DNA from: a virus
Direction: 5' to 3' (one strand)
Length of the DNA: 64,000 bases
Virus record (IMG/VR): IMGVR_UViG_3300025466_000019
Location: 24,349 to 88,348 of that record
Shown: positions 1-64,000 of the stretch, piece after piece
Layout of the letters: each line of letters begins with the position of its first letter
How positions within the stretch are numbered: position 1 is the stretch's first letter
Translations under genes and position numbers: made by a program
The notes under the pieces: model-generated
Told to the model about the DNA's origin: nothing
Database searches by the model: none
Seen by the model: only the letters and a program-made list of their open reading frames with translations

Positions 1-778
1 GATCCAGCTCTTCCAAGTACTGTACTGCTCCTTCTCTCAATGCTTTATTGGTTTCAAGTTCCTTGGCGTTGCTGACTCCCGAAGCGGCCAAATACGTCAG
101 CATGCCTTGATTGGCTTCTTGCGCGGTGTATCCCAAAGCCATTAAATCGTTACCAGCTTGACTGTTTAGTATTTGCGACGAAAATTTTGAAAATGCTATT
201 ACACCGCCATTGACGCTGCCTGTTATCTGTAAAAAAGCGGCACTGTTTGATTTTATCAAACTGCTAAATTGATCTATAGTTAGATAACTTTTTGCTGCTG
301 CTGTTCTTAGATCGGTTAGGCTTCCAGCAAATGAAGCGCCTGCATTGCTTATCTGCTGATAAACTTCAAAGTTTTTTTCCTGCATGGCTGCTGCTTTGGC
401 CAATCCCTGGAAAACCAATCCCACCACTGTGGAATCATTTGCAAATGTTTTAAAAATACCGCTAGCAGACGAAGTGCCTTCAACTAAAGAATTTAAACTG
501 GAATGAAATAACGTTTGTTTTTGTCGCAGATCTTCAGCGTTTTTTGATAATTTTTTGAATTCTTCAGATTGCTTGTTTGTTTTTGCTGATAGATCTTTTA
601 GAGATTCTGCTGTTTCGCTAACATTTAGACCAGCGGCCTGCGCTAATTTTTTTAGGTCTTCTTTATTTTTTAGTCCAGCAGCTACTGTTGCCTGTAATAG
701 TTTGTTTAAGGTGGCTTCTGTGGCGGCATTTTCTAAATTTACTTGTTGATCGCCTATTTGTCCGGTCACATTGCTCAT
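1..778 (-). CDS. Tape-measure-like structural protein, partial
   Basis: The reading frame is open from ATG at 778 to the left edge (259 codons seen), so its C-terminus lies outside the window. The visible part is rich in Ala, Asn, Lys and Gln, has heptad-like helical stretches in the first 90 residues (many Leu/Lys/Glu) and then Gly/Ala/Ser-rich helical segments, which is the composition expected of a tail tape measure or other long virion protein. There is no cysteine in the visible part. It diverges from the gp26-like chaperone gene at 852; tail chaperones usually sit beside the tape-measure gene, which supports the guess. No family motif was recognised, so the function is inferred from composition and context. 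A weak G-rich stretch 10-14 bases upstream may serve as ribosome site. Confidence 0.55.
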   Translation of the reverse strand, partial: MSNVTGQIGDQQVNLENAATEATLNKLLQATVAAGLKNKEDLKKLAQAAGLNVSETAESLKDLSAKTNKQSEEFKKLSKNAEDLRQKQTLFHSSLNSLVEGTSSASGIFKTFANDSTVVGLVFQGLAKAAAMQEKNFEVYQQISNAGASFAGSLTDLRTAAAKSYLTIDQFSSLIKSNSAAFLQITGSVNGGVIAFSKFSSQILNSQAGNDLMALGYTAQEANQGMLTYLAASGVSNAKELETNKALREGAVQYLEELD

Positions 779-803
779 TCGTAAAACCCCAATTAACTGT
801 GTA

Positions 804-839
804 GATAAATAATATCACGCTTGATCAAAGTTATTTATC
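804..839. promoter_or_regulatory. Face-to-face late-promoter motifs (perfect inverted repeat)
   Basis: GATAAATAA occurs on the + strand at 804-812 and again on the - strand at 839-831, so the two form a perfect 9-bp inverted repeat. The motif resembles the T4 late -10 element TATAAATA read by gp55-type sigma factors, and gp55 is encoded in this window. One copy points to the gp26-like gene (ATG 852), the other to the tape-measure-like gene (ATG 778). The promoter role is inferred. Confidence 0.5.
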
Positions 840-851
840 GGAGTATAAAAT

Positions 852-1721
852 ATGCAAAATCCGCCCAAGATACAAACCAAAATAAATCCCTTGGCTGGTC
901 TTATGAGACAGCCTAAAATTTATGTGACCCTTCCTAGCAATGGAAAATATTGGCCAGAAGGCAGTTTGAACATCAGCAGCAGTGGCGAATATCCGGTATT
1001 CTCAATGACTGCCAAAGATGAACTGACGCTAAAAACGCCTGATGCTTTGTTAAATGGACAGGCTGTAGTGGAAGTATTAGAAAGTTGTATTCCAAACATC
1101 ATAGACGGATGGCAGGTGCCGCAGATTGATCTTGACGCATTGTTGATAGCCATCCGGATGGCCACTTACGGTAACACCATGGATAACAATGTCAAAATTG
1201 GCGACGAAGAAGCTGTATACTCAGTGGATTTACGACTGCTGTTGGAGCAACTTAAATCTCAAATTTCCTGGGATGAACGCATTGAAGTCACTGATTCACT
1301 CATTATCTACGTTAGACCTCTAAACTATCGAGAACTATCCAAGGCCAGTATTGAATCCTTTGAAACACAGCGTATTCTAAATTTAGTCAACGACAAAGAC
1401 ATGGATGAAGATAAGAAAATTGCAGTGTTTAAAAAAAGTTTTAACAAATTGACTGAAGTAACTTTGGGCATTGTGGCCAATTCAATTTACCGGATTGATA
1501 CCAACAGCGGTTCTGTTACCGATCAGGAATTCATAAAAGATTTTATAGCACAGTGCGATAGAGAAATTTTCAATGCAGTAAAAAATAGATTGGATGAACT
1601 GAAGGAAAAAAATAGCATCAAACCCATGCGCGTTCAGGCCACTGCAGAAATGATCGCAGCCGGGTCCGCAGAAGAAATAGAGGTGCCAATCATGTTTGAT
1701 ACTTCAAATTTTTTCGAATAA
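852..1721 (+). CDS. 26: gp26-like baseplate hub/tail assembly protein
   Basis: A 289-residue protein of the T4 gp26/gp51 baseplate family. The recognisable parts are an N-terminal block with LPSNGKYWPEG near residue 28, a block with SMTAKDELTLKTPDALLNGQ near residues 51-70, a Cys/Pro block (SCIPNI) near residues 78-83, and the C-terminal end with IMFDTSNFFE. A GGAG site lies 10 bases before ATG 852. In T4 these proteins are needed for hub assembly but are hard to find in virions, as expected of chaperones. The last codons before the stop form a canonical slippery sequence followed by an open -1 frame (see the next entries), so a second, longer product is likely. It is the first gene of a short + strand unit and converges with the gene at 1942. 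Confidence 0.75.
   Translation: MQNPPKIQTKINPLAGLMRQPKIYVTLPSNGKYWPEGSLNISSSGEYPVFSMTAKDELTLKTPDALLNGQAVVEVLESCIPNIIDGWQVPQIDLDALLIAIRMATYGNTMDNNVKIGDEEAVYSVDLRLLLEQLKSQISWDERIEVTDSLIIYVRPLNYRELSKASIESFETQRILNLVNDKDMDEDKKIAVFKKSFNKLTEVTLGIVANSIYRIDTNSGSVTDQEFIKDFIAQCDREIFNAVKNRLDELKEKNSIKPMRVQATAEMIAAGSAEEIEVPIMFDTSNFFE
1706..1715 (+). other. Candidate programmed -1 frameshift site
   Basis: In the gp26-like frame the bases read A AAT TTT TTC, which holds two overlapping X XXY YYZ heptamers (A AAT TTT at 1706-1712 and T TTT TTC at 1709-1715), 4-13 bases before the TAA stop at 1719. The -1 frame is open from 1700 (TGA at 1697) through 1943. Slippage here would fuse the gp26-like protein to the downstream 72-codon frame, giving about 364 residues. 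This is the layout of the tail-chaperone G/GT pair of many long-tailed phages. The event itself is inferred. Confidence 0.6.
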
Positions 1722-1726
1722 GGCTT

Positions 1727-1945
1727 TTGTTATTGAGCCTTGAAGAAATTGACCAGTTGGTTCAAGGCATGGATAGAGAAGCAAAAGCCTTAAGAGAGGA
1801 ACTGTTTAGGATTTGCTGGTTCATGAGAGGCGGAGTCACCATAACAGAAGCCTACAGCCTTGATTATCAGGATAGAGAATCTATTGGCAAAATCATTGAA
1901 GGCAATCTAGAAACCACTAAAAGCAGTGGCCTACCATTCTTTTAA
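1727..1945 (+). CDS. Short ORF, probable frameshift extension (T-like domain)
   Basis: A 72-codon frame lying -1 to the gp26-like gene, with no ATG: it could begin only at TTG 1727 or TTG 1733 (AAGG at 1720-1723 could serve either). The peptide has MDREAKALREELFRICW, then a Gly/Thr segment and an acidic/basic helix ending in GLPFF. The length, position after a gp26-like protein and lack of a proper start fit the T part of a tail-assembly chaperone made by -1 frameshift, but independent translation by reinitiation is possible. Its last four bases overlap the end of the convergent gene. Confidence 0.6.
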   Translation: MLLSLEEIDQLVQGMDREAKALREELFRICWFMRGGVTITEAYSLDYQDRESIGKIIEGNLETTKSSGLPFF

Positions 1946-2400
1946 CTGTTTAAACGATTTACTAGGAATAAAATACGATCGAGAGATTCTTCAGTGTTTT
2001 TGGGCTGAGTGGGTCCTGGACCTGAGGCCTTGATTACTCCCGGCGCAGCTGATGTAGCAGCATTTGATTTGGCGCCCAATGTGCCTGCTCCGCCTTGAGT
2101 GGGTGTTGATGTGGGAGTTTGCGGTTGAGCATTGGCTCCCGGAGTTGATCCGTTGCCGGTAACAGTCGCTCCGGCTCCGGCCGGATTTGGCGCCGCCGGT
2201 TTGACTACCGGAGCAGCAGCGGCCACTGGCAAGGCTATGCCCAATGATTTAAATGCGTCATTGATTTTGCCTGCATCCAACCCTGCTTTGTTTAGCATGT
2301 CAGAAATTTGAGAAATCTGATTAGGATTCAAATTGGCCTCGGCTATAGGGCGGATCTTGTCAACTGCGGCTTCCACTATTGATCGTTTTTTCATAAACAT
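1942..2400 (-). CDS. Ala/Pro-rich protein with C-terminal EESLDRIL motif
   Basis: 152 residues from ATG 2400, which overlaps the TGA of the upstream gene (TGATG); ATG 2394 is also possible. The first 50 residues look helical (KKRSIVEAAVDKIRP, NPNQISQISDML), the middle 80 are a Pro/Ala/Gly/Thr linker, and the last 18 (TEESLDRILFLVNRLNS) match the end of the neighbour at 2400-3176. No family was recognised. The shared tail and the linkers suggest both are virion-associated or bind the same partner. It is probably co-translated with the gene before it. Confidence 0.6.
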   Translation of the reverse strand: MFMKKRSIVEAAVDKIRPIAEANLNPNQISQISDMLNKAGLDAGKINDAFKSLGIALPVAAAAPVVKPAAPNPAGAGATVTGNGSTPGANAQPQTPTSTPTQGGAGTLGAKSNAATSAAPGVIKASGPGPTQPKNTEESLDRILFLVNRLNS

Positions 2401-3176
2401 CACCCGTTTAATCTTTTGGCAAGATACAAAATTCTTTCCAACGATTCTTCTGCGCTGGCTCTACCCGGAGCACGTGCCAATGCATTCCTTTGAGCTTCAT
2501 GCTCGGCTGCTGCTTCGGCTTTTTTTCTTGCTGTTTCTTGCTTGGCCTGTTCCCATGCATCCGGCTCTGCGGTATTGTTTGCAGGCGGAGCTGCTGATGC
2601 TGGAGCTGCCAGTGCATCAATTTTATCTTTAGCATATTTTATCACCGCGGGTTTACGATCTGGTCTAACTGAATTCACGGTATTAATTGCTTGATCCACT
2701 GCTGCTTTACCTGCCGGAGCTCCAATAGGTTTTGTATTTTTCGGTGGTGTTTCTGCCTGAGCAGAATTTACCGAATTAGCATCAGTAGTTGATGTCGGAG
2801 AAGAAACAGCAGCAGATGAAGTTGCACCTGGTCCTGGATTAGATACAGTGGTTGTTGCAGGAGCAGCGGTAGCGGTCGGATTGGCAGGAGGAGTTACATT
2901 TGGTCTCACAGATGCCGCTGCTGTATTTGCCGCAGAAGCGGTGTTTGCACTTGGTTGAGCAGCAGGAGCGCTATTATTTCCACCAACGGCTTGTTTTCCT
3001 GCGGTGTATCCTTGTGCTGCTCCTGCTTTTAGTTGATTGTAAGCGCCTACCGCTCCGCCGGCTACAGCACCAACACCTTTTCCAATAGCACCAGCTGTTT
3101 TGCCTATACCTTTACCAATATCACTCCACTTGAGCTCTAGTAATTCTTCTTCTGTTAAAATTTGATCAACGCGCAT
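2400..3176 (-). CDS. Gly/Ala/Pro-rich protein with C-terminal EESLERIL motif
   Basis: 258 residues from ATG 3176, chosen because GGGAG lies 6 bases upstream; the frame runs five codons further to a TTG but this would bury the ribosome site. The order is an acidic helix (LTEEELLELKWSDI), a Gly-rich segment with GxxxG spacing near residues 20-50 that could pack as a helix hairpin in a membrane or capsid, a long Ala/Thr/Pro linker, a charged helix, and a C-terminal motif (AEESLERILYLAKRLNG) shared with the downstream gene. The function is unknown; a structural role is a guess. A late-type motif and a terminator hairpin lie just upstream. Confidence 0.6.
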   Translation of the reverse strand: MRVDQILTEEELLELKWSDIGKGIGKTAGAIGKGVGAVAGGAVGAYNQLKAGAAQGYTAGKQAVGGNNSAPAAQPSANTASAANTAAASVRPNVTPPANPTATAAPATTTVSNPGPGATSSAAVSSPTSTTDANSVNSAQAETPPKNTKPIGAPAGKAAVDQAINTVNSVRPDRKPAVIKYAKDKIDALAAPASAAPPANNTAEPDAWEQAKQETARKKAEAAAEHEAQRNALARAPGRASAEESLERILYLAKRLNG

Positions 3177-3199
3177 GTGTACTCCCAACAAGCTGTGTT

Positions 3200-3208
3200 T
3201 TATTTATG
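3200..3208 (-). promoter_or_regulatory. Late-promoter-like CATAAATAA
   Basis: CATAAATAA on the - strand ends 24 bases before ATG 3176 and matches seven of eight positions of the T4 late TATAAATA element. It follows directly on the T-tract of the hairpin at 3215-3232, so a terminator and a new late start appear stacked. Inferred from spacing and similarity only. Confidence 0.5.
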
Positions 3209-3232
3209 TATAAAAGTGAGCTAAAGCTCACT
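3209..3232 (-). terminator. Intrinsic terminator
   Basis: On the - strand AGTGAGC, a 4-base loop and GCTCACT form a perfect 7-bp stem (3232-3215) followed by TTTAT. It would end transcription arriving from the glycosyltransferase/GIY-YIG operon or from the structured region next to it. Confidence 0.55.
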
Positions 3233-3661
3233 AGCTTCTTCACCTATCGGTTCGAAGCATTTTTTAACACAATGATCTTTGATATACATTCATGCAGATT
3301 GTATAGTCAGACGGAACCATTTCGCTGGTTCCGTCTTTCTTGGTGATTTTCATGCGAGTTGCACTAGCCAAGACATGGGAAGTAGGTACTATGTTTATAC
3401 ACCTCTCCTGGGACTCTGTACTTTTCCTGCCTACTACGACGCATTATCAATGTCGATAATGCCCAAAGCTCGTTCCTGATCCTTTGGGTGTTTAGGAGTA
3501 ATGGTGTTTGCGAATGACAGCAATCATTCTACGTCAATACTTAGAGCCTCAGACTTGCGGGGCAATGTCTCAACGTGTTGCGTGTGTAGTTTCACCCACT
3601 ACCTTTTCCACAGCGGTATTATGACCGGCCCGCTAACCTTGTGTGCTGTACTGGATTTTGC
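3233..3661. other. Structured non-coding stretch, function unknown
   Basis: About 430 bases with no credible gene on either strand. It looks richer in G+C than its neighbours and is packed with inverted repeats: 3310-3318 with 3327-3335 (9 bp, then TTTCTT on the + strand, terminator-like), 3381-3386 with 3430-3435, 3441-3448 with 3455-3462 (8 bp), 3462-3468 with 3482-3488 (7 bp), and 3512-3517 with 3524-3529. Tandem stems of this kind suggest a folded RNA, either a separate small RNA or the 3' region of the upstream operon. No tRNA, tmRNA or known riboswitch core was recognised. The longest frames inside run across the stems and have no ribosome site. Confidence 0.5.
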
Positions 3662-4090
3662 CTAGAGTTTTTTAATAATATGTGAGCCGTGTACGCGAAC
3701 TCTTATCTGATTGTTGTAATAATCAGTTGATTCCAACACCTGATGTTCAAATTGCAGCTTTGCTTCCATGTAGGAGCATTCGGCCTTTGATTTACAAAAC
3801 AGTAATATTTCGCGTTTGAAATTTTCTTTGCCTAATTTTTCTATGTCTTGAGTGAGTTCTTTTGATGAGCCGTGATATGTTTGCCAGTCTGATTCTATGG
3901 TGCTTTTGATTTTTTTGCGCTTTTTTTTGCCATTTTTTAACTTGACCATTCTATATTTTGTTTTTGAAAATGCCGCGAGTTTTTTTCCAATATACTTTCT
4001 GCCAGAAATTAAATTTGTAATAAGATAAACAAATCCTGCACAATCTTGAGGAAGTTCTGTTATTTCCATTCCTTGATAATGCCATGACAT
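3662..4090 (-). CDS. GIY-YIG-type endonuclease
   Basis: 142 residues from ATG 4090, overlapping the glycosyltransferase stop (TGATG). GFVYLITN at 19-26 followed by GRKYIGKK at 30-37 is the GIY-YIG core in its variant form (VYL...YIG), and a conserved-looking Glu lies in YMEAKLQFEHQVL before a YYNN motif, as in this superfamily. A basic run (KNGKKKRKKIK) in the middle probably binds DNA. Small free-standing nucleases of this type in T4-like phages are homing endonucleases, which cut DNA of related phages lacking them. It is the last gene of the - strand unit and is followed by the structured non-coding stretch. Confidence 0.7.
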   Translation of the reverse strand: MSWHYQGMEITELPQDCAGFVYLITNLISGRKYIGKKLAAFSKTKYRMVKLKNGKKKRKKIKSTIESDWQTYHGSSKELTQDIEKLGKENFKREILLFCKSKAECSYMEAKLQFEHQVLESTDYYNNQIRVRVHGSHIIKKL

Positions 4091-5046
4091 CAATCTAAAA
4101 ATACCGATTTAAATTGACTCATAACAGTGTCTGGATTAAATTTGTCAACAATTTTTTTATATTCCCTGTTAAATGATTTTATATTAAGTATTTTTTCTTG
4201 CATATCCTGTTGATCGTTATATAGTAATCCTGTTCCTTGTAACATATTGATATGATTAAGATCAATGCCGTTGTTCCATGCCAACACCGGTTTATTGAAA
4301 TATAAAAATTCCGAGATAGCTAGACCAAAACTTTCTCCTATATATCTTGCATGGACCATTCCGTCGCAAGTATTAATAAAATTTGATTTAAATTGTAAAT
4401 CTTGAAAACCTGGAACATGAATGATATTAGGATGAGAATACCATTCTGCACAATTGCCCATGAGAAAAACAATTTCATCTGTTTTATTTAAAACATCAAT
4501 AATGGCTGTTCTAGCCCATTCCATCTGATGTCCAAAACCCCAGTAATCGCCTAATCTTCCGATTACAATTTTATTTTTAGGTATTCCAAAATAATCTCGT
4601 AAATCCTGTGTAGGTTCAGGCAGTTGCACAATATAGGGCACCCATGGTATTTTCCCATCACTACAGTAATTAGATAACCATTCTGAGATAAATGCATATT
4701 TTCCATGTCCATATGGATTTTTATTTTGAAATACAGCATGTACAGCTACCGAGGTGATATCGGGCAAGGGTTCAGGCCCTCCGTGTCTCATAAAATAGGC
4801 TAGATCGATATCTTTGCAAACTCCGTCATAATTGTTGTCATTGGATATAGTTCTTACTTCAAATTCTTTTTGAAATGACGAAATTATTTCAAAGCTATTG
4901 GTTTCATCCACGTTGCAAGGAATGTCTCTGTTATAACAAATTACACTTTCATTTCCTAAAATTTCCTGATTATAGCGTGCATAATCTCTTATAGCAACTG
5001 TACTTCCTCTTAAATTTAATTGATTGCAATAGAATAAAATTTTCAT
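4090..5046 (-). CDS. Glycosyltransferase, GT-B/GT4-like
   Basis: 318 residues. The N-terminus (MKILFYCNQLNLRGSTVAIRD) is the first strand and glycine loop of a GT-B nucleotide-sugar transferase, and the C-terminal half has the donor-site block with HARYIGESFGLAISEFLYF (the E-x7-E type motif) followed by KPVLAW. It should move a sugar from an activated donor to an acceptor that cannot be told from sequence: phage DNA, a virion protein or the host surface. AAGGA lies 6 bases before ATG 5046. It follows the methyltransferase by 9 bases, and the two probably act on the same substrate or were acquired as one cassette. Confidence 0.7.
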   Translation of the reverse strand: MKILFYCNQLNLRGSTVAIRDYARYNQEILGNESVICYNRDIPCNVDETNSFEIISSFQKEFEVRTISNDNNYDGVCKDIDLAYFMRHGGPEPLPDITSVAVHAVFQNKNPYGHGKYAFISEWLSNYCSDGKIPWVPYIVQLPEPTQDLRDYFGIPKNKIVIGRLGDYWGFGHQMEWARTAIIDVLNKTDEIVFLMGNCAEWYSHPNIIHVPGFQDLQFKSNFINTCDGMVHARYIGESFGLAISEFLYFNKPVLAWNNGIDLNHINMLQGTGLLYNDQQDMQEKILNIKSFNREYKKIVDKFNPDTVMSQFKSVFLD

Positions 5047-5055
5047 AATCTTTCC

Positions 5056-5826
5056 TTATTTCCAAACAGCTCGATGTCTTACTCCGTCATACATCACTCT
5101 ACTATCTTCCATTACAATTTCAAATGGTTTCATACGCATTCCAAATTGATCAAATAAGATTTCTAAACTTTTTCCTGAATACATGCAAACATGTCCATTC
5201 CTTGGTGATATATAATAAGAATTAATACCTTCGGTGGTCATGGTGTCATTGACGAGAGTACTAAAAATTATCTGTCCGGTAGGTTTTAAATAATTAATCA
5301 TTTCTCTTATTGTTTCACAAGGGAAAGGAGTATGTTCTAATACTTCGATAGCAGTAATGACATCAAATTTTTTATTCTTATCAAACTGCGGCTGAATTTG
5401 CCACATAGGATCCCATCCAATTGCATCTATTCCATCATTTTGTAAAAGTTGACTAAAATCATTTGTACCGGCTCCATAGTCTAATACTGATAAATTATTT
5501 TTTTTTCCAAATACAGAATAAAACCATTCGATACAATTTTTTGGTCGAATATTTTTATATTCTGGATCCACTACTATATATTGATCATTATAGATATTGT
5601 TTAAAAAATCATCTTTTGACCAAGTATCGAAGTCTATCGTAAAAATAAATCCACAGTCATTACAACGATGATAGTAAACTGCTACACCGATCAAGGGCAT
5701 TTGATTCAATATTCGATCACCTTCGCAACTTTTATTAAAATCACATACCCCGTAGATCTTGGTTGACCCATCACAGATTTTACAATGTAGATTTTGATAT
5801 TGTGCTGTGACAGGTTTGTTAATCAT
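5056..5826 (-). CDS. SAM-dependent methyltransferase with zinc-ribbon N-terminus
   Basis: 256 residues. The N-terminus has CKICDG near residue 16 and CNDCGF near residue 55, a CxxC pair that likely binds zinc. The class I methyltransferase fold follows: motif I is LDYGAG near residue 115, motif II has GWDPM, motif IV is TAIEVLEHTPFP and motif VI is LKPTGQIIFST. This zinc plus Methyltransf_23-like order is common in sugar C-methyltransferases and similar enzymes, so together with the neighbouring glycosyltransferase it may act on a nucleotide sugar or glycan rather than on DNA. Its ATG overlaps the stop of the small basic protein (ATGA). Confidence 0.7.
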   Translation of the reverse strand: MINKPVTAQYQNLHCKICDGSTKIYGVCDFNKSCEGDRILNQMPLIGVAVYYHRCNDCGFIFTIDFDTWSKDDFLNNIYNDQYIVVDPEYKNIRPKNCIEWFYSVFGKKNNLSVLDYGAGTNDFSQLLQNDGIDAIGWDPMWQIQPQFDKNKKFDVITAIEVLEHTPFPCETIREMINYLKPTGQIIFSTLVNDTMTTEGINSYYISPRNGHVCMYSGKSLEILFDQFGMRMKPFEIVMEDSRVMYDGVRHRAVWK

Positions 5827-6053
5827 TTTGCTGTTTTACGTGCGTTCTTTTCAGTTGTGATTTCATTGCGCCGAGCTTTGGCAGCTTTGCCTAATTCTGC
5901 CAAAGCCTTGCGTGCTCGTGTACCTGCTGCTGCATTGCCGGCAGCATGCTTTTCATTTTCCATGAGATATTCTGCAAATAATACCTGCATTCTGTCAGTT
6001 GTTGTTGATGCCGGGGTTGATGTCGGCGTTGGTGTTGATGTTGGTGTTTTCAT
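5823..6053 (-). CDS. Small basic histone H1-like protein
   Basis: 76 residues from ATG 6053, chosen because AAAGGA lies 8 bases upstream; the frame extends 11 codons further without a site. After a 20-residue Thr/Pro/Ser repeat comes a helical block with MQVLFAEYLMENEK and then GTRARKALAELGKAAKARR and a Lys/Arg-rich tail. Basic Ala/Lys/Arg helices like these occur in small phage proteins annotated as histone-like; DNA binding is an inference. It overlaps the upstream gene by 59 bases in another frame, the shared bases being a simple repeat. Confidence 0.55.
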   Translation of the reverse strand: MKTPTSTPTPTSTPASTTTDRMQVLFAEYLMENEKHAAGNAAAGTRARKALAELGKAAKARRNEITTEKNARKTAK

Positions 6054-6303
6054 TTTTTTTCCTTTCTTTGATTTTTCTACGTTCAACTATTCTCTGTCTT
6101 TTTTCTTCTAGCATTTTGGTTCTAGTAATGGTACAATTTCTTCTCATTTCTGCAACTAATTTTTTAAGTCGTTTCATTACCTTGGTAATGCTTTCGGAAT
6201 TATAATAATTTGGTCTTCTAATAAATCTTAAATGAGCATTGTGATACTCGGCTAAAAGATCAATAAATTCTTTATGTAATTCTATGTACTTGTTTATCAT
6301 CAT
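5995..6303 (-). CDS. Small basic protein of unknown function
   Basis: 102 residues, starting at ATG 6303 or 6300, overlapping the gp46 stop. It begins with an amphipathic helix (YIELHKEFIDLLAEYHNAH), continues with a very basic region (MKRLKKLVAEMRR, KRQRIVERRKIKERKK) and ends in an Asn/Ile/Thr repeat. No family is recognised. High charge suggests nucleic acid binding. The placement right after gp46 and before the histone-like protein suggests joint expression with the recombination genes. Confidence 0.5.
   Translation of the reverse strand: MMINKYIELHKEFIDLLAEYHNAHLRFIRRPNYYNSESITKVMKRLKKLVAEMRRNCTITRTKMLEEKRQRIVERRKIKERKKNENTNINTNADINPGINNN
5999..6050. repeat. Imperfect GTTGRT hexamer repeat in an overlap of two genes
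   Basis: About eight imperfect copies of GTTGRT/GTCGGC. The repeat encodes the Asn-rich tail of the gene ending at 5995 and, in another frame, the Thr/Pro/Ser-rich start of the gene beginning at 6053. Confidence 0.6.
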
Positions 6304-8291
6304 GCATCAATCCAGTCGGCTGAATTTGAATAAGATGTAAATCCGGATTCTTTTACCACTCGTAGTACATTGTTTACTCTTCCGATCAATTCCTCTTTGT
6401 GTGAAATCAGGAAAATGTTTTTATTTCTTTCTCTGGCCATCTTTTTTAACACACTTAGCCCTGCTTCAACACCTGCGGAATCCATGCCAGAATCTATCAA
6501 CTCGTCAATAAACAGCAGATTGATGGGTTTATACAAGTTTTCCCAAACATCTCGAAAGGCAAAACTCATGCTCAATATCAGTCTGTTACGTTCGCCTCGT
6601 GAAAGATTATCAAAATCTAGATCTTGACCAAAATTGGTGATTTCAACCGATAAATCATTTTGAAAAACCACCATATGAGGTAATCCCAATTTGTCTATGT
6701 AATAGCTTAGTCGTTTGTTGAGATAATTTAAATTTTGATCGATGATCTTTTTGCGTATAAAACTTTCTTTATTGGTCAGCAGCTTCAATAGGAATTCTTG
6801 ATGTTCTTTTAAATTGTTTAATTCGTTGATCTTGTGCCATGCAATTTCCTGCAATGCGGTTTTTTCTAATTCTTCAATTTGTTCCTGATAGGGATTTTCA
6901 TCCTGTTTTCTGTCAATCAATGTTTTCTCTAAAGAGTTAACTTGACTTTTATGATTGAGTGCATCGGCCTGTGTGGGATAAAACACAGTGGGCTTGTTGC
7001 CAATCTCGCCCACACCGTGAATCTGATCCACTACATTTTGCAATGTTTGATACACAGCATCATAATAATCTGTGGCATCTTTTAGATTGTGTTCAGCGTC
7101 ATGCACCAAGTTGGTATGCTTGTGATCCTGAAGAGTCTGTTCACACTGAGGACATTTTCGATCCGCCAATGCTGCAATTTCTCTTTGATATTTTTTAACC
7201 GACTTGTCCGCCTGTGACAATGCAGACTCGTAACTGATTTTTTGTCTGCGTAAATCCGTCAGCTGGTTATTTTTTTCCTGCCACAGAGCGAGGCCGGCAT
7301 GATCGCTCAATTCCTGTTCAATGTCAATGGCTTGCAAGGTCACGATGGCATCACTGAGATCTTGTAAATCGGAGGTCTTTTTATTTTCCCATGCGGTACT
7401 TTTTAGTATCAAAGAATTGATACTGCGTTGCACACTTTCGTTGGCTGTTTTTATGCTTTCAATTTTAATCTGTTCGGTTTGTATAGAATCCTTAGAAGAT
7501 TTAATCAACAGTTTGAGTGTTTCGGCCTTTTCACTCAGCAAAGTGATGCCCAGCAGTTGTTCAATCACTTCTCGTTGATCCGCAGCCTTCATGGAAAGAA
7601 AAGGTTCGGTATATGTGTTCAAGGCTACTAGATGTTTGAACATGGTATGACTCATGCCCAACTTGTGTTCTATGAATTTTTGCGTTTCTCTGCTGTCGCC
7701 CTGCGCATCATCGTCCTTGCTTTCATGCTCGTGATTATTGATGAAAACCTTGAGCACGTTTGGTTTTCGACCTCGTTCAATGCGTATAAGTTCGCCGTCA
7801 TTTTCAAACTCGCCGGTGACCAACATGTTCTTGCCGTTGATTTTGTTGATCAAGTTTTCTTTCTTGATATTGGACAACGCCTGCCCAAACCACAGATAGG
7901 ACAATGAATTAATAATGGTCGTGTTGTGTGATAATATGCCGTTGGTATAGTATCTGTGATCTGCCGAATCTACTGTGATATCAAACATGTTTTCTGTTCT
8001 ATCGGACACAGACAGCGAGGTAACTAGTTCTGGACCATGCTGGGTCTGCACATATGAGCTTGGTTTGATATGCTTGACGAATTTTTCGTTGAGCTTTTCA
8101 TCAAACAAGATATGATCATCTGCGCACTCAAGCATTTTTCCGGATTCTGTTTGAATAGTCCAAACTTGATATGGCACAGTTTTCATTATTTTAGAAATGG
8201 GTTTCCACCCAGAATCTGTTTCTATCTCAAGATTCTGCAAATCCACACTGTCGACAAATTTTCTGTTCACTGTGTCAGAAATTGAATGCAT
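6300..8291 (-). CDS. 46: gp46 recombination ATPase, C-terminal part preceded by intein C-half
   Basis: 663 residues. Residues 1-123 are the C-half of a split intein: block B is GKMLECADDHILF near 51-63 (His60), block F MFDITVDSADHRYY near 102-115, and it ends in NGILSHN with the splice junction after Asn123 (base 7923). Residues 124-663 are the SbcC/Rad50-like gp46: they begin TTIINSLSYLWFG, which completes the P-loop, carry a coiled coil with the zinc hook CPQC, the ABC signature LSRGERNR, Walker B NLLFIDEL and the switch ISHKEE. Joined to the N-fragment at 9608 this gives a 593-residue gp46, which with gp47 resects DNA ends for recombination-dependent replication. The ATG at 8291 lies inside the end of the endonuclease gene and is in the same frame as the N-fragment. 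Confidence 0.9.
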   Translation of the reverse strand: MHSISDTVNRKFVDSVDLQNLEIETDSGWKPISKIMKTVPYQVWTIQTESGKMLECADDHILFDEKLNEKFVKHIKPSSYVQTQHGPELVTSLSVSDRTENMFDITVDSADHRYYTNGILSHNTTIINSLSYLWFGQALSNIKKENLINKINGKNMLVTGEFENDGELIRIERGRKPNVLKVFINNHEHESKDDDAQGDSRETQKFIEHKLGMSHTMFKHLVALNTYTEPFLSMKAADQREVIEQLLGITLLSEKAETLKLLIKSSKDSIQTEQIKIESIKTANESVQRSINSLILKSTAWENKKTSDLQDLSDAIVTLQAIDIEQELSDHAGLALWQEKNNQLTDLRRQKISYESALSQADKSVKKYQREIAALADRKCPQCEQTLQDHKHTNLVHDAEHNLKDATDYYDAVYQTLQNVVDQIHGVGEIGNKPTVFYPTQADALNHKSQVNSLEKTLIDRKQDENPYQEQIEELEKTALQEIAWHKINELNNLKEHQEFLLKLLTNKESFIRKKIIDQNLNYLNKRLSYYIDKLGLPHMVVFQNDLSVEITNFGQDLDFDNLSRGERNRLILSMSFAFRDVWENLYKPINLLFIDELIDSGMDSAGVEAGLSVLKKMARERNKNIFLISHKEELIGRVNNVLRVVKESGFTSYSNSADWIDA

Positions 8292-9367
8292 TTTTCTATG
8301 GTTCCTGTCTTATCTTTTTTGAAATCTGATTCCCATACCACTAATACTTCATAGCCTTGATCAAAGGCGACCTTTAATTTTATACGGTCGATCTCCCATC
8401 TGTCAATGGCTTTGATTTTTGTTCTTGGATTTATATGTTCTGATGAATATTTCTTTGGGTTACTGTGCCAAAAATCGCCATTATATTCAATAATTTTTTT
8501 GCCAACATTTATGTCATAGACATATTGCTTTTTATCTGACTTATTCAATGTGAATTGATGTTCTACTGATGGAAATATTTTCTTTACTTCAGCAAGGATT
8601 ATTTTTTCAGCAGCAGAGACAGTGATTCCTTTTGATAATTTCAATCGATTAATTCTAGCTTTCTCTTCTGGTAATTTAGCACTTAATGTTGCTTGCCACT
8701 TATCCTGTCTCGCTTGCCAAATTGATATTCCGTTTTCTTCTCCATATTTTTGTACACAGATATCTTTGGAAAAATATTTTTGATTCTCTGATACCAGCTC
8801 TTTTGCTTCATCAATGGAATATCCTCTAGCAGTGTAGTATTCTTCACATCTTTTCGATGTTGCTCTTCGGATATGTTTATCCATCCCAATTTTAGCACCT
8901 TTTTTATTATTTTTTTGTTTGGTATCCGATGCTAACTGTGCGGCATCTATTTCAGAGTAACCCTGTTTGATCCAATACTCTGCTCTAATGGGTCTACGAC
9001 TATTACGTTCAAAATCTGCTTCATCTACCGTATAGTTTGTTCCAGTGACTGGATTGATTTTTTCCAACCAAGTTTTGCGACTGTACACACTTTTACAGTT
9101 TTTTTGTTTGTTTTCTTTGGATTTGATGTGAGATTCTGCATCAGTCCATCCTCGAGACAGCCAGTATACTTTGGTATGTTTTGATAGTGTTGTGGTTAGA
9201 TTCAATTTGCTTCTCAAAAACTTTTCAATGATCTTTTTATTATTTTCAATATTAGATTCTAATAGTTCGTGTAGAAGATTCTGATACAGATCAGATTTGA
9301 GATTTTTAATAGTATTATTCAAGATATCTTTGCAGTTATTTTCTAGACTGTTGTTCCAACGCGGCAT
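8267..9367 (-). CDS. Vsr-like (EDxHD family) homing endonuclease between split-intein halves
   Basis: 366 residues in a different frame from gp46; its ATG (GGGAG 9 bases upstream) lies in the intein N-half gene and its stop lies in the intein C-half gene. Three copies of a helical repeat are visible: YWLSRGWTDAESHI, YWIKQGYSEIDAAQL and YYTARGYSIDEAKEL, of the type that precedes the nuclease in this family. The C-terminal 110 residues are Vsr-like: YVYDI, KIIEYNGDFWHSNP, IDRWEIDR and VLVVWESDF supply the Asp/Glu/His residues. The protein should cut intein-less gp46 genes and so spread the whole element. This is the arrangement known from metagenomic 'fractured genes' with split inteins. Confidence 0.85.
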   Translation of the reverse strand: MPRWNNSLENNCKDILNNTIKNLKSDLYQNLLHELLESNIENNKKIIEKFLRSKLNLTTTLSKHTKVYWLSRGWTDAESHIKSKENKQKNCKSVYSRKTWLEKINPVTGTNYTVDEADFERNSRRPIRAEYWIKQGYSEIDAAQLASDTKQKNNKKGAKIGMDKHIRRATSKRCEEYYTARGYSIDEAKELVSENQKYFSKDICVQKYGEENGISIWQARQDKWQATLSAKLPEEKARINRLKLSKGITVSAAEKIILAEVKKIFPSVEHQFTLNKSDKKQYVYDINVGKKIIEYNGDFWHSNPKKYSSEHINPRTKIKAIDRWEIDRIKLKVAFDQGYEVLVVWESDFKKDKTGTIEKCIQFLTQ

Positions 9368-9608
9368 TGTATAATTCTCCCATGGTCAGTTGGGTTATTT
9401 CACCAGTTACAGTGTTCCTAACCTTTACTAATGTATTTATACAAACACACTTGCCAGTGCCATTCCTGCTGCCGGTATCGTCGCCGCCTAGATCGAGATT
9501 GGCACCCAGCACCAAGGTCAGCATTTCTTTGCTGAAATCCACAGCCTGAGTCTGTTGACCCACGCTCATAAAATTCTTTACAGTCAAATTTTTGATTTTC
9601 AAGGTCAT
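9336..9608 (-). CDS. 46: gp46 N-terminal fragment fused to intein N-half
   Basis: 90 residues. Residues 1-53 are the start of gp46 (LKIKNLTVKNFMSVG, then the phage-type loop GANLDLGGDD and P-loop residues NGTGK). Residue 54 is Cys, the first residue of an intein: CVCINTLVKV is block A, and only 37 intein residues follow before the stop at 9336. The other half is encoded at 8291-7923. Splicing in trans would join Lys53 to Thr-Thr and rebuild NGTGKTT, the Walker A motif, so no active gp46 can form without it. The ATG overlaps the gp47 stop (ATGA). The N-half is unusually short, resembling atypically split inteins such as AceL-TerL. Confidence 0.9.
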   Translation of the reverse strand: MTLKIKNLTVKNFMSVGQQTQAVDFSKEMLTLVLGANLDLGGDDTGSRNGTGKCVCINTLVKVRNTVTGEITQLTMGELYNAALEQQSRK

Positions 9609-10618
9609 AGGCTGTTGTAAATTTCCAATAAAAGTTTTTGATTAAACTGTTCACTTTCAATATTGACCAATCCTTGAGATACAATTTGATCAACACTTTC
9701 AAATCCGGAACCAACGTTTTCGTTCACTATTTCGTCTAGTGATATCTTTTCCTGTATCATGCTGAATTCACGTATGTCATGCTCATTCACAAAAGTTTCC
9801 TTGATAAAAGTGGCTTCTTCGTAGCTGACATCAATATCTAAATTGACTTTGAGATACATTTTTGACTTGAGAATGGATTCCTTGTTGTCTATCAATTGAC
9901 TGAGATTCAGCGTTCTATATTTGGGAGCATCGGGCCATGCTGCAAATTGAGGTTTACCGCCCCATTCCAATGTCATCATGCCGCGTTCATCATCGCCGGC
10001 ATCGGCATAATTATGCGGAAATGCGTTGCCAATGTACCAAATCTTGTTTTGATTCTGTCTTTTATGGAAATGGCCTGAAAACACATAATCTTGATGATGA
10101 AAATGCGATGCCTGCAGCTCTCCGTGATCCGGCATTTGTATCATGGCGTTCATGTAAAATGAAGGTAATTCCAAATGCCCAAAAATATACTTGCTTTTAA
10201 TTTTACTGATGTTTTTCCATTCATCACCAATCAACCAAGGGATCAATGTCACATCATCAATTGTGGTCACATGATCAATCACAGTGACACCCGGAATGTA
10301 CTTTCCAAAGATTGAACTGTGTACATCACGTTTGTCTTTGTAAAACAAATCATGATTTCCAGGAAACCAGATAAATTTTTCAAACGCCGACCCTAATTTC
10401 TCCAGACACCTAATGCTGGTGTCTAGAGTGATTAGATTGATGGAATTACGATGGTGATGCCAATCGCCTAGGAAAATCCCAGTGTCACAATTTTGTTGTT
10501 TGGCCTGCTCTATAAACCAATCAACAAAATCCTCGCAATCTTTAAGATGAGCGAGGCTGTTACTTTTGAGGCCAAAGTGTATGTCGGTCATGCACGCTAC
10601 TTTCTTAAACAGTGGCAT
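9605..10618 (-). CDS. 47: gp47 Mre11/SbcD-like recombination nuclease subunit
   Basis: 337 residues, the usual size of T4 gp47 (339). The metallophosphoesterase motifs appear in order: TDIHFG (residues 11-16), GDWHHH (near 51), PGNHD (near 88), GHLELPSF (near 146) and SGHFHKR (near 180). It binds two metal ions and forms the nuclease of the gp46-gp47 complex that resects DNA ends for recombination and recombination-dependent replication. A host-type promoter lies directly upstream and AAGGAG sits 9-14 bases before the ATG. It is the first gene of the gp47-gp46 unit. Confidence 0.92.
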   Translation of the reverse strand: MPLFKKVACMTDIHFGLKSNSLAHLKDCEDFVDWFIEQAKQQNCDTGIFLGDWHHHRNSINLITLDTSIRCLEKLGSAFEKFIWFPGNHDLFYKDKRDVHSSIFGKYIPGVTVIDHVTTIDDVTLIPWLIGDEWKNISKIKSKYIFGHLELPSFYMNAMIQMPDHGELQASHFHHQDYVFSGHFHKRQNQNKIWYIGNAFPHNYADAGDDERGMMTLEWGGKPQFAAWPDAPKYRTLNLSQLIDNKESILKSKMYLKVNLDIDVSYEEATFIKETFVNEHDIREFSMIQEKISLDEIVNENVGSGFESVDQIVSQGLVNIESEQFNQKLLLEIYNSL

Positions 10619-10638
10619 ATTGTAATTCTCCTTGCCTT

Positions 10639-10667
10639 ATATTAGCAAAGGACTGTGGACAAGTCAA
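10639..10667 (-). promoter_or_regulatory. Sigma70-type promoter for gp47-gp46
   Basis: TTGACT (10667-10662), 17-bp spacer, TAATAT (10644-10639) on the - strand, leaving a leader of roughly 14 bases with AAGGAG before gp47. The gp55 stop codon TGA is embedded in the -35 hexamer. Confidence 0.8.
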
Positions 10668-11575
10668 CTTTCTTCTTCATCAACAGGAGCATAGTCGCCT
10701 TCTTGGCTTTTTGGCATCCGAGTATTTTTGTAGATTTCAGCCTGTTTGGCCACTTCTTCGGCAAACTCCTGTTGAGTTTGTCTGGTCATGCTTGGAGTCA
10801 ATCCGTTGACTTCGAGCAAATCATCTCTGATAGTTTGATTCTTCTTTTCAATATTGAGCACTCTGGTAAACGAATTGGTTACCGCGGCGGTGTAATAGGC
10901 AAATGGATTTTCTGACTTTGATTCATCAAACTGTAGTCCAATTTGGCTCAATTGAAGTATGGCCTGTCCTCGCATTTCATCAACGTAGGTATATCCTCTC
11001 CAGTTGCTGCGTTGTGCATATCTTTCGCTGAGTTTAATGAACATTTTGCCTAGATTTTCTGTGATCCTGCCGTGATCTTTACAAAACTTGCCTTTTAAAA
11101 TATCACCCTTCCAGTGACTTAATCCCACACATTCCAATTGGTCTTTTTCGTTAAATTTGTAATGCTGAAAAGGTGGAAAATTTACCTTTTCGTGAGAGTC
11201 GGCCACTGTTTTAGTTGTCTTTTTCCTTCCAGGCGCTAACGGAATATGATCAAATGTCATCACACGTATGATGATATCTTGTTTGTTTATGGTTTTATAA
11301 TCTGGCGTACATTCGGCCAATTTAATTTTTTTATCACCAGTTGATCTTGCCTCAACAAAGGCGTTTAATCCTAGTCTTTTAGCTCTGGTTCTTTTGGCAT
11401 CCGCAATTGTGCGAATATTGATCTTGTCCAAACCGGTTAATATTATGTCGTATTGTCCATATTCGGGTTTTAAAAAACTAGAATATGAACATTTGCTTTT
11501 GTGTATTTCTGCTAGTAAATCTCTATTGTTTAAATATTTTACTTTTCTTCCTGTTGCATTTATTGTTGTTGTCAT
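10664..11575 (-). CDS. 55: gp55-like late-transcription sigma factor, extended N-terminus
   Basis: 303 residues from ATG 11575 (AGGAG 10-14 bases upstream); the frame continues to a TTG at 11617 but that would place the ribosome site inside the gene. The C-terminal half is the minimal region 2 sigma domain of gp55: ITENLGKMFIKLSERYA, YVDEMRGQAILQL and NPFAYYTAAVTNSF, then a basic helix (RVLNIEKKNQ). gp55 lets host RNA polymerase read TATAAATA late promoters together with the clamp gp45, also encoded here. T4 gp55 is 185 residues, so the first 150 (with DLLAEIHKSKCSYSSF) are an extra part of unknown role. A strong sigma70-type promoter precedes it. Confidence 0.85.
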   Translation of the reverse strand: MTTTINATGRKVKYLNNRDLLAEIHKSKCSYSSFLKPEYGQYDIILTGLDKINIRTIADAKRTRAKRLGLNAFVEARSTGDKKIKLAECTPDYKTINKQDIIIRVMTFDHIPLAPGRKKTTKTVADSHEKVNFPPFQHYKFNEKDQLECVGLSHWKGDILKGKFCKDHGRITENLGKMFIKLSERYAQRSNWRGYTYVDEMRGQAILQLSQIGLQFDESKSENPFAYYTAAVTNSFTRVLNIEKKNQTIRDDLLEVNGLTPSMTRQTQQEFAEEVAKQAEIYKNTRMPKSQEGDYAPVDEEES

Positions 11576-11599
11576 TGGCCCAGGTCTCCTATTATTTTT

Positions 11600-11628
11600 A
11601 ATATAACAAAAATACAATTAAATGTCAA
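11600..11628 (-). promoter_or_regulatory. Sigma70-type promoter for gp55
   Basis: TTGACA (11628-11623), 17-bp spacer, TATATT (11605-11600) on the - strand, about 18 bases of leader before ATG 11575. Early host-driven expression of the late sigma factor is expected. Confidence 0.82.
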
Positions 11629-11645
11629 GCATTTAAGTGCGTATA

Positions 11646-11664
11646 TTATTTATTGGTTAAATAC
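11646..11664. promoter_or_regulatory. Late-promoter-like motifs in divergent spacer
   Basis: TTAAATAC on the + strand at 11657-11664 lies 19 bases before the ATG of the baseplate cluster, with CAGGAG between. AATAAATAA is on the - strand at 11654-11646, pointing to gp55. The + motif is the best candidate late start for the tail operon. Confidence 0.4.
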
Positions 11665-11683
11665 GTTACAGGAGCATTGATAC

Positions 11684-12604
11684 ATGGCAACTCAATCATC
11701 AATTGAGACATTTTTAAATGGTGGAACCAAAACTACAGGAGCAGACGGGATAACCTACTCGAGTGTTTTGGCCAGTAGCACAGATAATATTGTAAATCCT
11801 AGTAATTCAGATGCCATAACGCTTAAAAAATACGCCAAAGCTACCTTGGTAAATTCCAAAGATCCGCTTGTTAATTCTCCCACCAGCACGGTAAAGTCAC
11901 CAACTTCCACTGCAGACATCAATGACAATGGAAAACCAACTGCGGTTCCTGATAAGGTAACCCCGGCCAGAGCAAGATTCATGGATTCATCTGATCAAAG
12001 GGTTAGATTAATTGTGCCCAATTATTACATACAATCAGGCACACTGGCCGCAGGACCAGATGATATTTTAAAGAAAAATTTAGGAATATTGTTTCCTTAT
12101 ACTCCCAGTATCAAGATTGAATATACTGCAAATTATAAAACAACCAATGTTGTACACTCAAATTACGCACTGAATTTTTATCAACATTCTCAAATAGGCG
12201 ACATTGTGATCGAAGGACCAATAACAGTTCAGAATGATCAAGATGCTCAAATTTGGCTTGCAATGCAACATCTTTTGCGAGCATTGATCAAAATGCCCTT
12301 TGGAGACGACCAGTATGCAGGAAGTCCTCCGCCAGTATGTAGATTATATGCTCGAGGTGATTACATGTTTAATCAAACCCCGGTCGCTGTAAAATCGTTT
12401 AGTTTTGACTTACCAGACTCAGTGGATTACTACACAGTTCCGTCATCCATGGACGGTTCTAACTCCAATTTTGGCATAAGTTCGGTTCCGGTATATTCTA
12501 AATTATCAATTACCTTGGTACCAATATACAGTAGATCCGAAATGTTATCCGGAACAGTGCAGGGATGGCTTACTGGCGGTCAAAGATTTGATGGATATCT
12601 ATAA
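11684..12604 (+). CDS. 48: gp48/gp54-like baseplate tail-tube cap protein
   Basis: 306 residues. The first 95 are Ser/Thr/Asn-rich and probably disordered. The folded part begins near residue 100 (RVRLIVPNYYIQSG) and includes LGILFPYTPSIKIEY, the Asn/Tyr block NVVHSNYALNFYQHSQIGDI, MQHLLRALIKMPFG, the PPPVCRLYARG turn and KSFSFDLPDSVDYY, a pattern I recognise in T4-like baseplate-tube junction proteins gp48 and gp54, which share a fold. It should cap the baseplate and start tube polymerisation. It heads the + strand tail cluster and overlaps gp53 (TAATG). gp48 and gp54 cannot be separated with certainty. Confidence 0.65.
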   Translation: MATQSSIETFLNGGTKTTGADGITYSSVLASSTDNIVNPSNSDAITLKKYAKATLVNSKDPLVNSPTSTVKSPTSTADINDNGKPTAVPDKVTPARARFMDSSDQRVRLIVPNYYIQSGTLAAGPDDILKKNLGILFPYTPSIKIEYTANYKTTNVVHSNYALNFYQHSQIGDIVIEGPITVQNDQDAQIWLAMQHLLRALIKMPFGDDQYAGSPPPVCRLYARGDYMFNQTPVAVKSFSFDLPDSVDYYTVPSSMDGSNSNFGISSVPVYSKLSITLVPIYSRSEMLSGTVQGWLTGGQRFDGYL

Positions 12605-12933
12605 TGTCAGCAGTATATTCCAAAGACAGTCCATACTATACAACTCCGATTAAGGGATCCTATCTTGACATCATTAATTTTAGAAATATTCCCAATGTTA
12701 CCAATGATGTTCAATTTCGAGTGACCACACAGTATGCAAACAGACCGGATCTATTGGCTCATGACCTATATGGAAATTCCAATCTATGGTGGGTTTTCGC
12801 TGTCAGGAATAAGGATATTATTCAGGATCCAATCTATGATATGTATGCCGGACAAACTATATATCTTCCTCAACCGTCTACGATACAAACATTAATAGGT
12901 CAAAATTTAGGTCAAAACCTATCAGGATCCTAA
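12604..12933 (+). CDS. 53: gp53-like baseplate wedge protein
   Basis: 109 residues. YSKDSPYYTT at the start, then YANRPDLLAHDLYGNSNLWW and VFAVRNKDIIQDPIYD followed by AGQTIYLP is the conserved core of T4-like gp53, including the LysM-like segment that ends in a strand and IYLP. T4 gp53 is longer (196), so this is a compact version. In T4 it joins neighbouring wedges to the hub. Its ATG overlaps the preceding stop, and the next gene begins three bases after its own stop, so the three are translated as a unit. Confidence 0.8.
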   Translation: MSAVYSKDSPYYTTPIKGSYLDIINFRNIPNVTNDVQFRVTTQYANRPDLLAHDLYGNSNLWWVFAVRNKDIIQDPIYDMYAGQTIYLPQPSTIQTLIGQNLGQNLSGS

Positions 12934-12936
12934 AAT

Positions 12937-15900
12937 ATGGCAGCACGTAAGTTTCCAACATCTGATCCGACCCGAGTATCTGGTTCAAAAGATATCCAAG
13001 ATAAAACTCCTAGTCCTGAAAAAATGCAGGCAAAAAAACAAACAGTCAACCAGTTTCGTAGACAGGCCAAAACAAATGTTCTCAACAACTACAGATCCTA
13101 TAATTATATTTTTACTCTGGCAGCGTTGGAAAAAAACGCATTAAATGATTCTTCACAATATAAAAATTCATCCAATTACTACGTGGTAGCCAAATCAGGA
13201 GGAAAAGGAACCAAAGGCATAACGAATACGCAACGCCCTAGTCCTACAGAATTAACCAAAGAAGAAAAAGCATTAAATCCACTGGAAAAAAATCTCGCTA
13301 GTCTGCGTAATAGAGTAAAGGATTCCGGTGTCTACCAGTTAAACAATCAATTGGTAGCTCAGTTTAATTCACAAAGTCCTGGAGCCAAAGATTTTTTTAT
13401 TAACAATGTCAAAATAGACACAGTTATGGGCGGAAGCAAAAATACCAGCATGTCTATTGCAACCAATTTTGATTTTGATATACTTGAGCCCTATAGCATG
13501 ACCGGTTTTTTAGAGGCATTACATGTTTCGGCTGTGGCTGCAGGATATGCCAGTTATGCAGAGGCCTGTTTTCTATTTAAAATAGAATTTGTAGGATATC
13601 CAGATGGAGATGGTTTGCCCGATCCAGTGTCAATACCCAATTCCAGCCGATATTTTGTAATAAGAATAACCGGAGTTGATATTACTGTAACAGAATCAGG
13701 AGCTTTATACAAATGCAAGGCTGTGTCAGTTGAACAAATTGCATTTGGCGAGGCCAATCAACTCAAAGATGATATTAAAATGTCGGGTACAAAGGTAGGA
13801 GACATATTATCTAATTTTATTAACGGAATAAACAATTCAAAAATAGATGATGCACAAACCACCAATCAGGACGAAGATAAGAATTTACATGACACCTACG
13901 AGATTTATTTTCCTCTAGTGACCGATACGGGTATAGATACTGCCTATCTTCAAAATCCATCGGGGTATGAGAAAAATGAAATTGCATCAAAAGAATTAAC
14001 AACACTATTAAAAAGTAATGAAAATTACGCATTTGCCACACCTGATAATAGCACTAGCACAACTGTGGTATCATACTCTCCCACGTCCAATGCAGTAAGT
14101 TTTTCAAAAGGACAAAATATACATGAATGTATAATTTCGGTAGTGAGAGATAGCAATTATACCAAAGATATTTTAAAAGGACTCAATGAGGGTAAGATTG
14201 CCGACTCCAAAGGCATGATCAAATATTTTATGGTACATGTAGAATTGGAATTTACCGGAAAATATAACAAAAATACAAATAGTCCGGTTTATAAATACCG
14301 ATATCTTGTAATTCCTTATCAAATACATCTAACAAGAATAAAGCCTAAACCTGATGGTATTATTGATACCACACAGTTAAAACTAAGTGCTCATCGTATC
14401 TATAATTATATATACACGGGAAAAAACGTTGATATATTAAATTTTCAATTACGTTTTAATAATTTATACTTCCAGGCCATTGCTAAGGTATTAGGAGATC
14501 AAACAACTTCTCCGGCCGCCGACAAATCTGTTCAACCTAGTAATCCAATATCTTCAAAATTTGGCCAAGGAACCACTGCCGCCCAAGCAAATAATTATAC
14601 TTTTGGAATTTCAAGAAAAATAACACCGGTAGATATAACCAAGCCTGTAGTGGATGGAACTCCAAACGCTGGTGTTCCTCAAGTTGATCCTTATGCAAGA
14701 TTGAGCAAAAACATGCATGAATCAATACTGGAAAATACAGATCAGTGCACAGCCGAAGTTGAAATCATTGGCGATCCTTACTACTTGGTCACAGGCGGGT
14801 CAGGCAATCAAAAATTAAAATTAAATTCGGACGGAACAGCCGGGGACGGCGAGGCTCCATACACAACATCGGATGTCAGTGTTGTGATGTTTTTTAAAAA
14901 CCCAGTTGATATAGATCCTGTTACTGGATTTGCCAATTTCAATAATGCCGTAGCAGAATACAGCGGAGTTTTTCAGGTAACTCAAGTTGAAAGCAAATTT
15001 AATGATGGACTTTTTACGCAAAAAATCAATTTAGTTAGAATTCCTGGGCAGGTAGAGGATGTTGATACAAGTAGCACGCCTTATGATCCAAATAACCCTG
15101 CTGTTTCGTCGCTTACTCCTGCATTTGTTCCGGTTCCGGATCCTTCAAAGGCCGCAGTTGAGCCCACAATTATTCCCGAAGCGACATCTCCTGCCGTACA
15201 AGAAAACTCGTCTAGAGCCAGTTATAATGCCTTGCTTGCATCTATCGCTAATGGTCTTCCTATAACAGGATTACCTGGCGATCTTTCAAATCTTGTTCCG
15301 GGATTTAATAATAATTTAGGATCTTTAAGCAATCTTGCGTCAATTGGTTCTTTAATAAATTCTGTAAAATCAAATATTGCAGGAGCTACCAATGCAGCAG
15401 GCGCATTAATTAATCAAGTGACCGGAAGTGCTGCACAAGGACTGAGTAATATCAGCACTGTGCTTAGATTGGCCAAATCTGGATTATCTGGCATATCAAT
15501 TAATTACAATAGTGCAGGTGGAAGTGTGGCTCAATTGAGCTTGTTGGGAAAATCAATAGGATTTTCCAATTCCACGCCTGATAATTTAGCAAGATCGATA
15601 TTATCATCAGGAGCCAAATTATCAAATGAAATTGGTTACACTGCTATGTCTGCTGTTAACAGACTTGAATCAAATTCAGCAGGCTTAATAAATGGAATAT
15701 CTGCCAAGATTGGCAATCTTCATGGTAACAGTGCCGCTTTGGGAATACAATTAGGAATCAATCCCAGTGTTTTAAGTGGATTGAGCATTAATTTACAATC
15801 CTCAATTTTGCATCGAATTTCGTCATTGGCCGCTACTGTTCCTAGAAATGTTGACTTAAACAACGAAATTAAAAATGGAATACTAATCGATAATCTTCCT

Positions 15901-16344
15901 CCTTCGGCGTTGGCAAATTTGCCTGCTACTCAACCTTTTGCAGTAGCTCCGCCCCCGTCTATCAATTTATCAGACGTGCAATTCAATGTTTCTCAGGGAG
16001 TTCCTTTATCAACCATGCCAGGCATTTATTCTGTATACAAACTAGATACAATTTTATCAAACAATGTTTCTTCCGACTTAAATAATCCAGCCTCGCTGTT
16101 GACCAATGGCGGATTAGATTATAGATCAGTGGCCAATAAATTTTCCACCTTACAAGCAGGAATCGTGAATATTACAGGCAACGGTTTAAGTATTGAGGCA
16201 AGTTTAAATAATGTAAACAATGTGGTCCCATCCGGTCTTCCTTATACCGCAAACATTTCGGCCTCGGTAATAGCAAAATTTGGAAGCAAGAGTGGATCAG
16301 CATCTAGTCCGTTGACAGTTTTAATACAAGGTAATACAGGTTAA
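12937..16344 (+). CDS. gp27-like baseplate hub protein with long low-complexity C-terminus
   Basis: 1135 residues. The N-terminal two-thirds contain blocks typical of large hub proteins of marine T4-like phages: SYNYIFTLAAL near 54, GFLEALHVSAVAAGYASYAEACFLF near 190-215, KGQNIHECIISVVRD near 390, and HRIYNYIYTGKNVDILNFQ near 487. These resemble gp27 and other VgrG-N-like hub domains, although T4 gp27 is only 391 residues. From about residue 710 the protein becomes Ser/Asn/Gly/Ala-rich with repeated short hydrophobic segments and no recognised fold. It stands just before the gp5-like spike, its expected partner (gp27-gp5 hub). The hub role is inferred from motifs and position. Confidence 0.6.
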   Translation: MAARKFPTSDPTRVSGSKDIQDKTPSPEKMQAKKQTVNQFRRQAKTNVLNNYRSYNYIFTLAALEKNALNDSSQYKNSSNYYVVAKSGGKGTKGITNTQRPSPTELTKEEKALNPLEKNLASLRNRVKDSGVYQLNNQLVAQFNSQSPGAKDFFINNVKIDTVMGGSKNTSMSIATNFDFDILEPYSMTGFLEALHVSAVAAGYASYAEACFLFKIEFVGYPDGDGLPDPVSIPNSSRYFVIRITGVDITVTESGALYKCKAVSVEQIAFGEANQLKDDIKMSGTKVGDILSNFINGINNSKIDDAQTTNQDEDKNLHDTYEIYFPLVTDTGIDTAYLQNPSGYEKNEIASKELTTLLKSNENYAFATPDNSTSTTVVSYSPTSNAVSFSKGQNIHECIISVVRDSNYTKDILKGLNEGKIADSKGMIKYFMVHVELEFTGKYNKNTNSPVYKYRYLVIPYQIHLTRIKPKPDGIIDTTQLKLSAHRIYNYIYTGKNVDILNFQLRFNNLYFQAIAKVLGDQTTSPAADKSVQPSNPISSKFGQGTTAAQANNYTFGISRKITPVDITKPVVDGTPNAGVPQVDPYARLSKNMHESILENTDQCTAEVEIIGDPYYLVTGGSGNQKLKLNSDGTAGDGEAPYTTSDVSVVMFFKNPVDIDPVTGFANFNNAVAEYSGVFQVTQVESKFNDGLFTQKINLVRIPGQVEDVDTSSTPYDPNNPAVSSLTPAFVPVPDPSKAAVEPTIIPEATSPAVQENSSRASYNALLASIANGLPITGLPGDLSNLVPGFNNNLGSLSNLASIGSLINSVKSNIAGATNAAGALINQVTGSAAQGLSNISTVLRLAKSGLSGISINYNSAGGSVAQLSLLGKSIGFSNSTPDNLARSILSSGAKLSNEIGYTAMSAVNRLESNSAGLINGISAKIGNLHGNSAALGIQLGINPSVLSGLSINLQSSILHRISSLAATVPRNVDLNNEIKNGILIDNLPPSALANLPATQPFAVAPPPSINLSDVQFNVSQGVPLSTMPGIYSVYKLDTILSNNVSSDLNNPASLLTNGGLDYRSVANKFSTLQAGIVNITGNGLSIEASLNNVNNVVPSGLPYTANISASVIAKFGSKSGSASSPLTVLIQGNTG

Positions 16345-16346
16345 TC

Positions 16347-18695
16347 ATGCCAATAGAGACCAGAATAAGTGGAAAATATAAATCCTTTGATTCTCCGGGT
16401 CCCTACATAGGAAGAATTACCAATTTGCTTGATACCACGTATATGGGTGGACTAGAAGTTGTTCTTGAAAAAGGACATCCGGGTAATACTCAAATACAAG
16501 AACAAACATATATAGTACAGTACCTTACACCATTTTATGGAGTTACCGATGTTCGAACTGAAGGTAATGATCCTGCTAATTTTAATGATGTTCAAAAAAG
16601 TTACGGTTTTTGGATGGTTCCTCCTGATATAGGAACCAAGGTTCTTTGTATTTTTATTGATGGGGACCCAAATCAGGGCTACTGGATAGGATGCATAGCG
16701 GATCGTTTCCAAAATCAAATGATTCCAGGCATAGCAGCTAGCCAAAACGTGCTGCTCACAGACGCACAGCTCAAAAAATATGGAGAAGTCACTAATCTTC
16801 CAGTAGCTGAATTTTTAAAGAGAACTATCAAACCGCTTATCAGCCCAAATGCGCAGTTAAAACCAGTACATCCGTTCGCTGATAGATTACTAGAACAAGG
16901 ATTGCTGGCAGATAATATTCGAGGAGTTACTTCTAGCTCTGCAAGACGTGAGGTTCCCAGTTCGGTATTTGGCATAAGCACCCCGGGTCCGTTGGATCCA
17001 ACCGGAAAGACAACCTTGATAGGGTACGGAAAAACCAATCAAAAATCCCAACGTATCAGTAGATTAGGCGGAACCCAATTTGTCATGGACGACGGAGATG
17101 CAGCGGGTCAAAACGAATTAGTAAGACTAAGAACCAGAACCGGTCATCAGATTCTCATGCACAACAGCAGCGACTTGATTTATATAGCTAATAGCAAAGG
17201 AACTGCATGGATTGAATTGACATCCAACGGCAAGATAGATGTCTACGCCAATGATAGCGTCAGTATTCATTCTGAAGCAGATTTTAATTTCAGAGCTGAT
17301 CGAGATATAAATCTTGAAGCTGGAAGAAACATTCACATGGCTGCTGGGTCAAACATGGAAACCAATGTTGGAGGATTTTATAATCTTGTAATTTCCGATT
17401 ATGCTAAAATATCTATAGCCAACGACAAAGATGAAACAGTTGGAGGCAGTTCAAGATTTACTGCAGGAGATTCTATCAATCAGTCGGCAACTCGTAATAT
17501 AATCGCCACTGCTGGCTCAGGAATGAGCTTGTCGGCGGGCGGAAATTTAAATCTTACTACCGATGTAAACTTGAATCTCTCAGCTACTGGAGATATACTG
17601 CAAACTGGATATCAAATATTCCTAAATGGACCTCCGGCCGAAGAGGCAGAAAAAGCTGACGATGCCAATCCGGCTCCTGCCTTGCCTTTTTACCATCTAC
17701 CTAATAGAGTTTACAGCGCTGGATGGTCAAAAGGTAATTTCTATCAAGGTCCGCCTATCGCTAGTATCATGCAACGTGTTCCTACCCATGAGCCGTGGGA
17801 TCAACATGAAAATATTAATCCTGATCTATTCAGTCCTGCACGGACAGATGTAACCTTGATAGATAGATCTGCAAGCGGTATTCCGGCAAACACCAGCGGA
17901 GCAGCCCCGTCTAACAGTGCTGATGTTATACCTGGAACATGCGATCCTGTTTATGCCAAACAAATTTCAGAACCCGCGAGCCAGGCAGGAATTTCCGCTC
18001 TCAAAGAAGCATGCAAGCAATTAAATATCACTTCGCCGGTGGCAATCGCCTCTCTTTTAGGTATTGCAGGTGGCGAAAGTAGATGGAAAACGGTACAGGA
18101 AGGATTTAATTACAGCGCGGCCAGATTGTTGCAGGTATTTCCAAGTGTGTTTAAAGGGGATCAAGCGTTGGCACAACAATATGCTGGCAATCCCAATAAC
18201 AGTTTACCAGAATTTTTATATGGGTATCAAACCGCTAAAGGAAAAGGACTAGGCAATACACAGCCAGGCGATGGAGCTAAATTTATCGGTAGAGGCTATA
18301 TACAATTAACTGGTAGAGCAAATTATGCACGATATGGTCAAATACTTTATCAAAAACAAGCATTAAACTCGCCGACTGCATTAGTTGATGATCCTACTCT
18401 ATTGTTAGATCCAAAAATCGCAGCACTGGCTAGTGCGGCCTACATGTTGGATAGATGTAAAACTTCTGTGACCGATCCAGGATATTTTGAAGCAGCAGTC
18501 CGTTCGGTTGGCTTTTGTACTCCGGACATACACACCACAAAACTTGGTTTTTATCAGTGTTTTATTGGACAACTGCAAGGAAATTCTTCAAACATTCAAG
18601 CTCCTACTCCTCAAACCAACAGCGCAGGTCAACCAATAACTTCAACTGTGCCTCCAACCACCCAGTCAACTACCGGACCCAATCCTACTACATAA
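16347..18695 (+). CDS. 5: gp5-like baseplate spike with C-terminal GH19 lysozyme domain
   Basis: 782 residues. The OB-fold at 1-130 (GPYIGRITNLLDTTYMGG, YGFWMVPPDIGTKVLCIF, GYWIGCI) is the gp5/VgrG spike base. Residues about 300-427 are the needle, with alternating VxGxxxN-type short strands (NLEAGRNIHMAAGSN, GNLNLTTDVNLNLSATGD). From about 547 to 735 there is a GH19 chitinase/lysozyme-like domain: AGGESRWKTVQEGFNYSAAR with the catalytic Glu, then GDGAKFIGRGYIQLTGRANY. It should pierce the outer membrane and digest peptidoglycan during injection. In T4 the lysozyme domain is of a different family and sits between OB fold and needle; here it follows the needle. A Thr/Pro/Ser tail ends the protein. 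Confidence 0.85.
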   Translation: MPIETRISGKYKSFDSPGPYIGRITNLLDTTYMGGLEVVLEKGHPGNTQIQEQTYIVQYLTPFYGVTDVRTEGNDPANFNDVQKSYGFWMVPPDIGTKVLCIFIDGDPNQGYWIGCIADRFQNQMIPGIAASQNVLLTDAQLKKYGEVTNLPVAEFLKRTIKPLISPNAQLKPVHPFADRLLEQGLLADNIRGVTSSSARREVPSSVFGISTPGPLDPTGKTTLIGYGKTNQKSQRISRLGGTQFVMDDGDAAGQNELVRLRTRTGHQILMHNSSDLIYIANSKGTAWIELTSNGKIDVYANDSVSIHSEADFNFRADRDINLEAGRNIHMAAGSNMETNVGGFYNLVISDYAKISIANDKDETVGGSSRFTAGDSINQSATRNIIATAGSGMSLSAGGNLNLTTDVNLNLSATGDILQTGYQIFLNGPPAEEAEKADDANPAPALPFYHLPNRVYSAGWSKGNFYQGPPIASIMQRVPTHEPWDQHENINPDLFSPARTDVTLIDRSASGIPANTSGAAPSNSADVIPGTCDPVYAKQISEPASQAGISALKEACKQLNITSPVAIASLLGIAGGESRWKTVQEGFNYSAARLLQVFPSVFKGDQALAQQYAGNPNNSLPEFLYGYQTAKGKGLGNTQPGDGAKFIGRGYIQLTGRANYARYGQILYQKQALNSPTALVDDPTLLLDPKIAALASAAYMLDRCKTSVTDPGYFEAAVRSVGFCTPDIHTTKLGFYQCFIGQLQGNSSNIQAPTPQTNSAGQPITSTVPPTTQSTTGPNPTT

Positions 18696-18703
18696 ATATT
18701 CAT

Positions 18704-19144
18704 ATGCCATATAAAAATCTTGAACTTAATCCACCGCAATTTAGCGCTGCTTTGCAAAATAAACAAAGCCAGTTTTATATTGGATATAGCAGTGTGAATG
18801 TAGGAACCTTAGGAACCACTAAATTATATGATTTTAATCTTATAAAGCAGGATCTATTGAATCAGTTTAATACAAAACAGGGCGAAAGAGTGATGAATCC
18901 CTCATTTGGAACAATTATTTGGGGATTGATGTTTGAACCTTTCACGGATGATGTCAAGCAAGCTATCACTAATGATATCAATCGCATCTGCAATTTTGAT
19001 CCAAGAATTGTTCCTATACAAATAGATATCACTGAACAAGAATATGGAATGATTTTAGAACTTACTCTTCAATATGTAGGAACGGATCAAAGTCTCAATT
19101 TAAGATTGAATTTTGATCGAGAAGTTGGAATATTGCCGCAGTAA
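18704..19144 (+). CDS. 25: gp25-like baseplate wedge protein
   Basis: 146 residues from ATG 18704; the frame is open upstream through the end of gp5 but the shorter form matches the family (T4 gp25 is 132). LYDFNLIKQDLLNQFNTKQGERVMNPSFGTIIW is the GPW/gp25 signature, followed by LMFEPFTDDVKQAITNDI and an RI.NFDPRI block. gp25 is a wedge component contacting the sheath and is conserved in contractile machines from phages to type VI secretion. It lies between gp5 and gp6. Confidence 0.92.
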   Translation: MPYKNLELNPPQFSAALQNKQSQFYIGYSSVNVGTLGTTKLYDFNLIKQDLLNQFNTKQGERVMNPSFGTIIWGLMFEPFTDDVKQAITNDINRICNFDPRIVPIQIDITEQEYGMILELTLQYVGTDQSLNLRLNFDREVGILPQ

Positions 19145-19167
19145 TAATATACCAATTTAATTAAAAC

Positions 19168-19175
19168 AATAAATA
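19168..19175 (+). promoter_or_regulatory. Late-promoter-like AATAAATA before gp6
   Basis: AATAAATA ends 25 bases before ATG 19201 in the short spacer after gp25 and matches seven of eight bases of the T4 late consensus. No strong ribosome site is visible in the leader. Confidence 0.5.
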
Positions 19176-19200
19176 TCGGTATCAACGAGATAGATAAAGT

Positions 19201-22200
19201 ATGATACCGTCAACAACAAATAAATATCTGGTCGCCGAGAACTGGACAAAAATTTATCAAAGTTTTAAAAACGCAGAATTTCAAAGTTATGATTTTGAAA
19301 CGCTGCGTCGTACAATGATTACCTATCTCCAGCAGAATTATCCCGAAGATTTCAATGATTATATTGACAGCAGCGAATTTATAGCATTAGTTGATCTTAT
19401 TGCATTTTTGGGACAAAATCTCAGTTTTCGTATTGATTTAAATGCTCGTGAAAATTTCATAGAAACTGCCGAACGTCGAGACAGTATTCTTCGTTTGGCC
19501 TACTTGATTAATTATAATCCATCCAGAAATATTTCCGCTAATGGATTCTTAAAAGTATCATCGGTATTTACAACAGAAAACATCTATGACTCTAATGGCA
19601 TTAATCTTGCCAATAACATTATTGGTTGGAATGATCCAACAAACCCTAATTGGTACCAACAGTTTATTACTGTTATGAACGCTGCTATTTCGTCACCAAA
19701 TGCATTTGGAAATCCGGCAGCCAGCAAAGTAATAAATGGTATACAAACAGATCAGTATAAAATTAATTCAAGCGGAAATGGACTTCCGGTTTTTGGTTTC
19801 AATGCAAATATTGCAGGAACTTCCATGCCATTTGAATTGGTATCCTCGAGTTTTGCCAATAAAAATTACATTTATGAAGAACCCCCGCGTCCAGGCAATC
19901 AGTTGGGTATCATATTTCAAAATGATAATCAAGGAAGCGGTAGTGCCAATACAGGATTTTTTGTTCAATTCAAACAAGGAGCTTTGGCATCCAGTACTTT
20001 TAGTATTGATAGCCCGGTTCCAAACGAATTAATCGGTGTCAATGTAAGCAATATTAACAATACAGATGTGTGGTTATGGCAATTGTCATCAAACGGATCA
20101 ACTCCCAACACATTATGGACTCAAGTTCCTGCAGTGACAGGTAACAATGTAATTTACAACAGTATCAGCTTAGGCAATCGTAATTTTTACGCAGTTATAA
20201 GTCGAGCCAACGATCAAATTGACCTTTCTTTTGCAGATGGCAGTTTTGGTAATCTGCCTAATGGTAGTTTTATTTTATATTATAGACAAAGCAATGGACA
20301 AACTTATTCTGTTACTCCACAGCAGATGAATAATATATCAGTACAGATTCCTTACACCAACAAATCGGGACAATCTCAAAATCTTACCTTGGTTTTGAGT
20401 TTACAATATACAGTATCTAATGCCGCTGCAAGTCAATCCAATAGTGATATAGTATTAAAGGCTCCGCAAACCTATTATACTCAAAATAGAATGATCACCG
20501 GGGAGGATTATAATATTGCTCCTTTGAATGTTGATCCTGATATCATCAAGGTAAAAAGTATAAATCGTGTTAGCAGCGGTATAAGCAAATATTACGAATT
20601 AACTGACATAAGCGGAGCGTACAGTTCAACGGATATTTTTGCCAGCGACGGCATTTTATATAAAGAAACAAATCTCAATAACTTTGAATTTTCTTTTACT
20701 ACCAGAAATCAAATTTTTTCCACTATATCAACTCGTTTGGCCTCTGTAATAGATTCTCCAAGTTTTTATGCATTTTATTTAGATAGCAATAATTATCCAA
20801 GGATTAATTTGCAATCGTATAATCTCAAATGGACGCAGTCCACCACTGCCAATAATGATCAATCTACTGGATATTTTAGTGCATTGTCCGTATCAAGTTT
20901 TACCCCGGTCAGCATAGGATCATTTGGAAGTAATAATTTAGCTTATCTTGTTCCAGGAACATTAATTAAGTTTATACCCCCAACTCCTGGACAATATTTT
21001 TTGCCAAATGGCAAATTGACCACTGTTGCTGATGATACTACAGTATCTTATATATGGATACAGATAGCAAATGTAATCGGCGATGGATCCAATACCGGAC
21101 TAGGAACTCTCAATAACGGGACAGGCCCTGTTATATTGTCCGGAGTGGTACCAACTGGATCTATACCTACAGAAGTAATTCCTCCTTTCCAAACAATTCT
21201 ACCGTATGGATTAGAAGTAGAAATAGCGAATCTTTCTTTGGCCAAAAGAAATTTTGGGTTAAGCTTCAGTGTTTCATCCATGACCTGGTTAATAATCGAA
21301 GACACCAATCTCAATTTAACAAGTCCTTTTAGTTTATCTAATCAAGGAAATGTAAGTAATTCAAATTTAGATTCCAGCTGGATGGTAGCATTTCAATGGA
21401 CAGGTCAGCAATACACAGTAATGTATCGAGTGGTAGAATATATATTTGAAAGTCAAGGACAAACTGCTTTTTTTGTTGATTCATCAACAAAAAATTATGA
21501 TTTTACAACCGACACGGTTATAAAAGATAGAGTAGATGTGCTTTCAAATAACAGTGTACCTAACAATTCAAATGTTTCGTCAACCACATACAAAGATGTC
21601 AATGTAATTGTGTCTCCAAATGGATCCGTAACAATAGTGTCAAGTGACACTAATCAGCCGCTTGCTATTTTAAATTCTGCCGGATTAGGAATAAATTATT
21701 CTTGGCAAATTAACAGCGCTGTGGTTGAATCCGACGGATATGTCAATCCACAAAAGGTTTTGGTAAGTTTTTATGATAGTAATAATAATGGACAAATACA
21801 GGATCCTGATATGTTTGATATTATTGTTGGAACCTCCACCATAAATGCACAAACAGGATTTAACGATAAATTTGTCTATTTCCAATATTCGTCCGATGGT
21901 TCCACATACAGTTTATACAATGGAACAATTTATGCGTATCCTTCGTTTGATTATGTTCCTAGTTCCATGCGTATAGACGGACAACTATATTATTTTTATG
22001 TGCCCAACATTATCTCGTCTTATTCGGTTATTACAAATTCCTTTTCAATACAAACATTTGCTAATTCAAATAATCCATTGTATTTTGCCTATCCTGGTAG
22101 GAAGGGTTTGAAATTTCATTATGTACATAACAGCGGATCACAACGAAGATTAGACCCTAGTAAAATGAACATTGTTGATGTCTATTTGCTCAGCAGCAGC

Positions 22201-22737
22201 TATGACATCGCTTATAGAAATTGGTTAAGTAGCGGAACAGGAACACCTCCTTTGCCGCCTACTACACAAAGTCTAGAAAATACTTATTCTGCTACATTAG
22301 AACCAATAAAAGCAATCAGTGACGAGATAATATATCATCCTGCAAGATATAAGGTATTGTTTGGAAGTCAAGCAGCCCCGGCACTGCAAGCAACATTCAA
22401 GGCCGTGCAAAGTGCTTCAAGTACAGCAAATACCACGGAATTACAAACTAAAATACTCAATGCAATAAATCAATTCTTTTCAATTGAAAATTGGGATTTT
22501 GGTCAAACCTTTAATTTTGGAGAATTATTAACGTATGTTATGAATATTATGACCCCCGATATTGTAAATTTTGTGATAGTTCCAAATTCGTCAGATAGCG
22601 TGTTTGGAAATCTTTTTCAAATCACTTGCGAAAGCAATGAGATATTTGTTAGCGGAGCAACTGTTAATAATATACAAATTATCAATAATTTAACAGCGTC
22701 TTCGCTGAACGCATCTTCTCTAGTGACCAGTAGCTAA
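19201..22737 (+). CDS. 6: gp6-like baseplate wedge protein, enlarged
   Basis: 1178 residues, against 660 for T4 gp6. The N-terminus carries the family block: VAENWTKIYQSFKNAEFQSYDFETLR, YLQQNYPEDFNDYIDSSEFIAL and NARENFIETAERRDSILRLAYLI, which forms the helical core of the gp6 ring. QNRMITGEDYNIAP near residue 430 and the C-terminal PARYKVLFGS / LLTYVMNIMTPDIVNFVIVP blocks are also gp6/gpJ-like. The inserted middle is Asn/Ser/Thr-rich beta structure. gp6 dimers form the backbone of the wedge ring. It is followed 13 bases later by the gp7-like gene. Confidence 0.85.
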   Translation: MIPSTTNKYLVAENWTKIYQSFKNAEFQSYDFETLRRTMITYLQQNYPEDFNDYIDSSEFIALVDLIAFLGQNLSFRIDLNARENFIETAERRDSILRLAYLINYNPSRNISANGFLKVSSVFTTENIYDSNGINLANNIIGWNDPTNPNWYQQFITVMNAAISSPNAFGNPAASKVINGIQTDQYKINSSGNGLPVFGFNANIAGTSMPFELVSSSFANKNYIYEEPPRPGNQLGIIFQNDNQGSGSANTGFFVQFKQGALASSTFSIDSPVPNELIGVNVSNINNTDVWLWQLSSNGSTPNTLWTQVPAVTGNNVIYNSISLGNRNFYAVISRANDQIDLSFADGSFGNLPNGSFILYYRQSNGQTYSVTPQQMNNISVQIPYTNKSGQSQNLTLVLSLQYTVSNAAASQSNSDIVLKAPQTYYTQNRMITGEDYNIAPLNVDPDIIKVKSINRVSSGISKYYELTDISGAYSSTDIFASDGILYKETNLNNFEFSFTTRNQIFSTISTRLASVIDSPSFYAFYLDSNNYPRINLQSYNLKWTQSTTANNDQSTGYFSALSVSSFTPVSIGSFGSNNLAYLVPGTLIKFIPPTPGQYFLPNGKLTTVADDTTVSYIWIQIANVIGDGSNTGLGTLNNGTGPVILSGVVPTGSIPTEVIPPFQTILPYGLEVEIANLSLAKRNFGLSFSVSSMTWLIIEDTNLNLTSPFSLSNQGNVSNSNLDSSWMVAFQWTGQQYTVMYRVVEYIFESQGQTAFFVDSSTKNYDFTTDTVIKDRVDVLSNNSVPNNSNVSSTTYKDVNVIVSPNGSVTIVSSDTNQPLAILNSAGLGINYSWQINSAVVESDGYVNPQKVLVSFYDSNNNGQIQDPDMFDIIVGTSTINAQTGFNDKFVYFQYSSDGSTYSLYNGTIYAYPSFDYVPSSMRIDGQLYYFYVPNIISSYSVITNSFSIQTFANSNNPLYFAYPGRKGLKFHYVHNSGSQRRLDPSKMNIVDVYLLSSSYDIAYRNWLSSGTGTPPLPPTTQSLENTYSATLEPIKAISDEIIYHPARYKVLFGSQAAPALQATFKAVQSASSTANTTELQTKILNAINQFFSIENWDFGQTFNFGELLTYVMNIMTPDIVNFVIVPNSSDSVFGNLFQITCESNEIFVSGATVNNIQIINNLTASSLNASSLVTSS

Positions 22738-22750
22738 GGAATTTTATTAA

Positions 22751-25700
22751 ATGGCCAATACATCGACTACTATTAGAAAATCAGTTAATTTACTTCCTAC
22801 CTATTTTCAAACTAACGTAAATTCTAAATTTCTTGCTAGTACTATTGATCCTTTAATTTCTGTCCCGGAATTGGTTCGTATCAGCGGGTTTGTAGGGAGC
22901 AAACTAGATGTAACCTACAATTCATTAACAGATGTTTACATCTCAGATTCAAATTCATCTAATGCCACTAGTCTAAGACAAAAATATCAATTGCAGCCGG
23001 CGTTAACCATGTCCGATGTTGATCAAAATATCACAAAGGCTTATGGGTTTGACGATTTAGTAAATCAATTAGGCGTATACGGAGCCAATACCAAAAATTT
23101 CAACAAGTTATTTTCTCCAGAAGTCAATGCCTACGATCCACATATTGATTGGGATAAATTTGCCAATTTTAATCAATATTATTGGCTTCCGGTAGGACCT
23201 GATCCTATTTCTATTTCTGGACAGCAGCAAAATACAATTAGCACATATGCCGTAACCGATTCCCCGGATGGTCATTATTTTATTTTTTCACCCGACGGAG
23301 TTACAGAAGATCCGTTAACTACACTTTATAAAGGTGTAACTTATGTTTTTAACGTAAATTCACAAAATACGTTTTACATAAAAGCAAACAATCAATCCGG
23401 CGATTATGCAGCACTTACATCCCAGGATGGAGTGATTAATAACGGTACCAGCACCGGACAGATAATTTTTACGGTAGGAGATACGCTACCTGGAACATTA
23501 TTTTATGGATCAAGTAATAATGATGTAGTTGTAGGCACTTTCTTGATACGACCCATACAGGATAATTCTTCAATTGATGTTGATCAAGACATTGTAGGCA
23601 AAGTTACTTACAAAACAGCCAACGGAATTCAATTTATCAATGGTTTGAAAATTCAATTTGTGGGAAATGTTACTCCTTCTTCGTATCTCAATAAAACGTT
23701 TATTGTAGAGGGTGTTGGTAAATCAATTACCCTGGTGGATTTTTCTACGTTGGTGACTCCGGAAATGGTTGGAACAATATTTGATGAAAATTTTGACGCC
23801 ACAAATTTTGATGACTATCCGTTTGATGGAAATAAAACACTACCTTTAACTCCGGACTATATCACAATAAATCGTGCTAGCAGAGATCTAAATCCATGGA
23901 CAAGATATAATCGATGGTTTCATGCAGATGTAATTACAACTACCGCGTTGGCCAACGGAAATATTCCAGTTCTTCCATCAACAGGCAGAGCTCAACGACC
24001 CATCATTGAATTTGAACCAAACATTCAGTTATACAATTTTGGAACAAATGCTATAATTCCGGTTGACATCATTGATCAAACTAGTGCTGATGTTTTCTCT
24101 ACGATCGAAGGATCAACTGGCTATACAGTCGACGGAGTTGCTCTAACTTCGGGACAGCGCATTATATTTCTAGCAGATACTGATTCATTGGTATATGGAA
24201 ATGTTTTTGAGGTTACATTTGTTTCTATAAACGGACAATATGTTATTAATTTGGTAGAAACGTATTCTCCTGTCACAGGCGACGGTGTCAGTATCACACA
24301 AGGTGATATAGGACAAGGAACCCAATGGTGGTTTAATGGATCACAATGGAATTCTGCTCAAGCAAGATCAAAATTAAATAGTCCTCCTTTATTTGATTTA
24401 TTTGACGGATCAGGTAACAGTTTTAGTGATAAGACATATTATGATTCAATTTTTTATGGTAATCAAATTTTTGGATATTCTATTGGTAAAGGTGCCGATG
24501 ATCTGATATTGGGATTTCCATTAAATTATTACCAAAACATTGGAATTGAAGGTTCCTATCTATTTGAGAATTATTTTAATAACGGATCATTGTCCTTATT
24601 AAACGGTAATCAAATTACTACTATTCAAACCTCACAAACTTTTTTACGTGTCAATCAAGGATCAGCTGGATATTCTTATGAAAATGTTTGGACTGCTGGC
24701 GCTCCTTACCAGTTAGCTGTTCAGCAATTCCAAGTAGCTCCGGCAGGAACTTCAACTATTCCGGTTACCGTATTTGATAATTCCAGTTTAATAACCGATT
24801 TAAAAATTTCCATATTTTTAGATACAATTAAATTAAACACCGATGCTTACACACTCACGACAGCCAGTAATGGATTATCATTGAATGTTAATTTTGTTAA
24901 CACGTTAACAACTGTGACAAATGTATTGTTCAATTGTTACACCAGCTCTAATCCTAATGAAAAAGGCACATATGAAGTTCCTTTAAATTTAACAAATAAT
25001 CCGCTAAATGGTCAGATCGAACAGTTCACTCTTAGCGAACTATCAAATCATGTTCAAACAATGACTCAAAATGATCCTGATTTTTTGGGATTATTTCCTG
25101 GAGAAAGTAATTTAAAGAGTTTGCCGACTGCAAATAGATACGGCACAAGATTGATTAGTAACAATAATCCGCTGTCTTTTGCGCAGATATTCTTGACAGA
25201 CATTGAACATAGTCTTATTAATGCAACCAGAGCAGCAGCTTCCGATTATTATCAATTTAAATTAAATTTACTTAAATTAATTTCACAGTCCGATCAGTTT
25301 GTAACGCCAGGCGGAATACTTGATCAAGCTATTGGTTTGTTGATCAAGAATAAAAATTATACATTTCCTTATTCATTGAGCGATATGATTCCATATGGGG
25401 ATAATTATGTTTCAAAATCGTATACTGTCAAGGATATTAGAAATATAAAATATCCTTTGCCGTCTGTTTTTGATATAACAAAATTATCAAATAGAGCCGT
25501 TTTAATTTATCAAAATGGAAATTTACTTACATATGGAATTGATTATATATTTGATCCTGATAATCCCAGTGTAACAATAATTGCATCTCTGAAAAAAGGA
25601 GATACAATCAACATTGTAGATTACGTCAGTACTGTAGGGTCATATGTTCCGCCTACACCTACAAAATTAGGACTTTATCCTAGTTATGCTCCTTTGATGT

Positions 25701-28700
25701 ATTTGGATAGCAGTTACGTAAATGGTCCTGTTGTGGTCATACAAGGTCACGACGGAAGTCTCACTGTAGCTTATACAAAAGTTGCAGATTATAACAATAA
25801 AAATATTGATTTTCGAGATCTGGCATTATTGGAGTATGAAAAACGAGTTTTTAATAATCTTAAAACTCAATACGATCCTGATCTTCTAAATATAAACACT
25901 GTTTTGCCAGGAGTATTTAGAAACAACGATTATTCTTACAATGAAATTTATAAATTAATTGAAGGAGATTTTATTAATTGGACTTCTGCCTACAACATAA
26001 ATTTCATTGATAATGCAGCTTATAATCCTGATTACTCTAAGACTTACAACTTTAAATCTGCCACTGATTATATCTTTAATAGTGTGATTCCGGGAAACTG
26101 GAGAGGCATGTACAAGTATTATTTTGATACCGAACGTCCTGATACATGCCCTTGGGAGATGTTAGGATTCACGATCAAACCCATTTGGTGGGAAACTGAA
26201 TACGGGCCCGGACCTTATACTTCCGGAAACTTGAACTTATGGCAAGACCTTGAAGCAGGATTAATACGACAAGGTAACAGAGCCGGTGTAGATATGACGT
26301 ATGTGCGTCCAGGTCTTAGTAAAATAATTCCAGTTGACGCCAGTGGTAATACCGTGGACATTAGACAATGGGCGAGTCTTGGTCAGAATGGATATATTAA
26401 TAATCCGGATCAAGATTGGGCGTTTGGTGATAATGGGCCTGCAGAAAATGCATGGAGACGTAGTAGCTTGTGGCCTTTTGCTGTTCAGATTGCTTGTGCA
26501 TTGGCCAAACCTGCCGATTATGCGGCCAAAATGTTTGATCCAAGTCGATTGAGGAAAGATGTCACCGGGCAATACAAATATGGCCCTAACAGTTTATTTT
26601 TAAGTCCTAGCAATGTCAGTTTGTTCACCGATGTAGACAGTTCAGGAAACACAATTCTATCAGCTGGATACAGCGTCTGGGTAATAGAACATGGTAAAAA
26701 ACGATCAGCAACTTATCTATTATCTCTAAAGCAGGATTTATCATTTTTAGACTTTAATCTATTTTACAAAATAGGAGGATTTACTGATAAAAATCAATTG
26801 GAGATCGTGATTGATTCTGTAAGTCCTAATACCGTGGCGCCTGGGGTATTATTTCCAGGGAATGATTATACTTTATTTTTTAATGTCAGTAATCCAATCA
26901 GATCGGTATCTATTTCTGGAATTATTATTGAAAAGAAAAATGGGCAATTTTTAATCAAAGGATATGATAAGCAAAATCCATTTTTTACAATCAATGCGCC
27001 AATACATCAAACTAATGATACAATTGTCTCAGTTGGGGGGAAATCCCCGCCATTTTTAAATTGGGCTGAAAACACATTATATATTGCAGGACAATATATA
27101 AAATATAATAACACATTTTACACAGTATCAAACACCATTAATTCGGGCACAGCCTTCAATCCGACCGATTATATAAAACTTTCTCAGTTGCCCACTATTG
27201 GAGGAGCTACTGTATTAGGTACATTTAATTACAGTTTCAATGATACAATTATACCATATGGAACATATTTTAGCACTCTGCAAGAAGTGTATGATCTTAT
27301 AGTAGGATACGGACAATATCTTGTTAGACAAGGATTTGTGTTCAACGAATACAATTCTAATTTAGGAGTTACGCTAGATTGGTTTTTTTCTGGAAAAGAA
27401 TTCCTATATTGGACCACACAAAACTGGGCAGATGGTTCCGTAATTACTGTAAGTCCTTTTGCTGACAAAATACAGTACAAGTTCACCAATGCTGCGGTTG
27501 ATAGTGTGCTTGATAGTTTTTACAATTACAGTTTATTGAACGCTAGCGGAAACGCATTTCCTTACCAAAATATAGGTGTCAGTAGAGAAGATGGAATATG
27601 TTCAATTTCTACAGTGAATACTACCGACGGATTATATTTTGCTAGATTAAATTTGGTACAGAAAGAACATACCATTGTTATGAAAAACAAAAGTATGTTT
27701 GGCGATATTGTTTATGATATTGAGACAGGGTATCGTCAGGCAAGAATACTATTGTCCGGATTTGTAACTGGAAAATGGAATGGCAACTATCTAAGTCCTG
27801 GTTTTGTCTACGACGATGTTTCCGTTTCTAATTGGAAGGCCTATATTGATTACAGAGTTTCAGACGTTGTAAAATACAATGGGCAATTTTATTCTGCCAA
27901 TCAAAATATTACAGGATCATCTACATTTGTTCTAACACAATGGGATGTATTAGGATCCGCTCCAGTAGCACAGTTATTGCCGAATTTTGAATATCAAATT
28001 AATCAATTCCAGGATTTTTACAGTTTAGATGTCAATAACTTCAATGCTACACAACAACAGTTGGCGCAACATCTCACAGGGTATACTCCAAGACAATATC
28101 TTACAAATATCTTTATTGATCCAGTAGCACAATATAAATTTTATCAAGGATTTATTAGAGAAAAAGGAACTTATAATTCTATCGAAAAATTGGCCAAGGC
28201 CAGCATACATAATCTACAAGGACAGATCAAGTATGACGAAGAATGGGCGTTTAGAGTAGGATCATATGGCAATTACTTGTCATATGACCAACTGGAATTT
28301 CCTTTAGATGAAGCAAATTTTGTAGAAAATTCACAAATAATACAATTTGTTGATACGGTTCCTGTGGTTCCATTTGATCCTATCTCCTATATAACACCTG
28401 CACAGGTGAGTATCAAGCCAAACAATTATTCCTCAAATAATGTTTTTGCCACTATAAATTCATCCACCTACACAAATACAAATTTTGTTTTACCAGTGGC
28501 AGGATATGTAAGAACAGACGATGTAACTGCAACTGCTTACAATATTGGCAGTTTGTTAGATATAGCAAATAATAATTTGCTGAATGATGGCAATACAATT
28601 TGGATAGGATTTACCAGCAATAGCGATTGGGATGTTTTTAGATACACCAAACAAATGGCCAAAGTAATTGGGACACAAATATCTATCCCAGCAACGTCAT

Positions 28701-31700
28701 TACTTTTCATAACAGATTCATTCCATAATTTAGTGGTGGGTGATATTGTTTCCATTAGAGGATTGGACAATGGAACCGATGGTGTTTATAAAGTTCTAGG
28801 AATTCCGTCACCAACTTCATTTACAATCAGTTCTACACTGGTGCAGGTGCAGACTCCTACTGTGAGCGCACTGCTATATAAATTTATCAGTGTGAGAATC
28901 AATAGCTTTGATGATGTATCTTTATTACAACAGTATGTAGATTTTAAAGATGGAGATAAAGTATGGGCTGACAGAGGAGATGCCTCAACTCCGTGGGCAG
29001 GATGGGAGGTATATCAAAAAACGTATAATTATTCTACCGCTAGCGATATCTCAGTTGGCGGAGTTGCGATTGGACAGCAATTTGCATATCAGATGGCAAC
29101 TAGATATAATAACAATACACTGGTGATATCTGCGCCCAGCTATTACGGAACAGCGGGTGCTAATGGAAACATTTATGTTCTTGATATTTCTAATATAAAT
29201 CAGCCAATCACGGTAGCAAATTTTTCTCTGTATCCCACATCAACAAATCCTAATTTGGAAACAGCATTAGGATTGGGTGCATCTTTGGCCTATGATGCAG
29301 AGCATGATATTGTACTGGCAGGAGCTCCTAATCAAAGTATTGTGCAATTTACAGGCATCAACAGATCTATAAACGCTAATACATCTACCGTTCAACTGTT
29401 TGATCTAACCAGTAAATCTGGATTTGGTAGATTTGGCAGCACTATTTTCCTGGCAGAAAATGGTGACCAATTTGGAAATAAAATTTTATTGGTTGCATCA
29501 CCGGATGAACAAGGTGGACCAATCTATGTATATGGGTTTAATGCAGCAAACAATACAGCTACTTTTGCATATACATTTACTCCTTTGAATGTGTTTCCTT
29601 ATCATACAAGAGATTATGTAATCGCAGGCAATAGTAATGGAAGTACCATTGCAGTCGCCACTCTTGATCATACTTCTGGAAATAACGGTGTTGGAATTTA
29701 CAACAGTGTAACTGGATTTCAGTATGCCACGCAGATATTAGATTCAGTATCTGGAGGATTTGGATCTGCGATGGCCATGTCATCCGATGGTATGTATTTG
29801 GTTGTATCAGCTCCATATAACAATAATGGAATGGTGTTAGTTTACAAACTTCAAAATCATCAATATACAAAAGTTCAGGAAATATTAAATCCATCCATGG
29901 ATAAAAATTTGTATTTTGGTACTGCAATTACCATTGACAATAGCGCAAATAAATTAATTATTTCATCAAGCGGAAAACAAAAATTCCAATTAACATTTGA
30001 CAAAAATGGAACCACTTTTGATAATACCTCATTAACATTTTATGATTATATTGAAAATTCCGGCGTAGTTTCCATATACGAACGTAAAAATATCAATTTT
30101 GTTTTTTCCACAGAACTAAAAATTAATATAGATGCTGTCAATTCTTTAGGTGCCGGAAATAATTTTGGAAAATCGCTTGCAATTAACTCAAATAATATAT
30201 TTGTAGGCGCTCCGGGGATTAATGCATATAGCAGCGTTGGCAATGTGTATGCATTTACGGAATTGAATCCGCCTTCGTTGGGTTGGAAAACTTTAAGGCA
30301 GCAAGACTCATTAGTTGATGTATCCAAGATAAATCGTGCAATTACCATTGATACTACAATTGATCAAGTGCAAAATTATTTAGATGTGATTGATCCTATC
30401 AAAGGCAGAATAGCAGGTATTGCAGAACAAGAATTAACATATAAAACCCTGTATGATCCTGCAGTTTACAGCGTTGGAACACAACAGGTAGTTGTTGATA
30501 CCAATACCAGTTGGATTGAAGATCACGTGGGCGAGCTTTGGTGGGATTTATCTACAGTAAAATACATTTGGTATGAACAAAGCGATTTAGAATATAGAAA
30601 AAATTCTTGGGGAAAAATCTTTCCAGGAGCAAGCGTAGATGTATATGAATGGGTCACTAGCAGTTATCTTCCTAGTCAGTGGAGTGCTCTTGCAGATACT
30701 CCTGATGGACTAGCCAAAGGAATAAGTGGACAACCCAAATATCCAGATAACAGTGTTGTGAGTGTCAAACAATACTATAATGGAGCCACTGGCGCGACTT
30801 CAAACATTTATTATTATTGGGTAAAAAATACAGTTGTTCTTCCTGCGCAGATTAATAGACGATTGTCTGCCAATGATGTTGCAAGTGCAATTTTTAATCC
30901 TGCAGGATATGGATTAGAATTTGTTTCTATACTTTCTCCTAACGCACTTGCTGTTACAAATTTAATTTCAAATTTAATAGGAGACACTGTCAATCTAAAT
31001 ATTTCTCAAAATCTTATTAATAATGATATCAAGAGACATACGGAATGGATACTGCTGGGCGAAGGAGTGGCTGCTGATCAGCCTACTACTCTTTTAAATA
31101 AAAAACTGATTGACAGTTTGGTTGGTCAGGATAGCCTGGGTAATCAAATACCTGATCCATTGCTCAGTGATAGACAAAAATACGGAATTGAAATACGTCC
31201 ACGACAGAGTTTATTTGTTGATAGAAAAGCAGCCCTCAGAAACGCTATTGAATATGTCAATACCGTTACATCTCAGTACTTAATTACAGATATGATTGAT
31301 TTTACACTGCTTAATTCCAAGCAAGAAATACCTGCGGTCTATCTAAATGAATACGATCAATTGGTAGACGTTTACGATGATTTGTTAGAAATAAAAACCA
31401 GTCTATTTTCGCCAGCAATTCTGACCTGTAGCATCAGTACAGGTACTGGCACTGTTGGAACTATTTCTTCAGTGAATATAATTAATCCTGGATCATATTA
31501 TGGAACATTGGTTCCTATATATAGTTCAACAGGATCAATCTTAGCATATCAAGGTCCTACTGTACAAATTTATTCATCGGCAAATTCATTAGATATAAGC
31601 GGAGCTGTAATTACCACACAGGTAAATGCTGCAGGTAGCATTATAACCGCAACAATTGTGAATCCTGGAAATAATTTTACAGTCAGTCCTATTCTCGCAG

Positions 31701-34700
31701 TGAGACCTTTCACAATTATTGTTCAAAATGATGTTAATAGTGATAATCTCTGGGCCAAATATCAGTTGATAAACGGTACATTGAATAAAACTTTTACGCA
31801 AAGTTTTGATACTACAAAATATTGGAATTACGTTAATTGGGTCAGTGCCGATTATGATCCAGTTAAACCATTAGCGGCAACCGTGGCCGAAACTTATCTA
31901 CTTGCTTCTTTATCACTAACACTTGGTGATTACGTTAAAGTTAATAATCAAGGAAATGGAAATTATATAATTTTGCAATATGTTGCTAGAAATGGAACGT
32001 TCAGTGATAATTTCAATCTGGTTTGCAGCGAAAATGGCACCATTAGATTCAGCGATGACTTATGGAACAGCGTAAACAATGAATATAATTTTGATTATCA
32101 TTTTACTTACGATCAAACTTTATATGATCAAACGCCTGTTACAGAATTAATCAATATATTAAATGCTATAAAAAATAATATTTTTATAGGTGAATTATTA
32201 GTCTATTGGAATTATTTTTTCTTCAAGGCAGTCAAGTACGCCATGAGCGAACAATTATTTTTGGACTGGGCTTTTAAAACATCATTTATAAATGTTACAA
32301 ATCTTGCCGGTTCCTTGGATCAACGTCCGGTTTATAAATTTCAAAACAGTCAATATTATCAAGAATATATCCAAGAGGTAAAGCCATATCATACCAAGAT
32401 AAGGAATTATCAAGTGGAATATAGCGTGATAGATCCTAGTCAGACATACACTACTGATTTTGATCTGCCGTCTTTTTATAATACACTAACTCAGAAATTC
32501 ACAGTTGCCAATCCAGGTGATAGCATATTGAATTCCTATCCTTGGAAGGGATGGGCAAGTAATTACACTTTAAGCGTTGATAGTATTATTGTTGAAAATC
32601 CAGGAAGTGGATATACTTCTGTACCAACTGTTCAAATTATTCCTGCAATGGGTGATACCGGCGCTGGAGCAACTGCAGAAGCATCTATTTCTTTAGGAAA
32701 AGTGGTAGGTATAACTGTAACCAATGGCGGAAGCGGGTATACCTCTACGCCTACAGTTTTAGTCGTAGGAGGCGGCTCAACTAATTTAACTTTGGCTTCT
32801 GCATATCCTGTAATGATTAATAAAAAAGTAAGGAATGTTACCACAGAAATTAAATTTGATCGTGTTTCAGGAATTTCTGAAATCAGCACTTCTTCAGTGA
32901 CTGATGTATTTTACTGTGATGGAAACACATTGAAATTTCCTTTATCCTGGGCTGCTGAAAACAAAAAATCTAATATATCAATTAATGTTAATGGGCTTAG
33001 AGTATTGGCCACTGAATATAATATAGTTACTTACAAACAATTAACTAACGGATATCAAAAGCTGTATTCAACCTTGATTTTAAATGTTGCTCCTCCTAAC
33101 GCACATATATTAACAATAACTTATAATAAAAATGTTGATTTGTATTACGCTGCTGACAGAATATCAGCATTTTATAGTCCTACTCCTGGAATGCCGGCAA
33201 ATAATATTGCACTACTAATGTCAGGAGTTGAATTTCCAGGAACGCAAATACAAGGTCTACCATTTTCTTATACAACAAACTGGGATGAAGCGCCGTTTGG
33301 TCAAACATTATATGGTGATGATTCCGATTATTATATCACTAGCGGAGTTGCTGTAACTGCTTCTTCAGGAACATATCAATTGCAGGTAAACAGTATTGCT
33401 GGAATAACGCCGGGACTATATGTCAACACAGTTGCATTGACCACTTCAACGTTAAATGACAATAAATTTGGAATCAATAATGTCACTGTGATATCTGTCA
33501 ATACAGCCGCATCAATAGTGACTTTTAGCACCTCCACTATTGAAACAATTATTGCCGGAACCGTAATGTTAGAATTCTGGGATTTTAACAAAACTTCAGG
33601 AATACTTGACACCGTTTTAGATGGCGGAGATCTAGGTTATACAACTGCTACCGGTACTGGGACTGCTGATATAATAGTTGACGCAGATAAATTTATCTCT
33701 GCTAATGTAAGCAACAGTCCTGAAGAACTAATCAATGGCAGTGTAAGTGACACATTGGGAATCAGTATTTTTACTAGAGATAATCCTGGAGTACCGTTAG
33801 TTACACAAACCTTCGATCAAATTAATCAGATAACGTCTACTTCTATTTTTAATTTGATAACACTTCCTCCCAATACTTCTTCGGTACTTGTTTCGTTTAA
33901 TAATCGAGTATTAAACTACGGCAATGATTACACTATTAATTTTAATAATCAAACATTAATTATTAATACACAAACCACCACCGGGTTGGTAGGTATTACT
34001 GCAATAAGTGCAGGAGGAAATGGATATATTAATTTTAATTACATAGAGGCATCTAACACCAACACAATTAGTCTCAGTATTGGAATACCCAGCGAAATTG
34101 GCAGTTTATATGTTAGCCTAAACGGCGTGACATTAACTTCTTCGCAATATAGCTTAAATTCTCAAGGAGAGATAGTTGTAACAGGCCTGGATCCTGCGTC
34201 AGTTAATGTATTGCAGGCCTATGCGTTCTTGGGATCCTCATACAGTGTGGTGCATCAACAAACACATATTTTTAACGGTAGAGATACTGCGTTTGCAGTT
34301 TTGGCCTATCCAGGAAATACATGGTCTCCAAATTCTCAGGCTATCGTGGAATATAATAACAGTATAATTCTAACTCCTCCTAATACTGTATACTATTCAA
34401 TTAACAGTAATCAAACAATATTTTTAATTGACCCAAATAACAATTATCCTTCAGGCGCTTTTAGCTTAGGATCGCTCGAGGTATATGTAAATGGAGTTCA
34501 ACTTAGAAACGGAATAGATTTTATATTGAATCAAAGCGCCGATAGTATTCAGTTTAATAATGGATTTTTGCATACCGGTGATGTAATGGCCATCACTAAC
34601 TATTCGTTTAGTGATTATTATTTCAAATATGGAGGAATTGACATTACCAATCCTGCATATCACGGATATGGTAGTCAAATTAAAGTTGTTACATTTACAG

Positions 34701-35854
34701 ATGCCACAGGATCATTGATTAGAACAGAGGTATTTAAGAGCCATTCTTCTAGGCAATATAAAATAAGCAGAATCGCACTTAATCAAAATTATCTTTGGGT
34801 AACTATCGGCGGCTATCCTTTGATAAATGGGGTAGATTTTTATGTGGGTACTGATAATCAAACGATTATTATTAGAGATACATATCCGTTTGATGGTTCT
34901 CAAATGGTTTCTATAATGAGTATGGCCAATGTCACAGACACAGTGTCTTTAGGATATAGAGTTTTTACTGATCTACTGAATAAAACGCAATACAAGAGAT
35001 TGAGTCAAAATAACACAACGCAATTGGCACAAGATTTACAAATTACAGCAACTAATATTGTTGTACAGAATATATCTGGTTTAACTCCGCCAAATCCTGC
35101 ACTAAGAACCAGTGGACTGATATTAATTGAGGGAGAATTAATACAGTTTAATGGAATTTCTGGCAATACATTAACTGGAATCACTAGAGGAAGTTTTGGA
35201 ACAGGATCTAAATCTATATACTATGCTGGAACTACTGTTTTAGATCAAGGATATAGGCAAAATCTTCCATATTCAGAATCCATTGTTCGCCAAGTGCTAA
35301 CAGCTACAAATACCACATCTTACAGTATAAATGGGATATTGTTAACTACCGCTACTTCTATTAATCAGGTATCCATTTATTATGGAGGACAGTTGTTAAA
35401 CAAGCAAGGGTATTATCAACAAGATGCATCAGTTTGTTATGACGCTATTACTTCAAACATTATCGGTACAGTATCTACTTCAACCCTTCTTCCAGCTACC
35501 ACTGTGCTAGGAACAGCTTATCTAGTTTCGGGATCAAATCAAGTTTGGACCTATACTGCATCTAAACTTGCATCAGCTACGACCACAAATGGATATGTTT
35601 ATAGCGGACTTATGTACGTTAATCCGCAATTTACAATCACAAATGTTATATCAAATGGAACAATCAGTACCGCGACTTTGATATTGAATCTTCCATCAAT
35701 AACTCCAGGAATTTCAATATCTGTTGTACAACGAACGGCAATTAATAATTTTTATGCCTCAACTACTACCTCATTACTAAATGATACCGGAATCGTAGCT
35801 AAAATTTTACAACTAAGTCCGGCCTTGTTGCCTGATAAATATTACTATGAATAA
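22751..35854 (+). CDS. 7: Giant gp7-like baseplate wedge/peripheral protein
   Basis: 4367 residues, about four times T4 gp7 (1032), occupying a fifth of the window. The start ([25 protein letters not shown]-like segment, [32 protein letters not shown] at 130-150) and the Trp-rich block at about 1100-1273 ([37 protein letters not shown]) match the large wedge protein of marine T4-like phages. Residues about 2100-2505 hold seven or so FG-GAP-type blades ([46 protein letters not shown]). The C-terminal third has repeated [12 protein letters not shown]-type turns and VNGVxL...DY fibre-like domains. Its place after gp6 and before a gp8-like gene supports gp7; surface binding by the repeats is inferred. 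Confidence 0.75.
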
Positions 35855-36515
35855 TAATGAGAAAAATAAAATGACGGAAAACATGCAAAAAAATCCTAAA
35901 ACTGCTGACAAACCTAATGAATTGGGGTCAATCAGAGTGCAAGGACACATTAAAATCTTTGATCCAGAAACCAAAGAAATATACGTAGATAAAAGAAACG
36001 CTATCAACTACGAAAATTTCTCAATAGCTTTGGCCAACGGCGTTGCGAATTTGAATCAAAGTTTTATCTCGGAAATGGCTTTTGGTAATGGAGGATCACG
36101 TATTGATCCTACTGGAATTATTACCTATTTAACTCCAAACACAGTTGGATCTAATGCGGCACTTTATAATCAAACTTATTTCAAGGTAATTGATGCCAGT
36201 AACCCATTTGATATAGATCCGGCAAGAAATTTTATGGAAGTAAGACATACTCCCGGAACCTATTATTCTGATGTAATTGTAAGTTGTCTTTTAGATTTTG
36301 GAGAACCAAACGGTCAGTCAGCGTTTGACACAGCAGCCAATCAAAGTAGTCCTTATGTTTTTGACGAATTAGGACTTAGGGGTTACGGACCAAATGGGCA
36401 AAATACCGGTCCTTTATTAACGCATGTAATTTTCCATCCAGTGCAAAAAGCATTAAACAGATTGATACAAATAGATTATACTGTCAGAATACAAAGTCTG
36501 ACTAGCGGAAGTTAA
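35847..36515 (+). CDS. 8: gp8-like baseplate wedge protein
   Basis: 222 residues if started at ATG 35847, overlapping the end of the giant gene by 8 bases; ATG 35871 is an alternative. [79 protein letters not shown] and [16 protein letters not shown] are blocks found in a conserved virion protein of marine T4-like phages. In T4 the order gp6-gp7-gp8 holds, so gp8 is the natural assignment, but T4 gp8 is 334 residues and I cannot confirm homology by eye. Confidence 0.55.
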
Positions 36516-36517
36516 TT

Positions 36518-37294
36518 ATGCCATACGTTGTGAACAGATCAACATCCACTAATCCCCCAATCATCATTCCTGATGGAACTGCCAATGTTGCCGACACTAG
36601 TTTAACTTTGGTAGGTAGAAATTATCCAAATTATGGGCAGGCTTTTGCTCAAAATTTTGTTTATCTACTTGAAAATTTTGCAAGCCCTAACGCTCCTACA
36701 GATGCAATACAAGGACAACTGTGGTATGATTCTGCACATGCAAAGTTAAGATATTTTGACGGATTGCTGTGGAATCCGGTTAATGTTGCTTATGTAACTA
36801 CGTCAGCTGGGCGCGATGCATCAATACCTAACCCTCAGTATGGCGATCTTGCTGTGCTATATGATACTGCTCAAATACAAGTTTTTACCAATTCCGGACC
36901 ATACGGTAGTTGGCAGTCGCCGTCAACTGCTTTAAATGCCGGATCAATTACTTCGTTAAATCCTGAAAATGTTACCACTCAATTATCGGGTTTAATTCCT
37001 GTTGTAGATTTTGGTGGTCAAATTTTTAATACAACAAAATTAAATTTTTTAGGTGATGTTTATCCATCGCTGGTACAAACCGGTATGATAGTATTATGGC
37101 CAATGGCTATAAGTACGGTGCCGTCGGGATGGTTGCCTTGCAATGGATTATCATATCCATTTTCAAGTTACCTAAATTTGTACAATGTCATAGGAACAAC
37201 GTATGGAAATCCGTATCCTAATTATTTCTCCGTTCCTAATTTAATCGGACCAACAACTGGTACCAACACTTTACTTTACATAATCAAGACCTAA
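36518..37294 (+). CDS. Short tail fibre with tail-collar domain (fibre paralogue 1)
   Basis: 258 residues. Residues 1-90 are the module shared by four successive genes: PDGTANVADTSLTLVGRNY, YGQAFAQNFVYLLENFA and IQGQLWYD. The C-terminus is a phage tail-collar domain (GMIVLWPMAIS, PSGWLPCNGLSYPFSSYLNLYNVIGTTYG, YFSVPNLIG), as in gp12-type short fibres, with the typical GW.PC.G turn. It probably attaches to the baseplate by the shared module and contacts the host surface with the collar end. It starts two bases after the gp8-like stop. Confidence 0.75.
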   Translation: MPYVVNRSTSTNPPIIIPDGTANVADTSLTLVGRNYPNYGQAFAQNFVYLLENFASPNAPTDAIQGQLWYDSAHAKLRYFDGLLWNPVNVAYVTTSAGRDASIPNPQYGDLAVLYDTAQIQVFTNSGPYGSWQSPSTALNAGSITSLNPENVTTQLSGLIPVVDFGGQIFNTTKLNFLGDVYPSLVQTGMIVLWPMAISTVPSGWLPCNGLSYPFSSYLNLYNVIGTTYGNPYPNYFSVPNLIGPTTGTNTLLYIIKT

Positions 37295-37298
37295 CACT

Positions 37299-39224
37299 AT
37301 GTCATATACAATAATTAATTCAGATGGTACAGTTTTATTAACACTTGCTGATGGAACAATAGATCAGAACGCTACAAGTTTAACGTTGATTGGAAAAAAT
37401 GTTAATTCTTATGGACAGTATTACAATGATAATCTTGTGGCCATGCTTGAAAATTTTGCTACCAATGGAATACAACCTAGAAGTCCTTTAGTTGGTCAGC
37501 TGTGGTATAATAAGAGTAATGGTCGACTCTATGCCTATACTCCTTTTAATACATTTAATCCGGTTGGCATCCCTGCTGTTTCCCCTAGTCAGCCTGTGGC
37601 TCCTAGTATTGGGGATTTTTGGATTGATAGCATAAACAAACAATTGTATTTTACAACAGATGGCTTAAATTTTACCTTGGCCGGACCACCTAATTCAATT
37701 AATTCAGCAACCATTAGGAATGGATGGTATGTTGATTCAATTATAGACAATGCCAGTAATTCTAGGTTAGTGGCCAGTTTATACAACAATAACAGTTTAT
37801 TAGCAGTAGCATCATCTGCAACATTTACCTTTGGCACAAATTTTAATGGGATGAATTCTACCAATGTGGGCATAACATTAAATCCCGCCATTCAAGGCAA
37901 TATGTTTAATGGTATGGCTAGCAGTGCGCTTACTGCTAATACCGTGAACACAGTGAGTCAAAGTTATGTATTGCTGTCATCAAACAGTATAAATCAAACT
38001 ATAACCGGCCCACTGACTCTTCAAGGACGACTGCAGGCTTTAGATTCTAACGGAATTAGTGCAGGAACCAGCGGCGAAATTTCGATCACTACGCTGCCAA
38101 ATGGATATGCCTATCTAAGCAGCAACGCACAAGATAATCTATTATATGTTAGAGTCACTAGCAGTTTAGTAGGCGGATATATTAATGCCATGGTCGTTAA
38201 TCCCAACGATAACTCTGCAAATACTGCCACAATTACATTTTTTCCAGGATCAAATAGTTCGCAAGTGACATTTGCAGGAAATGCAGTAGTTTCTGCAAAT
38301 CTAACAGTAAATGGGACCTTGACCAATCTTAATTCCACAAATGTCAACATAAAAAGTAAAATACTATCGCTGGCCACAGGTCAATCGGTTCCTAGTGATA
38401 ATTTTGCCAATGGTGGAGGAATTACGCTAGTTGGATCAACCAACCATACTATATCCTGGACCACTTCTTCCGGAAAAGCCTGGCAAGTGTCAGATAATTT
38501 TAATTTGATATCGTCAACCGGAACTTATCTAGTAGGCGGAAATCCGGTATTAACATCTTCAACATTAGCATCGGGGGTTTCTTCCGCTCCTGGGTTAACA
38601 AGTTTAGGAACACTAAAATATCTTACTGTAACAAATATAACCATTACCTCTAGCACCATCTCAACAACTTCGTCCGGTGCGGCGGCAAATTTGTATCTAA
38701 GTCCTGTAAATGGCGGAACGGTTGATGTTTTAGGTAATAAAATAACTACCTTATCGACTTGTACCAATCCGTCTGATGCTGCCAATAAGTACTACGTTGA
38801 TAATATTTTTGCCAAGGTAGGAGCCAGAGGATATGCATTTAGCATGGATATCACTGCCATGTCCAATCCGCCAAGAAATATCATAGGATATCTAAATGCT
38901 GTGTTGCCTATAACCAATAGTGATTCAACCTATAATTTAACCACAGGAACTTTTGCCAATGTCCTGTGTTCAACTAGTACTGCATATATTCCTAGTCAAC
39001 CTATAACGGTAAATCAAACCGGGGCAGTTACAGTGTTTGATACTAACGGAGTACAACAATCTGTATTAACTGGGGTAGGAGCAACTCTTCCTGCCATTAG
39101 TTCAACACAACAAAATCCAATTATTACCATAGCATATAGTGTTTTAAAATTCCAAATTCTTGCAGGCCCGTCAGGATTGGCATGGACCTATCAGGGAGTA
39201 GTACCTGTAGTGCCAACAAATTAA
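37299..39224 (+). CDS. Tail fibre protein (fibre paralogue 2)
   Basis: 641 residues. It begins with the same 90-residue module (LADGTIDQNATSLTLIGKN, YGQYYNDNLVAMLENFA, LVGQLWYN), followed by a second repeat unit (SIGDFWIDSINKQLYFTTDG) also found in paralogue 3. The shaft is Asn/Ser/Thr-rich beta structure with ADNS-type turns, and a SDAANKYYVDN motif near residue 500, common just before fibre tips or trimerisation segments. The C-terminal 130 residues are probably the receptor-binding tip; no known tip family is recognised. Four bases separate it from the previous gene. Confidence 0.7.
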   Translation: MSYTIINSDGTVLLTLADGTIDQNATSLTLIGKNVNSYGQYYNDNLVAMLENFATNGIQPRSPLVGQLWYNKSNGRLYAYTPFNTFNPVGIPAVSPSQPVAPSIGDFWIDSINKQLYFTTDGLNFTLAGPPNSINSATIRNGWYVDSIIDNASNSRLVASLYNNNSLLAVASSATFTFGTNFNGMNSTNVGITLNPAIQGNMFNGMASSALTANTVNTVSQSYVLLSSNSINQTITGPLTLQGRLQALDSNGISAGTSGEISITTLPNGYAYLSSNAQDNLLYVRVTSSLVGGYINAMVVNPNDNSANTATITFFPGSNSSQVTFAGNAVVSANLTVNGTLTNLNSTNVNIKSKILSLATGQSVPSDNFANGGGITLVGSTNHTISWTTSSGKAWQVSDNFNLISSTGTYLVGGNPVLTSSTLASGVSSAPGLTSLGTLKYLTVTNITITSSTISTTSSGAAANLYLSPVNGGTVDVLGNKITTLSTCTNPSDAANKYYVDNIFAKVGARGYAFSMDITAMSNPPRNIIGYLNAVLPITNSDSTYNLTTGTFANVLCSTSTAYIPSQPITVNQTGAVTVFDTNGVQQSVLTGVGATLPAISSTQQNPIITIAYSVLKFQILAGPSGLAWTYQGVVPVVPTN

Positions 39225-39242
39225 TATTAAAAGGAATTCAAC

Positions 39243-40655
39243 ATGCCATATACAATTACTTTAACCGACGGAGCGACACTTACAACAATTCCTGACGGAC
39301 ATTATGATAACACTACAAGTTTGACTCTTCCTGGAAAAAATCTTTCAGGGTATGGGCAAATACAAAATGAAAATTTTATATATTTGCTAGAAAATTTTGC
39401 AAATACCTCTGCACCGGCGGGTCAATTACTAACTGGACAACTTTGGTTTAATAAAACTACCAATTCCTTAAACGTATACAATAACAGCAACTGGCAGCCG
39501 TTGTCGGTGATATCGACCAATCAATCTGTTGCTTCAAACTTTGGAAATTTTTGGTATGATACTGTAAATAATCAATTGTCAATCAATACAGGATCTGGTT
39601 TTACCGTAATTGGGCCGGAACAAGTTCCTGGCTACGGAACAACACGATTGATTTCAACACAATTAACCGATATCAATAATAATAATTATGCTGTTATTGA
39701 ATGTTTGGTTAATAATGTTGTTGTTGCCATTATTAGTCAACGCGCATTTACACTTAGTAATGCAGTTAATCCTATCGCAGGTTTCGCCAATATCTCAAAT
39801 GGCATCACCTTATCGGCTACTTCCATACTATCAGGATTGAGTTCGTCGGCTACCAATGCGTCTTTACTATTAAGTTCGGATCAAACTCAATACATTCCTG
39901 CATCAACTATAGCATATAGTAATACTATTGTACAAAGAGATACGCAAGGTAATATTTCAATAAATGGATTGGCTACAAACGCTACCAACGGCATTATATA
40001 TGGATCCTGGCAGGCTGATACCGGAATATCTCCCACTGTAAATGGAGGATCTAATTTAGGATCATCTTCTTTACAATGGGGATCCGTTTACGCTCAAGCC
40101 GTTAATTCTACAGTTGTTACTGCTGGAACAGTCAATGTAGGTACTGTTAATTTTTCAGCGTTGATTGATCAATTTTCTACTCTTGTGAATAAATTTGATA
40201 AAGATAAAACTCTTTCGGCAAATTCTGATGTAAATGTTCCTACACAAAAAGCAGTAAAAAATTATGTTGACACTCAAATCAGCCAGGTCAGCTTGCAACA
40301 AGGACCTACTGGATATACTGGATCAGTTGGTCAACCCGGAAATACTGGATATACACAAAGTTTATCTCCAAATGGATACACTAAACTTCCTAATGGTATG
40401 ATTATGCAATGGGGCACCGCCAATAATTTATCCAATCCTATATTAGGAAATAGCAATTATGGTCCTTTTACTTTTTATACTCCGTTTACTACAGCTTGTG
40501 TTCATGTAGGCGTAAGTTTGCTGTTGAGCAATGGAAAACCTGCACAAATCGCAGCCAGTGCATCTGCTTTTGGTACAAATCAATTTTATGTTGCTACAGG
40601 AACAGGCAGTGGAGCAAATGCAAATGGGTATACCTACTTTGCAATTGGATACTAA
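39243..40655 (+). CDS. Tail fibre with short collagen-like stretch (fibre paralogue 3)
   Basis: 470 residues, AAAAGGA 8 bases before ATG. The shared N-terminal module (IPDGHYDNTTSLTLPGKN, YGQIQNENFIYLLENFA, LTGQLWFN) and second unit (NFGNFWYDTVNNQLSINTG) are followed by a beta shaft, TQKAVKNYVDTQIS, a short Gly-X-Y run (GPTGYTGSVGQPGNTGY) and a terminal domain starting NGYTKLPNGMIMQWG and ending YFAIGY. That terminal pattern is the gp53-like tail-fibre tip domain of several phages, which trimerises. It is one of the four tandem fibre genes. Confidence 0.75.
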   Translation: MPYTITLTDGATLTTIPDGHYDNTTSLTLPGKNLSGYGQIQNENFIYLLENFANTSAPAGQLLTGQLWFNKTTNSLNVYNNSNWQPLSVISTNQSVASNFGNFWYDTVNNQLSINTGSGFTVIGPEQVPGYGTTRLISTQLTDINNNNYAVIECLVNNVVVAIISQRAFTLSNAVNPIAGFANISNGITLSATSILSGLSSSATNASLLLSSDQTQYIPASTIAYSNTIVQRDTQGNISINGLATNATNGIIYGSWQADTGISPTVNGGSNLGSSSLQWGSVYAQAVNSTVVTAGTVNVGTVNFSALIDQFSTLVNKFDKDKTLSANSDVNVPTQKAVKNYVDTQISQVSLQQGPTGYTGSVGQPGNTGYTQSLSPNGYTKLPNGMIMQWGTANNLSNPILGNSNYGPFTFYTPFTTACVHVGVSLLLSNGKPAQIAASASAFGTNQFYVATGTGSGANANGYTYFAIGY

Positions 40656-40673
40656 AAGGAGTAAATATAGCTA

Positions 40674-42194
40674 ATGCCTTATATATTAAAAAATTCAAAC
40701 GGAACTACGTTGACTACGGTTGCTGATGGATCAGTAAACAATAGTACCTCATTGACGTTTGTGGGCAGAAATTATGCAGGATATGGTCAAATTTTAGATC
40801 AAAATCTTCTATACCTATTACAAAATTTTTCAAATAATACCAGCCCTAATAATCCCATACAAGGTCAGTTATGGTTTAATTCGTCTGCTGCTAATGAAAA
40901 TCTAAATGTTTACGATGGCAGCAAATTTAGACAAATTCCAATAATTGATTTGCAACCGGGTACAAATGCCATTGGCAATTTTTATTTCAATACTGCTACC
41001 AATACCTTAAATATTATAGATCCAGGCGGTTTGTCTCAGACTATTCAATATGCGGCTTCAAGCGGAAATATTGGATCGGCAGTAGTCACAATATCAGATA
41101 GCGCAAATACAGTTCATTCGGTTTTAGCAACACAATTTAATGGATTAATTGTGTCTGTACAATCCGCTAATTCATTTTTAGTTAACACCTCTGATCCTTT
41201 ATATGCGGCTTTTCCTTACGTTACTTCTGGAATTACCTTAGCAAACGCACCCTTGGCTTCTAATTTAGGAATTATGATTCCTTATTCAGGAAATCTCATT
41301 TGGGGATCAGCATCAAATTCAATTACTGCTAATAAATTGCAAGTTACCTCAAACGGCGCGATATCATATCTATCAGCATCAGTAAACACATCAACCAACA
41401 GTATTGCAGCCAGAGACAGTAGTGGTAATTTATATGCTAACACATTCGTTGGAAATTTAATAGGAACAGTAATAAATGGTCAAGGCGGTGTAGCTGCCAA
41501 TTCCGTACAAAACGGAGTAAATTCAATGATCTTTAATTGGGTGGGTGGAACTAATGGCAGCCCATCATACATATGGGGATCAAATACCAGCACATCTGCA
41601 TATGCCTGGCCGGCTGGTAATACCACAGTTGGTTTTGCAAATACAGCTTCGTATGCACTTTCAGTCAATCAAAATGCAAGTAACAGTTGGGCTGCTCCGC
41701 AGATATTTTACAACTCTGCAAATTTTATATCAGCAGTAACTTTTCAAAATTCTTCAAATGTTGCATTTACAGGGCAAACAATTTTTAGCAATCAAACACA
41801 GTTTGCTCCAAGTAAATTTACGCTTATCAACGATGGAGCTGCCACGAATCCCACATACTACGGAATAGGATTTAAAGAAATTCCTCAGAATGTAAAATTA
41901 AATAATTATTCAACTGTGTCAAGCGATTCTGGAAAACATCTTCTTTTCTCCGCAAACATCGCAGCGACATTTACTATAGACGATGCAACAGTGAATTATA
42001 ATTTTGGCACAGTGATTACATTTGTTAATATGGGTACCGCTAATCTTACCATTGTGTTAAATGGTACCGGATCTGCTCTTTATCTAACCGGTGCAGGCAC
42101 GCCAGGATCAAGAACTCTTGCGCCATATGGTGTAGCTACCGCTATGAAAATTGGCACACTTCAATGGATCATGTCTGGATCAGGATTGAGTTAA
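40674..42194 (+). CDS. Tail fibre protein (fibre paralogue 4)
   Basis: 506 residues, AAAAGGAG 14 bases upstream of ATG 40674. The N-terminal module is shared with the three genes before it (VADGSVNNSTSLTFVGRNY, YGQILDQNLLYLLQNF, IQGQLWFN). The middle is Asn/Ser/Ala-rich beta structure with repeated SxNxxTANKL-type turns, and the end (HLLFSANIAATFTIDD, GTVITFVNMGTANLTIVL, LTGAGTPGSRTLAPYGVATAMK) resembles a compact beta-barrel tip found in other phage fibres. Its stop overlaps the start of the next gene (TAATG). Confidence 0.7.
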   Translation: MPYILKNSNGTTLTTVADGSVNNSTSLTFVGRNYAGYGQILDQNLLYLLQNFSNNTSPNNPIQGQLWFNSSAANENLNVYDGSKFRQIPIIDLQPGTNAIGNFYFNTATNTLNIIDPGGLSQTIQYAASSGNIGSAVVTISDSANTVHSVLATQFNGLIVSVQSANSFLVNTSDPLYAAFPYVTSGITLANAPLASNLGIMIPYSGNLIWGSASNSITANKLQVTSNGAISYLSASVNTSTNSIAARDSSGNLYANTFVGNLIGTVINGQGGVAANSVQNGVNSMIFNWVGGTNGSPSYIWGSNTSTSAYAWPAGNTTVGFANTASYALSVNQNASNSWAAPQIFYNSANFISAVTFQNSSNVAFTGQTIFSNQTQFAPSKFTLINDGAATNPTYYGIGFKEIPQNVKLNNYSTVSSDSGKHLLFSANIAATFTIDDATVNYNFGTVITFVNMGTANLTIVLNGTGSALYLTGAGTPGSRTLAPYGVATAMKIGTLQWIMSGSGLS

Positions 42195-42625
42195 TGGCCG
42201 GAATCTTAAATGCAGGATTTTTTGGATCTTTTAATCCCATAAAATTAAATAATCATACTTTAAGTAATCGACTAAGTGTTGGCTATTCTCTACTCAATAC
42301 CGGACAGGCGGTAGGACTCATCGGTGCTCAAGGAGGTCAAACATCACAATTTTATCCAGGAGAATGGTTAGTGGCAGGAAATGCTGCAAATTATGATGTC
42401 TATGCCACGTTCTCGTTAAATCCTCCAACTAGCGGAATAACAAATACATGGCTAAATTTAGGCACTTCACAAACGTGGACCAATTACGGCAGTGGAATCG
42501 GCGGTGAAGTTATCTGCGTGCTGTCGATCAAAATCGCGGCTACCAATAATCATTCAAAAATTTTATCTACTGCAACCATAACATTAGACAACCTTGGTGT
42601 AGGAGCCGGCAATATATTCCGTTAA
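42194..42625 (+). CDS. Small virion-type protein at end of fibre cluster
   Basis: 143 residues from ATG 42194, overlapping the fibre stop, with AGGA 11 bases upstream; an ATG ten codons earlier has no site. The protein is predicted all-beta, Gly/Asn/Thr-rich (LNAGFFGSFNPIKLNNHTLS, GAQGGQTSQFYPGEWLVAG). No family is recognised. Being the last gene of the fibre cluster, it may be a fibre chaperone or a fibre tip partner. It converges with thymidylate synthase, overlapping by four bases. Confidence 0.6.
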   Translation: MAGILNAGFFGSFNPIKLNNHTLSNRLSVGYSLLNTGQAVGLIGAQGGQTSQFYPGEWLVAGNAANYDVYATFSLNPPTSGITNTWLNLGTSQTWTNYGSGIGGEVICVLSIKIAATNNHSKILSTATITLDNLGVGAGNIFR

Positions 42626-43494
42626 ACTGACATTGGGGCTGGAATGATTTCGTAGCAATTATATCCAATTAGTTCAATATCCAACATTGTAAAATCTGTT
42701 ATTACATCGATATCTTGATTAAGTTGAATCCGAGGCAAGTCAAACGGTTTACGACCTAGCTGTTCTTTCACTTGTGCCACATGATTGTTGTAGATATGGG
42801 CATCACCCAATGTCAATATCAATTCACCTACTTCTAGATTACAAACCTGTGCAATCATGTGTGTAAATAATGCATAACTGGCAATATTGAAAGGCACTCC
42901 TAAAAACATATCTGCAGATCTTTGGTATGTCTGGCAACTTAGTTTGCCATTATTGACATAAAATTGACTCATCATATGGCAAGGAGGCAAAGCCATGAGA
43001 TCTAATTCTCCAGGATTCCAAGCAGTTATAATATGTCTACGGCTGTAAGGATCTTGCTTGATACCATTGATCAATTCAATCAATTGATCATGATTTTGTA
43101 AAATAACCTTGTTTACTCGAACCAGTGGTTTACGCCATTTGCGCCATTGTACGCCATAGATACGCCCCAAATCACCTGCATGGCGTTTCATGCGCTTTTC
43201 AACCCAATACTCAGCATTGGCATTATCTGTCCAGATAGTTTTTTTATCGCTGTATCTATGACCATGTAAAATTTCTTTTAGTCTATTTTCATCTCCGCTG
43301 CCCTCAATAAACCAAAGTAATTCGCTCACCACTGCCCGCCATGCTAGTTTTTTGGTAGTTATCGCAGGAAATCCTTCGGCAAGATCAAATCTCATTTGTA
43401 AACCAAATTTACTAATGGTACCTGTTCCGGTTCGATCTGGACGCTGCTCACCATTTTCTAAAACATCACGAAGCGCGGATAGATATTGTTTCAT
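42622..43494 (-). CDS. thyA: Thymidylate synthase
   Basis: 290 residues, the length of the T4 td product. RPDRTGTGT near 18-26 is the phosphate loop, WRAVVSELLWFIEGS near 52-66 and the active site ALPPCHMM with catalytic Cys172, then QRSADMFLGVPFNIASYA with the Asn that binds the base, and HIYNNHVAQVKEQL. It methylates dUMP to dTMP using methylene-tetrahydrofolate. There is no intron (T4 td has one). Its ATG overlaps the stop of a dihydrofolate reductase remnant, the enzyme that would recycle the folate. Confidence 0.95.
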   Translation of the reverse strand: MKQYLSALRDVLENGEQRPDRTGTGTISKFGLQMRFDLAEGFPAITTKKLAWRAVVSELLWFIEGSGDENRLKEILHGHRYSDKKTIWTDNANAEYWVEKRMKRHAGDLGRIYGVQWRKWRKPLVRVNKVILQNHDQLIELINGIKQDPYSRRHIITAWNPGELDLMALPPCHMMSQFYVNNGKLSCQTYQRSADMFLGVPFNIASYALFTHMIAQVCNLEVGELILTLGDAHIYNNHVAQVKEQLGRKPFDLPRIQLNQDIDVITDFTMLDIELIGYNCYEIIPAPMSV

Positions 43495-43634
43495 TTTTTT
43501 AATATTCTTTTATTTTGTATTTGTGAGTGGTTTTTCTTGAACCATGATAGATCTTCTTTGAAGGTTGGCCAAGGCATTGAATCATTAAATCCAACACCTT
43601 GGCTTTTGTCAACAGCAACAATACATGAGATCAT
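43491..43634 (-). pseudogene. frd: Truncated dihydrofolate reductase (frd) remnant
   Basis: A 47-codon frame whose first 35 residues match the start of dihydrofolate reductase: MISCIVAVDKSQGVGFND, then SMPWPTFKEDLSWFKKN, the first strand and the Met20-like loop with the substrate-binding Trp region. The final dozen residues are unlike the family, and about 120 residues including the rest of the nucleotide fold are missing. The start codon overlaps the upstream stop and its stop overlaps the thyA start (ATGA both sides), so the deletion kept translational coupling. In T4, frd likewise lies directly before td. It cannot be active as an enzyme. Confidence 0.75.
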
Positions 43635-44218
43635 TCAACTTCGATCTGCGGAACTTTTTTCTTAGATTTTGGAGGATCTAATTTATCTGCTTCCTTGCGT
43701 AAATGGGTAGCCTCTGTGTAAAGTGCATCAGCTCTAGCTCGCATCTCTTCTGGTGTCAAGTCAAACTTAGCTTTATCGCTTGATACCGATTCGTTAACAG
43801 GGCTTTTCTTCTTATTACGTGAAGGCTTTTCCGCATTTTCGTCTTTGACTGCTAAATCTTCAACGCTAACGCCTTTTTGTTGAGCAATAATCTTGTTGAG
43901 CTCATCCAAAGGAATTTGAGATTGGCTGTCAGGAGTCATAAGAACCATGTGGGTAGGTACTTTTTTTAAATGACCCTGACTATGCAAATATCCTAACATA
44001 ACACTGCCGTCTGGAAATCTCCTAGTGGCCAAAACATCGGCCAGTTCGTTAGACTGCTGAGCAGTTTCACTTTCAATCAAACTCATCAAGCTGTCATGAA
44101 ATGCATCTGCCAATCCCTGAGTACCCACTACCAGAGCAGAAGTTGCATCTCCTGGTAGAGTTCTATAAACCACAGCTAATCTCGCTGAGTTATTTTTCAT
44201 TTTACCAACATGTTTCAT
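43631..44218 (-). CDS. Conserved phage protein of unknown function
   Basis: 195 residues. The N-terminal 105 are a compact domain: RLAVVYRTLPGDATSALVVGT, FHDSLMSLIESETAQQ, LADVLATRRFPDGSVMLGYLHSQGHLKKV, ending with VLMTPDS. The rest is charged and probably disordered (Lys/Ser/Glu-rich), with a helix EEMRARADALYTEATHLRKEA. I recall similar proteins from marine T4-like phages but no function. It is 12 bases from the next small gene and overlaps the frd remnant. Confidence 0.6.
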   Translation of the reverse strand: MKHVGKMKNNSARLAVVYRTLPGDATSALVVGTQGLADAFHDSLMSLIESETAQQSNELADVLATRRFPDGSVMLGYLHSQGHLKKVPTHMVLMTPDSQSQIPLDELNKIIAQQKGVSVEDLAVKDENAEKPSRNKKKSPVNESVSSDKAKFDLTPEEMRARADALYTEATHLRKEADKLDPPKSKKKVPQIEVE

Positions 44219-44230
44219 ATAATATCCTTA

Positions 44231-44443
44231 TTAAGCTACTGATTTTTCAGTTGTAGCTGTCTCAAGAGCATTAACAAATGTATCTAATTTTGAGAAAACT
44301 GTGCCAACTGCCAACATTTCCGATGCAGCAAACGCGCCTCGACGAGACGCCATATCAACCACGGCGCGAAGGTTCTTTAAATCGCTCAATTCCAACGAAA
44401 CTGGCGTCTGCTGTTGTGAAACATTTTCTGTATTCTCTGTCAT
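44231..44443 (-). CDS. Small conserved helical protein, unknown function
   Basis: 70 residues with AAAGGAG 9 bases before ATG. After a Gln/Thr-rich start the protein is one helical hairpin: SLELSDLKNLRAVVDMASRRGAF then ASEMLAVGTVFSKLDTFVNALE. No family with known role was recognised; the neighbour at 43631 is probably a partner because the pair are only 12 bases apart. Confidence 0.6.
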   Translation of the reverse strand: MTENTENVSQQQTPVSLELSDLKNLRAVVDMASRRGAFAASEMLAVGTVFSKLDTFVNALETATTEKSVA

Positions 44444-44497
44444 AATATCTCCTTTATTTTTGTAATGTGTATAGACTACGGTTAATTTTATACCTAT

Positions 44498-44505
44498 ATT
44501 ATTTA
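44498..44505 (-). promoter_or_regulatory. Late-promoter-like TAAATAAT
   Basis: GCGTAAATAATATAGG on the - strand, core 44505-44498, lies 55 bases before ATG 44443 in the only gap of this gene group. It resembles the late motif; no TTGACA-type box is found at suitable spacing. Confidence 0.4.
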
Positions 44506-44533
44506 CGCCAATTTAGTCGCTTGGCTAAATTTT

Positions 44534-44818
44534 TTAATCTCTTTTATTTAAATAAGGACACGCTAAACTAAACATAGTAAGTTCTCTCGGATCTTCCAAT
44601 CCAATTTCACATACATCTACTGTTTTTCGCTTTTCATCAAGTCCGTGTACAATGCTAACGCAATATCTACTATTTAGATTAAAATAAATCCACTGATCAA
44701 TTTTTTCAACTTCTTGAATCGATGAGATTTTTATAATTTCAAAATGAATAGGAATGTAGGGCAATCTTCTTTGCCCTACAATGTTAAGTGGATTCACAGT
44801 TCCTTTTATTAGAGACAT
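44534..44818 (-). CDS. Small protein of unknown function
   Basis: 94 residues, ATG directly at the stop of the VWA protein gene. It looks like a small alpha/beta domain (PYIPIHFEIIKISS, VEKIDQWIYFNLNSRYCVSIVHGLDEKRKTVDVCEIG). No motif was recognised. Tight linkage to the metallopeptidase/VWA and MoxR genes suggests joint expression. Confidence 0.5.
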   Translation of the reverse strand: MSLIKGTVNPLNIVGQRRLPYIPIHFEIIKISSIQEVEKIDQWIYFNLNSRYCVSIVHGLDEKRKTVDVCEIGLEDPRELTMFSLACPYLNKRD

Positions 44819-46066
44819 TTACTTGTAATGCGCGGTTTGACCAAATGGAGCAGTAATAGAATCACTGCCGTGAATGATGAATAAAGTTTCGCAATAATCT
44901 TCATCACCCCACCCGCCGCCGGGTTGACCGTCGGTAAACATGATAAAACGTTTGGGTTCGATTCCATGTTCTTTCATAAATTCCCAATTGGCTTCAAACA
45001 AAGTACCGCCGCCGCCTTTGACTTCATACTCTAAAATTTCATCAGCATTATCACCAGTAAATTTGGCATAATTATAAACTCGTGTATCAAAACACCATAG
45101 ATCCAATTTAAAATCAACGTATTCGTCCATGATGCCTTTGACTTCGCTAATCATTTCTTTGGCCTGAGTGTTGGTAATACTGCCACTCATATCAAAAGCC
45201 ACTGCAACATCGATTGTTTCTTCGTTCATCATACCGGGCAATATTGCACCACTGTGCTGACTTTTACGATTGGGTCGAGAAAAACTGAAATTATTTTTTA
45301 TGATGCTTTGAATATTCATGCGCAACATCTGCCGCCAATCCATTTTAGGTTCAGTAAAATCTGAAATCATGCGACGTATACCTTCGGGAATCTTACCAGC
45401 ACCCGCACTTTGCGCAGCGGCTACCATGGCTTCTTTAATTTCATCTCGAATTTGTTTACGTTCTTCGGCGGTTAGTTTAGGACGACCTCCGGATCCATCT
45501 GTACTACCGTCATCGCCGCCGCCACTATTTTCACCATCTAGATGTTCATCTAATAGCTCGCCCAATTGTTCAAAATCAATCTTTGGAGCTTTTTGATATA
45601 ATTCATCATAGACCTGTTCATAACTCCAGCCTCTATATTTGTTATCTTGGAAAATTTTGATAAAAGAAGGTACTTCGCCAATACGTTCATCTTTGCAGAT
45701 TTGATTAACAGTATAATCTGCTGCGATGTTTGAAAGTACCGGATCTCGACTACTTCGTCGACCAAGATGATCAAATACATTATGCAGTACTTCATGAGCA
45801 AAACAAAATTCTGCTTCTTTTGGTTTGATTTTATTAACAAATTCATTGTTGTAATAAAACTTACGTCCATCCGTGGCCACAGTTGACAGCCATTCGCTGG
45901 CATCAATCAGTGTAAGACGGGTGGCCATATTGCCAAAGAATGGATGTCTTAGCAATAGACCGATACGTGCAGTTACAAGTTTTTCAACGATTTTATTTTT
46001 TTCTGCATTGGAAAATTCTCTCGTCTTGGTTTTTTTAACCTTTTCTTGTTTCATAATAGTGGTCAT
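44819..46066 (-). CDS. Metallopeptidase-like/VWA-domain protein (DUF2201-type)
   Basis: 415 residues. Residues 85-104 hold AHEVLHNVFDHLGRR, an HExxH zinc motif (91-95) with a further His at 100, as in the putative metallopeptidase part of DUF2201 proteins. A Gly/Asp/Ser linker (175-195) follows, then a von Willebrand A-like domain with DMSGSIT at 292-298 as metal-ion adhesion site and FTDGQPGG near 377. Proteins of this type pair with MoxR AAA+ ATPases, and the MoxR gene is the next upstream, separated only by a terminator hairpin. The pair probably remodels or matures a target protein; the target is unknown. Confidence 0.75.
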   Translation of the reverse strand: MTTIMKQEKVKKTKTREFSNAEKNKIVEKLVTARIGLLLRHPFFGNMATRLTLIDASEWLSTVATDGRKFYYNNEFVNKIKPKEAEFCFAHEVLHNVFDHLGRRSSRDPVLSNIAADYTVNQICKDERIGEVPSFIKIFQDNKYRGWSYEQVYDELYQKAPKIDFEQLGELLDEHLDGENSGGGDDGSTDGSGGRPKLTAEERKQIRDEIKEAMVAAAQSAGAGKIPEGIRRMISDFTEPKMDWRQMLRMNIQSIIKNNFSFSRPNRKSQHSGAILPGMMNEETIDVAVAFDMSGSITNTQAKEMISEVKGIMDEYVDFKLDLWCFDTRVYNYAKFTGDNADEILEYEVKGGGGTLFEANWEFMKEHGIEPKRFIMFTDGQPGGGWGDEDYCETLFIIHGSDSITAPFGQTAHYK

Positions 46067-46100
46067 AAAATTACCTATTCTTGTTTATAAAGTTATTAAT

Positions 46101-46127
46101 GATAAAAGGGGCTTTGCCCCTTTTATC
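46101..46127 (-). terminator. Perfect 12-bp palindromic terminator after MoxR gene
   Basis: GATAAAAGGGGC (46101-46112), loop of three, GCCCCTTTTATC (46116-46127). It starts right after the MoxR stop codon, and on the - strand the stem ends in CCCCTTTTAT, a classic intrinsic terminator. It would reduce read-through into the VWA gene, so the ratio of the two proteins may be set here. Confidence 0.75.
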
Positions 46128-47210
46128 TTATCCTTCCATTGCTTGGATAATAAATTTTCCATATTTGGCATGAAACTCATCAAAGTTTTTAAGTTTACTG
46201 GCATCAAACGGCAAGTTATAATTGGTCAATGCAATTTTTGCGCCCATCACTGTTAATTCGGTTGGAAAATTGTCCATCATAAAACGAAAGAAATTATCGG
46301 CCATTACATCCCAATTTTTTACTTTCTTTTTATCGGATTCTTGCAGTTCATAGCACATGCTGATATTCAAAGAATACATAGCAGATACTTCTTTGATAGA
46401 GCATTTTTGCACCTTGCCTAATAAAATATCTGTTGGATTAGGCATCTGTTTAGCAACTTTTCGATGTGCCATAAATTTAACAGCAAGTCCTTCGCCCACT
46501 GCTCCTGCAATCAAATCAGTTAGTGTGCCTTCGTCAAGATCGTCATCCTCGAGAAGATTGCTCACAAAAGTCCAACTACGCGGAGTTGCAAATGCTCGAC
46601 TTGCACTTTTTGGTTCAAAATCATAAAGATCCTGTTTGGCAAAGCTGAGATATCCAACCACTTGCTCGTGAATCTTGTTATTGGTCGCCCAATTGAGATA
46701 ATCCTCAAAATCAGTACGAAGTTCCACGTGCAAGAAACGATTTGCCAACGGAGCCGGCATACGATATGTAACACCTTTATCAGTTTCTCGATTACCAGCA
46801 GCAACAATGCTAACACCGTCGGGTAACTTATAGGTACCAACACGGCGGTTAAGAATTAATTGATAAGCAGCAGCCTGTGTGGCAGGAGCTGCAGAGTTCA
46901 GCTCGTCTAAAAATAAAATTGCTGTACTATCAGGATCTGTAGGAAGTTCTACAGGTGGAGCCCAACACATCGTGCCTAGTTTGGAATTAAAGTAAGGAAT
47001 TCCTTTAACATCAGTGGGTTCCCACAGACTCAAACGAACATCAATCACTTCTCGACCTTGTTCTTCGCCTACCTGTTGAACAATTTCGCTTTTACCGATA
47101 CCAGGAGGTCCCCATAAAAATACTGGACGTTTGATTTTGATACATTTACGAATGCTTTTTTTAGCTTCGTTAGGGCTAACTGTGCGATTTGCGGAAATTT
47201 TTTCTGCCAT
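46128..47210 (-). CDS. MoxR-family AAA+ ATPase
   Basis: 360 residues. Walker A GPPGIGKS at 34-41, Walker B ILFLDELNSA near 98-107, sensor 1 VAAGNRETDKG near 147, and RMPAPLANRFLHVEL with the arginine finger region identify a MoxR-type AAA+ ATPase; the segment VRLSLWEPTDVKGIP after Walker A is typical of the group. MoxR enzymes act as chaperones with VWA-domain partners, and the next gene encodes one. Cyanophages carry a related gene annotated cobS, but this one reads more like general MoxR. A promoter lies 49 bases upstream. Confidence 0.88.
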   Translation of the reverse strand: MAEKISANRTVSPNEAKKSIRKCIKIKRPVFLWGPPGIGKSEIVQQVGEEQGREVIDVRLSLWEPTDVKGIPYFNSKLGTMCWAPPVELPTDPDSTAILFLDELNSAAPATQAAAYQLILNRRVGTYKLPDGVSIVAAGNRETDKGVTYRMPAPLANRFLHVELRTDFEDYLNWATNNKIHEQVVGYLSFAKQDLYDFEPKSASRAFATPRSWTFVSNLLEDDDLDEGTLTDLIAGAVGEGLAVKFMAHRKVAKQMPNPTDILLGKVQKCSIKEVSAMYSLNISMCYELQESDKKKVKNWDVMADNFFRFMMDNFPTELTVMGAKIALTNYNLPFDASKLKNFDEFHAKYGKFIIQAMEG

Positions 47211-47258
47211 GTGACACCTTTGAAATGAGTTTCGATTAAAAATTACTACTGAAGCGTT

Positions 47259-47287
47259 ATTTTATTAGATTTTTAATTCAGTGTCAA
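47259..47287 (-). promoter_or_regulatory. Sigma70-type promoter for MoxR gene
   Basis: TTGACA (47287-47282), 17-bp spacer, TAAAAT (47264-47259) on the - strand. The TGA stop of the upstream gene (47286-47284) lies in the -35 hexamer. Leader about 42 bases. Confidence 0.75.
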
Positions 47288-47664
47288 TGAATTTTTGAAA
47301 GAGTATTTTTGGATTTACCAAATTTGTATAAATCGCCGCCAAACAATATCATTTGTACCGCTACTTTTTCTCGAGAAACATAGATGGCAGTTTTATTAAT
47401 ATACCATGGACAATCTATAAACTTATCTAGCCAAATAACCAATTGACTTGTCCAAACTGTATTTCCTGGTAAATCAATTTTATAAAATTTTAAAAAGTTA
47501 CTGAATGATTTAAATCCTTCCGAGGTTAAACGCAGACTTCTTTCACCATTTGTTCTTATATTAAACCACCAAGATTTATAGTTTTTTCGTATCAAGACAT
47601 CGTCGGGTGTTTGGCCCAAGGAATCTTTTAATGTTTCCAAGGTTAATTTATATTTGGTATCCAT
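47284..47664 (-). CDS. Protein of unknown function
   Basis: 126 residues, alpha/beta with many aromatic residues (NYKSWWFNIRTNGERSLRLTSEGFKSFSNFLKFY, VIWLDKFIDCPWYINKTAIYVSREKVAVQ). No family recognised. It ends in the -35 box of the MoxR promoter and follows the small gene at 47677 by 12 bases. Confidence 0.55.
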   Translation of the reverse strand: MDTKYKLTLETLKDSLGQTPDDVLIRKNYKSWWFNIRTNGERSLRLTSEGFKSFSNFLKFYKIDLPGNTVWTSQLVIWLDKFIDCPWYINKTAIYVSREKVAVQMILFGGDLYKFGKSKNTLSKIH

Positions 47665-47676
47665 GATGCATTGTAC

Positions 47677-47961
47677 TTATGCGACCTTTTGGCCGGTTAC
47701 TAATTTATAAACAGAAAAATCATTGGTATTGAATAATTTGTTTAATTTTTCTGACAAATTTAATGCGTGACCAACATTGGAAAAGGATACCTTTTTGTAT
47801 TTAGGTCCTACTTGTTGTGCAACAATTGAGTTGGTTTTAAGATTAATAGGGCTATCTTTATAAAAAACTGCCCAAATTGCCTCGGCTTCTAACACCTGTT
47901 CGGTTTTAAAATTTTTTTTATTAGTGATTTCTAATAAAATATTAGGTTTTGGACGTGACAT
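47677..47961 (-). CDS. Conserved small protein of T4-like marine phages
   Basis: 94 residues. MSRPKPNILLEITNKKNFKTEQVLEAEAIWAVFYK followed by GPKYKKVSFSNVGHALNLSEKLNKLF is a pattern I recall as conserved among marine T4-like phages, with no assigned role. The protein is basic with one probable alpha/beta unit. A late-type motif lies 27 bases before the ATG, preceded by a short spacer. Confidence 0.65.
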   Translation of the reverse strand: MSRPKPNILLEITNKKNFKTEQVLEAEAIWAVFYKDSPINLKTNSIVAQQVGPKYKKVSFSNVGHALNLSEKLNKLFNTNDFSVYKLVTGQKVA

Positions 47962-47987
47962 AGTGTGTTCCCTATTGAATTACACAC

Positions 47988-47996
47988 TTATTTATT
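47988..47996 (-). promoter_or_regulatory. Late-promoter-like AATAAATAA
   Basis: AATAAATAA on the - strand (47996-47988), 27 bases before ATG 47961, the same sequence as upstream of the HNH gene. Confidence 0.5.
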
Positions 47997-48006
47997 CAAA
48001 CTTTTT

Positions 48007-48234
48007 TTAAAACAGCCCTCCGTCCATTTTTATGGACAATGATGCAGGCTGATTTTGTGAATTTTGTAATTTTTCGTCTAATTCACCTGCAAGCCTAGTC
48101 ATTACTACAGCTAGACTGTCTGACAACATTTGCACATCTTTTATATCTAAAATTAATTTTTTTTGATTATTTTTGATAGCGATTCTTGCCTTTTCGAGAT
48201 AATTTTCAATAGGTAATGTATTGAGTTGATTCAT
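48007..48234 (-). CDS. Small helical protein, unknown function
   Basis: 75 residues. The start codon overlaps the stop of the gene at 48231 (ATGA). The sequence suggests two helices (PIENYLEKARIAIKN and VQMLSDSLAVVMTRLAGELDEKLQN). No family recognised. Confidence 0.55.
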   Translation of the reverse strand: MNQLNTLPIENYLEKARIAIKNNQKKLILDIKDVQMLSDSLAVVMTRLAGELDEKLQNSQNQPASLSIKMDGGLF

Positions 48235-48713
48235 TGTTTATTGACCACATTTAATTGAATTTTCATTTCTTGTTCGGTCTTAAATGGTCCTTGATAAGGA
48301 TATCGTTCTAGTGTAATCAATTTTGGACAAAAACTTTTTGCCCACCTTTTACGGAATTTAATTATATAATATCCTGCGCAGTATAAACTTTTACTTTTTG
48401 AATTCTTAGAATAAATTGGTAATTTTTTCTTTATATTGTACACAGAATTAAATGGACGACAGCTACAAGGAAAGTCATAGATTGAGTTAATATCATTATT
48501 TTTCAAGTTTGACTTGATATTATTGAGACTTTCTTTAAAAAGTTCTTCGCCAAATTTTGATTTTACCGCAGATATGTCTTTTAACTCTATTTTCTTTCCT
48601 TTGGTAAAAAATGCATATCCTTTTTCTTGTTTATTTAGAGTTCCAAGTTTACTTCCATGTTCTTCTAAAATCCATGCTTTATTAGGAATTAATACTTTTG
48701 CGTTGGTATTCAT
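48231..48713 (-). CDS. Protein of unknown function
   Basis: 160 residues, basic. It starts with a small beta-rich unit (KVLIPNKAWILEEHGSKLGTL, GYAFFTKGKKIEL), has a Cys-containing CSCRPF near residue 93 and ends with a Lys-rich part carrying YYIIKFRKRWAKSFCPKLITLERYPYQG. Three Cys residues are spread and do not form an obvious zinc site. It lies between the 5' nuclease and the small gene at 48007. No family recognised. Confidence 0.55.
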   Translation of the reverse strand: MNTNAKVLIPNKAWILEEHGSKLGTLNKQEKGYAFFTKGKKIELKDISAVKSKFGEELFKESLNNIKSNLKNNDINSIYDFPCSCRPFNSVYNIKKKLPIYSKNSKSKSLYCAGYYIIKFRKRWAKSFCPKLITLERYPYQGPFKTEQEMKIQLNVVNKQ

Positions 48714-48731
48714 ATATATCTTCTTTATTAT

Positions 48732-49721
48732 TTAATATGATTGATATTTGGCATTTAATGCTTCAACATAGCTGTCAATTTGCTCTGTTATTTTTACTAA
48801 ACTATAAGAATTACAAAACTTCAATAATCGTATTCCTACCTGACCAACATTTTTATTTTGATTTCGAGCATTATCTATTGTCTCTTTGATAACTGCTTTA
48901 ATTTCTTCGGGCTGTGCGGTTAGATCGCACAATTGAACATTTCTTTGATAATCTTTAATCACCTGATGCTCAACTCCTTCGTGATCAGTCCAGCGTTGGA
49001 GCATTAAATTATTCCAATTGTATCCTTTAGAATTCCTATCTGCATACGCCTCTTGCAATCCAACTTTATTTTTAGTGCCTTTGGTTCTTACGCCGGGATA
49101 TGCGCTAAAGATATTGTCGCTGGTGTCTCCGCGCATGCATTTTTCAAAAAGTAACCACTCTGGATCCGGCGCTGTTTTTTCCGCATTGGTTTTCTTATCT
49201 ACAACGGGCTTGCCTTTTTCGTCAAAATAACCTTCATGAGTAATAGTTACTCCGCTTATTCCGTTATACTGACGAACATTAGGCGCCACTAATTGTGCAA
49301 AATCACCATCGGTACTAATGATAACATGATCCTTGTCTGGATGTGACTGTATCCATCCAGCAATGAGATCATCGGCTTCCAATTGTGGATGCTGTAACAC
49401 AGTACAATTCGTTTTATCTTTAACAAAGTCTTTAAATTGATCAAATGTTTCCCAAAAAATACGATCTTCTTCGGCTTCTTTGGGACTTTGTGCGGCACGC
49501 GCTTCGGTACGCTGTCTTTTATAAGGCGGGTAAATATCTTTACGCCAAGATCTTCCTTCTAGACAAAAAACCACATGACTTCCATTAAAATCTTTCCAAC
49601 TTTTCCTAATACTGGTCAAGATGGTGTGTATGCTCATGCCAACTTTGTCATCCAAACTTCCCCATGTGGCGTGTCTGGCGCGAAAGAATGTGTTAGCTGT
49701 ATCTACAAGAATATATGTCAT
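48732..49721 (-). CDS. rnh: RNase H / 5'-3' exonuclease (FEN family)
   Basis: 329 residues, T4 rnh being 305. YILVDTANTFFRARHA at the start gives the first metal-binding Asp, then KRQRTEAR (arch region), LEADDLIAGW, ISTDGDFAQLV and RGDTSDNI supply the acidic residues of the FEN-type active site, followed by the helix-hairpin-helix region GVRTKGTKNKVGLQEAY. It removes RNA primers and 5' flaps from lagging-strand fragments. The ATG overlaps the preceding stop (TAATG). Confidence 0.88.
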   Translation of the reverse strand: MTYILVDTANTFFRARHATWGSLDDKVGMSIHTILTSIRKSWKDFNGSHVVFCLEGRSWRKDIYPPYKRQRTEARAAQSPKEAEEDRIFWETFDQFKDFVKDKTNCTVLQHPQLEADDLIAGWIQSHPDKDHVIISTDGDFAQLVAPNVRQYNGISGVTITHEGYFDEKGKPVVDKKTNAEKTAPDPEWLLFEKCMRGDTSDNIFSAYPGVRTKGTKNKVGLQEAYADRNSKGYNWNNLMLQRWTDHEGVEHQVIKDYQRNVQLCDLTAQPEEIKAVIKETIDNARNQNKNVGQVGIRLLKFCNSYSLVKITEQIDSYVEALNAKYQSY

Positions 49722-50200
49722 TAGCTGATTTCTGACCTTCCGTCCCCTAGATTTTGGACGTTAATGTAACCACTGCCTCTACGGTCCATTTCAACTCCGG
49801 TTTCTGATGCCACATTTTTACAGATTTCTCTAAACCATGCATCAACCACTTCTTCGTCACTGTCGCCGTAGTACCCTTCAGCCTTCAATTGTACAACAAA
49901 ATGATCATTCCAGTCAAGCTCAAAGAACCCGTTGCGGATATTTTGATCATTGATGTGAGTTTGCAGCACATTGATATAGGGTTCTTTTTTGGAATTGGCG
50001 ATTTCTTTAGGAGTCATCCTAGCAAATGCTTCGGATACCCGACGCTCTTCGTCGGCACGCGCAGCAGCAGCCGTGGCTTCTTCGGCTTTTTGAAATGCCT
50101 GTTGTGTTAAACTGTCTAGTTTTTCTTTAAGTTGTTTTGCTGTTTCTACCTCAGCTTCGATCTTGTCAATACCAAATAACTTTTTAATAAATTTTTTCAT
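49721..50200 (-). CDS. Conserved protein with NGFFELDWN motif, unknown function
   Basis: 159 residues from ATG 50200, chosen for AGGAA 7 bases upstream; the frame is open 13 codons further. The order is a basic start (MKKFIKKLFGIDK), a long Glu/Lys/Ala coiled-coil helix (VETAKQLKEKLDSLTQQAFQKAEEATAAAARA), then a conserved-looking domain: KKEPYINVLQTHI, NIRNGFFELDWNDHFVVQLK, GDSDEEVVDAWFREIC. The last part recurs in marine T4-like phages as a protein without known role. It lies between QueE and the 5' nuclease. Confidence 0.6.
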   Translation of the reverse strand: MKKFIKKLFGIDKIEAEVETAKQLKEKLDSLTQQAFQKAEEATAAAARADEERRVSEAFARMTPKEIANSKKEPYINVLQTHINDQNIRNGFFELDWNDHFVVQLKAEGYYGDSDEEVVDAWFREICKNVASETGVEMDRRGSGYINVQNLGDGRSEIS

Positions 50201-50207
50201 AAATTTC

Positions 50208-50459
50208 CTATCGATGAAATCGACCTTTGCTATGATCAACCATTTTGTGCACTTCAGGACCCTGACTCACAAAGTCCATGCCGGCAGATCTACCTTCATA
50301 AATCCTGCCATTCCACGTCATGGGTAATTTAATAGTGTTATTGATAATAACCGTCATCTTATCTTGATGTTTAAAAAAGATAACTTCTGCATCAACAGCT
50401 TTTCCGTTCTTTTCCTGAGTAACTTTACAATTTTTGTCGTGCCGATAAGAATCCATCAT
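50208..50459 (-). CDS. Small protein after QueE, unknown function
   Basis: 83 residues from ATG 50459 overlapping the QueE stop (ATGATGG with TGA inside), with GGGGA upstream; ATG 50456 is equally possible. The sequence gives a small beta domain (CKVTQEKNGKAVDAEVIFFKHQDKMTVIINNTIKLPMTW). No family recognised. Overlap with queE suggests a linked role. Confidence 0.55.
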   Translation of the reverse strand: MMDSYRHDKNCKVTQEKNGKAVDAEVIFFKHQDKMTVIINNTIKLPMTWNGRIYEGRSAGMDFVSQGPEVHKMVDHSKGRFHR

Positions 50460-51328
50460 GTTCCCCAAGCATTTCCAAATAGATCGCATTGCAGTCTTGG
50501 ACTATAACGCCAGCCTTGACTCATGGCATATTCTGCCACTTGACGATTATTCATTTCATATGTTTCCACAGTTCCGCCTACTGGCATCAAGTAGACTGGG
50601 CACAAAACATCAGCTTGGCGATAAGCTTCCACAGCACGATTAACATCGACCAAATCATCAGTATTGGCAACAACAAACTTAAGATACAGATTGCTACCAC
50701 CATTAATAGATAAATCATAGTAAGATTTAACAACGTAAGGCTGAATCGCTTCCTCCCAATTCTCACCGCTAACCGTGAGTTTCGGGCTGCAGGACCAGGT
50801 GATGTGTAAATTGTTTCTTTGTTGTAGATAATCGGAAAAATCCTTGTGAAGCTTTTGAGTTGCATTTGTTTCAAATGTGAGATTTTTTAGATCTCGCATG
50901 CCTTCGTGTTCTAATAGGTCAATATAACTGCGTTGCCAGCCCAATAAAGGTTCGCCTCCGGTTATAACCAAGTGTATATCTTGACCGTTTGGTTGTGTCC
51001 ACTGATTATTTGGTATCAATTGTAATAAGCGTTCTACAATGGCGTCCGTATCATTTTTAATTGCAAATTTTTTAAATTCTGAATATACACTTGAATATGA
51101 ATCACATCCGGTTTTAACTAGCGGAAGATCATCAAATGTTTTATATTGATCAATATTTTCAATTATTTTCTCAACTTCAGGATTTTTATCTTGGATAACT
51201 TTTGAAGAACGACCAAATGATTTACATTTAAAATTGCAACCAAAGGTTCTAAAAAAAACACTAGGAATACCGGTCCATACTCCTTCACCTTGCAATGAAT
51301 AAAATGTCTCTGTATAATGTATTTTCAT
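50456..51328 (-). CDS. queE: QueE, 7-carboxy-7-deazaguanine synthase
   Basis: 290 residues from ATG 51328 (AAAAGG 6 bases upstream); the open frame is 13 codons longer without a site. YSLQGEGVWTGIPSVFFRTFGCNFKC is the QueE start. Cys31 and Cys35 form the first part of the iron-sulfur motif, and Cys75 (KTGCDS) is a likely third ligand after a 40-residue insert, an arrangement seen in phage and some bacterial QueE. VITGGEPLLGW near 133 is the SAM-binding block. The enzyme makes the 7-deazaguanine ring from carboxytetrahydropterin, here presumably for DNA modification with the DpdA-like protein at 56796. Confidence 0.85.
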   Translation of the reverse strand: MKIHYTETFYSLQGEGVWTGIPSVFFRTFGCNFKCKSFGRSSKVIQDKNPEVEKIIENIDQYKTFDDLPLVKTGCDSYSSVYSEFKKFAIKNDTDAIVERLLQLIPNNQWTQPNGQDIHLVITGGEPLLGWQRSYIDLLEHEGMRDLKNLTFETNATQKLHKDFSDYLQQRNNLHITWSCSPKLTVSGENWEEAIQPYVVKSYYDLSINGGSNLYLKFVVANTDDLVDVNRAVEAYRQADVLCPVYLMPVGGTVETYEMNNRQVAEYAMSQGWRYSPRLQCDLFGNAWGT

Positions 51329-51332
51329 TTTT

Positions 51333-52106
51333 TTACCTTTTAACTGTTTTAATTCCGTATTCTTCAAAAGTTAGTCCGACAAAATCTGTAAATTCTGGAT
51401 GAATTAATACAAATATTTTACTAATTATAGCATTTCTATTAATTACAATCAACGTATTTTTTGAAAATGTCGGATATAATTTTAACAAATCTATACTTCC
51501 TTCGCAGTATCCTTTTGGAGTTTCATATGCGTATTTTGATGCTGCTAAACTCCTAATTCTTGATCCTTTTTTAACATTTCTTTTTTTCCGAGCAGCAAGT
51601 GTTTTTTTTAATTTTGTTTCGATAGAATCTTTTCTTCCCTTTGCAATTGCTGCATAAAGCACACCGTTATATTTTTCAAATAGTTTTTTAGGTATTCTTG
51701 CAACTTCTTCTGTGATTAAATGTTTTGCTACTACTGTATTTTTACTATATTGGCTAACTATTTTTGAGTGTTTTTCTCTGATATAGGAGTACACTCTATT
51801 AGTAATTTTATAATTTCTTCCAGAATGAATAGAATAAATCATTTTATGCAATGCCTTTATCATTTTAGGATTATTGGTAGCTTTTGCTAATAAAAGATGT
51901 GCGATAAAATGATGTCTAGCACTTAATTTAATTAAATTAGTTCCTTCTGTTCCTCCAATAGATCGAGGAACAATATGATGCATTTCGGTATATCCGGAAA
52001 AATTAATAGTTTTACAGATTTCTATGAATTTAATATATCGTTCAATTAAAAGTATTTTAGGATTATGAGAATATTTTAACAAATATATTTTAAGGTCGTT
52101 AGACAT
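51333..52106 (-). CDS. HNH homing endonuclease
   Basis: 257 residues. EMHHIVPRSIGG at 41-52, NLIKLSARHHFIAH at 57-70 is an HNH nuclease core (His43/44, Asn57, His66). The C-terminal part is basic with Lys-rich runs (RKDSIETKLKKTLAARKKRNVKKG) and a NUMOD-like helix-turn segment (GSIDLLKLYPTFSKNTL). It is free-standing, inserted between HIT and queE genes, and preceded by an unusual structured leader with a late motif (52112-52197), an arrangement comparable to T4 homing endonuclease genes. It likely spreads by cutting phages that lack it. Confidence 0.82.
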   Translation of the reverse strand: MSNDLKIYLLKYSHNPKILLIERYIKFIEICKTINFSGYTEMHHIVPRSIGGTEGTNLIKLSARHHFIAHLLLAKATNNPKMIKALHKMIYSIHSGRNYKITNRVYSYIREKHSKIVSQYSKNTVVAKHLITEEVARIPKKLFEKYNGVLYAAIAKGRKDSIETKLKKTLAARKKRNVKKGSRIRSLAASKYAYETPKGYCEGSIDLLKLYPTFSKNTLIVINRNAIISKIFVLIHPEFTDFVGLTFEEYGIKTVKR

Positions 52107-52111
52107 TAGAT

Positions 52112-52197
52112 TTTACTCCAGTAAAGTAGTAGAAGGCTATCTGTGTTACTGGTACAGAAGGATGATCAGTCCTTTCGCCTTCTACCACTTATTTATT
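52112..52197 (-). promoter_or_regulatory. Late motif plus three-way-junction leader of HNH gene
   Basis: On the - strand: AATAAATAA (52197-52189, inside the end of the HIT gene); a 12-bp stem of 52188-52177 with 52137-52126 (one G-U pair) enclosing two hairpins (AAGGA/TCCTT and TCTGT/ACAGA); then TTTACTGGAGTAAA (52125-52112), a small hairpin that holds the GGAG ribosome site. RNA made from upstream would hide the site; RNA made from the late motif begins at about the stem. The regulatory role is inferred. Confidence 0.55.
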
Positions 52198-52607
52198 TTA
52201 ACATTATCTAAATTTGGATCATGATAATTTCCTTTTCCTGGGATAACGTGCCTTACTCCACCTCTAGGATTGTCTACATCGCCAAATTTCCTTGGAATAA
52301 GATGCACATGCGGCCACATCACAGTTTGTCCTGCAGCCTCGCCATAATTAATTCCTATATTGAATCCATCCCATACTTGATTTGTTACTTGATCTTTTCC
52401 ATAACGAACAGCATCTTCAAATGCGTCATTTAGAATGTAGATACTATTATATCTTGGAACAAAAAGCAAATGTCCTTCACTTACCGGAAATTTATCTCGA
52501 TATATGATCACATGAAAATCTTCACGGAAAACATCTTTCCAAGGAACGTTTGCATCCTCAATCACTGCTGGTCCATCAAAAATCCTATCTACATCGATAT
52601 TTGTCAT
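52182..52607 (-). CDS. HIT-family protein
   Basis: 141 residues from ATG 52607 (GGTGGA upstream, overlapping the preceding gene's end by one codon spacing). HVIIYRDKFPVSEGHLLFVP near 32-51 and GINYGEAAGQTVMWPHVHLIPR near 86-106 are HIT family; the triad reads W98-H100-H102, so the first His is Trp while the nucleophilic second pair is kept. HIT proteins hydrolyse or transfer nucleotides (AMP or dinucleotide polyphosphates). It follows the phosphoribosyltransferase and FolE genes, suggesting work on purine or deazapurine nucleotides. Confidence 0.75.
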   Translation of the reverse strand: MTNIDVDRIFDGPAVIEDANVPWKDVFREDFHVIIYRDKFPVSEGHLLFVPRYNSIYILNDAFEDAVRYGKDQVTNQVWDGFNIGINYGEAAGQTVMWPHVHLIPRKFGDVDNPRGGVRHVIPGKGNYHDPNLDNVKINKW

Positions 52608-52608
52608 G

Positions 52609-53130
52609 CTATTTCCACCATACTTCGTAAGGAAATTCAATCCAAACATTGTCGTTGGATTTGTTGATCTCCATTCCCACAAAATCCATACTTACTTTAC
52701 ATTTGCTATCAAGATTATCTACTATCACTGCAAATTTAACATTGTTATTCCAAATATTATCCCATCGCTCAACAGAGCATATTCCCGTCTGCCAGTCGTT
52801 TATAATCCAATTAAACGTAGCACCACTATCGTTAATGTCATCCACGATCAGCATGTTTTTTGGAGCATCCATGTCGTAGCCATATGCGTCCTCGGCCATG
52901 GCACCATGACTGACACAGATTCCTCCGTCGCGCAAACTGACTTCTAGAGGCTGCATAGGGATATCAAAATAATGACTGATCATGGTAGCGGCCATTAGTC
53001 CTCCGCGGCTGATTCCTACCACGTAGTCAGGACGCCAACTGCTGTTTACAATTTGCCGGCATAGATCCGATACCAAATTTTCATATTGATCGTAAGTTAA
53101 TCTTAATTTTTTAGTATTAGCCGACGACAT
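52609..53130 (-). CDS. Phosphoribosyltransferase
   Basis: 173 residues; the ATG at 53130 is preferred to 53139 because AAAGGA is then 10 bases upstream. YVVGISRGGLMAATMISHYFD and NMLIVDDINDSGATFN give the PRPP-binding loop of type I phosphoribosyltransferases, closest in look to purine (xanthine/hypoxanthine-guanine) enzymes. It joins a base to phosphoribosyl pyrophosphate, and could salvage purines for GTP supply to FolE or act on a deazapurine; neither is shown by sequence. It is coupled to FolE (overlap region) and HIT. Confidence 0.8.
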   Translation of the reverse strand: MSSANTKKLRLTYDQYENLVSDLCRQIVNSSWRPDYVVGISRGGLMAATMISHYFDIPMQPLEVSLRDGGICVSHGAMAEDAYGYDMDAPKNMLIVDDINDSGATFNWIINDWQTGICSVERWDNIWNNNVKFAVIVDNLDSKCKVSMDFVGMEINKSNDNVWIEFPYEVWWK

Positions 53131-53131
53131 T

Positions 53132-53812
53132 TTAGCCATGTCCTTTCATGGAAAGACAAATATCATAAAATTCTTTTTTCAATGCAGGATCACTGTTAAA
53201 CGCACCCAACATGATAGCAGTAGTCATGTCGCTTTCATGTTCTCGAACTCCTCGCTGTGTCATGCAGTGATGTTCTGCCTTTACTACCACTGCAATATGC
53301 TCTGTCTTGGCATACTCTCGCAACGCATCTGCGATTTGTGTAGTCATTTCTTCTTGTATCTGCGGACGTTCACAGATATGATGCACCAGTCTATTGAATT
53401 TACTGAGACCAATAACATCATCTTGTGGAACAATGCCAACCCAACATTTTCCAACGATATTTTGAAAATGATGCGCACATGTTGAACGGATGCTGATAGG
53501 ACCAGTGGTATATAAACTTTTGTAACCCATGTTGGGAAAAGCAGTGATTTTAGGAACTGCTCGATAACGTCCGCTAAAAGTTTCCTTGATAAACATTTTG
53601 GCCACACGACGCGCAGTGTCTTTGGTATTATGATCATTGTCAATGTCGATCACCAAAGATTTTAACACGCCCTGCATCTTTTCTGCCACTTCTTTTACTA
53701 ATTGTTCAAGTTCTTCGTCGTCCTTGATAAACTCAGAAATGTTATCATTGCTGTGATAACGAGCGCCAGAGAGTTCAACTCGATTTCTAATAATATCGCT
53801 TATGTTTTGCAT
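53132..53812 (-). CDS. folE: GTP cyclohydrolase I
   Basis: 226 residues from ATG 53812 with GGAGG 9 bases upstream. IRSTCAHHFQNIVGKCWVGIVP with the zinc Cys and the two His, GLSKFNRLVHHICERPQIQEEMTTQIADAL, and KAEHHCMTQRGVREHES with the second Cys are complete type I FolE motifs. The enzyme turns GTP into dihydroneopterin triphosphate, the first step of 7-deazaguanine synthesis (and of folate). With QueE, a QueD-like protein and DpdA nearby, the 7-deazaguanine route is the likely use. It is preceded by its own promoter. Confidence 0.93.
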   Translation of the reverse strand: MQNISDIIRNRVELSGARYHSNDNISEFIKDDEELEQLVKEVAEKMQGVLKSLVIDIDNDHNTKDTARRVAKMFIKETFSGRYRAVPKITAFPNMGYKSLYTTGPISIRSTCAHHFQNIVGKCWVGIVPQDDVIGLSKFNRLVHHICERPQIQEEMTTQIADALREYAKTEHIAVVVKAEHHCMTQRGVREHESDMTTAIMLGAFNSDPALKKEFYDICLSMKGHG

Positions 53813-53829
53813 TTTTTCCTCCATTGCCT

Positions 53830-53872
53830 ATAATAGCAAAGATATTTAGGCAAAGTCAAATCTGCCTAAATA
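53830..53872 (-). promoter_or_regulatory. Sigma70-type promoter for folE overlapping an inverted repeat
   Basis: TTGACT (53859-53854), 18-bp spacer, TATTAT (53835-53830) on the - strand. A perfect 10-bp inverted repeat TATTTAGGCA/TGCCTAAATA (53843-53852 and 53863-53872) encloses the -35 box, so it can be a terminator stem for the glycosyltransferase gene or an operator. Confidence 0.65.
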
Positions 53873-53879
53873 AATTGTG

Positions 53880-55067
53880 TTAAAATTTGTGTTCTCTATT
53901 ATGTTTACGATAATCGGTAGACATGCGTAACCACTGTTCGCCGTTGCCTTCAATGATATCAACAATTCGATCAATGGTTTTATCAGTCCAATCGCTAATC
54001 TTGCCCATACCGGTGTGAGGATTTTGCAGCAGGATTTTTAATTTATCAATTGCGTCATCAATGGACCAGGGCGTGTACAAACGTGTATAATCATTGGAAA
54101 AAGTTTCTGGAAAACTGCGATAAGCAGGATACAGCACATTGCATCCTAGGGTATCTGCTTCAGATACAGTATTAGATACCCAATCTTGCAACGCACAATT
54201 AAATAGAACACGAGTATCATTGAGCAAATCATAGTAAGAATTCTTTTCTAAGTCCTCGTAAACAGTGAGCAAGTTTCGCTGTTGCAATTCGCGTGTGCGA
54301 GACATATAACTTTCATTATTAGATCTAAGTTTAGAACCAGAAAAAACTGCAAACTCTACACTAGGCAAACTCATTGAATGCCATTTTTCAATCAAATCCA
54401 TATAGAAGTCTGGCTGTTTTTCTTGATCCCAACGGGCAGCAAATCCAACTCGCATGGTTCGCTCATGGAAAGGTTTGATTTGATTGTTGACTCTTTCAAG
54501 CACCTCTGTTTTACCAAAAGCCAGTCCTGAAATGTTATAGATTGGAGCCGTCCATCCTGCAACCTTCATGTGCATGACCATTTCTTCGTTGGATGCAAGG
54601 ACCGCTCCTTTGGAAATGCTAACAATTTCGTTAACCATGCGCTCGTAATCGCCCATCCATTTCTGCAATCCCCAGACATGAACAAAATCATCAGGATCAA
54701 TTGATTGCGCAAGACAACGTACAAAAATACGAGGACGCATATTTTCAGGAATTTGGTTGATAATATATCCCAAACTTTCAAAGCCGGGTTGAAACATATC
54801 TTCAAAGTAAATAACATCGTCGCTGTTAACTTCACCCTGCTGCATCAGTCGTACAAGATTCATCATTTGACTCATACTAAAATAAGATCGACCGTGTGCA
54901 TCAAGCACTTGCCCGACAACGATTTTTTGACTGCTATCCAGGGTAAGACCCGGAACATATGACACAGTAAGTCCGCGTCGGTTAAAAACTCTGGTGTTCC
55001 ATTCACTTAATTGTAAAGTATAACGGGCTTGATAGGATTCAAGCCCCATATAATATAATTGTCTCAT
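53880..55067 (-). CDS. Conserved phage glycosyltransferase-like protein
   Basis: 395 residues. The C-terminal half looks like a GT-B donor domain: MRVGFAARWDQEKQPDFYMDLIEKW, VEFAVFSGSKL, NDTRVLFNCALQDWVSNTVSEADTLGCNVLYP, the last being the donor-binding Glu helix. The N-terminal half has IVVGQVLDAHGRSYFSMSQMMNLVRLMQQG and VIYFEDMFQPGFESLGY, conserved among marine T4-like phages. No donor or acceptor can be named. Its place inside the folE-dpdA gene group raises the possibility of DNA-base glycosylation, which is speculation. Confidence 0.65.
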   Translation of the reverse strand: MRQLYYMGLESYQARYTLQLSEWNTRVFNRRGLTVSYVPGLTLDSSQKIVVGQVLDAHGRSYFSMSQMMNLVRLMQQGEVNSDDVIYFEDMFQPGFESLGYIINQIPENMRPRIFVRCLAQSIDPDDFVHVWGLQKWMGDYERMVNEIVSISKGAVLASNEEMVMHMKVAGWTAPIYNISGLAFGKTEVLERVNNQIKPFHERTMRVGFAARWDQEKQPDFYMDLIEKWHSMSLPSVEFAVFSGSKLRSNNESYMSRTRELQQRNLLTVYEDLEKNSYYDLLNDTRVLFNCALQDWVSNTVSEADTLGCNVLYPAYRSFPETFSNDYTRLYTPWSIDDAIDKLKILLQNPHTGMGKISDWTDKTIDRIVDIIEGNGEQWLRMSTDYRKHNREHKF

Positions 55068-55069
55068 TG

Positions 55070-55351
55070 TTAATTCTTCTTGATATAAGATTTACGATCT
55101 TGATTATTGGAAAACTTTGCATCTGAACGATCCTTATTGTGAGATCGATCTCGATAATCTCTATTTGATTTTCCAGACTGAGATTTTTGAAAGTAACGGT
55201 ATTCCTTGGATCTATATAAATCCGAAGGATTGAATGGAAGTAGATTAAATCTACAGTGATCATGCCATGCTTCGAGATCTTCGAAGATCCTGGTTACTTC
55301 CGGTTTCATACGCGAAGATTTATAGTTATTGTTGTAATTGCTGTTTGACAT
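55070..55351 (-). CDS. Small protein with disordered basic tail, unknown function
   Basis: 93 residues, AAGGAAG upstream of the ATG. A conserved-looking segment KPEVTRIFEDLEAWHDHCRFNLLPFNPSDLYR occupies residues 16-47; the rest is Arg/Asp/Ser/Asn-rich and disordered. Related short proteins occur in marine T4-like phages without known role. Confidence 0.55.
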   Translation of the reverse strand: MSNSNYNNNYKSSRMKPEVTRIFEDLEAWHDHCRFNLLPFNPSDLYRSKEYRYFQKSQSGKSNRDYRDRSHNKDRSDAKFSNNQDRKSYIKKN

Positions 55352-55374
55352 TTTTACTTCCTTATTTTTAAGGT

Positions 55375-55728
55375 TTATAGATGTGTTGGAAATTGAATGA
55401 AGCAGCCATTCTCGCCATCTTCACTCACGGAAATCCAAACCTCACGGATTGGATATCGTGCGTTAATTGTGTGATAAAGATCACGTGCAATCATTTCGCA
55501 GGATTTATAGTTAAGCTCAAGTGTGCCATTGGAGTAGCAGCTCTCAAGCCAACGTTTAAACTGGATAAATTCTAAGTCTCGATCATCATGATACACCTCA
55601 ATCCATACCTTGAAATGAAAGATATGACGATGTGGATAACTTAGAAAACTAACATCCTCTAATTCCGGGGAGGTAGCCGCGCCGGGATATCGATGTATAC
55701 CTTCTTTTTGGAAGGTTACCCAAATCAT
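55375..55728 (-). CDS. QueD-like T-fold protein (6-carboxytetrahydropterin synthase candidate)
   Basis: 117 residues from ATG 55728; ATG 55746 is an alternative six codons upstream. His12 (KEGIHRYPG) and the HRH pair 33-35 (SYPHRHIFHFKVWIEV) fit the three zinc-binding His of QueD (first His, then HGH). DLEFIQFKRWLE and NYKSCEMIARDLYHTI match the family's DF and TxEN helix blocks, and VWISVSEDGENG ends with a Glu as in the family. The usual catalytic Cys before HGH is absent. If it is QueD it supplies the substrate of QueE from the FolE product. The assignment rests on pattern and context. Confidence 0.5.
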   Translation of the reverse strand: MIWVTFQKEGIHRYPGAATSPELEDVSFLSYPHRHIFHFKVWIEVYHDDRDLEFIQFKRWLESCYSNGTLELNYKSCEMIARDLYHTINARYPIREVWISVSEDGENGCFIQFPTHL

Positions 55729-55738
55729 TGATTTTTCT

Positions 55739-56251
55739 TTATTCATTGACTGTTTCTCGCAAAGTGTCTGAAATATAAAAACTTAATTCTTCGTAGTTAA
55801 AAGCGGTATCAAAATTATTTAAAATTAAATTTTTAAGATACGGGTATGCAATTTTTTCTCCAGGAATATTGAGTGTACAACATTTGCTGTTCGGCGATGA
55901 ATACTTTTCTGGCAATTTAATTTTTTTAATTTTCAGTTTGTATTCTGAAATAATAGCATTTACTATGACAACTATATGACTTTCGGATATATTATATAAT
56001 TCTGTGGCACTACTTCCTAATAAAAATTTTGCCGATCTTGTGTATGCAAAATTTTTAAAAACTCTTTCAAGCATTGTTATATCAGTAAATTCGCCAAAGT
56101 AAAGATGACTCAAATAAAAATATTTTGATGTATATTTTTGCCTGGCTCTTACCACCGAGTGAGGAGTTATTCCTACTCCTATTTTATTCCACGACGTGTC
56201 CCCTGCCATATCCGGATGGATATAGAAAAAGGGACTTACATTCTTTTTCAT
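55739..56251 (-). CDS. T5orf172/GIY-YIG-like nuclease candidate
   Basis: 170 residues. FFYIHPDMAGDTSWNKIGVGITPHSVVRARQ near 8-39 followed by YFYLSHLYFGEFTDITMLERVFKNF has the strand, KIG and Arg, and later Glu pattern of T5orf172-type GIY-YIG proteins; the Glu would be in LERVF. The rest is alpha/beta without recognised motif. It overlaps its upstream neighbour (ATGA) and has GAGGT before the ATG. It could be another selfish nuclease inserted among the modification genes, or a nicking nuclease in base insertion. Confidence 0.45.
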   Translation of the reverse strand: MKKNVSPFFYIHPDMAGDTSWNKIGVGITPHSVVRARQKYTSKYFYLSHLYFGEFTDITMLERVFKNFAYTRSAKFLLGSSATELYNISESHIVVIVNAIISEYKLKIKKIKLPEKYSSPNSKCCTLNIPGEKIAYPYLKNLILNNFDTAFNYEELSFYISDTLRETVNE

Positions 56252-56772
56252 TTAATTACCTCATCGTTTTTATATTGAAACCAATTGGTGAATGTATCTC
56301 TGCTCATCAAACTCTGCAGACTGTGTGTCCAAACGCCGGGATTTGTAGAATCAAAATCTTTATCATCAATTTTGATCATGGTATTATAATTCCACAGCTT
56401 GAGATAAGGTATTGGAATACGAATTTGTGGAATAAAATTATTATAGTTGTTTAACCCGCCGTCGTTGAATTCTTCTACAGCCGACAGTGGGATATCTAAA
56501 GTGCACCAAAAATCTTTTTCAAGAAAGGCAGAAATCATTTTCTCCCATGCACGCCATTCGTCGGCATTGTTATAGGCAGGATTAAAACTGTGATTGGCAC
56601 CAAAGAAAATATGCTTGCAGCCATTGAATAGTGTTTTTTCATATATGGATTCAAATGAATGTAACCCTACTACAAACAATGTTTTCATTCCGTAGGCAGG
56701 AGTTTTTTCAACTTCTATTCCTACAAAAAACATCACGTCATCGGATTCGCCGGATTCATAATATCTTTTCAT
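56248..56772 (-). CDS. Conserved protein next to dpdA, unknown function
   Basis: 174 residues. VMFFVGIEVEKTPAYGMKTLFVVGLHS, CKHIFFGANHSFNPAYN, FWCTLDIPLSAVEEF, and TMIKIDDKDFDSTNPGVWTHSLQSLM outline an alpha/beta protein of phage type that I recall beside DpdA-like genes in marine phages. There is no recognised catalytic motif. No ribosome site precedes the ATG, and the promoter's -10 box ends five bases before it, so the mRNA may start at the ATG. Confidence 0.55.
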   Translation of the reverse strand: MKRYYESGESDDVMFFVGIEVEKTPAYGMKTLFVVGLHSFESIYEKTLFNGCKHIFFGANHSFNPAYNNADEWRAWEKMISAFLEKDFWCTLDIPLSAVEEFNDGGLNNYNNFIPQIRIPIPYLKLWNYNTMIKIDDKDFDSTNPGVWTHSLQSLMSRDTFTNWFQYKNDEVIK

Positions 56773-56777
56773 TATTT

Positions 56778-56806
56778 AATATACTATCTTTAATATTAAT
56801 TGTCAA
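56778..56806 (-). promoter_or_regulatory. Sigma70-type promoter inside end of dpdA; leaderless transcript likely
   Basis: TTGACA (56806-56801), 17-bp spacer, TATATT (56783-56778). A start about 7 bases downstream falls on ATG 56772. The -35 box lies within the last codons of the dpdA-like gene. Confidence 0.72.
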
Positions 56807-58352
56807 CACTATTTTCCAAGGCTCTCAAGGCGTCATCCTCGGGATTATTTAAATCTATTTCTTCAACCTTGGTAACTTCGTCGATTTGAAATAAATTGCT
56901 AAAAGCATTATCACTTTTTCCGTCTGTAGTGTTTCTTGCACCTGCTAGATTAATTAAAAATGCCTTAGCAGTGGGATGTTCCAGCATTTCCATAGCCTCA
57001 CTTAAATTTTTAGTTGCAAATAATTCTTCTACAAAACGATCAAAATAAAGAATGTTTCTTGGAACCCATTCGCTATATTGATCACTGGAAAGATCTTTAT
57101 CCTTTAATTTTTTCCAATGACGCCAATCGGGACGGAATCTAGCGCGTTCAATATCCATCAATTGATTGGCACGTTGGACCGCAGCTATATGACAATAAAC
57201 GTTGTGTCCCATCATTAGTGCATAGGAAAAACTATCCCATGACGTTTTTCCTTCTTTGCCAATTTTATTCAGCATCCCTGGGGCGTAATGACAAATATCT
57301 CCAATAGTTAATCTGCGTCCAAATTCGCTTTCAAAAGGAAAAGGAATATCAGATTTTGACAATGCTTTGTTATCAGGAGCTTTATCCATTACTACTCCAA
57401 ATTTCTTGGCAGTATGGCGTGCGTTTGTATAAACCAGTCCGTGTGCGGTAGCTACAAAGGGACTGGCACAGTCAAAACTAATTGTGAGATTTTCATTGAC
57501 AGTCTGTCTAATCTGTCTTTGTATAGAAGTTAAAAAACAAGCCCAGTCTAGCTGTGCTGTACCTAGGCAGTGTATCCAATTTTTATCTTGTAAAAATCCT
57601 TCTTCTCTCATGATCATCAAGCGTTTGAGAGTAATGTCCATTTTGCTCATATTAACACCGCCAAATGCCCACCCTTCGGCAGCACGATCTCCCCAAACTT
57701 TTGGATCACTGAATTCTTTTACTCCTTCGTACCAAGTTTGTGCACTGATCCAGTCACTGCCTTGTAGTACATTGAGCCATTTTGTTTTACCCGATGAATT
57801 TTTTAAAAAATATTCATTGTTGTATCTTGTTTTTTCCAAGCAATCCTGTGGACTTGTTAGCCCGGTTCTGGCAGTATTGTTTTTATCACATGCCCAAATA
57901 GGTACATCCAACATCATGGACCAATCGGCGGTAAGCTCTAACCATGCGATAATATCATCTCTTACTTTATTGGCAGCAGGACCCTGGAAATTTAACCAAT
58001 CAAATTTTAGAATTCCTTTTCCAATTTGATATCCGCCAGAGTCTCCTAGGATCATGGTGTTATTACGATCTCGTTTCTGTATCATGGATTCCTGGACTAG
58101 GCTTTTTTTGAGATCCAATTGAGCATGCCCTGCAGAATATAATGCATACTTGTAGGTAAAATAGCCTTCTTCTGGATTGAGAAAATTCATGCCTTCAATT
58201 CCTCGATCAAAATCCTTAGGAATACGATCTAGAGGCACAAATTCCTCCAAACGCTGCTTGGCAATATATGTGCTATAAAAACTACTAATTGCTGGAAGAT
58301 ATACAGAATAGTCTTTTTGTAGTGGTGTTAAATCTACTGGTGGTCTTTTCAT
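56796..58352 (-). CDS. dpdA: DpdA-like DNA guanine transglycosylase (7-deazaguanine insertion)
   Basis: 518 residues. ILGDSGGYQIGKG with Asp104 is the substrate-binding block of tRNA-guanine transglycosylases and their DNA relatives, and SFDCASPF with Asp294 is the place of the nucleophile; the (beta/alpha)8 segments between include TADWSMMLDVP and GWAFGGVNMSK. Together with the neighbouring 7-deazaguanine synthesis genes and a length above bacterial TGT (about 375) it fits phage DpdA, which swaps guanine in DNA for a 7-deazaguanine. It ends in the promoter of the next gene and follows the clamp gene by two bases. A bona fide tRNA enzyme is the alternative. Confidence 0.75.
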   Translation of the reverse strand: MKRPPVDLTPLQKDYSVYLPAISSFYSTYIAKQRLEEFVPLDRIPKDFDRGIEGMNFLNPEEGYFTYKYALYSAGHAQLDLKKSLVQESMIQKRDRNNTMILGDSGGYQIGKGILKFDWLNFQGPAANKVRDDIIAWLELTADWSMMLDVPIWACDKNNTARTGLTSPQDCLEKTRYNNEYFLKNSSGKTKWLNVLQGSDWISAQTWYEGVKEFSDPKVWGDRAAEGWAFGGVNMSKMDITLKRLMIMREEGFLQDKNWIHCLGTAQLDWACFLTSIQRQIRQTVNENLTISFDCASPFVATAHGLVYTNARHTAKKFGVVMDKAPDNKALSKSDIPFPFESEFGRRLTIGDICHYAPGMLNKIGKEGKTSWDSFSYALMMGHNVYCHIAAVQRANQLMDIERARFRPDWRHWKKLKDKDLSSDQYSEWVPRNILYFDRFVEELFATKNLSEAMEMLEHPTAKAFLINLAGARNTTDGKSDNAFSNLFQIDEVTKVEEIDLNNPEDDALRALENSVDN

Positions 58353-58354
58353 TT

Positions 58355-59089
58355 TTACGCCTGTGCTGGAATAATATATTTGTAAGTTGCTAAACCGCTA
58401 TCCATTGTGATCTGCAAAGCCCCGGCATCGCTGATGCTTAATTTACAGTTATTGACATCGGCAATTTTTAACACGCTTAGGATGGCAGCAATTGGCCATG
58501 TGTGAGAACGTGACAGCTTTCCTGTAACGTTGTTTGCAAATACAAACTCACCGCCGTGTGTGCTATGATCGCCAAAAATAAATTTTAAGTTATTTCCTTC
58601 AATTTTAGGAAGAAATGTTGTATGCTCGCTATTAGCACCGGCCTGAAAGCTAAACCGCTGCACGGATTGCAAGGTAGGAGTTACTTCAACATCCCAATTA
58701 GCTCCGCGGAATTTTACTGTTTTTAATTTTTCATTAATAATTTCGGTATTCATAAATCGATAGTCATTTTTAAAATCGCCATTTTTATTTTCAAAATGAA
58801 TGCCAACAGGCACTTTTACTCCATTACGATTGTCTGTAATAATATCAAGTTTGGCATCTTCTTTATATTCATCGCCGTCAAGCAGATATTTAAGTTTGTT
58901 AAGTTGAGGCATACCAAACACACCAATCATTTCCGGATATGGATTGTTGGTTTCTCCATACATGATAAGAGATCTGTCGTCGCTCATGGCATCGATCTTG
59001 GTAGATGTTTTATCTCCAGTAATTTTTACAATGTTTAAAAAACCTAAACTATGAGTATGACTCACGATATCTTGTAGAATTTCTTTCAT
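58355..59089 (-). CDS. 45: Sliding clamp gp45
   Basis: 244 residues, T4 gp45 being 228. It has the two-domain clamp layout: IDAMSDDRSLIMYGE in the first domain, a loop with FGMPQLNKLKYLLDG, and in the second domain GNNLKFIFGDHSTHGGEFVF and SISDAGALQITMDSGLATYKYIIPA at the end. gp45 tethers the polymerase to DNA and also links gp55 to RNA polymerase in late transcription, so it connects this cluster to the late tail genes. A near-perfect sigma70 promoter stands upstream. Confidence 0.88.
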   Translation of the reverse strand: MKEILQDIVSHTHSLGFLNIVKITGDKTSTKIDAMSDDRSLIMYGETNNPYPEMIGVFGMPQLNKLKYLLDGDEYKEDAKLDIITDNRNGVKVPVGIHFENKNGDFKNDYRFMNTEIINEKLKTVKFRGANWDVEVTPTLQSVQRFSFQAGANSEHTTFLPKIEGNNLKFIFGDHSTHGGEFVFANNVTGKLSRSHTWPIAAILSVLKIADVNNCKLSISDAGALQITMDSGLATYKYIIPAQA

Positions 59090-59107
59090 TTTATTATCCT
59101 TTTTTTA

Positions 59108-59136
59108 ATTATATTTAGAAAACTTTTTTTTGTCAA
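59108..59136 (-). promoter_or_regulatory. Consensus sigma70 promoter for gp45
   Basis: TTGACA (59136-59131), 17-bp spacer, TATAAT (59113-59108): both hexamers perfect. AAAAAGGA follows before ATG 59089. Confidence 0.88.
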
Positions 59137-59143
59137 TAATTTT

Positions 59144-61846
59144 TTATTCAAAGCTAAACAAACTGCTAAACGTATTTTCTTGAGTGGTAGATTCTAGATC
59201 CCAATCCAGTACACCGATCAAATTGTCTAGTTTATTATTAATGATAGCCGATTCCATGGCAGAATGATCAAATGGCAGTTCTTGAAACCACTTGGGTAAT
59301 CTCAATTCGTCAACCGGATACGCAACGCTGGTAAAGCCAATGGGATTATCTTTAAGTTTGCAAACAATCACCTTCATTCCGTCCACGATTTGCATTGAAT
59401 ACTTGTCGCCATTCATGCGTCTTAGCGTATTCCAATTGATAGATGCTCTAACATGTCCGGGCATGTTTGCTTTACCTGCTTTTTCTTCCTTGATTTGATA
59501 TTCAGCAATGTTGTTGGCACGTTTAGGACTACCTTTTTCCCAACCCGGGCGTGCCTTGAACTCTGTGCGAAATTCTGAAATCATGTCTAAGATTTCTTTT
59601 TCTCCAGAACCGTTCAATACTTTATTTAGAATTTCACTAAGGAAGTTTTGCATAAATTCTGGAGTGTCACTTCTTTTAAGATCCAACCCCATGGCTTTGA
59701 TCTTGCCAGGTTTTCCATCAATGTCTTGACGTTTTCCGTCTTTGTCATAATAAAGCACAGCATATCTTTTCTTGGTAATGAATAGCCCTTTAATAGCAAC
59801 GATTTCTCTGCCTGCCCGTATAACATCTCCTCGCTTTTTGGGTGTATGAAAGGCATCCAACATCATTTGCGGAAATGTTGAATTAACTTCTTCAGCCACT
59901 GTATTATACAGTTGTATCACCGTGTCCTTATCCCAAGGCAACAGTCCTTTTTGTATTTCATTTTTTAAGGTAGTGTAGGCAGTAAAATAGGCACTGTCAG
60001 TGTCGCCGTAAATAATAGCCTTGCCAACATGATCATATTCACCGGTGATTATTTCGTTGATCTTGGCCGCCATGTGTTTTGCGATTCTACGACCCGTGAG
60101 CGTGGTAGATTGTCCGATCCTGTTATCAAAAAATCTGCATCCAGCATTGAGAATAGCTCCGTATAGGCTGTTGAGATTGATCTTTTTCACTAGCTGACGT
60201 TTATCCCAATATTCCTCTTGGATTTTATTTCCAGCATCAATGGCTTCTTTGAGCTTTTTCTGCATTTCTTTACGTTCTTTATACCAACGCGCAAGCAAGC
60301 CTGGAATAATTCCTTCTTTTTCAAACGTAAAAATAGTGCCGTTAGCACTTAGTACCCAGGGGTTATTGCTTTCAAAAATCAATTCGTAAATTTGTGCGCC
60401 ACTCAGCATGTCATGCCGCCCATCTTCCCAGTCGATGATGATTTCTTTTACTCGATCCTTGGACATGACCAGTTCATATTCATTGCTGCCGAATTTTCCT
60501 TCCCAAGCCAGAGCAAATTTACCACCATTTTTTGCCATCTTGGTTTCAATTTCTAACTTGGTATACTGTTGTCGCAATTGGCCTATAATGGTTTCTGGGC
60601 CCATGTTTAATGCGCGAATTACGGAAGGATATAGACTGTTGATGTCCATGGATCCAATCCAATCATGTAATCCTTTTTTAGGATAGGCTACATATGCGCC
60701 CGCAGCTTTATCATCTGTTGAACTATTTTCTTCGTCATCATCGATAGATTCTTTGTCTTTTTTTGCTCGACTTGGGACGATTAATCCCAAGTGATGTGCT
60801 TCGTTGATAATTGCCTGTTCGGTCACTGCCACGGCGCCCATGGTAGTTTTGAGTAGCACAGTGTTTTCGTGAGCAATGCTGTTGGCCAAATCAATAAATT
60901 TTAATTTTTTATCTAGTTTATCTAGCAGTGCGCAGTCTTGCCTATTATATTCAATAAATTTGCGAAAATCATTATTATAAAGTTGATCAAGTGTACCTTC
61001 ATAGACCGTTTTAGTTTCACCTAATTCATAGTCTGCAATGGCATCGAGACGATAACTGTGACGTTCTTCGTATGTGTACTTTCTATAAAGCTCTAGGCTG
61101 TCCAGATGTACCCGGCCTACCAAATCATATGTCATGGCTGCCTTGCCGTATTTTTCATATTCTCGCTTTTTAGGCATTTGATCCCATAGACAAAATCTAC
61201 GTGTATCTTCTTTACTAAGTACCTTGATTACTCGATTAACGGTATAAGGTATATCAAACCCTTCGCTGTTCCATCCGCTGAGTACATCAGCATCGTCGAT
61301 GAGATTTAAAAACGTGTCCAACATTTCATATTCTGTTTCAAACAGCATGGTGTTAGGAAATTCTTTTACCTGCTCTTCGGCCTCTGCCATGGTTAATGTT
61401 TTAGGCGGTACAGCAAGACATACCAGAGTATCCAACCATTGTAAATGCACAGCGATCGCGGTGATTGGCATAAATGCATCGCTTGGACTAGCATATCCAC
61501 GTTCTGGATCAAAATCTACCTCAATATCAAAGAACGCTACGTTAAGTTTTGGAGCATCTTTTCCTAGATAGTTTTCTTCAAGACATCGAAAAATGGGATT
61601 CATATCGCTTTCAAAAAGTTTGCGATTTCCATGTATGCGTTGTTCCTTGGTATGCTCTTTCCAACTCTTAGATACAACCTTGACCAATGACTGACCAAAG
61701 ATACTTGTGTATTTGCCTTTGGGATCTGGATAATAGAAAAGATATCTTGCTGGATATGTTTGATATATTCGACCTTTGATAGGATCACGTTCAACGACAT
61801 TGACAATATCGCTGTCACGATCCCATAAGGAATCTACGTAACTCAT
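59144..61846 (-). CDS. 43: DNA polymerase gp43, family B
   Basis: 900 residues, T4 gp43 being 898. The exonuclease domain has FFDIEVDFDPERG (Exo I), a WNSEGFDIPYTVNR block (Exo II) and YNRQDCALLDKL (Exo III). The polymerase domain has MDINSLYPSVIRALN (motif A), KKINLNSLYGAILN (motif B) and YGDTDSAYF (motif C). It copies phage DNA with proofreading and ends with a hydrophobic clamp-binding tail (SSLFSF). It contains no intein. A small hairpin just before the ribosome site may serve feedback control, as in T4. Confidence 0.95.
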   Translation of the reverse strand: MSYVDSLWDRDSDIVNVVERDPIKGRIYQTYPARYLFYYPDPKGKYTSIFGQSLVKVVSKSWKEHTKEQRIHGNRKLFESDMNPIFRCLEENYLGKDAPKLNVAFFDIEVDFDPERGYASPSDAFMPITAIAVHLQWLDTLVCLAVPPKTLTMAEAEEQVKEFPNTMLFETEYEMLDTFLNLIDDADVLSGWNSEGFDIPYTVNRVIKVLSKEDTRRFCLWDQMPKKREYEKYGKAAMTYDLVGRVHLDSLELYRKYTYEERHSYRLDAIADYELGETKTVYEGTLDQLYNNDFRKFIEYNRQDCALLDKLDKKLKFIDLANSIAHENTVLLKTTMGAVAVTEQAIINEAHHLGLIVPSRAKKDKESIDDDEENSSTDDKAAGAYVAYPKKGLHDWIGSMDINSLYPSVIRALNMGPETIIGQLRQQYTKLEIETKMAKNGGKFALAWEGKFGSNEYELVMSKDRVKEIIIDWEDGRHDMLSGAQIYELIFESNNPWVLSANGTIFTFEKEGIIPGLLARWYKERKEMQKKLKEAIDAGNKIQEEYWDKRQLVKKINLNSLYGAILNAGCRFFDNRIGQSTTLTGRRIAKHMAAKINEIITGEYDHVGKAIIYGDTDSAYFTAYTTLKNEIQKGLLPWDKDTVIQLYNTVAEEVNSTFPQMMLDAFHTPKKRGDVIRAGREIVAIKGLFITKKRYAVLYYDKDGKRQDIDGKPGKIKAMGLDLKRSDTPEFMQNFLSEILNKVLNGSGEKEILDMISEFRTEFKARPGWEKGSPKRANNIAEYQIKEEKAGKANMPGHVRASINWNTLRRMNGDKYSMQIVDGMKVIVCKLKDNPIGFTSVAYPVDELRLPKWFQELPFDHSAMESAIINNKLDNLIGVLDWDLESTTQENTFSSLFSFE

Positions 61847-61858
61847 TTTATTCTCCCT

Positions 61859-61874
61859 GTGATTTATGGCTCAC
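61859..61874 (-). promoter_or_regulatory. Candidate translational operator hairpin of gp43
   Basis: On the - strand GTGA, an 8-base loop GCCATAAA and TCAC end two bases before the CAGGGAG ribosome site of the polymerase gene. T4 and RB69 gp43 bind a stem with an 8-base loop at the same place to repress their own synthesis. The stem here is only 4 bp, so this is tentative. Confidence 0.35.
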
Positions 61875-61930
61875 GTACCTTGATGCGATCATTTGTGGCT
61901 GATCAAACCTTTCTCTTGGTATATTTATTT

Positions 61931-62200
61931 TTATTCGTCGCGTCGTGCAGCATGCCCGGTAATATCAAGGATAGTTTCCAATGTATCAAAACTATTCCAA
62001 ACTTTATCCCAGTTGCCTTTTAATGCGATGTTGATGGCTTTTTTGATATCTGCGGCAGAAATATCTAGTTCTTCTGCGATAGCTTTGATCGTATCGTTAA
62101 GTCCTTCGTTGAGAACTTGAATTTCTTGTTTAACTGTCACACCTTCGGATACGATCTGTTTAAGTTTTGCCTTTTCCGGTTCGCCAAATACTTTACTCAT
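61931..62200 (-). CDS. DsbA-like small dsDNA-binding protein
   Basis: 89 residues, equal to T4 DsbA. Helical: FGEPEKAKLKQIVSEGVTVKQEIQVLNEGLNDTIKAIAEELDIS, then AADIKKAINIALKGNWDKV, a compact helix-turn-helix-like unit, and an acidic helix. Phage proteins of this form are annotated as late-transcription or dsDNA-binding proteins. Function is inferred from size and pattern. AAGGAG lies 11-16 bases upstream, and a promoter precedes it. Confidence 0.6.
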   Translation of the reverse strand: MSKVFGEPEKAKLKQIVSEGVTVKQEIQVLNEGLNDTIKAIAEELDISAADIKKAINIALKGNWDKVWNSFDTLETILDITGHAARRDE

Positions 62201-62224
62201 TGTAATTATTCTCCTTGTAGAGAT

Positions 62225-62253
62225 AATATACTGTATTTGTCATTAACAGTCAA
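62225..62253 (-). promoter_or_regulatory. Sigma70-type promoter for DsbA-like gene
   Basis: TTGACT (62253-62248), 17-bp spacer, TATATT (62230-62225). The TGA stop of the upstream gene lies in the -35 box. Leader about 18 bases with AAGGAG. Confidence 0.75.
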
Positions 62254-62762
62254 CGATGGTTTCGGTTGATTGATTCTCTTGTGTGATGGATTTCGCCTTC
62301 TTCATGATTGCTAATTATATAATCAACCACATTTACCAACATTCCTTTGGCTTGCGCGATTTTTTCAATTACCCATACCGGAAGTTTTTCATTTGGCTCT
62401 AGTGTATCACTTAACTCGGTTGAAACTCTCACAATGGTGTCAAGATCATTATGTATCATGCCAACTTCGTCATCGTATTCGCCATCATAATTATCTCTTT
62501 GATGCATTAGATCATCCAATGCTTCTGATAATCCATTAATTTTTTTGGTAAGATGTGAAATTTCATCACGATAAACATTATTTTTTTCTTCCTGTAGTTT
62601 CTGATTCAAAGAAACTTCTAGATGTTCAGCAAAACTGAGAGAATTTTTATACTTGGATTCTCCTCTTTTTTCAGCTGCTTTTTTATCTTTATGCGGTCCA
62701 GATCCTGACGATCTTGAATTTTTAGCTACAGGATTGTTTTTAGTTGGTGTTTTCTTTTTCAT
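62250..62762 (-). CDS. Conserved phage protein with WVIEKIAQAKGM motif
   Basis: 170 residues. A basic disordered start (KKKTPTKNNPVAKNSRSSGSG), a coiled-coil helix (HLEVSLNQKLQEEKNNV, LTKKINGLSEALDDLM) and a C-terminal motif NEKLPVWVIEKIAQAKGMLVNVVDYI found in many phage structural proteins of unknown role. It is part of the three- or four-gene group at the right end. Confidence 0.6.
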   Translation of the reverse strand: MKKKTPTKNNPVAKNSRSSGSGPHKDKKAAEKRGESKYKNSLSFAEHLEVSLNQKLQEEKNNVYRDEISHLTKKINGLSEALDDLMHQRDNYDGEYDDEVGMIHNDLDTIVRVSTELSDTLEPNEKLPVWVIEKIAQAKGMLVNVVDYIISNHEEGEIHHTRESINRNHR

Positions 62763-62768
62763 AATTTT

Positions 62769-63269
62769 TTATCTCTTTATTGGAGCGCCAAAAATACTGC
62801 CCTTCATATCTAATCCATTTTTCGCAGTTCCATCTTTGTTTTTGGGTTGAATCGCTTTGGGCTGCGGAGGCGCTTTGGTTCCGCTATGTCCCGGAGTTCC
62901 TGTGTAGGATTTCTTACCTCTAGCGGAGCCAGGACTCAGTTGAGGATTTGGTACACTGGCAATACTGCCGGAGCTGGTAGCGCCAGCTGTGGCTGATTCG
63001 GTAACCGTATGCTCGTAGTTTTGTAACCAATTTTTAAATTGTTCAAAATTAAATTTACCACTTTGTATCAATCGAAAAATTTCTTCAAGACTCAATGCGG
63101 ATTGATCCTCATTGCCTGATCCTGATGCCCAGGCAGGAGTTCTTCTTGAAGGATAAGAATCTGTGCCATGATTGACTTTGGTTCCTAAACCAGTTCCGGG
63201 ACCAGCAAGACTGTTGGCGTTGTATAATTCCGTTAACTCTGCACGGCTGATGATATTTTCAATCTTCAT
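62769..63269 (-). CDS. Protein with N-terminal helix and Gly/Ser/Pro tail, unknown function
   Basis: 166 residues from ATG 63269, which overlaps the stop of the upstream gene by 11 bases; the open frame extends 37 codons more without a site. An N-terminal helix (KIENIISRAELTELYN), a Gly-rich stretch, a helical block with LSLEEIFRLIQSGKFNFEQFKNWLQNYEH and a Gly/Ser/Pro/Lys tail are visible. No family recognised; a virion protein is plausible. Confidence 0.55.
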   Translation of the reverse strand: MKIENIISRAELTELYNANSLAGPGTGLGTKVNHGTDSYPSRRTPAWASGSGNEDQSALSLEEIFRLIQSGKFNFEQFKNWLQNYEHTVTESATAGATSSGSIASVPNPQLSPGSARGKKSYTGTPGHSGTKAPPQPKAIQPKNKDGTAKNGLDMKGSIFGAPIKR

Positions 63270-63624
63270 TTTTATTCCATTGATTAACAGGACTGACTTT
63301 ATGTACATCGCCGGCTTCTTTGCTGCCTTTATTAGACAATGTTTTTTGTTTGTAACCAAATTTCTTAATACTTTTATCAATAATTACATTATCGGCCGGA
63401 GAATATCCTACCATGACCATGTCATCAACAAATTGACCGGTTGGAGGATAATCAAATTCGTCATCCGGAGCTCCTGCCATCATCACTCCTAATCTATATT
63501 TGTGATAATAGTTGTGAGGTCCATTGGGATCGGCCGGAACTCCCACGCTTGATACATTGGGGATGGCTTCTTTTTGATCCGATGCCCATGTTTGAGATTC
63601 TGTTAAAAGTTCGGAGATTTTCAT
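63259..63624 (-). CDS. Conserved phage protein with HKVSPVNQWN C-terminus
   Basis: 121 residues. YRLGVMMAGAPDDEFDYPP in the middle, YSPADNVIIDKSIKKFGYKQKTLS and the end GDVHKVSPVNQWN match the neighbouring partial gene (YRFGLALAGA, HTKSPVNNWN), so the two are paralogues. Similar proteins are found in marine T4-like phages without role. The ATG overlaps the stop of the upstream gene (ATGA). Confidence 0.6.
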   Translation of the reverse strand: MKISELLTESQTWASDQKEAIPNVSSVGVPADPNGPHNYYHKYRLGVMMAGAPDDEFDYPPTGQFVDDMVMVGYSPADNVIIDKSIKKFGYKQKTLSNKGSKEAGDVHKVSPVNQWNKNED

Positions 63625-64000
63625 TTCTTTTTCTTTTTAACTGTATTTTTAGGTAGGCCCGGATTCCAATTATTTACAGGACTTTTGGTATGCACCTGTT
63701 TATGTTCGGAGCTTTTATTAGCAGTCACATTGATCATGCGCCCGGCTCCTACCATGTCAGCTGCATTTTTAACCATGCCTACTTCGTGATCCGAGTAGGT
63801 GGTTATCATGGGATCACCTGCCATGGCACTTGCCGGCGGAGTAGGATAACTTTTATTTTTATCGCTGTGCGCTCCTGCCAGAGCCAAACCAAATCGATAT
63901 TGAGTGTATGCACTGCCGCTGCTATTGTTCATGCTAATATCGGGCAAACTAATGTACCCTTTAATGGCAGTTTCGTGACCCGGAGGTAATGTTTTGGCGC
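63621..64000 (-). CDS. Paralogue of the preceding protein, partial at right edge
   Basis: The frame is open to the end of the window, so the N-terminus is missing; the seen part is 126 codons and begins upstream of the first ATG with a plausible coding stretch (AIKGYISLPDI). It has TQYRFGLALAGAHSD, a TYSDHEVGMVKNAADM helix, and HTKSPVNNWNP near the end plus a Lys tail. It probably arose by duplication with the gene at 63259. Confidence 0.6.
   Translation of the reverse strand, partial: AKTLPPGHETAIKGYISLPDISMNNSSGSAYTQYRFGLALAGAHSDKNKSYPTPPASAMAGDPMITTYSDHEVGMVKNAADMVGAGRMINVTANKSSEHKQVHTKSPVNNWNPGLPKNTVKKKKK

Follow-up and report, generated by a model that had tools for sequence, protein, structure and literature searches.

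A portable structured leader RNA that probably limits translation of unrelated homing-endonuclease genes in uncultured phages

The locus and its genes

The window analysed here is a stretch of 64,000 nucleotides forming part of a virus record of 88,348 bases (IMG/VR record IMGVR_UViG_3300025466_000019). On its minus strand lie, in order, folE, a phosphoribosyltransferase gene, a HIT gene, a structured leader (52190-52107), an HNH homing-endonuclease gene and a queE-like gene (Table 1). The closest match to its DNA polymerase, at 50% identity, comes from Phosso, a large Sinorhizobium phage, which would make the phage a distant, uncultured relative within the T4-like large phages. The window also carries a gene for a late sigma factor, and it contains no tRNA or tmRNA gene.

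Other parts of the window hold further endonuclease-like genes. A SegE-type GIY-YIG endonuclease gene is found at 3662-4093 on the minus strand (PF19835, E 9.6e-35), and a gp46/SbcC-like gene is present in two halves (9336-9608, 8267-9367 and 6300-8291, all on the minus strand). The break falls at the Walker A motif and reads as a split intein (GTGK followed by CVCINT, and HN followed by TTIINS). An endonuclease-like ORF stands free between the two halves, preceded by TATAAATA at 9434-9441. Fractured genes that combine a split intein with an endonuclease ORF are already known.

Table 1. Genes and leader elements in the window, with their positions.
Feature	Position	Strand	Remarks
Late sigma factor gene (gp55-type)	10664-11617		phrog_12791, E 9.7e-87
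queE-like gene	50456..51328	-	ATG reading MKIHYTE; phrog_2076, E 1.2e-46
HNH homing-endonuclease gene, 257 aa	51333..52106	-	phrog_655, E 1.8e-34, residues 7-179
T4-type late box, AATAAATA (predicted)	52190..52197	-	within the last HIT codons
P1 5' arm, AAGTGGTAGAAGGC	52177..52190	-	part conserved in relatives: GGGC
HIT stop codon, TAG	52182..52184	-	within the P1 5' arm
Joining bases J12, GAAA in the window	52173..52176	-	GAAC in 25/26 distinct leaders
P2 hairpin, GGA-CTGATCA-TCC	52160..52172	-	loop contains the palindrome TGATCA
Joining bases J23, TT	52158..52159	-	required by the parser; 41/41 members parse
P3 hairpin, CTGT-ACCAGTAAC-ACAG	52141..52157	-	pairing
L3, CCAGTAA, kissing partner for L4	52146..52152	-	complementarity
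Joining bases J31, ATA	52138..52140	-	required by the parser; 41/41 members parse
P1 3' arm, GCCTTCTACTACTT	52124..52137	-	outer pairs compete with P4 in the window
P4 hairpin, TACT-TTACTGG-AGTA	52114..52128	-	structure-aware parser
L4, TTACTGG, pairs with L3	52118..52124	-	complementarity
Shine-Dalgarno, GGAG	52116..52119	-	GG within L4, AG within stem P4

Predicted fold of the leader in the window

A preliminary description of the locus had proposed a 12-bp stem enclosing two hairpins, then a small stem with GGAG at its centre, the whole separating HIT from the HNH gene and preceded by a late-type motif. The enclosing stem and its two hairpins are present, and simple pairing extends the stem to 14 bp (AAGTGGTAGAAGGC / GCCTTCTACTACTT). 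The small stem holding GGAG is also there, and helix P4 is its conserved form in relatives. The leader does lie upstream of the HNH gene, but the separation from HIT is not clean, the HIT stop codon falling inside the 5' arm of P1. The late-type motif, ATAAATA at 52196-52190 on the minus strand, stands just 5' of the structure as described, though it is also HIT coding sequence. Two things were missing from that description: the pairing between loops L3 and L4, which is the conserved part of the element, and its sharing among unrelated endonucleases.

For the minus-strand segment 52215-52080 the predicted folding energy is -30.7 kcal/mol (z -3.56), and the leader by itself has a z of -4.13; in neither case did any of 200 shuffles equal the value. 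The long P1 is a peculiarity of the window, P1 being 4-6 bp in the other members, and seven other leaders that we folded gave z values of -0.04 to -1.42, a stability that is not unusual by minimum free energy. The window departs from its relatives in further respects, with a P3 of 4 bp, an L3 loop of 9 nt and the competition between the outer pairs of P1 and P4. The strong evidence for structure is covariation rather than folding energy.

A family of leaders in front of homing-endonuclease genes

Close relatives of the HNH protein of the window number two, and both have a similar leader despite different upstream genes. IMG/VR was scanned with DNA patterns built on the leader alone and blind to the downstream gene; genuine stretches made up 15/15, 16/23, 16/19, 18/35 and 18/18 of the hits in the several scans. 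Together these scans yielded 36 genuine contigs, and an endonuclease-type ORF lay directly 3' in 36 of 36, counting one (L017) whose ORF runs off the contig. Using the endonuclease proteins as queries brought in four more contigs (L096, L168, L169 and L170), which with the window makes 41, and in all 41 the leader sits just 5' of a homing-endonuclease-type ORF. The 41 contigs are not independent, several being near-identical: 24 distinct leader sequences are found between P1 and the start codon, and adding the 14 nt upstream raises the number to 26. The search for the same structure elsewhere, proposed in the preliminary description for HNH genes of this family, thus found it both at phrog_655 HNH genes and at genes for unrelated endonucleases.

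Members score at least 49.7 bits with model R1, and 62 pattern-picked loci outside the family (35 from genome_contigs and 27 viral) score at most 20.5 bits. Among 38 whole records the model found one copy each in 24 and none in 14, and it found one copy apiece in 17 further member records. At 77 loci carrying more distant relatives of the endonucleases no credible match was seen (three partial matches, E 1.4), and none of 35 pattern stretches in bacterial genomes (genome_contigs) looked genuine. Among cultured phages, four leader regions compared by blastn with 50,697 records had no genuine match, and the model reached at most 14.3 bits in five whole records. Acinetobacter phage Acj61 has one match of 26 nt, which is inside a coding gene and was judged to be due to chance. 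No family of Rfam 15 matches the window, and the leaders of the window, L003, L217 and L024 all fall under every Rfam cut-off in E-value mode.

The leader precedes endonuclease genes of at least three unrelated types, and probably of five, and the insertion sites are of five kinds. Three of the types are defined by profile match (phrog_655, phrog_12324 and phrog_374), and the other two by NUMOD3 together with our reading of the proteins. A phrog_655-type HNH protein is encoded downstream in 11 members and is followed by queE in 10 of them, the eleventh (L017) being cut off; the queE-like gene 3' of the HNH gene in the window is thus at the usual site for this type. The HNH_3 / phrog_12324 type follows the leader in 17 members (profile run on two representatives), with a DNA polymerase gene directly after it in 17/17, as read from the protein start. 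In 10 members the downstream ORF encodes a NUMOD3 protein, and all 10 lie after gp46 (L008 and L170 tested). We read these gp46-site proteins as GIY-YIG enzymes; of those tested, only that of L170 matched SegE, and weakly, and the L008 protein also matches the C-terminal part of phrog_655. A different NUMOD3 protein, likewise read as GIY-YIG, lies downstream in L222, and L010 and L024 carry phrog_374 HNH proteins followed by a gene read as a terminase. As the first relatives found all had queE, a queE riboswitch was considered, and it was rejected on finding the same leader at gp46, DNA polymerase and other sites.

Relatives of these endonucleases without the leader exist, indicating that the leader is not needed for endonuclease persistence. 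Such leaderless copies belong to the same gene families and share some of the sites, as in L260, where a related endonuclease lies after gp46 and its start overlaps the gp46 stop (ATGA). In the pairs L005/L236 and L081/L250, a fragment of the 5' end of queE lies upstream of the leader-HNH unit and a full queE lies downstream, the arrangement to be expected had the unit inserted into queE and the queE 5' end been restored afterwards.

A conserved three-way junction

All 41 leaders parse to a common plan, P1, GAAC, P2, UU, P3, AUA, P1, linker, P4, with a parser that demanded UU and AUA. P1 is GGGC/GCCC and variants thereof; P2 occurs as GGA/UCC, GGG/CCC, AGG/CCU and GGG/CCU; and P3 as CUGUG/CACAG, CUAUG/CAUAG, CCUUG/CAAGG and others. 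In alignment A5 (17 rows), P1-P3 pair in 98.5% of cells, and 6 of the 12 base pairs have changed on both sides. None of 500 shuffles reached this degree of pairing, and slid versions attained at most 62.8%. P2 was counted on A5 only, being out of register in alignment A6. The joining bases are near-invariant, whereas the helices around them vary by compensation.

Loop L2 (52163-52169 in the window) has a feature of its own. It contains a 6-nt palindrome in 33/41 members and a 4-nt palindrome in all 41, against 3% and 23%, respectively, of random 7-mers, and the centres of the palindromes differ (GAUC, AGCU and AAUU). A kissing dimer through L2 is possible.

Pairing between L3 and the ribosome-binding site

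L3 is complementary to L4 and the Shine-Dalgarno strand over 6-7 nt in every member. The complementarity spans the full loop in 40/41, and in the window 7 of the 9 loop bases pair. Loop lengths match as well, at 6/6 in 29 members and 7/7 in 11, the window being the sole exception. Seven loop pairs were found, co-varying in sequence and length: CCAGUAA/UUACUGG, CCAGUA/UACUGG, CCAAUA/UAUUGG, CCGAAU/AUUCGG, CCGAUU/AAUCGG, CCGUAAU/AUUACGG and CUCUAC/GUAGAG. In alignment A6 (22 rows), 132/132 loop-pair cells are paired, with both sides changed in 33, and sliding the partners by 1-3 columns lowers pairing to 20.5-43.9%; the pair of columns 37-60 is the true sixth partner only for 6-nt loops, with A-U there in 7-nt loops too. 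A6 leaves out L010 and L024, which have a different tail length and are included in the parsing, late-box and P4 counts. Of the 720 possible assignments among six loop classes, only the true one attains the observed sum.

P4 is 4 bp long in 23 of the 24 distinct leaders and 3 bp in the other, as counted by the structure-aware parser, since A6 misregisters 6-nt against 7-nt loops (50% of cells); shuffled flanks give a P4 of at least 4 bp in 2%. Its versions include UACU/AGUA, UAUU/AAUA, AUCU/AGAU and CUC/GAG, plus G-U variants. The GGAG is divided between the two elements, its GG falling within the loop-loop helix and its AG within P4, and in L024, where the register is shifted, the last loop bases and the 3' strand of P4 read GAGGAG. 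L010 and L024 do not differ in the upstream sequence or in the leader as far as CUG, the P3 5' strand; beyond it they diverge in P3, L3 and L4, always with matched changes.

The preliminary description had held that the fold could sequester a Shine-Dalgarno sequence ahead of a homing endonuclease, and it had named in advance a lack of compensatory changes in relatives as telling against it. Such changes are present throughout P1-P4 and L3-L4, and pairing and covariation together point to a structure that would be able to hide the ribosome-binding site. By our estimates the energy of the loop pair is close to that of Shine-Dalgarno-anti-Shine-Dalgarno pairing in 4/6 classes, so that repression could be partial.

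The late box and the predicted transcription start

A TAAATA box is present in 39/41 members, L010 and L024 being without it, and it lies 5 nt before the GGGC of P1 (6 nt before the core GGC/GGT) in 35/41; four members, the window among them, have another spacing. The box corresponds to the NATAAATA box of T4-type late promoters. The T4 late promoter consensus is described in PMC2984593 and PMC2988020, and the latter places the box at -13 to -6, the lower limit following from its 8-bp length. By analogy, late transcription in the 35 members with standard spacing is predicted to begin with the first G of P1, and late RNA starting there would retain the lock. In the window the start is predicted within the P1 5' arm, and about 8 bp of P1 would remain, together with P2, P3 and P4.

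The frequency of the box in these members, and the late sigma gene in the window, support the T4-type late promoter that had been proposed earlier. ATAAATA is depleted in the window (13 copies on both strands, against 35 expected), and 9 of the 13, that of the leader among them, lie at most 100 nt before a listed gene start on the same strand. At the gp46 site, the end of gp46 itself completes the box (...CATAA followed by ATA), and a record of this site without the insertion reads CATAAAAATATGAG. Recurrence at a fixed spacing in different surroundings argues that the late box is under selection.

Exchange of the leader as a module

Two comparisons bear on how the leader came to stand before different genes. 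The leaders of L217 (HNH_3) and L222 (NUMOD3) are 99% identical and those of L002 (HNH) and L008 (NUMOD3) 97% identical, and the identity of the first 300 nt of the ORFs is 0.62 in the former pair and that of the ORF starts 0.61 in the latter. The upstream flanks stand at 0.64 (L217/L222) and 0.58 (L002/L008), and shuffled sequence gives 0.61. Leader identity ends at the start codon. These comparisons show the predicted promoter, the junction and the putative lock to have moved together, as a single unit, among endonuclease genes that are not related to one another.

Proposed function and alternatives

The element, about 75-85 nt in length, is in our view likely to be a portable 5' leader RNA holding homing-endonuclease translation low. 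We infer both that translation is repressed by it in the phage and that the late box is in use. Transcription would start at the adjoining upstream late box or read through from the preceding gene, and the leader RNA would fold into the three-way junction of P1, P2 and P3, followed by the P4 hairpin. L3 and L4 would then pair over 6-7 nt, taking GG into the loop-loop helix and AG into P4, and a 30S subunit would have to open this lock prior to initiation. Whether the RNA came from read-through or from the late start, the lock would limit how much endonuclease is made. Too much of an enzyme that cuts phage DNA may be costly, in which case such a limit would suit both parties.

It is conceivable, and we would entertain it tentatively, that the leader is a true switch, its junction binding a small molecule, or else a protein of the phage or the host, and thereby opening or closing the L3-L4 lock, so that the endonuclease would be made under one infection condition only. 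The near-invariance of the joining bases (GAAC in 25/26) while the helices compensate would suit a binding site, the presence of one leader at unrelated endonucleases implies that any signal could not be one enzyme's own target, and T4 gene 32 offers the example of a protein-controlled leader pseudoknot (PMC3014915). However, nothing points to a ligand or a binding protein, none of the riboswitch classes in Rfam matches at cut-off, and an invariant junction may equally be a static tertiary core. We regard as speculative and rather doubtful the wider notion of an RNA sensor plugged into unrelated selfish endonucleases, in which the junction would read an infection signal and unlock translation. 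A ligand, a protein, or L2 dimerisation reporting mRNA abundance could serve as that signal.

Protection or maturation of the 5' end of late mRNA might be the chief role of the leader, with the pairing of the ribosome site secondary. A predicted start at the first G of P1 would accord with this, and the freshwater-2 leader (RF02980) in the same phages also directly follows a TAAATA box. Protection would require P1 alone, however, leaving the covariation of L3 with the Shine-Dalgarno strand in sequence and length unexplained, and we think this role unlikely to be the main one. A link to RegB, which cuts GGAG, was also considered; REGB_T4 had no match in 17 records, control genomes being equally silent.

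The preliminary description followed the T4 logic, by which read-through RNA is blocked and late RNA, beginning inside the structure, escapes it. That part of its claim is not supported: the late box stands 5' of the entire structure, and the lock would be kept. The box does adjoin the structure, and in the window a start inside the P1 5' arm would shorten P1 from 14 to about 8 bp. Nevertheless, the spacing in 35/41 members makes the first base of P1 the predicted start, and L3 and L4 are downstream of any such start, making a temporal bypass very improbable. Melting of P1 by a ribosome finishing the upstream gene would hardly be a general rule, the upstream stop codons that were found lying 5 to 57 nt before the core, which is too variable.

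There is even less to recommend a feature acting at the DNA level, such as a sequence used in recombination or homing, or a palindrome bound by a protein, kept for endonuclease mobility; exchange of the module between genes and the L2 palindrome in 33/41 members would agree with it, but the compensation in four helices and a loop-loop helix fits pairing within one strand, and orientation and distance to the start codon are fixed. A chance fold, or a HIT terminator such as the overlap with the HIT stop codon might suggest, is ruled out by the relatives, the stem having no T-run after it and the element standing behind many other genes with its covariation intact.

Comparison with known systems

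The open-access literature that we searched contains the T4 precedents and yielded no report of this element among the papers listed, and the structured-RNA discovery papers PMC2864571 and PMC8040213 make no mention of HNH, GIY-YIG or homing endonucleases. Leaders that sequester the Shine-Dalgarno sequence of phage endonucleases are known, while a shared, exchangeable family with a loop-loop lock would appear to be absent from the literature searched. As far as the Rfam library shows, the leader is a new structured RNA family, and possibly a phage sensor.

Of known elements, freshwater-2 resembles the leader in being a cis-regulatory leader of the same phages, with TAAATA directly 5' and its end at the start codon. 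It differs in structure and sequence, and precedes MGRP... genes rather than endonucleases. Among the four members scanned, only L024 registered with freshwater-2, at 16.1 bits against a cut-off of 49.9. Freshwater-2 itself was above cut-off in 3/15 records, and scored 41.6 bits in G000 (14816-14889, minus strand, outside the window); at six loci that were read (L267-L272) a TAAATA box comes before it and a structural-looking gene, reading MGRP..., comes after it. T4 gene 32 presents another likeness, a pseudoknotted phage leader tied to translational control (PMC3014915). In gene 32, the pseudoknot is an autogenous gp32 operator upstream of the ribosome site, whereas here the ribosome-site hairpin would itself be one pairing partner and the downstream proteins are mutually unrelated.

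The closest precedents are the T4-family endonucleases with leaders that sequester the Shine-Dalgarno sequence (I-TevI, I-TevII, I-TevIII, segB and Aeh1 mobE), in which RNA structure blocks early translation, as described in PMC2988022. With the I-TevI/mobE scheme the present leader shares a homing endonuclease downstream and, by pairing and covariation, a ribosome-binding site lying in RNA structure. It does not share a late promoter positioned to prevent the structure in late RNA: I-TevI late transcripts, according to the same source, are too short to form the inhibitory structure, whereas here the predicted promoter lies upstream of everything. The leader also differs from the T4 cases in sequence, and the suggestion that it is a separate case is borne out. 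The earlier structured endonuclease leaders are separate cases, each reported for a gene of its own, whereas the leader described here, a single three-way junction conserved in sequence and equipped with a loop-loop lock, is common to unrelated endonucleases, and covariation defines the lock to the base-pair level. Exchange of one RNA family among endonuclease types would mean that the control of selfish genes is itself mobile and shared and, if the sensor reading were true, that a riboswitch-like device has been moving between them.
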